Assembly: GCA_013298545.1 (NCBI GenBank)
Contig: JAAFIA010000052.1
Span: 1-34,526, forward strand
Length of the DNA: 34,526 bases
Direction of reading: 5' to 3'
Source: Bacteroidota bacterium
Lineage (GTDB): Bacteria > Bacteroidota > Bacteroidia > Palsa-965
Position 1 is the first letter of the stretch; each line of letters begins with the position of its first letter. Position numbers and translations under genes: made by a program. The notes beneath the pieces were generated by a model. That model made no database searches. It was not told where the DNA came from and saw only the letters and a list, made by a program, of their open reading frames with translations. Below, one piece after another: positions 1 to 34,526 of the stretch.

Positions 1-292
1 CAACAAAACCCATCTGTCGATCAACACTAGAGCGAGCAAAAAAAAGTAAATAGAAGACGCTTTATTGAGATAACGTCTGGTGTGAGGGAGCATTGTACTA
101 AAATGTGGGTTTTTCAACGAAAAAAATCTGGACTGGGCTATCAGAATCCTGTGTATGGACAATAGATGCATTGCAAAACTAAATAGAAAATAGCGATTCA
201 AAAAAGGAGAGACATTATACTTGTGTAGATCAAAATCATTGTCTAGATTTAGCTTATCAAAATAAAAAAGTAAACAGCAAACAAACCGACAC

Positions 293-2677
293 ATGAAAAC
301 ACAACTACTTACATCACTAAAACTGCTAGCACTATGTGTCTTTGCGTTTTCGCAAAGTCATTCGCAAACAGTTACGTTTAACTACACAGGAGGGATGCAG
401 ACCTATACTGTACCAGTTGGTGTTACACTCCTTACGATTGATGCTTATGGCGCGCAGGGTGGCTTTGGCTACAATGTGCCAAACGTAACGCCAGGTCTTG
501 GAGGACGTGTACAGGCATCACTTGCCGTAACACCGGGCGAGGTACTGAATATTTATGTTGGTGGTCAGGGAGGTCCTGGCGGAACAACAGTTGGTGGTAC
601 TGCTGGTTACAATGGTGGTGGCACAGGTGGCGGCTGGTCAGGTGGACGCAGCGGTGGTGGCGGTGGCGGTGCGTCTGATATACGTCAGGGCGGCAATGCG
701 TTGGCCAATCGTGTGATTGTGGCTGCGGGTGGCGGTGGTACAGGTGTGAATCACTCTTCTGGCGATGCGGGTGGTAATGGTGGCGGCCTTACTGGCTCCA
801 ATGGTCTTACCGGAACCTATCTTGGCGCTGGTGCAACGCAAGTTGCAGGTGGTGCTCCTAACGGTGTTTTAGGTGGCGGTGGAAATGCACCAGCAGGACA
901 AACTGGCGGCGGCGGCGGCGGCGGATATTATGGTGGTGGCTCTTCCGCTTGGGAAGGCGGCGGTGGCGGCAGTAGTTATACTGCTCCGACAATTGTTACT
1001 GCGATTACACATACCGCTGGTAACCGCACCGGAAACGGACAAATCACCATTACGCCCATCATCATATTTAGTGCAACAGTTGCTCAATCGGCAACGATTC
1101 AATGTAATGGACAATCAACAGCCGCATTGACAACAACACTGAATGGTGGTACGGCACCTTTTACCTATTCATGGGCTCCATCGGGTGGTAATGCTGCAAC
1201 AGCAACTGGTCTTGCCGCAGGAACATATACAGTAACGATTACAGACGCAAATTCATTAGTTACTACCCAAACATTTACGGTTACACAACCACCAGCATTT
1301 GTTTCAACACCAGTTTCGCAAACGAATATTGCATGCAATGGCAATAGTACGGGTTCAGCTTCAGTAATTGCATCCGGCGGTACAGGTGGATATACCTATA
1401 CTTGGACACCATCAGGCGGAAATGCGGCTACAGCGACTGGTCTTGCAGCAGGTGTTTATACCGTAACCGTAACAGATGCAAACGCTTGTTTAACATCACA
1501 GACGTTTAACATCACACAACCTACGGCACTTGTAGCAAGCGCATCTTCGCAAACCGATATTTTATGTAATGGTGGTAACAATGGTTCTGCAACGGTAAGT
1601 GCGTCAGGTGGAACAGGTGGATATACTTATGCATGGCTGCCTTCCGGTGGAACTTCAGCAACCGCATCCAATCTTGTAGCCGCGACTTATACCGTTACGG
1701 TAACTGATGCGAATAGTTGTTCAACTACACAAACATTCAATATTACACAATTAGCACCCGTAGTTGCTACAGCTACTTCAACGGCTATTCTTTGCAACGG
1801 AGATAGTGCCACAATAAATGTTGTTGGCTCAGGCGGAACAGGCGGCCCTTATCCGGGCGCAGGTGTGTTTGTCGTAGCAGCAGGAGTATATACCTACACC
1901 ATTAACGATGCAAATGGTTGCACAGCAACAACAAGTATTACAGTAACCGAACCACCTTCACTTAATACAACAAGTTCATTCATCAATCCCAGCACTTGCA
2001 ATGGAATAAATGGATCTATTAATCTTTCTGTTTCGGGTGGAACTCCGGGCTACACTTATCTCTGGAGTAATTCAAACACAACGCAAGATCTTTCTTCCAT
2101 CTCGGCTGGAACATACGCTTGTTTCATCACCGATGCAAATGGATGTACGGCATCTCTCAGTGTAACACTTGTTGATCCAACTCCACCAACGGTATCGTTG
2201 GCCATTACTACTGATACAGTTTGTAGTAGCGATGGGTTATTTGGTTTAACAGGCGGAGTGCCCATGGGTGGTTCATTCTCAGGCCCAGGCGTAAGTGCAG
2301 GATCGTTTAATCCGAGTGCGGCAAACATTGGCTTAAACACAATCACCTACACCTACACCGATTTGCAAACCGGATGTTCAGGAACCAATACCGATATTAT
2401 TTTTGTCGATCCATGCGCGGGTGTTGCGGAAACTGTTTTGGCAAATACATTCAATGTATATCCAAATCCAAGCAACGGAACATTTACACTGCAATTGAAT
2501 ACGAATCAACAAGCGGATGTATTGATTTATGATGCAGTTGGTAAACTTGTTTTAGCAACGAAAGTTCAGCCAAACATGCAACAGCAAATTTCAATCGAAT
2601 CGGCTGGAGTTTATTTGATCACAGTAGTAACTACTGATGGAAATCGCAGCAGCCAGCGTATGGTTGTGAATCAATAA
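293..2677 (+). CDS. Secreted glycine-rich / SprB-repeat T9SS adhesin-like protein
   Basis: 794 aa. Residues 1-25 form a Sec signal peptide ending near SHSQ. Residues about 27-255 are a glycine-rich domain of the ALK/LTK-type seen in many Bacteroidota exoproteins: an MQTYTVPVG start, an AYGAQGG motif and long Gly runs encoded by GGC/GGT repeats. Residues about 262-630 hold five SprB-like repeats, each with a CNG motif, a GGT-x-x-YTY-W core and a G-x-YTVTVTDAN ending. A cysteine-bearing linker follows, then a T9SS type A sorting domain (about 720-794, starting NVYPNPSNGTF). Family knowledge: SprB repeats occur in gliding adhesins and other cell-surface proteins exported by T9SS. The adhesin role is inferred. 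It is a clear paralogue of the 895-aa protein at 4360-7047. A strong hairpin terminator follows the stop codon. No good promoter is visible; TATACTTG at 216-223 is the nearest -7-like box. Confidence 0.9.
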   Translation: MKTQLLTSLKLLALCVFAFSQSHSQTVTFNYTGGMQTYTVPVGVTLLTIDAYGAQGGFGYNVPNVTPGLGGRVQASLAVTPGEVLNIYVGGQGGPGGTTVGGTAGYNGGGTGGGWSGGRSGGGGGGASDIRQGGNALANRVIVAAGGGGTGVNHSSGDAGGNGGGLTGSNGLTGTYLGAGATQVAGGAPNGVLGGGGNAPAGQTGGGGGGGYYGGGSSAWEGGGGGSSYTAPTIVTAITHTAGNRTGNGQITITPIIIFSATVAQSATIQCNGQSTAALTTTLNGGTAPFTYSWAPSGGNAATATGLAAGTYTVTITDANSLVTTQTFTVTQPPAFVSTPVSQTNIACNGNSTGSASVIASGGTGGYTYTWTPSGGNAATATGLAAGVYTVTVTDANACLTSQTFNITQPTALVASASSQTDILCNGGNNGSATVSASGGTGGYTYAWLPSGGTSATASNLVAATYTVTVTDANSCSTTQTFNITQLAPVVATATSTAILCNGDSATINVVGSGGTGGPYPGAGVFVVAAGVYTYTINDANGCTATTSITVTEPPSLNTTSSFINPSTCNGINGSINLSVSGGTPGYTYLWSNSNTTQDLSSISAGTYACFITDANGCTASLSVTLVDPTPPTVSLAITTDTVCSSDGLFGLTGGVPMGGSFSGPGVSAGSFNPSAANIGLNTITYTYTDLQTGCSGTNTDIIFVDPCAGVAETVLANTFNVYPNPSNGTFTLQLNTNQQADVLIYDAVGKLVLATKVQPNMQQQISIESAGVYLITVVTTDGNRSSQRMVVNQ

Positions 2678-2698
2678 ATGCAAATGCCCATGAAAACA

Positions 2699-2736
2699 AA
2701 ATCGGCTGCTTCGCAAGAGGCAGCCGATTTGTTTTT
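2699..2736. terminator. Bidirectional Rho-independent terminator between convergent genes
   Basis: An 11-bp perfect stem (AAATCGGCTGC at 2699-2709 with its complement at 2720-2730) has a 10-nt loop and is followed by GTTTTT. On the minus strand it is followed by TTTTGTTTT, so it can serve both the adhesin gene to its left and the cyclophilin gene to its right. Confidence 0.85.
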
Positions 2737-2791
2737 ATAACAATCATAGCATGTTGTTTTGCTTTGATTGACGAATAAAAGAATCATGTTT

Positions 2792-3916
2792 TTACTCCAC
2801 CACCAATTTCCCCCGCTGCACAACCCGCCCATCTTCAACAACCCGACAAAAATAAACGCCTTTTGCTTGCGCACTTAAATCAAGCGCGTAGCTTGTGGCG
2901 TTGGGTTTTGTAACAAGCACAGAGCGTCCGGTTACATCAAAAATTTCAATGGTGCTTTCGCTTGGCAAATCAGAAAACGTAAACAGACCCTTGCTGGGAT
3001 TGGGTGCTACATGAATTGGATCGAATGGTGTATAATCTTCAATACCAACACCCGAAACAGAAAAATTCCAAGTGGTCGAAAATCCACTGGTGTCGCCACC
3101 GTTGTTACTTTTTACGCGCCAGTAATACGTGTTGCCCGATGTGAGTCCGGTTACGGTATATTGATTGGTGCCAACATCAACCGAACGGTACGTTGTTGCA
3201 AACGTAGAATCGGTAGAAACATCGACATGATAAATGATGCCATCGCTTTGCGCATCCCATTTTAAAACACGTGCCAGCGAAGAGGCATACGAATAATTTA
3301 AGGGTTGATTCAATACAGGAACGGTTGCAAGGGTATCGTTTGAACCAACAAGGGTAATAAACATTTCAATTTTCAACAACGGATTATCATTCACATCGCG
3401 CGGTTCATTCACAATCGTATCAACGATATTCATGCCTGAAACAACACGGCCATAAATACTGTATTGCCCGTTGAGCCAAGAAGCAGGCGCAACACAAATA
3501 AAGAATTGTGAGTTTGCACTATTTGTATCAATATCACGCGCTGCTGAAAGAATGCCGCGTAGATGCCGCGCTGCTGTAAACTCGGCATTCACCGTTGGTT
3601 GATTCGGATCGCCATAACCCCAAGTTGAAATGGGGCCGCTGCGCGAATTGGGATCGCCACCCTGAATCATAAATCCAGGAATGACGCGATGAAAAGCAGT
3701 ACTGTCGTAAAATTGCGTACTCACCAAACTATCAAAATTAGCTACGTGCAAAGGAGCAATAGCTGGAAAAAGCTCTACGGTTATTGTTCCCAAATAATTT
3801 CCGTTTCGTTTGGTCAGAATATCGTAAACAGGTTTGCCAGAAAATGTTCGCGTTTGTGCGAAAGCTGAAAAACAGACAAATACGGCAACCAGAAAGAGTA
3901 GAACATGTTTTTTCAT
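2792..3916 (-). CDS. Secreted cyclophilin-type peptidyl-prolyl isomerase with FN3-like and T9SS domains
   Basis: 374 aa. A Sec signal peptide (1-20, ending AFAQ) precedes a cyclophilin domain at about 28-190. The core motif FHRVIPGFMIQGGD at 75-88 is intact, with Arg77 matching the catalytic Arg of the family. So are the SQFFI and WLNGQYSIYGRV segments that line the proline pocket. Residues about 205-290 look like a fibronectin type III module, with a WDAQSDG core and a TYYWRVKS strand. Residues about 300-374 are a T9SS sorting domain ending GKLVVE. The enzyme would isomerise prolyl bonds outside the cell or at the cell surface. A TATATTTG box at 3921-3928 matches the -7 consensus, but it lies only 5 bp from the ATG and has no -33 partner, so I do not call it a promoter. 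Confidence 0.9.
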   Translation of the reverse strand: MKKHVLLFLVAVFVCFSAFAQTRTFSGKPVYDILTKRNGNYLGTITVELFPAIAPLHVANFDSLVSTQFYDSTAFHRVIPGFMIQGGDPNSRSGPISTWGYGDPNQPTVNAEFTAARHLRGILSAARDIDTNSANSQFFICVAPASWLNGQYSIYGRVVSGMNIVDTIVNEPRDVNDNPLLKIEMFITLVGSNDTLATVPVLNQPLNYSYASSLARVLKWDAQSDGIIYHVDVSTDSTFATTYRSVDVGTNQYTVTGLTSGNTYYWRVKSNNGGDTSGFSTTWNFSVSGVGIEDYTPFDPIHVAPNPSKGLFTFSDLPSESTIEIFDVTGRSVLVTKPNATSYALDLSAQAKGVYFCRVVEDGRVVQRGKLVVE

Positions 3917-3992
3917 GTATCAAATATAACAAAGCATTGTTCGATCGCCATCTTTTCTAGGCCAATTTTCTTTCTCTCGATGGGTTTATTAA

Positions 3993-4181
3993 GAGCCTGT
4001 TTAAATTTTATCCTTCGTTCCGAAGCCTCGGAATTGTTATGTGTCTTTTTGCACCATACTTCGTTGCGTTTCTTGACCGTAGTCGCATAGCTATGGCCTG
4101 CAAAACGCGCCTCGTCTGGCACAAAAATCCATCATAACAATTCTCAATCCCGATGCTTCGGAACAAATTTTAAACAGGCGC
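3993..4181. mobile_element. MITE-like 189-bp palindromic element with TAA target duplication
   Basis: The ends are inverted repeats, GAGCCTGTTTAAA at the left and TTTAAACAGGCGC at the right. Inner segments also match in inverted orientation (GTTCCGAAGC, GAATTGTTATG, TTTTTG-CACCA), so the whole element folds into one imperfect hairpin. The trinucleotide TAA flanks it directly at 3990-3992 and 4182-4184. It has no transposase. A 3-bp TNA duplication and GAGCCTG-like ends recall the IS1031 group of the IS5 family; that assignment is from memory. Two reading frames cross it, but they are by-products of the palindrome. Confidence 0.7.
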
Positions 4182-4221
4182 TAAAGGAGTTTTATGCTTG
4201 TTTTTAGACAGAAAAAGGGTA

Positions 4222-4251
4222 TTGTGTAGTAATGCTTAAAAACTACCTTTG
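4222..4251 (+). promoter_or_regulatory. Bacteroidota-type promoter for the 895-aa adhesin gene
   Basis: TTG at 4222-4224, a 19-bp spacer and TACCTTTG at 4244-4251 fit the Bacteroidota sigma-A pattern (-33 TTG, -7 TAnnTTTG). It lies about 108 bp upstream of the start codon at 4360, just beyond the MITE-like element. Confidence 0.5.
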
Positions 4252-4359
4252 AAAGAAGAATTGAGAAGCATCAACATGTATTTGGCGAACATGCACCAAT
4301 TCGCATTGTTTGTCGTACTGTGGATAGATGCACAAAAGTAAACCCATGAAACATCACCC

Positions 4360-7047
4360 ATGAAAACAAACATTACGCAAAAAACAACACGCCTAATTAG
4401 GCGAACAAAAACGCTTGCCGTTTTTACATTAAGTATTCTCGGGCTACAAGCCTTTGCGCAAACTACATTTAACTATACCGGATCAATGCAAACCTATACC
4501 GTTCCAGTAGGTACAACATTGATTCGTATTGATGCGCAAGGTGCTCAAGGTGGCTCAATCACAATTGCTTGTGCGGCCACTGGCGGATTAGGTGCACGTA
4601 TGGTGGGCGATGTTGCCGTAACACCCGGCGAAGTTCTTTCTGTCTTAGTTGGTGGACAAGGACTGACCCAAGGCGAAGATGGCGGCGGTGGCGGCGGATC
4701 ATTTGTGGTGCGCACCGGAAACGTTCCGCTCGTTATTGCTGGCGGCGGCGGCGGTGCAACAAATAATATTCAAATCTGCACAGGCCTTCGCAATGGGGTG
4801 AATGCTTCTATCACCACATCAGGAACAGCAAGTGCCAATGGACTTATTGCAGGTGGTATCAATGGCAATGGTGGTGGCGCAAACATTGGTTCTGGTTGCG
4901 GCGGTGGCGGTTTTCTTACCGATGGTGGATACTCCGCTAATATGAATGGACGCGGACGTGCGTATGTGAATGGCGGTGCTGGTGGAACAGGTCAAAACAA
5001 TAACCACGGTGGTTATGGCGGTGGCGGTTGCGGCTGGTTCAATGGCGGCAATGGCGGCGGCGGCGGCGGATATTCTGGCGGTGGTACTGACGGAAATTAT
5101 CCATCTACTTATTTCGGCGGCGGCGGCGGCGGTGGTTCTTACAACATCGGAACAAATCAAAACAATGTGGCTGGTTTCAAAACTGGAAACGGACTTGTTG
5201 TCATTACTCCGCTTGTCATATCACCTTCTGCAACAATTGCGCAGTCATCCGTTATTCAATGTTTCGGACAATCAACAGCATCATTAACAGCAACGGTAAC
5301 AGGCGGAACAAGTCCATATACTTATGCTTGGGCACCAACAGGTGGCAATGCTGCAACAGCAACAGGTCTTGCCGCAGGAACCTATACTGTAACGGTTACA
5401 GATGCTAACTCTGCCACAACAACACAAACATTCACGATTACACAACCAACCGCAATTGTTGCTTCTGCTAGTTCAACCAATGTATTGTGCAATGGTGGAA
5501 ATACAGGATCTGCAACTGCAACCGTAACTGGTGGAACACCTGGTTATTCCTACGTTTGGTCAACTGGCGGAACAACCGCTACGATTACTGGTCTTGCAGC
5601 AGGTTTATATACCTATACCGTTACCGATACGCAAGGCTGTACTAGTACACAATCAACAACCGTAACGCAACCAACAGCACTAGCTGCTTCGACGATGCAA
5701 ACCAACGTGTTGTGTAATGGTGCTAGCACAGGCAATGCCATGGTGATGGTAAGTGGCGGAACGCCAAACTATCAATACAGTTGGGCACCATCAGGCGGCA
5801 ATGCTGCAACAGCGAGCGGACTCACTGCGGGAACTTATACTTGCACGATTACAGATGGTAACAATTGTACGATGACACAAACGGTTTCAATCATCGAACC
5901 ATCGCCTTTAGTTGCTAGTTCTGTATCTACTGCAATTCTCTGTAGCGGTGATTCGTCAACCATTACCGTTTCTGCTTCAGGTGGTGTTGGTCCTTATGCT
6001 GGTACTGGTACATTTACAGTTGCAGCAGGAATACATATCTACAACATCTCTGATGCCAATGGTTGTAACACCACATTATTTGACACCATCACCAGTCCAG
6101 ATCCAATTACGGTGAGTGCGGTTGTTACCAATGTATCATGCAATGGTGGTGCAAATGGTGCAATCGATCTGACCGTTGGCGGTGGAACTCCAGGATATAC
6201 ATTCTTGTGGTCGAACAATGCTACCACAGAAGATTTAACAGGTCTTTCTGCTGGTTCGTACAGCGGTGTTTTAACTGATGCGAATGGTTGTATCTACAGT
6301 GGAACCGTTGTCATTACGGAGCCGCTTGCCTTATTTACAAATTCATTGATTACAAATCCGACTACCTGTGGTGGAACGAATGGATCAATCAATGTGGTTA
6401 CTTCTGGTGGTACGCCAGCATATACTTACGCTTGGTCAAACAGCGCAACTACCGAAGACTTATCTGGCATAGGTGCGGGCATTTATTCATGTACAACTAC
6501 CGATTCTTTAGGCTGCACAACTACTTTTTCTGTAACCTTGACAGATCCAAACCCACCTGCTGTAACATTCAACTTCCAACAAGCAACAATTTGTGAAAGC
6601 GACGCATCACTTACCCTGTCTGGATCACCTGCTGGCGGAACATTCAGCGGCCCAGGCGTAACGGGCAATTCATTCGATCCGTCAACACTCAATGGTGTGC
6701 AACAGATTGTGTATTCTTACACCGATCCAAATACACTTTGTTCGGCTTCGTCAACTGCTTCAATTATGGTTAATGCTTGCGTTGGTATTAACGATCCTGC
6801 ATCTGCTGACCTGTTTGTAAACGTCTATCCAAATCCAAATGCGGGTGTGTTTACAATCGAAGCACGTAGCAATAGCGGCAATACGATTCAACTTGAATTG
6901 TTGAATGAACTTGGACAAACAGTTCAGACATTGACCATGAACGCTTCAACGAAATCAATGGACATCAGCACACTCGATGCCGGAATGTACTTTATTCGTG
7001 TGAGCGATGGAACTTCCATCTCCATGCAGCGTATGATCAAACAGTAA
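4360..7047 (+). CDS. Secreted glycine-rich / SprB-repeat T9SS adhesin-like protein (paralogue)
   Basis: 895 aa. The N-terminus has a long basic stretch and then a hydrophobic segment ending LQAFAQ (about residues 15-34), which I read as a signal peptide. The glycine-rich domain follows at about 36-285, with the same MQTYTVPVG start and GAQGG motif as the first gene and several runs of in-frame GGC codons. Six SprB-like repeats at about 290-730 carry the CNGG / GGTPGYTY-W / TDANGC pattern. A T9SS sorting domain forms the last 75 residues (VYPNPNAGVF to the C-terminus). It is the paralogue of the protein at 293-2677, with one more repeat. An upstream ATG at 4346 is out of frame, so 4360 is the start. 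A strong terminator follows. The surface-adhesin role is inferred from domain content. Confidence 0.9.
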   Translation: MKTNITQKTTRLIRRTKTLAVFTLSILGLQAFAQTTFNYTGSMQTYTVPVGTTLIRIDAQGAQGGSITIACAATGGLGARMVGDVAVTPGEVLSVLVGGQGLTQGEDGGGGGGSFVVRTGNVPLVIAGGGGGATNNIQICTGLRNGVNASITTSGTASANGLIAGGINGNGGGANIGSGCGGGGFLTDGGYSANMNGRGRAYVNGGAGGTGQNNNHGGYGGGGCGWFNGGNGGGGGGYSGGGTDGNYPSTYFGGGGGGGSYNIGTNQNNVAGFKTGNGLVVITPLVISPSATIAQSSVIQCFGQSTASLTATVTGGTSPYTYAWAPTGGNAATATGLAAGTYTVTVTDANSATTTQTFTITQPTAIVASASSTNVLCNGGNTGSATATVTGGTPGYSYVWSTGGTTATITGLAAGLYTYTVTDTQGCTSTQSTTVTQPTALAASTMQTNVLCNGASTGNAMVMVSGGTPNYQYSWAPSGGNAATASGLTAGTYTCTITDGNNCTMTQTVSIIEPSPLVASSVSTAILCSGDSSTITVSASGGVGPYAGTGTFTVAAGIHIYNISDANGCNTTLFDTITSPDPITVSAVVTNVSCNGGANGAIDLTVGGGTPGYTFLWSNNATTEDLTGLSAGSYSGVLTDANGCIYSGTVVITEPLALFTNSLITNPTTCGGTNGSINVVTSGGTPAYTYAWSNSATTEDLSGIGAGIYSCTTTDSLGCTTTFSVTLTDPNPPAVTFNFQQATICESDASLTLSGSPAGGTFSGPGVTGNSFDPSTLNGVQQIVYSYTDPNTLCSASSTASIMVNACVGINDPASADLFVNVYPNPNAGVFTIEARSNSGNTIQLELLNELGQTVQTLTMNASTKSMDISTLDAGMYFIRVSDGTSISMQRMIKQ

Positions 7048-7069
7048 TCAATCGAATTTAGTTTTCTCA

Positions 7070-7106
7070 AAATTCCCCGCCATAAGTTGTGGCGGGGAAT
7101 TTTTTT
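7070..7106 (+). terminator. Rho-independent terminator after the 895-aa adhesin gene
   Basis: A 13-bp perfect stem (AAATTCCCCGCCA at 7070-7082, complement at 7090-7102) with a 7-nt loop runs into a T tract. The GTG at 7089 that could open the next frame sits inside this hairpin, which argues for the later ATG at 7143 as the real start. Confidence 0.85.
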
Positions 7107-7142
7107 GAAAACAATCAGCATTGTTTTTCCTATTTTCACAGC

Positions 7143-8717
7143 ATGAACAAATTAGTCCGGCTTTGTTTTTCAATCCTGTTTTTTTTAAGTGTTGATGCTG
7201 TTGCACAAGTTCCTTTTTCGATCGAAATAGAACCTGTTGCGGCACAGAATCTTCCTGGCTTGCATTCGTTTGCGTTTGCACAATCGGGAAGTAAATGGTT
7301 GTTTGTTGGTGGTCGTACCAATGGCCTTCACGGCTTTTCCACAAACGACAATTTCAATATTGAACATGCGAATGATTATGTTACGGTATTTGATACAAGT
7401 ACGTGGATGGTGTATGTTTCGCCGCTCAATATTTTGCCCCCCGCCATTGCCGACCCGCTCCGAAGTACAAACATGCAATACGCACACATCGGCGATTACT
7501 TGTATATGTTTGGCGGTTTTGGTTGGGACAGCACGATCAACCGCTTTCGCACCTTTGATGTTGTTTCTGCTATCCATGTCAACAACACCATTACGGCTGT
7601 CATGAATGCCACAAGCCTAACACCACACATCCGCCAAATTGTAGATACCAATTTTCAAGTTTGTGGCGGCGAATTGCTGGTGGTGAATAACGAATGCGTT
7701 TTGTTTTTTGGACATAATTTTGGTGGACGTTATTCCGATCCGCCGCAACCAACATTTACACAAACCTATTCACACCACGTCAAACGTTTTACCGTTCTTG
7801 ACGATGGCATTACGTTCAGTTTTCAAAACCTAGCACAACAAACCGATACGAATGTATTCCACCGCCGCGATTTGAATGTCGGGCCAGTGGTGCATCCTGA
7901 TGGAAGTTTTGGCGCCGTTGCATACAGTGGTGTGTTTCAAAAAACAGTCAACTGGCCGCATCTTTATCCCATTACATTCAACACACAAACTGGTGCACAG
8001 ATTGATTCTACGTTTGAACAAAAAACAAATAATTACACCTGCGGCTTACTTCCTGTATTTGACTCCGTTCAAGGAACCATGTTTACTGTTTTGTTTGGCG
8101 GAATGGGTTTGTACTACAACGATACCAATACCAATCAATTTGTTTTTGACTCACTCGTTCCTTTTATCAGTGATGTGTCTGTTGTAGTACACGATGCGCA
8201 AAATACGTGGACACAAGTACTCATGCCTATTCGTATGCCCGCACTGCAAGGCTCAAACATGAAATTTGTTCCTGTTAGCGATGCACCACATTATGCCAAT
8301 GAAGTCGTTAAGTTGCGCGAAGTCAATGGTCGAACACTCGCTGGATATTTGGTTGGTGGCATTACTGCAAGCGGATTGAATAACATGCCTAGTGTAGCCA
8401 ACGATACGGTTTATCGCGTGTACCTCACACCCAATAATGTCTTGCTCGGAAATCCCGAAGTGAGAAAAGACAACTGGAAAGTTTTTCCAGATCCGGCAAC
8501 TGAAGTCATATATGTTAAACCGATAAATCAAGTAACCGGCAACATCCGTATCGAATTGATTGATATGCGCGGAACGGTTGTTCGGCAAAAACAAGTTGCT
8601 TCGCAACAAAACGCTACAATCAGTATTGCTGTTCAAGATTTACCGGCGGGCGAATACATCATTCGCATCATTACCGAAAAAGAAATTCAGAGCCAAGCGT
8701 TACGCATTGTGCATTGA
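7143..8717 (+). CDS. Secreted kelch-like beta-propeller protein with T9SS sorting domain
   Basis: 524 aa from ATG 7143. A longer frame from a GTG at 7089 would start within the terminator and add 18 residues ahead of a clean signal peptide (MNKLVRLCFSILFF to VAQ), so I reject it. The body has kelch-like strands (FVGGRTNG, LYMFGGFGW, FFGHNFGGR, VLFGGMG, YLVGGITASG), consistent with a beta-propeller of weakly conserved blades. The last 75 residues are a T9SS type A sorting domain (VFPDPATEVIYV onwards, ending ALRIVH). No catalytic motif was recognised and its substrate is unknown. It lies 40 bp beyond the preceding terminator, so its promoter must be very close or it depends on read-through. 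Confidence 0.8.
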   Translation: MNKLVRLCFSILFFLSVDAVAQVPFSIEIEPVAAQNLPGLHSFAFAQSGSKWLFVGGRTNGLHGFSTNDNFNIEHANDYVTVFDTSTWMVYVSPLNILPPAIADPLRSTNMQYAHIGDYLYMFGGFGWDSTINRFRTFDVVSAIHVNNTITAVMNATSLTPHIRQIVDTNFQVCGGELLVVNNECVLFFGHNFGGRYSDPPQPTFTQTYSHHVKRFTVLDDGITFSFQNLAQQTDTNVFHRRDLNVGPVVHPDGSFGAVAYSGVFQKTVNWPHLYPITFNTQTGAQIDSTFEQKTNNYTCGLLPVFDSVQGTMFTVLFGGMGLYYNDTNTNQFVFDSLVPFISDVSVVVHDAQNTWTQVLMPIRMPALQGSNMKFVPVSDAPHYANEVVKLREVNGRTLAGYLVGGITASGLNNMPSVANDTVYRVYLTPNNVLLGNPEVRKDNWKVFPDPATEVIYVKPINQVTGNIRIELIDMRGTVVRQKQVASQQNATISIAVQDLPAGEYIIRIITEKEIQSQALRIVH

Positions 8718-8744
8718 GCAATTACAAAAGGCCTCAATGTTTTT
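8712..8744 (+). terminator. Weak terminator overlapping two convergent gene ends
   Basis: CATTGAG at 8712-8718 pairs with CTCAATG at 8733-8739 across a 14-nt loop and is followed by TTTTT. It overlaps the stop codons of both the kelch-like gene and the methyltransferase gene. Confidence 0.45.
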
Positions 8745-9843
8745 CCATCAAGAATAAAAACTCTTTGTATTTGCCATCGCTGTTGATCCATTCATTTGTC
8801 CAACGCATTGCACCCATGACATTTTTTTTGTAGTCGATTTCTACCGCTTTGATGAGTTTGCCCGAATCGTTGAGTATCGAAAATAATTCTTCTTTTGTGG
8901 CACGTCCGCCCGAACTGTACGAAAGTAAAATATAACGTGCTTGTGTTTCGGCAATCAATTTTCGGATGGCTTCCATGGCAATAAATTTTCCCTGCTCATC
9001 TTTTCTAAATTCTTCAAACACAGAAGCAGCAACCGAATCGCGTGTGTCTTCGCGGCGGTTGACCTTTCCGAATAAGGTTGGTTTGTCGTTCTTGATAACC
9101 GAAGTCCAGATGTGGTAATACGATGAATAACGCACGCGACTTGGCGGCATTTTCTCATTGTTCGATCCATAAGGCGGATCGAAATAGGCGAGATCGAATT
9201 GGCGGTTTTTGATGGTGTCAAAAATATCGCCTTGTACCACCTCATGCTTGCCATCGCAGATAAACAATTCGGGTACGTGCAAAATCAATTCTTGATGCGA
9301 GCGCGGCGACCAATCGGCCAAATACGCCACAAAGTGTCCAAGCGTGCTATCGATTTTATCGAGCGCCAAAATCAAGCTCGTTAACACAACCGCTTTTTCA
9401 ATTTCATCCAAATTCAACCGATCGATTTCATCGCGAATCGCATCTAATTTTTTGGTGTTTTTTAATTGAAATGGTCGTTTATGTGTGTTCAAGTCATCGC
9501 CACCATAATATTCCGAAAACCAACCTGCGTAGCCTGTTAAGGCATTCAGATGATCGATGATTGGCTGATAATGTTTGGCGCTTTTTTGATTGAGCAAATA
9601 ACACGTAGCAAGTGTTTTCGACCATTCTGAAAGATCACTTGCAGTTGTGTTGAAACCCAATTTTGCGAATGCCTGACTCACCCGCGTTGAGCCACTGAAG
9701 CCATCGAGCACGGTGCTGACTTCCAAGCCAGAAACAAGATCCAGAATATGAGGAAGTAATTTGAGTTTAGAGCCAGCGTATTTGATGGCTTGTGTCGAAG
9801 GAATTTCCAACACGGTTGCATTTGTTTTATGAATAGCGCACAT
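8734..9843 (-). CDS. D12-class adenine-specific DNA methyltransferase (orphan)
   Basis: 369 aa. The AdoMet-binding motifs come in the order of the D12 (Dam-like, PF02086) class: KYAGSKLKLLPHI at 21-33, motif I DGFSGSTRVS at 47-56 and the catalytic DPPYG at 222-226. It should transfer a methyl group to the N6 of adenine in a short, unknown target. No restriction endonuclease is nearby, so it looks like an orphan methylase with a regulatory or protective role. Its ATG overlaps the rimK stop by one base (TAATG on the minus strand), so translation is probably coupled to rimK. It is the last gene of a leftward run that also holds the rimB-like gene. The link to ribosomal S6 modification is only positional. 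Confidence 0.88.
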   Translation of the reverse strand: MCAIHKTNATVLEIPSTQAIKYAGSKLKLLPHILDLVSGLEVSTVLDGFSGSTRVSQAFAKLGFNTTASDLSEWSKTLATCYLLNQKSAKHYQPIIDHLNALTGYAGWFSEYYGGDDLNTHKRPFQLKNTKKLDAIRDEIDRLNLDEIEKAVVLTSLILALDKIDSTLGHFVAYLADWSPRSHQELILHVPELFICDGKHEVVQGDIFDTIKNRQFDLAYFDPPYGSNNEKMPPSRVRYSSYYHIWTSVIKNDKPTLFGKVNRREDTRDSVAASVFEEFRKDEQGKFIAMEAIRKLIAETQARYILLSYSSGGRATKEELFSILNDSGKLIKAVEIDYKKNVMGAMRWTNEWINSDGKYKEFLFLMEKH

Positions 9844-10730
9844 TAGTGCAATTCCGAATGAAACTCATTGCGTTCCACCAACTCAATAATTTTTCCCGCA
9901 ATATCTACACCCGTTGCACCTTCAATGCCTTCAAGTCCAGGCGACGAATTGACTTCCATCACCAGCGGTCCACGTTTGCTTTGCAACATATCTACACCAG
10001 CAATGACAAGCCCTAATTTTTTTACTGCTTTGATTGCGGTTGCTTTTTCTGCTGCGGTGAGTTGAATGAGTGCCGCAGTTCCCCCGCGATGCAAGTTGGA
10101 GCGGAAATCGCCCGCCGCACCTTGCCTACGCATCGCACCAACAATTTGTCCATCTACGACAAATGCCCGAACATCGGCACCTTTCGCCTCCTCAATAAAT
10201 TCTTGCACCAAAATATTAATTTCGACATCTAAAAATGTTTCCAATACCGATTTGGCCGAGTTGCGCGTCTCCGCAAGAATAACACCAATGCCTTGCGTTC
10301 CCTCTAACAGTTTAATGACAACTGGCGCACCGCCCACTTGATTCAATACATAATCAATGTTGTTGGGATGATTGCAAAAAGCCGTCTTCGGCATACCAAT
10401 TCCCGCTTTCGCCAAGAGTTGCAAGCTCCGCAATTTATCGCGCGAACGTACGAGTGCTTGCGATTCAACCGTCGAAAAAACTTTCATCTGCTCAAACTGC
10501 CGAACAACTGCCGCGCCATAAAACGTAACACTCGCACCAATGCGTGGAATGATTGCATCGACAATCAACTCATGGCCTTTGTATAAAATTTGCGGACGAC
10601 TTTGCTCCACAACAAGCACGCATTTCTGATGATCGACAACCAACATTTCGTGGCCGCGTTGTTCGCCTGCCTGAACGAGACGTTTCGTCGAATAAAGATT
10701 TCCGTTACGAGAGAGAATGGCTATTTTCAT
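9843..10730 (-). CDS. rimK: Ribosomal protein S6 L-glutamate ligase family (ATP-grasp)
   Basis: 295 aa, the usual RimK length. It starts [15 protein letters not shown] and has typical ATP-grasp features: the [14 protein letters not shown] lysine/glycine loop, the [19 protein letters not shown] strand, the Arg/Asn-rich FRSNLHRGG segment and the metal-binding [14 protein letters not shown] near the C-terminus. RimK adds glutamate residues to the C-terminus of ribosomal protein S6 using ATP. Related enzymes use other amino-acid acceptors, so the substrate is inferred. Its start overlaps the stop of the RimB-like gene by 4 nt (ATGA), and its stop overlaps the methylase start by 1 nt, so the three genes form one translationally coupled unit. 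Confidence 0.93.
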
Positions 10731-11221
10731 AAAGTAGGAGTTGCTGAATTTGTGGTGGAAAGTAAATCAATTCCGGCGACATCGACAATAAACCGATTGG
10801 CTAAAAGACGCCGACCAATTAAAACCGGATACCGCATATTACCCCGATCGGAAAGCGAAATAATGCACCGAATGGTACGCGTTCCCATGCGGATGCGCGT
10901 GCGTACAATGTACCGCAATTCCGATTCGCCAAACGAATTACGAATCTCTTTGCGATCAAATTGTGTAAATGTGTGGTCGCGTCCTTGATATTCGGGATGC
11001 GTTTCGTCAAGCAAGCGAAAAAATAAAACGCCATGCTCTTCGCGCACATGCGAACAATGCAAGGCCGTTGTGTATGCACCCGTATCAATTTTAGCGGTTA
11101 ACCCGAACAAATTGAGATCAGGAAATGCAACTACCTCACGTCGTCCAATAACTTGTTTTGGACGAATACGTTTTTTACGTTTCTTTTTTTTGCGTGAAGG
11201 CCCGTTGGATGTGTCCCACAT
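10727..11221 (-). CDS. RimB-like retropepsin-fold peptidase (ATP-dependent zinc protease family)
   Basis: 164 aa. The N-terminal 24 residues are very basic ([11 protein letters not shown]), followed by the family core: [12 protein letters not shown], then [13 protein letters not shown] with Asp46 in a DTGA motif like retroviral aspartyl proteases, and PVLIGRRLL near residue 145, the second flap of the fold. This is the PF05618/COG4067 family, often found beside rimK. In pseudomonads the RimB member acts with RimK on the S6 tail. The usual annotation 'ATP-dependent zinc protease' is not supported by any zinc motif here. On the minus strand a TATCTTTA box (plus-strand 11228-11235) with TTG 18 bp upstream resembles a promoter, but it abuts the ATG. 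Confidence 0.85.
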
Positions 11222-11273
11222 AGATCATAAAGATAAAAAACGCATCCATATAGCAAGGAACAGCCTGCGAAAA

Positions 11274-11906
11274 TTATTTAGGTTTTATGTTTCGAGTTAC
11301 CCACAATGTCAACGAATTTTTCTCCTTGGGTAGATTCAGCTTCTCAATGATGTTGCGGCGATGCCCTTCAACCGTTTTTTCGGAAATGAAGAGCAAATCG
11401 GCAATCTGACGCGATGTTCGCTGATGGGCAATTAACTCCACAATTTTGCGCTCTGTTAAACTCAGTTTTTCCAATACACTATCGTAATCCGAAATATCAT
11501 GGATCAATTCACCAGCTAGTGACTTACTCAAATAACGCTCGCCACGACTTACTTCCGATAAACACTTCTCCAATTCGTCAAAAGCATGTTCTTTTAAAAC
11601 ATAACCAAACGCATTGTATGTTGCCGCATATTTATAAATCGACATTTCTTTATGCATGGTTACAAACACAACTTTTACAGGAATCTTTTTTTCATGTATC
11701 TGTTTTAAAACATCAATCCCATTCAATCCACTCATATTAATATCGAGTATTGCAATGTCTGGTAAATGCAGTTGAATCAGATTTAATGCGGTAATCCCAT
11801 TATCACAAGTTTCGACAACCGCATATCCGAGTGACTCAACAAAGCTTGACGTTCCGCGAAGGGTTAGTGGATGATCGTCTGCAATTAAAATGCGTGTTTT
11901 TTTCAT
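11274..11906 (-). CDS. NarL/LuxR-family response regulator
   Basis: 210 aa. The receiver domain (about 4-120) has the acidic pair DD at 10-11, the phospho-acceptor Asp55 in AILDINMSG, the switch Thr in FVTMHK and the conserved Lys in YVLKEHA. A LuxR-type helix-turn-helix occupies about 146-195 (LSLTERKIVELIA to VEGHRRNIIEKL). The ATG overlaps the stop of the histidine kinase gene by 4 nt, so the two are a co-translated pair. The last residues (KNSLTLWVTRNIKPK) show a basic tail. The target genes are not shown by sequence. The divergent TULIP-like operon is the nearest candidate. Confidence 0.93.
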   Translation of the reverse strand: MKKTRILIADDHPLTLRGTSSFVESLGYAVVETCDNGITALNLIQLHLPDIAILDINMSGLNGIDVLKQIHEKKIPVKVVFVTMHKEMSIYKYAATYNAFGYVLKEHAFDELEKCLSEVSRGERYLSKSLAGELIHDISDYDSVLEKLSLTERKIVELIAHQRTSRQIADLLFISEKTVEGHRRNIIEKLNLPKEKNSLTLWVTRNIKPK

Positions 11907-13525
11907 GTATAAATTTCGATGGTTATGATTGTTCCATGCTTATTGGATTCAATATTAGCCTTTCCTCCAATGGCTTCACTGCGTTCGATGATATTGTGAA
12001 GACCAAAAGAATCGGCATGTATTAATTTTTTGTCCACATCAAAACCTGTTCCATTATCGCGAATTTCGACTTGTACCGTTTTTGATGTTTCTTGAATGGT
12101 AATTTTAGCAGCATGAGCGTTGGCATATTTAATCGTATTGGTCATTGCTTCTTGTACAATACGATAAATTTGCAATTCAGAAAATGAAGGAAGTCCTCCC
12201 GCATAATCGATGTCTAAGCTAATCACAAATTGATCTGTTTGTTGAATCCGCTCCGCTAATTGTTCAATACTAATTTTCAAGCCCAATGTTTCAAACATGG
12301 CCGGATGTAAGTTTCGGCTTATACTGCGGATATTATTGATGATGGTATCAATCTGATTGTTTGATCCGCCTGAACGATCCTGTATTGTACGTTTCAGGCT
12401 GAGTAAATCATGACTAATCTCGTCGTGAAGATCAGTTGCAATGCGCTTGCGCTCCTCTTCAATGCGCTGAATCAACTGGTTGGTATATTTAATTTGCGAT
12501 AAATTGTGCTGCTTGATTTTTTGACGACTTCGCCAAACAAAATAGAATAGAATTCCAAACAAAATCAATATCAAACTTACAATGAGTAAAGCAATGAATG
12601 TGTTTTTTTGGCGAAGCACCTGCCCATCAAATAGAATTTGCTGTTGCTGCTTTTCGAGCTGAAATTTTTTGTCAAGCTCCGATAACTGAATCAAGTTTTC
12701 TTTCTCACGATATAATAAATTAATCGAATCGAGACGGCTAGTAGCGACTAATATCTTCGCCGATTTTTTTTGTTCCCGTGCAAGCAATAAAGCTACTTCG
12801 GCAGTATAATGTTTGTATTTTAAAATACCACACGAATCGGCTTGTGTCATCGAATTGTTGAATGCACGTTGCTCTTTAACAGAATCATTCATGGCCGCAT
12901 ACAATTGCATTTGTTTGCAATAAACCATCGGCAGATCGCATGGACTAGACTTTTTCATTCGTTCAATAGCCAGCATATACTGTTGTTCTGCTTGTAGGTA
13001 TGCCTTCTTCAAATACATACTATACCCTTCGAGTATCCATAGTTTTGAGCGATCTTCATCATTGAGGTATAAATATTTTTTTTCTTTCAAAATGGCAATT
13101 AAGCTATCTGCACGGCCAAATTGTTGCAGATCAAAATAAGCCATCGACTTTTGTGCTAAAATATTGTTTTCAAAAAAAAGTTGTTTATCTGTTTGCTTGC
13201 CATGAACAAGCGCAGAATCTAAATAAATTAAGACATGATCGTAATCAAAAAGACGTTTGTATGTGAATGAAAGATTCAGATAACCGTAATACAACTCTTC
13301 TGGACTGTTTTTATGACGTTCTAAGTATTGTCTGATGAGTGTGATGGAAGAGTCGTATTGTAACTCATTATTATACAGATAAACTTGTTTTTCTAAATCA
13401 AGGCCCGTTGTAGGAATATGGGTGAATTCACCTACACGAGAAGATTTGTTTTCGCAGCCTATTTGTATCCATGTTGCGAAACAGATGAAAAGCAAAACAA
13501 CAGAGTATGGTGCAAAAAAGCGCAT
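11903..13525 (-). CDS. TPR-like sensor histidine kinase (HisKA_3 / NarX type)
   Basis: 540 aa. The N-terminal hydrophobic segment ends with Cys24 (WIQIGC), a possible but imperfect lipobox. Residues about 40-300 are an alpha-helical, TPR-like sensor region rich in Tyr/Leu pairs, and probably periplasmic. A single membrane span lies at about 309-332 (FIALLIVSLILILFGILF). The kinase core follows, with the HisKA_3 helix RIATDLHDEISHDLL (phospho-acceptor His) and an HATPase domain: EAMTNTIKYANAH (N box), DNGTGFD (G1) and FGLHNIIERSEAIGG (G2). It should phosphorylate the downstream NarL-type regulator. The signal sensed is unknown. It is divergent from the operon starting at 13706, with 180 bp between the start codons. 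Confidence 0.9.
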   Translation of the reverse strand: MRFFAPYSVVLLFICFATWIQIGCENKSSRVGEFTHIPTTGLDLEKQVYLYNNELQYDSSITLIRQYLERHKNSPEELYYGYLNLSFTYKRLFDYDHVLIYLDSALVHGKQTDKQLFFENNILAQKSMAYFDLQQFGRADSLIAILKEKKYLYLNDEDRSKLWILEGYSMYLKKAYLQAEQQYMLAIERMKKSSPCDLPMVYCKQMQLYAAMNDSVKEQRAFNNSMTQADSCGILKYKHYTAEVALLLAREQKKSAKILVATSRLDSINLLYREKENLIQLSELDKKFQLEKQQQQILFDGQVLRQKNTFIALLIVSLILILFGILFYFVWRSRQKIKQHNLSQIKYTNQLIQRIEEERKRIATDLHDEISHDLLSLKRTIQDRSGGSNNQIDTIINNIRSISRNLHPAMFETLGLKISIEQLAERIQQTDQFVISLDIDYAGGLPSFSELQIYRIVQEAMTNTIKYANAHAAKITIQETSKTVQVEIRDNGTGFDVDKKLIHADSFGLHNIIERSEAIGGKANIESNKHGTIITIEIYT

Positions 13526-13605
13526 AATAAGTTCAACCGATAAATTAAAAATAGATTCTAAAAGTACAAGATTTTGATCGTCTATTGTCTAAGAAAACCA
13601 AAAGG

Positions 13606-13619
13606 AAGGGTTTACCCTT
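13606..13619. promoter_or_regulatory. 14-bp palindrome, candidate operator between divergent operons
   Basis: AAGGGT-TT-ACCCTT is a perfect inverted repeat in the divergent interval between the histidine kinase gene and the three-gene TULIP-like operon. It overlaps a TTG at 13618-13620 that lies 15 bp upstream of the -7-like TCTATTTG (13636-13643). NarL-type regulators usually bind short inverted repeats, so this could be a site for the adjacent regulator. That is inference only. Confidence 0.35.
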
Positions 13620-13705
13620 GGTGAAAAACAAAAATTCTATTTGTATTGTTGCAGCAATTTATCCCCAAACCCAAAATCGCAGATCAAAGACTACAAAAAA
13701 GCAAT

Positions 13706-15541
13706 ATGAACGCCAACCTCGGACTGTTTGACATGATTTTAGCACTCTCTGCTAATAAAATAAATGCTCAATTTCAATTTCTGTTTAATCAAAAAAAAAT
13801 CCCAACACAATGGTGTTTTTTAACAGACCGTTCTGGCAAACATACCCTAAGAGCCAATCCAAACGATAAAGATGAGTTTAATAACTTTAAATCAGTTTTA
13901 AACTTATGGACAACCAATAGCAATGTGTTGAAACAAGAGATAGAAACAATCACACAAAAAATTGATGCGGAAAAAATAAAAGGAAAATCAGCTATCTATT
14001 ACGACTTGTTAGAACAAAAGCAAGCACTTATTGATCGCAAAGAGCAATTGATGCAAATACAACACGAGTACGAATGCGGAATAGATGTTCAAATAGATGC
14101 TCCAATAATTGATATTTTAAATGACAAACCGAATGAGTTGCTCTTTAAAATTCCGATTCGATCAGGTAATCTGTATTATAATAATGGTGCTGAAATAAAA
14201 TTATTTTCACTTACGAGTTGTGTATATGCATTTCATGTTGCCATTGGTAACAAAATAGCGTATAAAACAGATTTGCTGAAAATGGTTGAGTTAAATAAAA
14301 TGCCGGAAAATACAGTTGCCGACGAAGAAATTAAAACATACATCATAACCGAAATCACAGATAATTTATTTGATATTCAAGCACTATTTTTAGATTTTAC
14401 AAATACCAATATCAGCCAGTACGATAAAGCTAAGAGTAATTTGCCGACTGAGGTTTTTGCAGCAACGAGTTTGCAATTGACGCTTACCAACTATTTTTCA
14501 ACGTTGCCGACGAGCGACAATCCCTATATCTTGGGATTCAATATAAGTCGTAAAAACGCTCAGAAAATAGATGCTTTATTTGAGGCCACAACCGTTAAAT
14601 ACACAACATCATATAGCCGCAACAAAGGAGATCGCTATCATGCGTTCAATTTTTTGATGCAAACAAATGGTCATGAATTGCCAAAAGATGGACGTGCTGG
14701 TGTTTTGCCTCAAAGCATGATTGAACTTGCCAATGACCAATCAGCTACGGTAAATGGTGTCTTTGGCATTAATTATGAAATTTTCAAAGAAGTATATGTG
14801 GAAAAAAATTTACTCGTAGAATTGAAAAATCGGTTGAGCTTAAAAATATCAAGCAACTTTCAAAATTACGAAGTAACTCGAAAAATGCTCGATAACCACA
14901 GAATGGAATTTGGCATTAGCAAAGAAAATTTTTTCTTAAACCTGATATATAAAAATTTTAATATCCGTTCGGGAGACGCAGAGAAAAAGGGATTGCTTTT
15001 AGAATGGGATATTGAGGTAAGCGGAAAATCGCATCGAGAAGTGCCCAAAAAAATACTAGGTATTGAAATTGGTACTATTGCTATGTATCAGGCATTTTCT
15101 ACCAATGGTCGTTTTGAAATAGAGGGAAAAAAAGCTCGACAAGGCACATTTTCTGTCTTGATTTCTGCTTCTGAAAGAGGGAAATTGTTTATCGAGACGA
15201 GCACACAAACTCCAATCGTTGCTAAAGAAACAGAAACCCCTCAATATTACAACGAACAAGACCGAACAAAAGATACACTCTTATCAGTCGCACATCTGTT
15301 TACTGGCGAAATAGTTACGGTGTTGAAACAAATCGAAAACGCAAAAATATTCCACATCGAGATTAGTGAAAAAGATTTCGAGCAGTTAAAACTCGACGAC
15401 CTTGGTGAGCTTTCGAATAAAGTGATTTTACCCGGTAGCAACACATTTGCATTCAAAACACTCCGGTTACTCAATGGCCAAAAAGATGCTCAAGATGCCG
15501 TCTTGTTTGACATCACGTATGCGCCAATTCAAAAAAAATAA
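13706..15541 (+). CDS. P47/OrfX-like (TULIP superfamily) protein, putative
   Basis: 611 aa from ATG 13706. A TTG 60 bp upstream is in frame, but its added 20 residues look random. There is no signal peptide. Two signatures recall the P47/OrfX proteins of clostridial neurotoxin clusters, which belong to the tubular lipid-binding (TULIP) superfamily: the N-terminal strand-helix FDMILALSANKINAQF (8-23), like the 'WD-x-hydrophobic-x-N-x-hydrophobic' opening, and a central block with HAFNFLMQTNGHELP (312-326) followed by GVFGINYEIFKEVYV (351-365). The region around 75-115 is a charged coiled-coil-like stretch. In known members the function is lipid binding or assisting toxins, with no enzymatic activity. 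The gene is first of a tight three-gene operon (5-bp and 7-bp gaps). The assignment comes from motif recall without a search. Confidence 0.6.
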   Translation: MNANLGLFDMILALSANKINAQFQFLFNQKKIPTQWCFLTDRSGKHTLRANPNDKDEFNNFKSVLNLWTTNSNVLKQEIETITQKIDAEKIKGKSAIYYDLLEQKQALIDRKEQLMQIQHEYECGIDVQIDAPIIDILNDKPNELLFKIPIRSGNLYYNNGAEIKLFSLTSCVYAFHVAIGNKIAYKTDLLKMVELNKMPENTVADEEIKTYIITEITDNLFDIQALFLDFTNTNISQYDKAKSNLPTEVFAATSLQLTLTNYFSTLPTSDNPYILGFNISRKNAQKIDALFEATTVKYTTSYSRNKGDRYHAFNFLMQTNGHELPKDGRAGVLPQSMIELANDQSATVNGVFGINYEIFKEVYVEKNLLVELKNRLSLKISSNFQNYEVTRKMLDNHRMEFGISKENFFLNLIYKNFNIRSGDAEKKGLLLEWDIEVSGKSHREVPKKILGIEIGTIAMYQAFSTNGRFEIEGKKARQGTFSVLISASERGKLFIETSTQTPIVAKETETPQYYNEQDRTKDTLLSVAHLFTGEIVTVLKQIENAKIFHIEISEKDFEQLKLDDLGELSNKVILPGSNTFAFKTLRLLNGQKDAQDAVLFDITYAPIQKK

Positions 15542-15546
15542 AAACA

Positions 15547-18381
15547 ATGGAACAGAAACATACATTCACTTGCAATTCAGGTGTAACCGTCGATTATCAT
15601 TCCATTTTGATGGAAAACCAAGTAACGGAAGGCCCAATCGATGCCGCAAAAGAAATACAGGCTATTAAACATGACGAAGATCACGCCGCCGTTTTTTTTA
15701 TTGACAAAGACAATAAATTAGTTGTCGTTGGAACATCTGGGCAAGAACAGTCTGGATGGAAAAAAAACACTATTTCTGCAAAAGAATATGTAGTTACTGC
15801 ATTTTCAGTTTATCACAACACAGCAAAGCAAACCATTCGGATTGTCTATGCGTACCGAAATAATTCTGGCCGAAGCGAATTGCTCGTATCGACAGAGTTG
15901 GACTTAAATACGATCAATTATGAAGTTTGGGATGAGCATTTTAAATGGAAAACAAAAAACCTAGAACGCAACGAACGATCTATCAATAAGATCTATCTCG
16001 ATGAACAAGGTTGTCTATTCGCCACGTATCATCCGGCTACAGATGCGGCATATCATTATTTCAAGTACGACGAACAACCGCACTCATTTACCATCATGGA
16101 AAATGGAGCAAAATTTATTCAACTCGCACTTGGTCGTGTAGCCGATTATGTTGGTGTTTTTGGTTTATACGATATTGGTAATGCAAGAACCATGGCTTTT
16201 CAAGCAATTGAAAAAGATCAATACGGCGAAATCCTTCAATTTCGTTACAGTACCGGAGCCGTAATCAATCGTTTTGATCTAGTTGTTGGTGATGATCGAA
16301 ATAGCATGCTCTTTACTTCAGGAAATGGAATCTATTTATTTGACAATACTGCGGACGAAGATGTAGAACCTATTTTGATTACACCCCAACATGATAATAT
16401 TGTATTTAAGCATATTGACGTTTCTAAGCAAAACGAAGAAACGAGTATTTGGGTTGTCGGAGAATCGAAACAAGGAAATAGCCTTTACTTTATTACTAAT
16501 CGAGATACAGATGCGAACGGTAATATTTCGGTAGCAACCAATCATTGGACACGCCCAATGCCGATGCACGAGTGTGTAAATGAGTTTGACAGCATTAAAG
16601 GAAAAAATTTGAACAATCAACTTTTTCTCCTTGGACAAACGACATATACTGCAACACCCTGCTTGATTCATTTTTGGCAAGATGCTGTTACATCAAATTG
16701 GTTTGAACAATCAATCAATCTTAGTAGTCTAAATGAATACATTGACATTGAGTCATATACATTAGATCTCGTATTCTCGGCAGATAATCCAACAGTCTTG
16801 TTTCAAAAAACAGTGCAAGTATCTTCCGAAGAAAACACAACACTTTATATCAATAATCAAAAATATTTTTTGTTTGGTGGGAAAGAAGTAAGCATACCAG
16901 TTGATTTAGGAAAAATGAATATTATTTATCCTACGCAAAGTTTAACTTGTCCGAAATTGATTTTCCGTTCAGACTTGTTTGATTCAGCACTTGCAATCGA
17001 TCCGTCAAAAGGTTTGATCGAGAAACTTGCTGAAAAACTAGGTAGTGCCGACCAAATTAAACAGGCTAAAACAAACCGTTCACAACCCTTACTCGAGAGT
17101 GGAATGGATGAAGAAGCGGTTCAACAGGTTGCATCAGCAATTACGCAGATGGCAGATCTTGCTAACACATTAGATAACGCAAGCCCACAATCAACTACCG
17201 TCAAACATGCTACAATAAAGACAAGGGAACACGATAAAGATGGCTTAATAAAAATGAACTTTCGCTTTGCGAATTCACCTCCAAGTATGGTGCTTGGTGG
17301 TATTATTGAGAGTACTTGGGATGGAACGAAACACATTGCCGGAAGAACTTGGGATGGGACAACGTATGTTGCAGGAAAAGCATGGAATGGTGCAAAAAAT
17401 GCAGCTGGAGATATTATCCACGCAATAAAAAAAGGATTCATCACAATCACCAATTTTGTGGTTGAGAAAACACGCGCAGGATATAATATTGTCTTGAAAA
17501 TTGGAAATGAAGTTGTCAAATTTGTTGTGAAAACAGCCAAAGCCATTGGTCAGTTTGCGGAACGTATTTTTGAAAAAATTAAAATTGCATTCAAAAAATT
17601 ATATGAATTCCTAGCTTTTCTTTTTGATTGGAAAGATATACTGGTAACCAAAAATGCCATCAAAGGATTCACGCTAGCTATGTTTGACGGATTTGAAGAA
17701 AACGTACATAAACTCCAAGATAAAGTAGATGTTTATTTGAAGGAGATTGAAGATTTCGTTAATCCCGGATTTGAATACGAGAACACAACATTCGAAGTGG
17801 AAAGATTAAAACCGAAATCATCAAACGATAGCCGTATGATGTGGATCGACAGTAAAAAAGAACATTTGAGTAAAACAAGCAATGGTAAAGGAAGTATATT
17901 AAACACGCTTCCCGATGCTGTTCAAGAGCCTATTGTAGGTGCATTGAACGAGTTAATGCCTTATTTTACTAAATACAAAAGTTTATTTAGTAATGCATTT
18001 TCGGGAATTGCAGATGAGTTTATGAAACTTTTTAAAGGCGAAATTAATGTCTTAGATTTTCTTAAATACTTCGTTCGTGCTATTGCAACAATTTGTGTCT
18101 CATTTGTGCGCGACATCATTCGCATCATCTTCAAAGCCATACGCGCGCTTATTCGTGCTGTGCGCGATGTATTAAACGATTCGATTGAAATTCCTTTCTT
18201 CTCTGCATTATACGAAAAAATTTCAGGTAGCAAGTTTAGCATCCTCGATGCACTGAGCTTGCTCATTGCCATTCCAACAACAATAGCCTATAAAATTGGC
18301 GAAGGCGAAGCGCCCTTCCATGCCAAAAACGAAAAACAATTTATTGAATCAGGTAAAGCCATCTTTGCCCTAACAACTTAA
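15547..18381 (+). CDS. Large protein: beta-propeller-like N-half, amphipathic helical C-half; function unknown
   Basis: 944 aa, no signal peptide. Residues about 1-480 are beta-rich with recurring strand pairs (AAVFFIDKDNKLVVVG, IRIVYAYRN, SMLFTSGNGIYLF, SLYFITNRD, QLFLLGQTTY), compatible with a beta-propeller. Residues about 500-580 are polar and helical. At 590-622 there are three consecutive 11-residue repeats (TWDGTKHIAGR, TWDGTTYVAGK, AWNGAKNAAGD). Then come long amphipathic helices (about 625-760) with a conserved-looking LFDWKDILVTKNAI segment, and a second hydrophobic helix group at about 845-935. I do not recognise a named family. The 11-residue amphipathic repeats and hydrophobic helices suggest membrane association or pore formation. 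It sits 5 bp after the TULIP-like gene and 7 bp before a membrane-protein gene, so the three products probably work together. Confidence 0.65.
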   Translation: MEQKHTFTCNSGVTVDYHSILMENQVTEGPIDAAKEIQAIKHDEDHAAVFFIDKDNKLVVVGTSGQEQSGWKKNTISAKEYVVTAFSVYHNTAKQTIRIVYAYRNNSGRSELLVSTELDLNTINYEVWDEHFKWKTKNLERNERSINKIYLDEQGCLFATYHPATDAAYHYFKYDEQPHSFTIMENGAKFIQLALGRVADYVGVFGLYDIGNARTMAFQAIEKDQYGEILQFRYSTGAVINRFDLVVGDDRNSMLFTSGNGIYLFDNTADEDVEPILITPQHDNIVFKHIDVSKQNEETSIWVVGESKQGNSLYFITNRDTDANGNISVATNHWTRPMPMHECVNEFDSIKGKNLNNQLFLLGQTTYTATPCLIHFWQDAVTSNWFEQSINLSSLNEYIDIESYTLDLVFSADNPTVLFQKTVQVSSEENTTLYINNQKYFLFGGKEVSIPVDLGKMNIIYPTQSLTCPKLIFRSDLFDSALAIDPSKGLIEKLAEKLGSADQIKQAKTNRSQPLLESGMDEEAVQQVASAITQMADLANTLDNASPQSTTVKHATIKTREHDKDGLIKMNFRFANSPPSMVLGGIIESTWDGTKHIAGRTWDGTTYVAGKAWNGAKNAAGDIIHAIKKGFITITNFVVEKTRAGYNIVLKIGNEVVKFVVKTAKAIGQFAERIFEKIKIAFKKLYEFLAFLFDWKDILVTKNAIKGFTLAMFDGFEENVHKLQDKVDVYLKEIEDFVNPGFEYENTTFEVERLKPKSSNDSRMMWIDSKKEHLSKTSNGKGSILNTLPDAVQEPIVGALNELMPYFTKYKSLFSNAFSGIADEFMKLFKGEINVLDFLKYFVRAIATICVSFVRDIIRIIFKAIRALIRAVRDVLNDSIEIPFFSALYEKISGSKFSILDALSLLIAIPTTIAYKIGEGEAPFHAKNEKQFIESGKAIFALTT

Positions 18382-18388
18382 AATCAAC

Positions 18389-19036
18389 ATGGATGAATTT
18401 GGAAAAGTAAAAGCGTATATCGCTACTTCTACGGGCTTACTCGATGCGATACTCGAAACCATCTGTTTGCCCTTAGATTTTGCAGAAGATGCTACCCAAT
18501 TTGCAGAAGATAACCCCGCTTTTAAAAAAGTTGGACACTTACGTCTGGGTTGCACATTGATCAACGCATACTTGACGGCGACTCATTATTACATCAGAGA
18601 TACGTTTCTGCGAACACATTCGGTCTTTAAGGTCATCTTGTGGATATTCTTAACATTGGTTATAGCCGCTTTGGCCATAACACTCATTGTTCTTCTACCT
18701 AATTCACGCAAACGATTTGGAAAGGAGTGGGGCAAAATCTCGCCCTATTTTATGCCCATCATGATGGCTTTAATGGGTGTTTATTTCTTTGTTTCGTATG
18801 CTTCCAATGCCTCGAAAGAAGGTGAAGGAAAAACGACAAAATTCAAAAATGCCTCACTTGCACTAGCTGCCATAGATGCACTCACAAAAGTATTAGGTAT
18901 CTGGAAATTTGAGCCACTTAAAAAATATTTGGTTGCGCAAATGGGGCCTTTTATTGCTGCTTTTCCAATTACGAAAGGATTGCTTTATGTGGCTCGTTTT
19001 CCAGTCCTCAACGCTTTTTATAGCGAAACTAAATAA
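18389..19036 (+). CDS. Small multi-span membrane protein of the TULIP-like operon
   Basis: 215 aa. Residues 1-75 are soluble-looking and partly amphipathic. Membrane segments are likely at about 80-104 (VILWIFLTLVIAALAITLIV) and 119-138 (PYFMPIMMALMGVYFFVSYA), with a weaker one at 188-206. The loop between the first two is basic (NSRKRFGKEWGK), pointing to a cytoplasmic location. No family is recognised. It ends the operon and is followed by a strong terminator. Position suggests it anchors or receives the two soluble partner proteins at the inner membrane. Confidence 0.7.
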   Translation: MDEFGKVKAYIATSTGLLDAILETICLPLDFAEDATQFAEDNPAFKKVGHLRLGCTLINAYLTATHYYIRDTFLRTHSVFKVILWIFLTLVIAALAITLIVLLPNSRKRFGKEWGKISPYFMPIMMALMGVYFFVSYASNASKEGEGKTTKFKNASLALAAIDALTKVLGIWKFEPLKKYLVAQMGPFIAAFPITKGLLYVARFPVLNAFYSETK

Positions 19037-19168
19037 CAAGTGTTACCCCTTATTGCAAGCTACATTTATTGATACAATCTTTGCAGTATCATTCAGTTCA
19101 AACTGGCGCAAGTTGAAACAAACCCACAATTTGACGTTATATCCGACTGGTGTAAATAGAATGTGTGA

Positions 19169-19208
19169 AAAGCAAACTCCCGAAAACTTCGGGAGTTTGC
19201 TTTTTTAA
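19169..19208. terminator. Bidirectional terminator between the TULIP-like operon and the SIMPL gene
   Basis: A 15-bp perfect stem (AAAGCAAACTCCCGA at 19169-19183, complement at 19189-19203) with a 5-nt loop is followed by a T tract on the plus strand. On the minus strand it is followed by TTCACACATTC, which is less T-rich, but the stem lies just after the SIMPL stop codon and may serve both genes. Confidence 0.85.
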
Positions 19209-19918
19209 AGAATCTCAAAAGTACACTCCACCTCGTAGCGCAGCTTGATCGTTTTGCCACCAATAGTCTCTTCGCCTTTATCAAAAGAACTTTCTTTGTA
19301 AGACGAATTGGATTGATAAACACCTGGCACACGATTCAATTGATTTTCAAGCATCACATAGCCCGTTGTTTCGTTAATGGTAAGCGGATTGCCACATTTC
19401 GAGCCAATGGCTTCGAGCATGTAAGTTGCTTTTTCTTTTCCAGCTTTGATCGCGTTAATTTTGATTTGCTTTTTAAACTCCTCCATTTTGCTGTGCGAGT
19501 ATCGAATCACATACGCTCGATTGATGTTGAGTGAATCCATTGCAGCAAATAGCGTATTCACTTGCGACGCTTTTGAATACTTGATTTCATAAGAGTTTTG
19601 CAAAACCGCATCTTTATCGCGACGGCGCATGGCTACAAACGACGCATCCATGCTTTCCATCTTAATCTCTTTGCGCGAAATACCCGTTTCTTTTTCTACA
19701 AAATTGACAAAGGCGGCTTCCAGTTCTTCGATGGTGTATTTTTTCTTTTCGCGTGTAAATTCGCGGAGCGTAACGGAAACATAAATCTCGTCAGGGATGA
19801 TCTCCATTTCGGCATTGCCCATAACTTTGATCGAACGAACGGTTCCGTTACTCGTGTTTTGTGCCAGAAGCGAAGTCGTAAAGACAATAGAGAAAAGAAA
19901 AAGCAGGATGTTTTTCAT
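19205..19918 (-). CDS. SIMPL-domain (DUF541) periplasmic protein
   Basis: 237 aa. A signal peptide of about 20 residues (MKNILLFLFS to LLAQ) precedes a SIMPL domain. The opening IKVMGNAEMEIIPDEIYVSV is the standard 'G-x-A-x-hydrophobic-x-PD' start of the family. A Lys-rich helix (KYTIEELEAAFVNFVE) and the central KQIKINAIKAGKEKATYMLEAIG helix followed by NPLTI are also characteristic. Members such as E. coli YggE affect oxidative stress responses, but the molecular role is unsettled. It is divergent from msrA, another oxidative-stress gene, which may reflect shared control. This link is inferred. Confidence 0.85.
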   Translation of the reverse strand: MKNILLFLFSIVFTTSLLAQNTSNGTVRSIKVMGNAEMEIIPDEIYVSVTLREFTREKKKYTIEELEAAFVNFVEKETGISRKEIKMESMDASFVAMRRRDKDAVLQNSYEIKYSKASQVNTLFAAMDSLNINRAYVIRYSHSKMEEFKKQIKINAIKAGKEKATYMLEAIGSKCGNPLTINETTGYVMLENQLNRVPGVYQSNSSYKESSFDKGEETIGGKTIKLRYEVECTFEIL

Positions 19919-19972
19919 GGTGATGATTTTTTAAAGTCTTGTTTGAAACGGAAAAATACAGATTCTTGTATG

Positions 19973-19980
19973 TATGTTTG
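19973..19980 (+). promoter_or_regulatory. Candidate -7 box upstream of msrA
   Basis: TATGTTTG fits the Bacteroidota TAnnTTTG consensus and lies 77 bp upstream of the msrA start. No TTG stands at the ideal distance; the nearest suitable one (19943-19945) is 27 bp away, so confidence is low. Confidence 0.3.
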
Positions 19981-20056
19981 AACAGAATGCGCTCAGAACT
20001 GTTAAAATATGTTGTACGACCAATCCAAAGCCCAATTACGCCCCGTATCTTGCTGT

Positions 20057-20749
20057 ATGAAAACAATCCTCCATATCTTTCAAGCCCTTATTTGTTGCGC
20101 TTTTCTTCCTGCTTGCGGCCAAACGGCCACTTCTGGACAAACAACCCAAACCGATTCCACTAAAAAAACACCCGTTGTTTTTACTGATACAACCAAAACC
20201 AAGATGATTCCCGGACAAACAACCGACACGGCCACATTTGGCGCAGGCTGCTACTGGTGCGTAGAAGCCGTTTTTGTAGAACTCAAAGGCGTAATTTCTG
20301 TAACCTCCGGATTCTCTGGCGGCCATGTTAAAAATCCAGCTTACCGCGAAGTCTGCGAAGGAACAACGGGCCATGCCGAGGTGTGCCAAATTGTATATGA
20401 CCCAGCCGTAGTGAGTTTTGACGAATTACTGGAAGTATTCTGGCAAACACACGACCCAACAACACTAAACCGCCAAGGGGCCGATCGTGGAACACAATAC
20501 CGTTCTGCCATTTTTTACCACAATGCCGAGCAAAAAGAAAAGGCCGAGTTTTACAAAAAGAAACTCGATGAATCCGGTGCATTTACCAATCCCATTGTAA
20601 CCGAAATCAGCGCGTTTACCATTTTCTACAAAGCCGACGATTACCACCAAAACTATTATGCACAAAATGGTCAAGAAGGTTACTGCCAGTATGTAATCAA
20701 ACCCAAAGTAGAAAAGTTTAGAAAAGTATTTCACGATAAACTCAAATAA
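20057..20749 (+). CDS. msrA: Peptide-methionine (S)-S-oxide reductase, lipoprotein form
   Basis: 230 aa from ATG 20057. An in-frame ATG at 20009 would put 16 odd residues ahead of a clean lipoprotein signal (MKTILHIFQALICC to LPAC, lipid-bearing Cys20). A low-complexity Thr/Gln linker covers about 22-58. The MsrA domain then begins ATFGAGCYWCVEAVF, where Cys65 is the nucleophile of the GCFW-type motif. Downstream are SGFSGGHVKNPAY, HAEVCQIVYDP and the HDPTTLNRQGADRGTQYRS block, all diagnostic of MsrA. It reduces methionine-S-sulfoxide in proteins, here at the periplasmic face of a membrane. There is no fused MsrB. Neighbour: a divergent SIMPL gene. Confidence 0.95.
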   Translation: MKTILHIFQALICCAFLPACGQTATSGQTTQTDSTKKTPVVFTDTTKTKMIPGQTTDTATFGAGCYWCVEAVFVELKGVISVTSGFSGGHVKNPAYREVCEGTTGHAEVCQIVYDPAVVSFDELLEVFWQTHDPTTLNRQGADRGTQYRSAIFYHNAEQKEKAEFYKKKLDESGAFTNPIVTEISAFTIFYKADDYHQNYYAQNGQEGYCQYVIKPKVEKFRKVFHDKLK

Positions 20750-20775
20750 ACAGGTTTTTGCTCAACACACCAAAA

Positions 20776-20812
20776 AAAATGGCTGTCTCGTGTGGAGGCA
20801 GCCATTTTCTAT
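20776..20812. terminator. Bidirectional terminator between msrA and the beta-propeller gene
   Basis: AAAATGGCTG at 20776-20785 pairs with CAGCCATTTT at 20799-20808. Three further pairs including G-T close the stem to a 7-nt loop. The stem is flanked by A-rich and T-rich tracts, so it can work in both directions. Confidence 0.8.
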
Positions 20813-20826
20813 TTCAATAAGTTAAA

Positions 20827-21885
20827 TCAATCTGCAAATACGACTTGCGTTTGTCCACGCACAACCCCCTCGCGATTTTTAAACTGAACAAAATACGTTC
20901 CGGCAGGCAATCCATTGCGCGAAATATCCATACCATTTCCAGAAACCGTTTTTTCCCAAATCAATTTGCCCTGCACATTGGTCATGCGCACGAGTAAGTT
21001 TGTTTCCGCTTGCCCAAATTGAATACGCATCGTTTCTGTTGTTGGGTTCGGAAATGTGTTGGCAACGAATGACGTTGTTTGTAAAATTCCTGTTGTAATT
21101 CCAGTGTAGAAAACAACATTGTTTGCATTTCCAGAATTGGGAATACCAACCGAGTCGCCCGCCGCATTGATGTCGATGTCTGCCGGACTAGAAAGACTCG
21201 CCATCACCACAATAGATGCAGAAGAAAATGTTGGATCAACACGATTTAACGAATTGTTGCTCCACGTGGTGAAATACCAATACCCAGCCGCGTCGCGGGT
21301 AATGCCATCCATACTGCCCAATGTTGTTGGAAGTAACGTACTGATGGTAGAATCGTTTAGGCTCATGGCTTGAATGGCTGCATTTGATCCCCACGTTACA
21401 AAAACACAACGGTTGTTTGCGCCGTCGTAATAAATTCCGTTTGGCGTTTTTACTGTTGTCGTCATTAAATTGTAAGAATTGGTCAACGTATTGATGCGGT
21501 AAATTTTCTTGGCCGAAAAATCTGTCGCGAATAAAAAGTGGCCGCCATCAGATGTTATCCCATTGAGGAATGTAGCACTCAGATTGACGTTAAACACTTG
21601 TGTTGCGGTGGTTAAATCGTACCCGCGAATACGCCCGCCATCGCAAGCGTAGAGCGTGTTGCCCAATATGACTAAGCCGTGTGGACCACTGGTAAGACCA
21701 TTTGCAAACAAGGTAAGTGTTCCAGAACCTGGACTAAGTGTATGAATTTCGCCAGAGCCATTCTGACTGACAAACCAACGTTGATTTGCGCTATCATACT
21801 CCACACTTTCTGGACTATTGTACACTTGTGCGTGAAGTCCGAAAGCACTCAGCGAAAACAAGAAGGCGAATAGAATTTTTTTCAT
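20827..21885 (-). CDS. Secreted SMP-30/NHL-like beta-propeller with T9SS sorting domain
   Basis: 352 aa. A signal peptide (1-20, ending LHAQ) precedes a six-bladed-type propeller. The repeats have the 'GPHGLVILGNTLYACDGGRIRGYD' type of strand, with NGITSDGGHFLFATDF, PNGIYYDGANNRCVFVTWG, MDGITRDAAGYWYFTTW and SPADIDINAAGD. This recurring 'hydrophobic-G-hydrophobic-x-x-D' pattern is that of SMP-30/gluconolactonase and NHL propellers. The family's metal-binding and catalytic residues could not be confirmed, so I do not assign enzyme activity. Residues about 275-352 are a T9SS type A sorting domain starting FPNPTTETMRI. It stands alone between the msrA terminator and the duplicated T9SS locus. 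Confidence 0.82.
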   Translation of the reverse strand: MKKILFAFLFSLSAFGLHAQVYNSPESVEYDSANQRWFVSQNGSGEIHTLSPGSGTLTLFANGLTSGPHGLVILGNTLYACDGGRIRGYDLTTATQVFNVNLSATFLNGITSDGGHFLFATDFSAKKIYRINTLTNSYNLMTTTVKTPNGIYYDGANNRCVFVTWGSNAAIQAMSLNDSTISTLLPTTLGSMDGITRDAAGYWYFTTWSNNSLNRVDPTFSSASIVVMASLSSPADIDINAAGDSVGIPNSGNANNVVFYTGITTGILQTTSFVANTFPNPTTETMRIQFGQAETNLLVRMTNVQGKLIWEKTVSGNGMDISRNGLPAGTYFVQFKNREGVVRGQTQVVFAD

Positions 21886-22039
21886 GATGATGTTTTGAAT
21901 TTACTCAAATATACCCAAATTCCGCAAGTCTATTTTTCCAATAGCAGAACTGCAACAAACTGACTATCAATTCAATGGTTTTGATTTATTGCTATTTCGC
22001 CGATTTTCGTAAAAACTCACTCCTCTCGAAACCTACACT

Positions 22040-23359
22040 TTACTCCACCACCAATTTCCCACTAATCCGAATACGATCCGATTCCAATACCGTGTAAAAA
22101 TAAAGCCCTGCTGCAAATTCAGTTGTTTCTACTTCGAGTGTAGTGGTATTGTTTTTCCGGCGGTAAATTTCGCGACCCAATGGATCGAAAATAACAAGTT
22201 CATACGGTTCTATATTTCCTGTTACCTGAAATGTGGTTGAAGTTGTGGCCGGATTGGGAAATACATGGACAGAAAATAAATTTTCTGTTTCAGAAATTCC
22301 GGTATTTAAATGGCCGCATTGGTTGGTGTTGTTTCCGCCAATCCATTTTAAGACTTTAGAAACACTATCGCCATCAACAGTCCAGAATCCACCACCAATA
22401 TATAATTCACCATTAAAAACTTCAATAGCTGTTATCGAATTATCAAAGTTTCCAACATTACACCAATCCATTCCATCGTATTTAGCCAAGTATGGGGTTG
22501 ATATTCCACCTGCGGTAGAAATTTGACCACCGACCCAAAGTTCGTTGTTGTACACTTTCATGGATAGAACTTGTCCACCAGTAATTCCACCACCAACTTG
22601 TGTCCAAGTTGATCCATCCCAACGGGCAATCATGTTTCCCGGACTGCCTGATGCCGTTGTAAAATAACCACCAACATACAAGTAACCATTATACTCCGCA
22701 AAACAATTTACACCATCTAAAAAACCCGTAAAAGCAGCACCAAAATTTTGCCATTGTATTCCGTCCCATTTCGCTAAACAATTATATGAATTAGGACTAT
22801 GAAAACCACCACCTACATATAAATCTCCTTGATACTTTGTTGCACAATATGCGCCAGACCCTGTTGACCAATTTGCATTTCCGATAGCATTCCAATTCGT
22901 TCCATCATAACGTGCTACACCATGTGCCGCAATGCCAGCAATACTATCAAAACGACCTAAAACGTAGAGATTGGTGTCTATGACTGTTATGCCAATACAT
23001 GAGGTTGTTGTTTCTGCAAATGGCTGCCAAGTACCATTAACAAGTTTACAAACGCCTCTATAAAAACCTGATAAATTATGAAAGTCTATTGCATAATACT
23101 CATTCCTGTATTTTACAGTCTGAATTGTTGGGCCTTTATTCCCAAGTGTATCCCAAAGTGTATCAGAATTGTAAACTAAAAATCTTGGATACGTCAAAAC
23201 TTGACTTGCAGCAATCAAATTATTGGAATCGACTGAGAAACCAATAATCCACATTGTCGAATCCATATATCCCCCACCAATCGACTGCCAGTTTTGCGCT
23301 TTCGCGCAAAACTGGCTAATCAATAGAAGAAAAACGAAGGCCGTTTTTTTGATACTCAT
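22040..23359 (-). CDS. T9SS-exported beta-propeller protein, copy A
   Basis: 439 aa. The signal peptide (1-21, ending FCAKAQ) is encoded across a perfect DNA hairpin (23288-23315). The mature part has about six repeats of the form 'G-D/Y-LYVGG-x-F ... A-R/K-W/Y-DG-x-x-W', such as GDLYVGGGFH, GYLYVGGYFT, NELWVGGQIST and GELYIGGGFW. These form a propeller common in Bacteroidota exoproteins. A T9SS sorting domain covers about 365-439 (VFPNPATTST to the C-terminus GKLVVE). The protein is identical to copy B except near the C-terminus (V for I in GKLVVE). Only one base separates it from the stump of the SBBP gene upstream, mirroring the intact SBBP-439 pair. Confidence 0.85.
   Translation of the reverse strand: MSIKKTAFVFLLLISQFCAKAQNWQSIGGGYMDSTMWIIGFSVDSNNLIAASQVLTYPRFLVYNSDTLWDTLGNKGPTIQTVKYRNEYYAIDFHNLSGFYRGVCKLVNGTWQPFAETTTSCIGITVIDTNLYVLGRFDSIAGIAAHGVARYDGTNWNAIGNANWSTGSGAYCATKYQGDLYVGGGFHSPNSYNCLAKWDGIQWQNFGAAFTGFLDGVNCFAEYNGYLYVGGYFTTASGSPGNMIARWDGSTWTQVGGGITGGQVLSMKVYNNELWVGGQISTAGGISTPYLAKYDGMDWCNVGNFDNSITAIEVFNGELYIGGGFWTVDGDSVSKVLKWIGGNNTNQCGHLNTGISETENLFSVHVFPNPATTSTTFQVTGNIEPYELVIFDPLGREIYRRKNNTTTLEVETTEFAAGLYFYTVLESDRIRISGKLVVE
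23288..23315. other. Perfect 12-bp hairpin inside the signal-peptide codons, copy A
   Basis: CCAGTTTTGCGC pairs with GCGCAAAACTGG across a 4-nt loop, located about 45-72 nt inside the 439-aa gene. It encodes the end of the signal peptide. The same hairpin is in copy B. Confidence 0.8.
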
Positions 23360-23360
23360 G

Positions 23361-23758
23361 TTAGTCTTGTTTAATAATTCTATTCGTCATTACTAAACGA
23401 TCACCAACTTGAACGGTTACCATGTAAACACCATTGCTGACGTTTGAAAGATCAAGTTGCTGCTGTAAAGTTCCGAAATTATTGACACAATTCCTATCTG
23501 TAATTATCTGTCCCAAAACATCGTAAACGGTAATACGCACGTCCTCGCCATTCAAACCCGCCATTTGCACCATAAAATTGCCCGATGTAGGATTGGGATA
23601 AATGATAAAGTTTGAATTTGAAACAAACTGCTCATCCGCAAAACCAACCGTAATGGCGGTAATGTCGAACCGCGCCATGTAGGTTTGCGTTGACTTTCAA
23701 GGTATCGGCCATTCGTTGGCTACTTGATTGGGATAAGCCCAAGGATAAGTAGCGGGAA
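23361..23758 (-). pseudogene. 3' stump of the 1283-aa SBBP-repeat gene
   Basis: The last 105 codons (MARFDITAITVGF to RIIKQ) match the C-terminus of the intact protein at 25084-28935, including its T9SS sorting domain. Further upstream (23679-23758) the match continues at DNA level (YPWAYPNQVANEW), but small deletions break the frame and about 12 bp are missing near 23690. There is no signal peptide and no start region, so the product could not be exported. Base differences from the parent are about 3%, including at least four amino-acid changes, as expected for decay without selection. The open 105-codon frame is therefore not a real gene. Confidence 0.88.
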
Positions 23759-23762
23759 CATT

Positions 23763-25082
23763 TTACTCAACGATCAATTTCCCACTAATCCGAATACGAT
23801 CCGATTCCAATACCGTGTAAAAATAAAGCCCTGCTGCAAATTCAGTCGTTTCTACTTCGAGTGTAGTGGTATTGTTTTTCCGGCGGTAAATTTCGCGACC
23901 CAATGGATCGAAAATAACAAGTTCATACGGTTCTATATTTCCTGTTACCTGAAATGTGGTTGAAGTTGTGGCCGGATTGGGAAATACATGGACAGAAAAT
24001 AAATTTTCTGTTTCAGAAATTCCGGTATTTAAATGGCCGCATTGGTTGGTGTTGTTTCCGCCAATCCATTTTAAGACTTTAGAAACACTATCGCCATCAA
24101 CAGTCCAGAATCCACCACCAATATATAATTCACCATTAAAAACTTCAATAGCTGTTATCGAATTATCAAAGTTTCCAACATTACACCAATCCATTCCATC
24201 GTATTTAGCCAAGTATGGGGTTGATATTCCACCTGCGGTAGAAATTTGACCACCGACCCAAAGTTCGTTGTTGTACACTTTCATGGATAGAACTTGTCCA
24301 CCAGTAATTCCACCACCAACTTGTGTCCAAGTTGATCCATCCCAACGGGCAATCATGTTTCCCGGACTGCCTGATGCCGTTGTAAAATAACCACCAACAT
24401 ACAAGTAACCATTATACTCCGCAAAACAATTTACACCATCTAAAAAACCCGTAAAAGCAGCACCAAAATTTTGCCATTGTATTCCGTCCCATTTCGCTAA
24501 ACAATTATATGAATTAGGACTATGAAAACCACCACCTACATATAAATCTCCTTGATACTTTGTTGCACAATATGCGCCAGACCCTGTTGACCAATTTGCA
24601 TTTCCGATAGCATTCCAATTCGTTCCATCATAACGTGCTACACCATGTGCCGCAATGCCAGCAATACTATCAAAACGACCTAAAACGTAGAGATTGGTGT
24701 CTATGACTGTTATGCCAATACATGAGGTTGTTGTTTCTGCAAATGGCTGCCAAGTACCATTAACAAGTTTACAAACGCCTCTATAAAAACCTGATAAATT
24801 ATGAAAGTCTATTGCATAATACTCATTCCTGTATTTTACAGTCTGAATTGTTGGGCCTTTATTCCCAAGTGTATCCCAAAGTGTATCAGAATTGTAAACT
24901 AAAAATCTTGGATACGTCAAAACTTGACTTGCAGCAATCAAATTATTGGAATCGACTGAGAAACCAATAATCCACATTGTCGAATCCATATATCCCCCAC
25001 CAATCGACTGCCAGTTTTGCGCTTTCGCGCAAAACTGGCTAATCAATAGAAGAAAAACGAAGGCCGTTTTTTTGATACTCAT
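23763..25082 (-). CDS. T9SS-exported beta-propeller protein, copy B
   Basis: 439 aa, same architecture as copy A: signal peptide 1-21, propeller repeats with LYVGG motifs, sorting domain at about 365-439 ending GKLIVE. It starts one base after the stop of the 1283-aa SBBP gene, so it is the original downstream partner in a two-gene operon and is probably translated by coupling. The two products may act together on the cell surface, as both are T9SS cargo. The function of the propeller is unknown. A perfect 12-bp hairpin at 25011-25038 lies in the signal-peptide codons. Confidence 0.87.
   Translation of the reverse strand: MSIKKTAFVFLLLISQFCAKAQNWQSIGGGYMDSTMWIIGFSVDSNNLIAASQVLTYPRFLVYNSDTLWDTLGNKGPTIQTVKYRNEYYAIDFHNLSGFYRGVCKLVNGTWQPFAETTTSCIGITVIDTNLYVLGRFDSIAGIAAHGVARYDGTNWNAIGNANWSTGSGAYCATKYQGDLYVGGGFHSPNSYNCLAKWDGIQWQNFGAAFTGFLDGVNCFAEYNGYLYVGGYFTTASGSPGNMIARWDGSTWTQVGGGITGGQVLSMKVYNNELWVGGQISTAGGISTPYLAKYDGMDWCNVGNFDNSITAIEVFNGELYIGGGFWTVDGDSVSKVLKWIGGNNTNQCGHLNTGISETENLFSVHVFPNPATTSTTFQVTGNIEPYELVIFDPLGREIYRRKNNTTTLEVETTEFAAGLYFYTVLESDRIRISGKLIVE
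25011..25038. other. Perfect 12-bp hairpin inside the signal-peptide codons, copy B
   Basis: CCAGTTTTGCGC and GCGCAAAACTGG flank a 4-nt loop. The sequence and position are identical to the hairpin at 23288-23315. Confidence 0.8.
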
Positions 25083-25083
25083 T

Positions 25084-28000
25084 TTAGTGTTGTTTAATAA
25101 TTCTATTTGTCATTACTAAACGATCACCAACTTGAACGGTTACCATGTAAACACCATTGCTGGCATTTGAAAGATCAAGTTGCTGCTGTAAAGTTCCGAA
25201 ATTATGGACACAATTCCTATCTGTAATTATCTGTCCCAAAACATCGTAAACGGTAATACGCACATCCTCGCCATTCAAACCCGCCATTTGCACCGTAAAA
25301 TTGCCCGATGTCGGATTGGGATAAATGATAAAGTTTGAATTTGAAACAAACTGCTCATCCGCAAAACCAACCGTAATGGCGGTAATGTCGAACCGCGCCA
25401 TGTAGCCCGTAGATTGGTTTATGTTAATCTTCAAGGTATCGAGCCATTCGTTGGCTACTTGGTTTGGATAAGCCCACGGATAAGTAGCCGGAAGCGAATA
25501 GGAGTAGCCCGTAATGAATAGTTTACTGTGCCCAGATGTTGCAAGAGAAAGACCGGATTCCACTTTGTCGCCACCAAAACAAGTTGACCATGTGCGCGTA
25601 TTTTGTGGTGAGAAAGCTAAAATAATGGACTCGTTACTAAAGAAGGGATTGCCCTGCGAATAGCTGTTGCCAGTAGCATAAATATCCAATGTATTGGTTG
25701 GGCTAATGGTTAAGCCATGCACATACACATTGTCATTGTCATCGCAAGCCAAGTCGTAGATGCTTTCAACCCCTGCGCCACCCCAGAGCGAACACCATTT
25801 TTTGACACCTGTAACCGCAAAACGCGCAATCCAGCCATCGGGGTTGTTGACGTTGATCACGCTGTCGATGTATTGCCCTGCTTGAAATTGAAGCGGAAAT
25901 GTTGCGCTTGTACTTGACGTATGCCCAGCCACATAAATATCTTTTGATGTGGCTACAATGGCAAAACCATCGTCCGATCCTGCGCCGCCAAATCCTGTAC
26001 ACCACGTAACGGTGTCTTGCTGATTGAACCGACAAATAAAGGCATCGGCTTGGGCATTGTTATCAAACCAAGCACCACCGCCCGGATTGAACAAAGGCAG
26101 GTTTCCGGTTGCACCAGCATTTGAACCCACAATAAACAACGTACCCGATCCATCGCCTGCAATGTCGTTGATGAATCCATTGGTTGCAAAGAGTGTTCCC
26201 CACTTGGTGGCATACAAATTATCGAACTGCAAAATGAAATTTTGGCCTGTTGTAGAATTGTAAGCCCCTGCACGGTTGACAAGCGGGAAACTGGCATTAC
26301 CAATACCGATAATAGTCAGGTAGTTTCCTGATGGACTAACAAAAATACCATTCGGGCGTTCGGCTAATCCGCCGCCATAATAGGTACTCCATAAAATACC
26401 TGCTGCACCACCTGTGCTGTCCATTTTCACAATGAACAAATCGTTTGATCCATTGTGAGTTGGATCAACATAAGCACCTGCGGGTTGATTTTGTGCATTT
26501 GGTAACGACGTTGAAGCAGTAGCACCACAAAAGTAAATATGATCGGTTGAATCTATTGTCATATTTATAAATCCTTCCGCAGCAGTACCACCGTAATATG
26601 TAGCCCATCCTCTTACAGCATCAGACTTTATTTTAACAAGCCCCCAATCTGTTCCAACACCGCCAACTGCTTGAATTGCACCCGGAGAAACAGGAAAATT
26701 ATTTCCATTGGTCGTCCCACCATAGAATGAATTTCCCGCCTTATCGGCCTTCACCGAACTAAACGGCGTATCGCCACCAGCCAATGAACCGTAATGCGAA
26801 GACCAATCCATATTTGTTCCCGTTATTTGGTTGGCTACACCCGTTACCGCGCCATTATCCACTTCGATCACGAGTGTGTTTGCTGCATTGTACGCACCGT
26901 TCATGGTATATGAAACCGTATTGCCATTCACATTAAACGAAGGCTGCCAGTTCAACGCAATCAGGTTTCCGGCGGCATCAATTTCCCAAACACGCGGCTG
27001 CGGGTGTTTGATGTTTCCAAGACTGGAAGCAATTTCTAAACTCGTGCCGTTTACCGTTACCGAATTTGCACCCGTGTAGTTTTCCTGAATCGAAGCCGGA
27101 TTACCACCGGGCTTAATCACATAAAAGTATTTCATGCCCGCCGCATTGCTCGAATACACCACATCTACTTTGGTGTAAATCTCAGGACGAAAAAGCTGGT
27201 TGTAGGTTTTCATTTTCAAACAGCCATCGGGAATATGCGCCAAGAAAAAGTTTTCGTAATCGCTCCGCAAACTTTGTGCGTACACCTGTGTCGCTCGACC
27301 ATTGATAAAAGCCATGTCGATGCGGTGCAAGGAATCCACCGGATTGATTTGCGCGGTATCGAGTTTTGAAAATACATAACTCATTTTGGCATCAGCAAAA
27401 TATACCTGTTGTGGATTGCCACCCGTTTTGTTGTAAAACTTGATGTTGGTAGTTTTATTATCTGTTCCGAGCAACTGGCCGCGATTTTCGGTAAAGCAAA
27501 ACGCATGGCTCAACTGCTCGTTGTCGGTTGGTGTGAGCAGCGAACCTGTATTGTATTTTACGGTGCTGTAAGTGTTTGCCCCGCCAAGTTTGGTTTGCCC
27601 CGTTACCAGCACCGCGCCTTTGTCGTCCACCGCAATGGCCGTAGGAATATCATTTTTGTTGGAAGGCGAGTTCCACGACACGCCCCAAACCTGATTGCCC
27701 GCCCCATCGTATTTGATGGTGTAGTAATCGCGGCTTGTTCCGTTGTCGCTTGCTCCGGTTACGTAAATATCCGTTCCCTTTGCTACAATGGCCGAAGCCG
27801 AATCGCTTTTGTTGGCTTGGCCGTTAAAGGTTTTTACCCATTGCTGTACGCCAGCCGGATTGTATTTTACGGTAGCAAAATTTTTCCCCTGTGCTGCTGT
27901 GTTTGAATAGCCTGTTACAATCACGTTGTTTAACGAATCGACAAACAAGCCAGTAGCCACATCGTCCAAAGCACCCGCACCTGTGTAGTTGGCTGTCCAG

Positions 28001-28935
28001 AGCTGCGTGAGTGTACTGTCGTATTTCACCGTTTTGTAATCGTAGCCCGTTCCAAAATTGAGTACCGCTCCGGTTACATAAATGTTGCCGATGGCATCTT
28101 GTTGTATATCGGTGAGTTGGTCAAAACCAAAGGCCGAGCCGCCCGTTACGGTAGAACTGGTTACTGTTCCGTTGGCGGAATTGATTTTTAGTACAGCATA
28201 TTTGTAGGTCAAGGCTGCCGATTGCGCGCCTCCTGCAACGTAGAGCGAACCGTTTTTTAGATACAGGTTTACGGCCACATCGTTGAGCGAAGCGTAATCC
28301 CAAGTGGTAGCCCATTGCTGCACCCCTAAACTATCGTAGCGGATCATGAGCATATCGTATTTGTTGGTATTGCCTTTCCACGAAACGCCTACACTCATCA
28401 CGGTATTTCCGCTTACCATCAAGGCTGCTGCCGCATCGTGGCGCGAGCCTGTGCCGTTGTAGGTAGCCACCCATTTTTGTAGGCCAAGCGTATTGTATTT
28501 GATGGTGATGGCGTTGTTGCTATCTGCCGAATTTTTGAAATATGTTCCGGTGATATACACATTGCCCACATTATCAATTTGAACGTCGGAGGCGATGTCG
28601 TCGCCGTTTCCGATTCCGGCGTAAGTATTGCTCCATAGTATAGCCCCGCTACTGTTTTGTTTGGTTACGAGCATATCGTAGTTGCCGCTACTGTTTACGG
28701 TTGCTCCGGCGGTGTAGTAATAGATATTGCCACCAAAGGTTTTGGAACGGACGATGCTGCGCTGAAACGAGTTTTGTGTTCCGGTGGTACTTGTCCATTC
28801 TTCGAGTACGGTTTTTTGTGGGGTTTGTGAATGTCCCAGATTGGGAATCAAAACGGCTACAAATCCGGCAAGTAGGGATAGCAATCCAAGTCGTGAAGGT
28901 TTATTACCTTTACGGAAGAGTTTTTTGTTTTTCAT
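25084..28935 (-). CDS. Large SBBP-repeat beta-propeller exoprotein with T9SS sorting domain
   Basis: 1283 aa. The N-terminus (about 1-36) has a basic start (KNKKLFRKGNKPSRLG) and a hydrophobic segment ending GHSQ: a signal peptide. Residues about 40-470 carry repeats of the type 'D-x-hydrophobic-x-NVYVTGxxxN ... YKTVKYDS ... QQWVKTFNG'. Residues about 478-700 form a distinct middle domain opening FCFTENRGQL, of the kind that often precedes SBBP repeats. Residues about 715-1190 hold SBBP-type propeller repeats (WSSHYGSLAGGDTPFSSV, WATYYGGTAAEGF, WSTYYGGGLAERPNG, WCTGFGGAGSDDGF, WSTCFGGDKVESG). The T9SS sorting domain is at about 1210-1283 (IYPNPTSGNF to RIIKQH). It is likely a cell-surface or secreted structural protein. 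Its 3' end was copied in the tandem duplication. Confidence 0.88.
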   Translation of the reverse strand: MKNKKLFRKGNKPSRLGLLSLLAGFVAVLIPNLGHSQTPQKTVLEEWTSTTGTQNSFQRSIVRSKTFGGNIYYYTAGATVNSSGNYDMLVTKQNSSGAILWSNTYAGIGNGDDIASDVQIDNVGNVYITGTYFKNSADSNNAITIKYNTLGLQKWVATYNGTGSRHDAAAALMVSGNTVMSVGVSWKGNTNKYDMLMIRYDSLGVQQWATTWDYASLNDVAVNLYLKNGSLYVAGGAQSAALTYKYAVLKINSANGTVTSSTVTGGSAFGFDQLTDIQQDAIGNIYVTGAVLNFGTGYDYKTVKYDSTLTQLWTANYTGAGALDDVATGLFVDSLNNVIVTGYSNTAAQGKNFATVKYNPAGVQQWVKTFNGQANKSDSASAIVAKGTDIYVTGASDNGTSRDYYTIKYDGAGNQVWGVSWNSPSNKNDIPTAIAVDDKGAVLVTGQTKLGGANTYSTVKYNTGSLLTPTDNEQLSHAFCFTENRGQLLGTDNKTTNIKFYNKTGGNPQQVYFADAKMSYVFSKLDTAQINPVDSLHRIDMAFINGRATQVYAQSLRSDYENFFLAHIPDGCLKMKTYNQLFRPEIYTKVDVVYSSNAAGMKYFYVIKPGGNPASIQENYTGANSVTVNGTSLEIASSLGNIKHPQPRVWEIDAAGNLIALNWQPSFNVNGNTVSYTMNGAYNAANTLVIEVDNGAVTGVANQITGTNMDWSSHYGSLAGGDTPFSSVKADKAGNSFYGGTTNGNNFPVSPGAIQAVGGVGTDWGLVKIKSDAVRGWATYYGGTAAEGFINMTIDSTDHIYFCGATASTSLPNAQNQPAGAYVDPTHNGSNDLFIVKMDSTGGAAGILWSTYYGGGLAERPNGIFVSPSGNYLTIIGIGNASFPLVNRAGAYNSTTGQNFILQFDNLYATKWGTLFATNGFINDIAGDGSGTLFIVGSNAGATGNLPLFNPGGGAWFDNNAQADAFICRFNQQDTVTWCTGFGGAGSDDGFAIVATSKDIYVAGHTSSTSATFPLQFQAGQYIDSVINVNNPDGWIARFAVTGVKKWCSLWGGAGVESIYDLACDDNDNVYVHGLTISPTNTLDIYATGNSYSQGNPFFSNESIILAFSPQNTRTWSTCFGGDKVESGLSLATSGHSKLFITGYSYSLPATYPWAYPNQVANEWLDTLKININQSTGYMARFDITAITVGFADEQFVSNSNFIIYPNPTSGNFTVQMAGLNGEDVRITVYDVLGQIITDRNCVHNFGTLQQQLDLSNASNGVYMVTVQVGDRLVMTNRIIKQH

Positions 28936-29640
28936 TTTTACTTTGTTAGGTGAATTGAAAACAGAAATTTTGTCCGGCGGCGGTGCATTTTGACGCGTTC
29001 CAAGTTTGCGCTTGGGTCAATTTGCATCGCTGTCTTTTTCTTTCGGGAGGACAGCCGCACCAAAACAACCGCCTTGCGGTGTTTTGGTGTTTGGGAGATT
29101 TTTTTCTTTTGGGTTTTTCTCTTACAAAAGAGAAAAACTTTTACTCATTTTATTTTCTTGGTTGTTGACCGCGTTAAACATTTGTCTTCTCGCTCTTGGA
29201 GAAACAAGACATACTATAAAAGTTTGCTTAATTGCCTCGATTAAAAGGCAGCAAGCAGCATTCAAAACACCATGCTGTTTCGGGTCTTGAACAGCATGGT
29301 GTTATTCCAGTTGGTTTTGCAACTGGTCGAAGCAGTTCCATTTTTGGGGATGTTTTCTGCCTCTGGGATGTTGAATATACCTTGTATTGGTCGCTGTTTG
29401 CTTAGTCTTCGGGGATGGAATCGCTGCAAACAGGTATGCAATTTATTTATTTTTTCGCATTCGATGTATTTATTTTTGTTTGGGCTGGTTGAAAGACGTT
29501 GGTTTCTCTATTTGGTTGGTTGGTGTGGTTTGTTTTTGTTTTGGTGAGTTGCTTAGTTGCTTTCCGTAATACAAAATACCGATAGGCCATTCAAGGAGTT
29601 CGTCCAACTGATGAATGGATTTTGTAGTGGTGTTTTTCTT
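28936..29640. other. Non-coding, hairpin-rich region
   Basis: No convincing gene apart from the doubtful small frame at 29470-29652. Hairpins in order: imperfect 28980-29030 (GCGGTGCA/TGCATCGC, TTGAC/GTCAA, CCAAG/CTTGG); 29058-29089 (14 bp with one bulge, CACCAAAAC and ACCGC); 29113-29138 (11 bp, GTTTTTCTCTT, 4-nt loop); 29266-29303 (14 bp perfect); 29307-29326 (7 bp, CCAGTTG). From about 29440 to 29560 the plus strand is T/G-rich without visible structure. Confidence 0.6.
29266..29303 (-). terminator. Strong hairpin, possible minus-strand terminator
   Basis: AACACCATGCTGTT (29266-29279) pairs perfectly with 29290-29303 across 10 nt. On the minus strand the stem ends GGTGTTTTG, a short T run, so it could end transcripts coming from the ncRNA region or from the small frame at 29470-29652. 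On the plus strand no T tract follows. Confidence 0.4.
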
Positions 29641-29652
29641 TCGTTTAGGCAT
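29470..29652 (-). CDS. Possible small hypothetical protein
   Basis: 60 aa, basic and Gln/Lys/Pro-rich at the C-terminus (NSPKQKQTTPTNQ), with a more ordered middle (SIHQLDELLEWPIGILYYG). No family is recognised and there is no ribosome-binding site. Its start codon region (ATGCCTAAA) is complementary to TTTAGGCAT at 29679-29687, in the hairpin just upstream, so initiation could be controlled by RNA folding. It may equally be a chance frame in structured DNA. Confidence 0.25.
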   Translation of the reverse strand: MPKRKKNTTTKSIHQLDELLEWPIGILYYGKQLSNSPKQKQTTPTNQIEKPTSFNQPKQK

Positions 29653-29670
29653 GAGCGATACTGTTTTATT

Positions 29671-29752
29671 AAAACCGGATGCCTAAAGCATAACCCCTAT
29701 AACAGTAGGCAATCCGGTTTTTGACTCCGCTTTGTAACAGTACTTGCGGAGT
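29671..29752. other. Two adjacent stem-loops with a shared loop motif
   Basis: The first stem is AAAACCGGAT (29671-29680) plus GCCTA with TAGGC and ATCCGGTTTT (29706-29721), with one bulged base. The second is ACTCCGC (29724-29730) with GCGGAGT (29746-29752). Both loops contain TAACAGTA (plus strand). The first stem is followed by Ts on the plus strand (TTTTTTG) and by TTTTAAT on the minus strand. They lie directly 3' (minus strand) of the two ncRNA candidates. Confidence 0.55.
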
Positions 29753-29772
29753 GTTGTGGTGCGGTTTAACGC

Positions 29773-29803
29773 AAAAAAATCGGCGTGGCATTTTAGCCGC
29801 CGA
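29773..29803 (-). terminator. Terminator of ncRNA copy 1
   Basis: On the minus strand TCGGCG pairs with CGCCGA (plus 29798-29803 and 29780-29785), followed by seven Ts (29773-29779). Confidence 0.65.
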
Positions 29804-29949
29804 GAGTTCAGGAACCGCGAAGCCCCCTACAACCAAGCAAACCAAAAGCCACGCCTTTCGGCGCAGCATTGATTTTCTTTTGGTTGTAATAATTTTCGCG
29901 GTTTTGAACTCCCAAATTAATCAACGCCAATGCGTTAAATTCGATATGT
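29773..29949 (-). ncRNA. Structured ncRNA candidate, copy 1 (~177 nt)
   Basis: Read on the minus strand, it starts with the conserved box ACATATCGAATT and the mini-hairpin AACGC-attg-GCGTT (29923-29949). A long arm follows, with helices (plus coordinates) 29806-29810/29905-29909 (GTTCA), 29815-29821/29895-29901 (CCGCGAA) and 29828-29836/29880-29888 (TACAACCAA), capped by GCGCC-GAAA-GGCGT at about 29852-29863. It ends in a terminator, TCGGCG/CGCCGA followed by seven Ts (29773-29803). The structure and length match the second copy, while helix sequences differ by paired changes. The arm leaves unpaired GGGGGC and TTCC conserved in both copies. No known RNA family is recognised. The function is unknown. 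Confidence 0.6.
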
Positions 29950-29997
29950 GAAAAAAGGTATCTGTTTTTTTCGGATGTCGTTTTTTTAATTTCGGTA

Positions 29998-30005
29998 CTA
30001 ATGTA
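29998..30005 (-). promoter_or_regulatory. Candidate promoter block of ncRNA copy 1
   Basis: The minus-strand TACATTAG lies within a block (AAAACTG-x-x-ATAC-W-TTAG) that is also conserved upstream of copy 2, about 50 bp before the conserved 5' box. It differs from TAnnTTTG by one base. No matching TTG was found at the -33 position. Confidence 0.25.
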
Positions 30006-30057
30006 TCACAGTTTTTGATTCGATTGAAAAGCATAGCTGTTTTTTTAGGTTTAGAAC

Positions 30058-30086
30058 AAAAAAGGGGCGTGAGTGTTAAATGCCCT
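30058..30086 (-). terminator. Terminator of ncRNA copy 2
   Basis: On the minus strand GGGC (plus 30082-30085) pairs with GCCC (about 30065-30068), followed by six Ts (30058-30063). It is a short stem, weaker than that of copy 1. Confidence 0.45.
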
Positions 30087-30235
30087 GTTCTTCAGGAACG
30101 GCGAAGCCCCCAACTACAAGTACATCTAAACCCACGCCTTTCGGCGTGGCGTTTAGTGTTGTCTTGTAGTTTTTCAATTTTTCGCCGTTTTGAAGAACAA
30201 GAAATCACTAACGCCAATGCGTTAATTCGATATGT
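30058..30235 (-). ncRNA. Structured ncRNA candidate, copy 2 (~178 nt)
   Basis: Read on the minus strand, it has the same plan as copy 1: 5' box ACATATCGAATT with mini-hairpin AACGC-attg-GCGTT (30210-30235). Its helices are 30087-30094/30191-30198 (GTTCTTCA), 30099-30105/30181-30187 (CGGCGAA) and 30114-30120/30163-30169 (CTACAAG), with a cap of CCACGCC-GAAA-GGCGTGG (30132-30149, GNRA tetraloop on the minus strand). The terminator GGGC/GCCC plus six Ts is at 30058-30086. Compared with copy 1, the second helix has a G-C to C-G swap and the third helix is wholly different yet still paired. These changes support an RNA, or folded single-strand, function on the minus strand. The two copies start 285 bp apart. 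Confidence 0.6.
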
Positions 30236-30278
30236 AAGAAATAGTTCTCTCTTTTTTTTACTTTTTTGATTTGTACAG

Positions 30279-30286
30279 CTAAAGTA
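30279..30286 (-). promoter_or_regulatory. Candidate promoter block of ncRNA copy 2
   Basis: The minus-strand TACTTTAG lies in the block shared with copy 1 (AAAACTG-x-x-ATAC-W-TTAG). It is about 44 bp upstream of the conserved 5' box. Confidence 0.25.
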
Positions 30287-30494
30287 TTGCAGTTTTCAAT
30301 ACACTCGAAAAAATAAAGCAGTTATTTTCTTTTGTTCTTATGCGGAACAGAATGTATTGGGTACGTTTTCAGAACACTAAAACCATTAAAAAAACTTTTT
30401 GCAGGGTTCTTTTGGATAGAATTTCAATAAACGCATAAAAACAATTTTCTATCCAGATCAGCACCTTATCCATCTCTTATCCGGTTGTTGTCCA

Positions 30495-30604
30495 TACGAG
30501 CAGCTAACTAACAGCAGCCCAGCAGCATTCGTATTCCATGCGAGCAGCACGCGAGGAGCGTGCAAGGCTTCTGCAAGAGGTCTGCAAGAGACCTGCGAGG
30601 CGTT
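30495..30604. repeat. Degenerate array with 11-bp period, type 1
   Basis: Ten consecutive 11-bp units. The last six follow the pattern YGCRAG plus 5 nt: TGCGAGCAGCA, CGCGAGGAGCG, TGCAAGGCTTC, TGCAAGAGGTC, TGCAAGAGACC, TGCGAGGCGTT (30539-30604). The first four are weaker but in register (TACGAGCAGCT at 30495 lies exactly 44 bp before TGCGAGCAGCA). Small hairpins GCACGC/GCGTGC and AGGTCT/AGACCT fall inside. The period is not a multiple of three. Confidence 0.7.
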
Positions 30605-30801
30605 TTTAGGATCAAATGTTAAAATTTCTTGAATGTAATTTTGATCTCAACTTCCCCTTTTTCAGAAACCAGTTATCGAAACAAAAGAAAAACTTACCAT
30701 ACTTCGGAATGAAACACTACAAACGCCTCGTTTAAAGCGGGAAGTATGATTTTTTAGTATTTACGGGCGTTTCAGGGCATTATTTCATACAATACTACCC
30801 C
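30605..30801. other. Interval between the two 11-bp arrays, pseudoknot-like complementarity
   Basis: No gene. CATACTTC (30698-30705) is complementary to GAAGTATG (30741-30748), and AAACGCC (30721-30727) to GGCGTTT (30766-30772). The pairs interleave, as in an H-type pseudoknot. An 8-bp hairpin further left (GGATAGAA 30414-30421 / TTCTATCC 30447-30454) is separate. Confidence 0.4.
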
Positions 30802-30922
30802 AAATGAAGGCTTTTGAAGGTACTTTGAAGCCTATTTCAAGGTACTTTGAAGTGTATTTGAAGGTACTTTGAAGTGTATTTGAAGGTACTTTGAAGTGTA
30901 TTTGAAGGTACTTTGAAGTGTG
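30802..30922. repeat. Phased 11-bp tandem array, type 2 (TTTGAAG, 22-bp superunit)
   Basis: Eleven units of exactly 11 bp. After a first divergent unit (AAATGAAGGCT), TTTGAAGGTAC alternates with TTTGAAGTGTA, giving a 22-bp repeat. The unit starts are 30813, 30824 and so on to 30912. One unit has TTTCAAG and one TTTGAAGCCTA. The repeats are close to one DNA helical turn, so all copies face nearly the same side of the helix. Confidence 0.9.
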
Positions 30923-31248
30923 TCCTGTATCGTTGTCTCGTCCTAAAATAACTATACACGTCCTGAAATAAACAGTTATCCTAAAAAAGTAACCAGTTAA
31001 AGATTTTGTAAAACGAAATACAACTTGAAGTATTTAGCAAGCGAAAACGAACCTGCAAAGCATAATTTATTGTTACTAAATGACGAACTTCGTCAGCAAT
31101 TACTGGCTGATGGCTTTTTTACTTTGTATTGTTGCCCAGTCGTGTAAAATCTAACAGCTCATTTTTGGCCTGTACTTACGTCTGGAAATCAATCTTTTAG
31201 GCGTAAATTAAAGGGAAAAATAGACTTGCGGAATTTGGGATATAAAAC
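30923..31248. other. Non-coding stretch with short direct repeats
   Basis: CGTCCTAAAATAAC (30939), CGTCCTGAAATAAAC (30959) and TCCTAAAAAAGTAAC (30979) are direct repeats about 20 bp apart, recalling transposon-end or regulator sites. A frame at 31025-31147 (TTG start, 40 codons) reads protein-like but has no start context. GACGAACTTCGTC (about 31081-31093) is a small palindrome. Nothing else was recognised. Confidence 0.4.
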
Positions 31249-31272
31249 AAAAGCCCCAACTGGGGCTTTTTT
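31249..31272 (-). terminator. Terminator after the conserved hypothetical gene
   Basis: AAAAGCCCC (31249-31257) and GGGGCTTTT (31262-31270) enclose a 4-nt loop. The minus strand continues TTTTGTTTTAT. It lies just past the stop codon at 31277. Confidence 0.75.
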
Positions 31273-31276
31273 GCGT

Positions 31277-31678
31277 TTAGCGAATGACAACACCTTTTTT
31301 AGCAAGAATCGGAACCATCATCATATTGCGTTCGTGAATGGTTTCGGGAAGAAAAACATATTGCTTGTCGTAAAGCAAATCGCCGATATAAAAGCTCACC
31401 CAAAATTCATTGCTCAAGCCGAACGTGTTTTCCATGATTGGTTCCACTTTTTCATAATCGAGGGCCGAAATCTCGGGATAGAAATGCCGCAGCGTTGAGG
31501 TTTTCCGTACTTCGCCATCAAGCTCGCCATATCCGCGCGAGGTTACAAATACGTTCCTAATTTTCTCAGTATGCAAGTTGAGTAAATACACATTCCACGC
31601 ATTTTCGCCGCCTTCAGGCTCGCGTACAACAGTCATAACAATGTCTTCAACAACAGGGATTTCAATATCTTTTTTCAT
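31277..31678 (-). CDS. Conserved hypothetical protein of Bacteroidota
   Basis: 133 aa from ATG 31678. A TTG 18 bp upstream would add six residues that have no support, so I prefer the ATG followed by the conserved-looking KKDIEIPVVEDI. The sequence is small, acidic and beta-rich (NAWNVYLLNLH, VFVTSRGYGELDG, TLRHFYPEI, FWVSFYIGDLLYDKQYVFLPETI), with no signal peptide and no cysteine pair. I recognise it as a type of short uncharacterised protein widespread in this phylum, but know of no function. On the minus strand a TATTTTTG box (plus 31705-31712) lies 27 bp upstream and fits the -7 consensus, without a clear -33 TTG. Confidence 0.75.
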   Translation of the reverse strand: MKKDIEIPVVEDIVMTVVREPEGGENAWNVYLLNLHTEKIRNVFVTSRGYGELDGEVRKTSTLRHFYPEISALDYEKVEPIMENTFGLSNEFWVSFYIGDLLYDKQYVFLPETIHERNMMMVPILAKKGVVIR

Positions 31679-31760
31679 AGCAATACAAGCAAACAATTTT
31701 CGTGCAAAAATAACGCTTGTAAATGGATTCCCGAACTCCCGTATTCATTAATTTAGTGAG

Positions 31761-33116
31761 ATGAAAAGAAGTGTACTCGTTCTCGTTTTGTTTTTTCTAA
31801 TCGGACATGCAAACGCACAAGTCGCCGCCGGAAACCGACAAATGGGTATTGTGCTCGATATGGCGCAAAACAACAATTTCGATTCGGCAACCATCCGCGG
31901 CTTACAATTGTGCATGGATTACACACACTTTGTTTCCAACTGGAAAGCAAGCGAACCTGTGCCCAACCAAATCGGCGGTGCGTATTTTGATTTTCATGAC
32001 ATCATCAATATTTATTATCCTGCATTCAATGTCAGTGTAGAAATTAATATCCCAGTAATGAATACGGTTACGCGCGAAGTTCCTTCCGATTTAGATACCG
32101 CTCGTTTCAATAGTCAAGTCATGATCGACCGTTTTGAAACATACCTCGATTCGGTGTTTGTACACATTCCCGCAGTTGATATTTCTATTCTTACCATTGG
32201 CAACGAAAGCGATATACTCTTTTTAAACAACCCACAATTGTTGTCCGATTTTACCATCTTCTACGATTCGGTTGCAACGTATGCGCGGCAACGGTATTTC
32301 GCGATGTACAATAAAGTGCTAAAAGTTGGAACAACATTGACGTTCGATGGATTGACATCTGTTTCGCTATCGGCGCCGCTACAACAGTTGAATCAATCGT
32401 CGGATGTTATTTCTGTAACGTATTATCCCTTGACAACCAATTTTCAAGTACGGCCACCAAACAGCCCGCTTGCCGATTTTACAACGTTGGTAAATTTGTA
32501 TAACGATACAGCACAACCCATTTGGTTTGTTGAATGCGGCTATCCATCGAGCAGCAGTTGTGGAAGTAGTGATGCGATGCAAAGCGATTTCTTCAACTAT
32601 GTTTTTCAGGCTTGGGACAATCACGCAGCCAGTATCCGCGGAATCTCCATGTTTAAATTAACGGATTGGAATCAAACAGAAGTAGATACACTTGCTGCGT
32701 ATTATGGATTTGCAAACGATACCGCTTTTAAAGAATACCTGCGCACACTCGGCATACGCACGTGGCCCGGCAATGGAACAAATAAAATCGCATACGATGT
32801 CATACGATGCAACGTCAACGCCCGAAATTTTTGCAATACGGGTTGTGTCCTCGATGTTGTTTGTAATTGCCCAGACGAGTCCAGTTCGCTTATCTACCCA
32901 ATTCCCGCTTCGGATCAGTTAACCATCGTTTGGAATCAATCCGCGCCAACTACGATTGAATTTTATGCACTAGATGGACGACTTGTTTTTTCGCAAGTAG
33001 CCACAAGTCCTGCAAGTATTGCTGTTGCTGAATTAGCGGCAGGAATATATACGTGTGTGATTCGACAAGAAGATGGTGTGCAAGAAAATTTGCGTGTGAT
33101 TATTACCAACAATTAA
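31761..33116 (+). CDS. Secreted glycosidase-like TIM-barrel protein with T9SS sorting domain
   Basis: 451 aa. A signal peptide (1-20, ending ANAQ) precedes a domain of about 340 residues that resembles clan GH-A glycosidases. Glu149 in LTIGNESD follows an 'N-E' pattern typical of the acid/base residue at the end of strand 4. Glu258 in IWFVECGYPSS fits the nucleophile at the end of strand 7. SVTYYPL (219-225) and DYTHFVSNWKASEP (53-66) fit further strand-loop positions. A Cys-rich spacer (about 352-374) leads to a T9SS sorting domain (about 378-451, IYPIPASDQLTIVW onwards). Substrate and GH family are not assigned. The stop codon overlaps that of the convergent serine hydrolase. Confidence 0.7.
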   Translation: MKRSVLVLVLFFLIGHANAQVAAGNRQMGIVLDMAQNNNFDSATIRGLQLCMDYTHFVSNWKASEPVPNQIGGAYFDFHDIINIYYPAFNVSVEINIPVMNTVTREVPSDLDTARFNSQVMIDRFETYLDSVFVHIPAVDISILTIGNESDILFLNNPQLLSDFTIFYDSVATYARQRYFAMYNKVLKVGTTLTFDGLTSVSLSAPLQQLNQSSDVISVTYYPLTTNFQVRPPNSPLADFTTLVNLYNDTAQPIWFVECGYPSSSSCGSSDAMQSDFFNYVFQAWDNHAASIRGISMFKLTDWNQTEVDTLAAYYGFANDTAFKEYLRTLGIRTWPGNGTNKIAYDVIRCNVNARNFCNTGCVLDVVCNCPDESSSLIYPIPASDQLTIVWNQSAPTTIEFYALDGRLVFSQVATSPASIAVAELAAGIYTCVIRQEDGVQENLRVIITNN

Positions 33117-34285
33117 TTTCCGTACATCGCAAGTGCAGCGTCTAAATAATAGTGCGCATCTTCTGGCAAATCGTCGCTGTCGTTTGGAAGGCGTTTGCTT
33201 CCGAGGCGAACTACAAGCATGTTTAAATCAGGAATAGCAAAAATGTATTGTCCTAAAATGCCACGCGCATAAAAAATGCGGTGTGTTTTATATTCCGGAA
33301 TCAACCACCAACTGAATCCATAATCAAGGCACGGTTTTCCAGCCGCATTGACAAGACCCGTTGGCTGAACCGATTGCAGCGCGTATGCTTCGGGAACTAA
33401 TTGCGTACCATTCCAACGCCCACTATCTAAAAACAGTTTTCCAATCCGTGCAAAATCACGCGCATTTGAATTGAAACAACAAAACGATTTTTCGTCGCCG
33501 CCTTCGTGGTCGAGGCTCCAGAATGCGGGTTGTTCTGCGCCCATTGGTTTCCAAAGTTTTTCGGTCGCGTAATCAGCAATTTTTTTTCCAGTCGCTTTTT
33601 CTAAAACAAGCCCAAGAATTTGTGTATTGCCACTCAGGTAGCGAAATGTTTTTCCTGGAGCTTCGGTTACTTCATCGTATTTTAAAGTGAGTTTGCGCAA
33701 ATTACTGCCATAATACGCTTCGGCAGGGTAGGCGAGTGGGTTGACGTAATCTTCGTCGAAAGCAATACCCGAACTCATTGTCAACAAATGACGGATGGTG
33801 ATTGCTCCAAGTTTTTCTGTTTTATATTCCGGTAAAAAATCACCCACAGGTTGATCGATGGATTGAATTTTTCCTTCTTGTAAAGCACAGCCAACAAGAA
33901 TACTCACAACGGTTTTAGCCATCGAAAACGAATTGGTAGCCGAACGATCCGAAAACTCGCCCCAATACTGTTCAAACCGAATCGAGTCGTTTTTGATGAT
34001 GAGTAAGGCCCCCGTTTGAATGTCGATGATTTTGGCGAAGTATGCGTCTGGAATTTGTTTTTTGTTGTAATCAATTCCTTTGGCCCAAGGTTGCGGCACA
34101 CCCGTTTTGACTTCACGATTTTCGAAGATGGTATATTCCGAAACAGAAGGTCCAGAGCGACCTTTCAGGTATGTGTTCCAAACACCTTTGTACAAATAGC
34201 TGCGCCCCGATGCTAAAACCCAAATATTGGCAACAGCCAAAACAATGAGCAGAAACCAAAAAAAGCGTTTGAAAAATGTACGCAT
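33113..34285 (-). CDS. Serine hydrolase of the beta-lactamase / class C family
   Basis: 390 aa. An N-terminal membrane anchor or uncleaved signal (about 7-26, RFFWFLLIVLAVANIWVL) precedes a serine beta-lactamase-like fold. The SxxK nucleophile motif is Ser121-Met-Ala-Lys124 in NSFSMAKTVVS. The second motif is FRYLSGNT with Tyr216, a variant of Y-x-N typical of esterase/6-aminohexanoate-hydrolase-type members. The third region is FYARGILGQYIFAIPD, in place of K-T-G. HLLTMSSGIAFDEDY (166-180) is also characteristic. Such proteins hydrolyse esters or amides; true beta-lactamase activity is not implied. The gene converges tail to tail with the glycosidase-like gene, sharing TTAA. Confidence 0.88.
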   Translation of the reverse strand: MRTFFKRFFWFLLIVLAVANIWVLASGRSYLYKGVWNTYLKGRSGPSVSEYTIFENREVKTGVPQPWAKGIDYNKKQIPDAYFAKIIDIQTGALLIIKNDSIRFEQYWGEFSDRSATNSFSMAKTVVSILVGCALQEGKIQSIDQPVGDFLPEYKTEKLGAITIRHLLTMSSGIAFDEDYVNPLAYPAEAYYGSNLRKLTLKYDEVTEAPGKTFRYLSGNTQILGLVLEKATGKKIADYATEKLWKPMGAEQPAFWSLDHEGGDEKSFCCFNSNARDFARIGKLFLDSGRWNGTQLVPEAYALQSVQPTGLVNAAGKPCLDYGFSWWLIPEYKTHRIFYARGILGQYIFAIPDLNMLVVRLGSKRLPNDSDDLPEDAHYYLDAALAMYGN

Positions 34286-34526
34286 ACGATTGTTATGTAT
34301 TTCTTAAACGAAAGAAAAAATAAAAAGTTATTGTGTTAGCATATTTATATGTTGGGCTTTAAAACTTGGTGTCGAAGTGTCGTTATTGTTTTCCTTCATG
34401 GCAAGGTGGTGAAATGGTTACACAAAGAGTGCAACATCTTTTGGTTATTTTATGTTAGATGCAGAAGTACCGGCATTGTGCTTTGGAATTTGGAGTTTAT
34501 GCTTTGGAATTTATTCGATAACCTTC
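34286..34526. other. Terminal intergenic stretch
   Basis: No gene is seen. The 12-mer GCTTTGGAATTT occurs twice (34480 and 34501). A tRNA-like 5' half at about 34400-34440 is discussed and rejected separately. Confidence 0.3.

Follow-up and report, generated by a model that had tools for sequence, protein, structure and literature searches.

The window, that is, the whole stretch of 34,526 nucleotides analysed here, corresponds to contig C103 in a genome of 4.53 Mb (G000). Its minus strand carries two structured elements in tandem, copy A at approximately 30235-30058 and copy B at approximately 29949-29773, which is where the original prediction had placed them; direct repeats between the two copies are spaced 283-287 bp, in agreement with the 285 bp claimed. 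Both leaders precede a 60-aa ORF. The segments follow one another in the RNA in the order box5 - L - R - S - L' - T - U-run, with L and L' forming helices H1, H2 and H3, and the features are located as follows.

30279..30301, minus strand: putative promoter of copy A, TATTGAAAACTGCAATACTTTAG, an imperfect version of the Bacteroidota -33/-7 type, read from the sequence
30058..30235, minus strand: leader RNA of copy A, 5' box to U-run (match to covariance model R1, described below, at 30083-30235, 169.9 bits, plus segment T and the U-run)
30199..30217, minus strand: box5 of copy A, partner of R in the 5' hairpin
30164..30198, minus strand: 5' strands of H1, H2 and H3 (rod) of copy A
30141..30163, minus strand: segment R of copy A, partner of S (rod tip) or of box5
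30119..30138, minus strand: segment S of copy A, partner of R or T
30086..30118, minus strand: 3' strands of H3, H2 and H1 of copy A
30066..30082, minus strand: segment T of copy A, partner of S
30058..30063, minus strand: U-run of copy A
30058..30140, minus strand: 3' half of copy A, a terminator-like hairpin (-34.8 kcal/mol, z -3.9, folded as 30056-30140)
29998..30020, minus strand: putative promoter of copy B, AATCAAAAACTGTGATACATTAG, degenerate, likewise read from the sequence
29773..29949, minus strand: leader RNA of copy B, 5' box to U-run (R1 match at 29799-29949, 140.7 bits, plus T and the U-run)
29913..29930, minus strand: box5 of copy B
29881..29912, minus strand: 5' strands of H1-H3 of copy B
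29858..29880, minus strand: segment R of copy B
29836..29855, minus strand: segment S of copy B
29802..29835, minus strand: 3' strands of H3-H1 of copy B
29782..29798, minus strand: segment T of copy B
29773..29779, minus strand: U-run of copy B
29470..29652, minus strand: 60-aa ORF (MPKRKKNTTTKSIHQLDELLEWPIG...), start at 29652, downstream of copy B and its probable regulated gene

By eye, the 60-aa ORF resembles the ORF following the copy on contig C154 of the same genome (locus L008, 6559-6930). At both places a second hairpin lies between the leader and the small ORF (window 29673-29719, minus strand; L008 6500-6548, plus strand), with a conserved loop AGGGGTTATGC and a stem that in the window reads AACCGGATTGCCTA...TAGGCATCCGGTT and in L008 is altered yet paired; the small ORF that follows has a QLDxLL...QLSxxP motif in the window and L008 alike. 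Elsewhere in the window, a recent tandem duplication at 22040-25082 has left two ORFs of 439 aa that are almost the same (23359-22040 and 25082-23763); a similar piece of a C-terminal sorting domain precedes each of them. Upstream of copy A, units of 11 bp, TTTGAAGGTAC / TTTGAAGTGTA, are repeated in tandem at 30813-30922, a short array with six registered copies.

Copy A folds at -75.7 kcal/mol (z -8.4) and copy B at -81.0 kcal/mol (z -7.6), and in neither case was this equalled by any of 200 dinucleotide shuffles. The compensatory changes between the copies that had been described for helices 2 and 3 were confirmed, and further changes of this kind occur in the outer helix. Where two copies had been claimed, blastn reveals four leader paralogues in three places of the genome, 76-84% identical; the additional ones, on contigs C154 and C2, are 79-84% identical to copy A. 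Weak blastn matches in this genome fall on C35, C77 and C78; those on C35 and C77 proved to be chance. Comparison of the four copies shows that H1, H2 and H3 are full of compensatory changes, for instance T-A/G-C/C-G at one pair of H1 and a G-C/C-G exchange in H2. The GAAA tetraloop attributed to each element is not a family-wide feature, as copy C2 already possesses GGAA and most relatives deviate.

The four copies were used to build covariance model R1 (153 positions, 46 pairs). A search of six genomes of the same genus gave no match, and one relative was found in another genus of the same family (E 4e-14). Within the class Bacteroidia, R1 matches 59 of 395 genomes, nearly all of the matches being full length, with E values down to 1e-15. 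A refined model, R2, built from 33 of these class-level relatives, matches 63 of 395 genomes sampled at phylum level, some of them in families that lie beyond the class. About one sampled Bacteroidota genome in six is positive, with up to seven leader copies per genome, and copies are also found on two mobilizable plasmids. Cultured carriers include Flavobacterium aciduliphilum DSM 25663 and the host of the Rhizosphaericola mali plasmid. A DNA pattern made of segments S and T alone was scanned over 84,980 species and found 52 places, all 52 titled Bacteroidota, in genera such as Flavobacterium, Chryseobacterium, Chitinophaga, Spirosoma, Saprospira and Ilyomonas. Since all 52 also match R2, an independent check, S and T are part of the same element as the rod.

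These relatives are reached by covariance models only: blastn of copy A against 58 relatives and against phage and plasmid collections found nothing. In viral contigs the exact patterns of the 5' box and T box gave no match, and the S..T pattern gave 20 matches, of which the models support only L175, L189 and L192; another of them, L182, proved when read by eye to be GC-rich sequence without the element. Reverse-strand matches to the covariance models (27-30 bits) were dropped as echoes arising from the near-palindromic rod.

No Rfam 15 family reaches its gathering threshold in the window, and relaxing the search there to E<=10 adds only sub-threshold chance matches. Nor does Rfam match the element itself in 20 relatives, or the canonical copy L141 at E<=5. 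The statement that no named family fits is therefore upheld. Literature searches found no description of the leader family, although it may be listed unnamed in published motif supplements, such as those on the 64 structured leaders reported for Flavobacterium psychrophilum (PMC9723704) or on human-microbiome motifs (PMC8040213). The elements represent an RNA family of about 190 nt, uncatalogued before, which precedes very different Bacteroidota genes.

In 74 aligned members, 92.6% of rod helix cells are paired compared with 60.2% after shuffling, 44 of the 46 rod pairs show two-sided changes, and the covariation score, 0.805, falls to 0.223 in shuffled and to 0.07-0.12 in slid alignments. Against a tree null, in which substitutions were redistributed on a FastTree tree of 103 members (a home-made approximation, distinct from R-scape), 38 column pairs reach E<=0.05; they take in almost the whole of H1, H2 and H3, together with R:S and the mini-hairpin at the 5' end. 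Covariation in each of the three rod helices lies far above this phylogeny-aware null. Selection on the folded form, as originally proposed, is borne out by both covariation and homologues, and of the outcomes that the original prediction had listed as contrary to it, a lack of homologues, a lack of significant covariation and a match in Rfam were tested and none occurred. In H1, H3 and H4, G.U appositions number 163 and A.C only 16, indicating that the coding strand is the folding strand. By comparison, H2 (window 30181-30189 with 30097-30105) displays all four Watson-Crick pairs and almost no G.U (0/427 cells), which suggests an extra constraint on both strands.

The leaders have a characteristic context. 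A same-strand ORF starts at a median of 223 nt (IQR 212-235) from the RNA start in 113 of 122 unique copies, whereas the upstream gene is found in either orientation. In 65 of 103 members the 90 nt upstream contain a TAnnTTTG box, typically 42 nt before the RNA, compared with 4.7% of control stretches, and the RNA is followed by five or more consecutive T in 73 of 103 (controls: 17.9%). An upstream promoter and a same-strand gene at a fixed short distance are what is expected of a 5' leader, and the earlier reading of the element as a regulatory RNA is upheld by these features together with the U-run. The genes downstream encode LamG-like proteins (8), TonB-dependent receptors (8), DNA methylases, response regulators, PLD-like proteins, type I restriction enzymes and secreted proteins; the element is a leader RNA of diverse accessory genes. 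As these share no function, no ligand suggests itself, which counts against the attenuator reading proposed below.

Several loci deserve mention in their own right. In genus g60, eight copies (L093, L094, L096, L109, L113, L114, L117 and L118) are followed directly by genes for TonB-dependent (SusC-like) receptors whose N-termini are related. On L008, an apparent integrated element (175-5738) comprises a tyrosine integrase, a 350-aa protein, a small HTH-type gene and an ATPase (phrog_6891), followed by the leader. L009 and L079 share a homologous gene block beside the leader, without PHROG matches (clusters 11-14), which may be an integrated element not yet described.

A second set of covarying pairings excludes the rod: box5 with R in the 5' half, and S with T in the 3' half, the latter forming a strong hairpin immediately 5' of the U-run. 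The evolution of five segments, box5, R, S, T and U, is coupled. In many relatives segment U is found some 44-53 alignment columns past the RNA, just ahead of the start codon; it is of the type GGGACATT, and its covarying partner is T. Duplex energies of cognate partners exceed those of swapped partners for R:S, box5:R, S:T, T:U and box5:T, and do not for controls. Because T is nearly invariant, column-wise covariation is insufficient for S:T, and helix-block tests against the tree null were used. These gave 0/300 for box5 with R, S with T (score 80.8, null maximum 42.1) and T with U, and 3/300 for box5 with T, compared with 145-246 of 300 for five control segment pairs. An unbiased all-against-all scan of every possible helix, with 35 nt of upstream sequence included, placed H1, H2, H3, R:S, the mini-hairpin, S:T and T:U above the family-wise threshold and one further pair at the borderline; box5:R fell below that threshold.

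Each half also folds in isolation. Mean energies are -15.9 kcal/mol for 5' halves and -33.0 kcal/mol for 3' halves, against -65.2 kcal/mol for the whole RNA, and the mean z of the 3' half is about -5 with mononucleotide shuffles. Against dinucleotide shuffles, z is -3.9 for the 3' half of either window copy, and for the 5' half -3.2 in copy A and -1.1 in copy B; the weak structure of the copy B 5' half on its own counts against a two-state reading. The 3' hairpin escapes the consensus terminator scan because that scan is limited to loops of 3-8 nt. The sequences GGGGGC and TTCC, previously regarded as conserved and unpaired, are indeed internal loops in the rod (family consensus AGGUGC and GUACCU; GGGGGC and GUUCCU in the window), but they can pair with each other in the alternative 3' hairpin, and one position of this pairing swaps jointly from G-C to C-G. 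Likewise, of the proposed terminal stem with its T run, the T run is present, and the stem is segment T, the end of a long hairpin that takes in the whole 3' half. In minimum free energy folds of the growing transcript, box5:R is present in 100 of 103 members at the end of R; once S is complete, R:S is present in 100 of 103 as well, and the rod follows thereafter.

Two mutually exclusive conserved folds, one of which is a hairpin followed by a U-run, are the hallmark of an attenuator. The RNAs are probably on/off switches, and we consider it reasonably likely that the elements are 5' leader RNAs that act in cis as transcription attenuators. In the first state, L:L' (H1-H3) and R:S would combine into one long rod, leaving T free; the rod would be the antiterminator, with RNA polymerase reading through into the gene. 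In the second, each half would pair with itself through box5:R and S:T, and the S:T hairpin before the U-run should terminate transcription, box5:R acting as a putative anti-antiterminator. The rod is approximately 16 kcal/mol more stable than the two separate halves, which tells against this reading. As it is predicted to prevail thermodynamically once L' has been made, some factor would have to lock the 5' hairpin for the off state, candidates being a ligand, a protein, a trans RNA or polymerase speed. What the data establish is the family, its covarying rod and alternative pairings, the enrichment of promoter and U-run and the fixed distance to a gene; we infer the hairpin termination, the identity of the on state, the decision by a factor, the signal and the direction of control. 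Since U lies beyond the U-run, T:U is confined to read-through RNA, where it may tune translation or stability of the mRNA; such a pairing is superfluous for a simple attenuator and to that extent counts against this reading. Alternatively, R and S could swap partners with H1-H3 kept, as a double pseudoknot, which the strict lengths of H1-H3 would fit.

Other functions were weighed against attenuation. It is improbable that the element functions chiefly as an independent small RNA of some 190 nt, ending at the U-run and trans-acting or protein-binding, with the nearby gene a mere neighbor. Such an RNA would account for the promoter and U-run and for the variety of downstream genes among copies of one genome; moreover, copy B follows copy A with no gene between them, which counts against attenuation. 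The tight same-strand gene spacing beside mixed upstream orientations speaks against it, as does the covariation of T:U past the U-run, which requires a read-through RNA. A translational switch, in which T:U or nearby structure at the start codon gates ribosome access and the U-run is an unpaired spacer, seems rather less likely still. The position of U just upstream of the start codon, the T:U covariation and the roughly 30% of copies without a five-T run fit such a switch; the enrichment of U-runs directly after the S:T hairpin, and the stability of the hairpin that precedes them (~33 kcal/mol), do not.

We attach a similarly low probability to the alternative pairings being by-products of the similarity of R to T and of box5 to S, with only the rod of importance, as in a protein-binding leader or ribozyme. 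R does resemble T (CTAAACGCTCACGC, CTAAATGTCCCACGC), and because of this likeness pairing of S with either entails pairing with the other; single column pairs of S:T also stay under the per-pair threshold. Against this, the controls R with T and box5 with S are uncoupled while box5 with R, S with T and T with U are coupled, and the conserved internal-loop bases of the rod pair together in the 3' hairpin. Least likely is a DNA-level element, whether an integron attC-like folded site, a MITE or an IS200/IS605-type end moving between loci: the sporadic distribution with absence from six congeners, the four-segment symmetry, and tyrosine integrase genes within 9 kb of 15/45 loci and a small HTH gene at 11/45 (raw counts, without a control rate) are outweighed by promoter enrichment, U-run, fixed gene spacing, mixed upstream orientation and folding of the coding strand, and the sequence varies almost everywhere while pairing persists, leaving no fixed recombinase core or terminal repeat. 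The recombinase substrate, which the original prediction had offered as its second option, is for these reasons unsupported and was set aside with the MITE and attC readings; as a whole, the interpretation given in the original prediction is partly supported.

With attenuation as the preferred reading, a wider proposal has in our view about an even chance of being correct: that the family is a new class of signal-responsive attenuators spanning the phylum, each RNA a palindrome itself composed of two palindromes, in which the nascent strand picks one rod or two hairpins by toehold-like strand exchange, serving as a common off-switch by which unrelated mobile, surface and defence genes answer one general signal. 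RNA regulation in Bacteroidota is poorly known, and a leader with exceptionally clear covariation in about one-sixth of sampled genomes is nevertheless missing from Rfam 15. Both competing folds are under selection and hence directly open to mutational tests, and the signal would reveal a shared layer of control for accessory genes such as those for TonB-dependent receptors, restriction-modification, response regulators and secreted lectin-like proteins.

Among known systems, integron attC sites have the same long palindromic structure, free sequence and unrelated neighboring genes. The present family differs in that it has no conserved core boxes at both ends, its coding strand folds, a promoter is included and the gene is always downstream; its consensus has no two-ended invariant core, nor was a 5'-side cassette gene in constant orientation found. 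The DUF805 RNA (RF03081, clan CL00115) is likewise a structured RNA, with 68 nt and another structure. One copy (L038:1721-1787, contig C67 of genome G226; 65 bits) lies between a leader and its gene, and this was the sole match of the DUF805 model on the leader family, beside the element and not on it. The put, EAR and JUMPstart leaders of processive antitermination act on distant terminators via modified polymerase. They too are structured leaders before accessory or surface genes, whereas the antiterminator here competes with its own terminator. Terminating riboswitches and T-box leaders show the same mutually exclusive antiterminator and terminator and the same sporadic multi-gene use, but the present family has no known aptamer consensus, Rfam match or common metabolic gene theme. 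A further parallel is with the four-segment trp/his attenuators (in this phylum, Bacteroid-trp RNA, RF01692), which are 5' leaders with the same competition of 1:2, 2:3 and 3:4 and with 3:4 before the U-run. In the leader of about 40 nt no obvious leader peptide with control codons was seen by eye. In contrast to the trp/his type, the present family precedes diverse genes instead of one pathway and has no Rfam match, and the loops of both hairpins are complementary over ~25 bp (H1-H3), so that the antiterminator would become a giant rod. This is a new RNA family of unusual architecture within a known kind, the leader attenuator.
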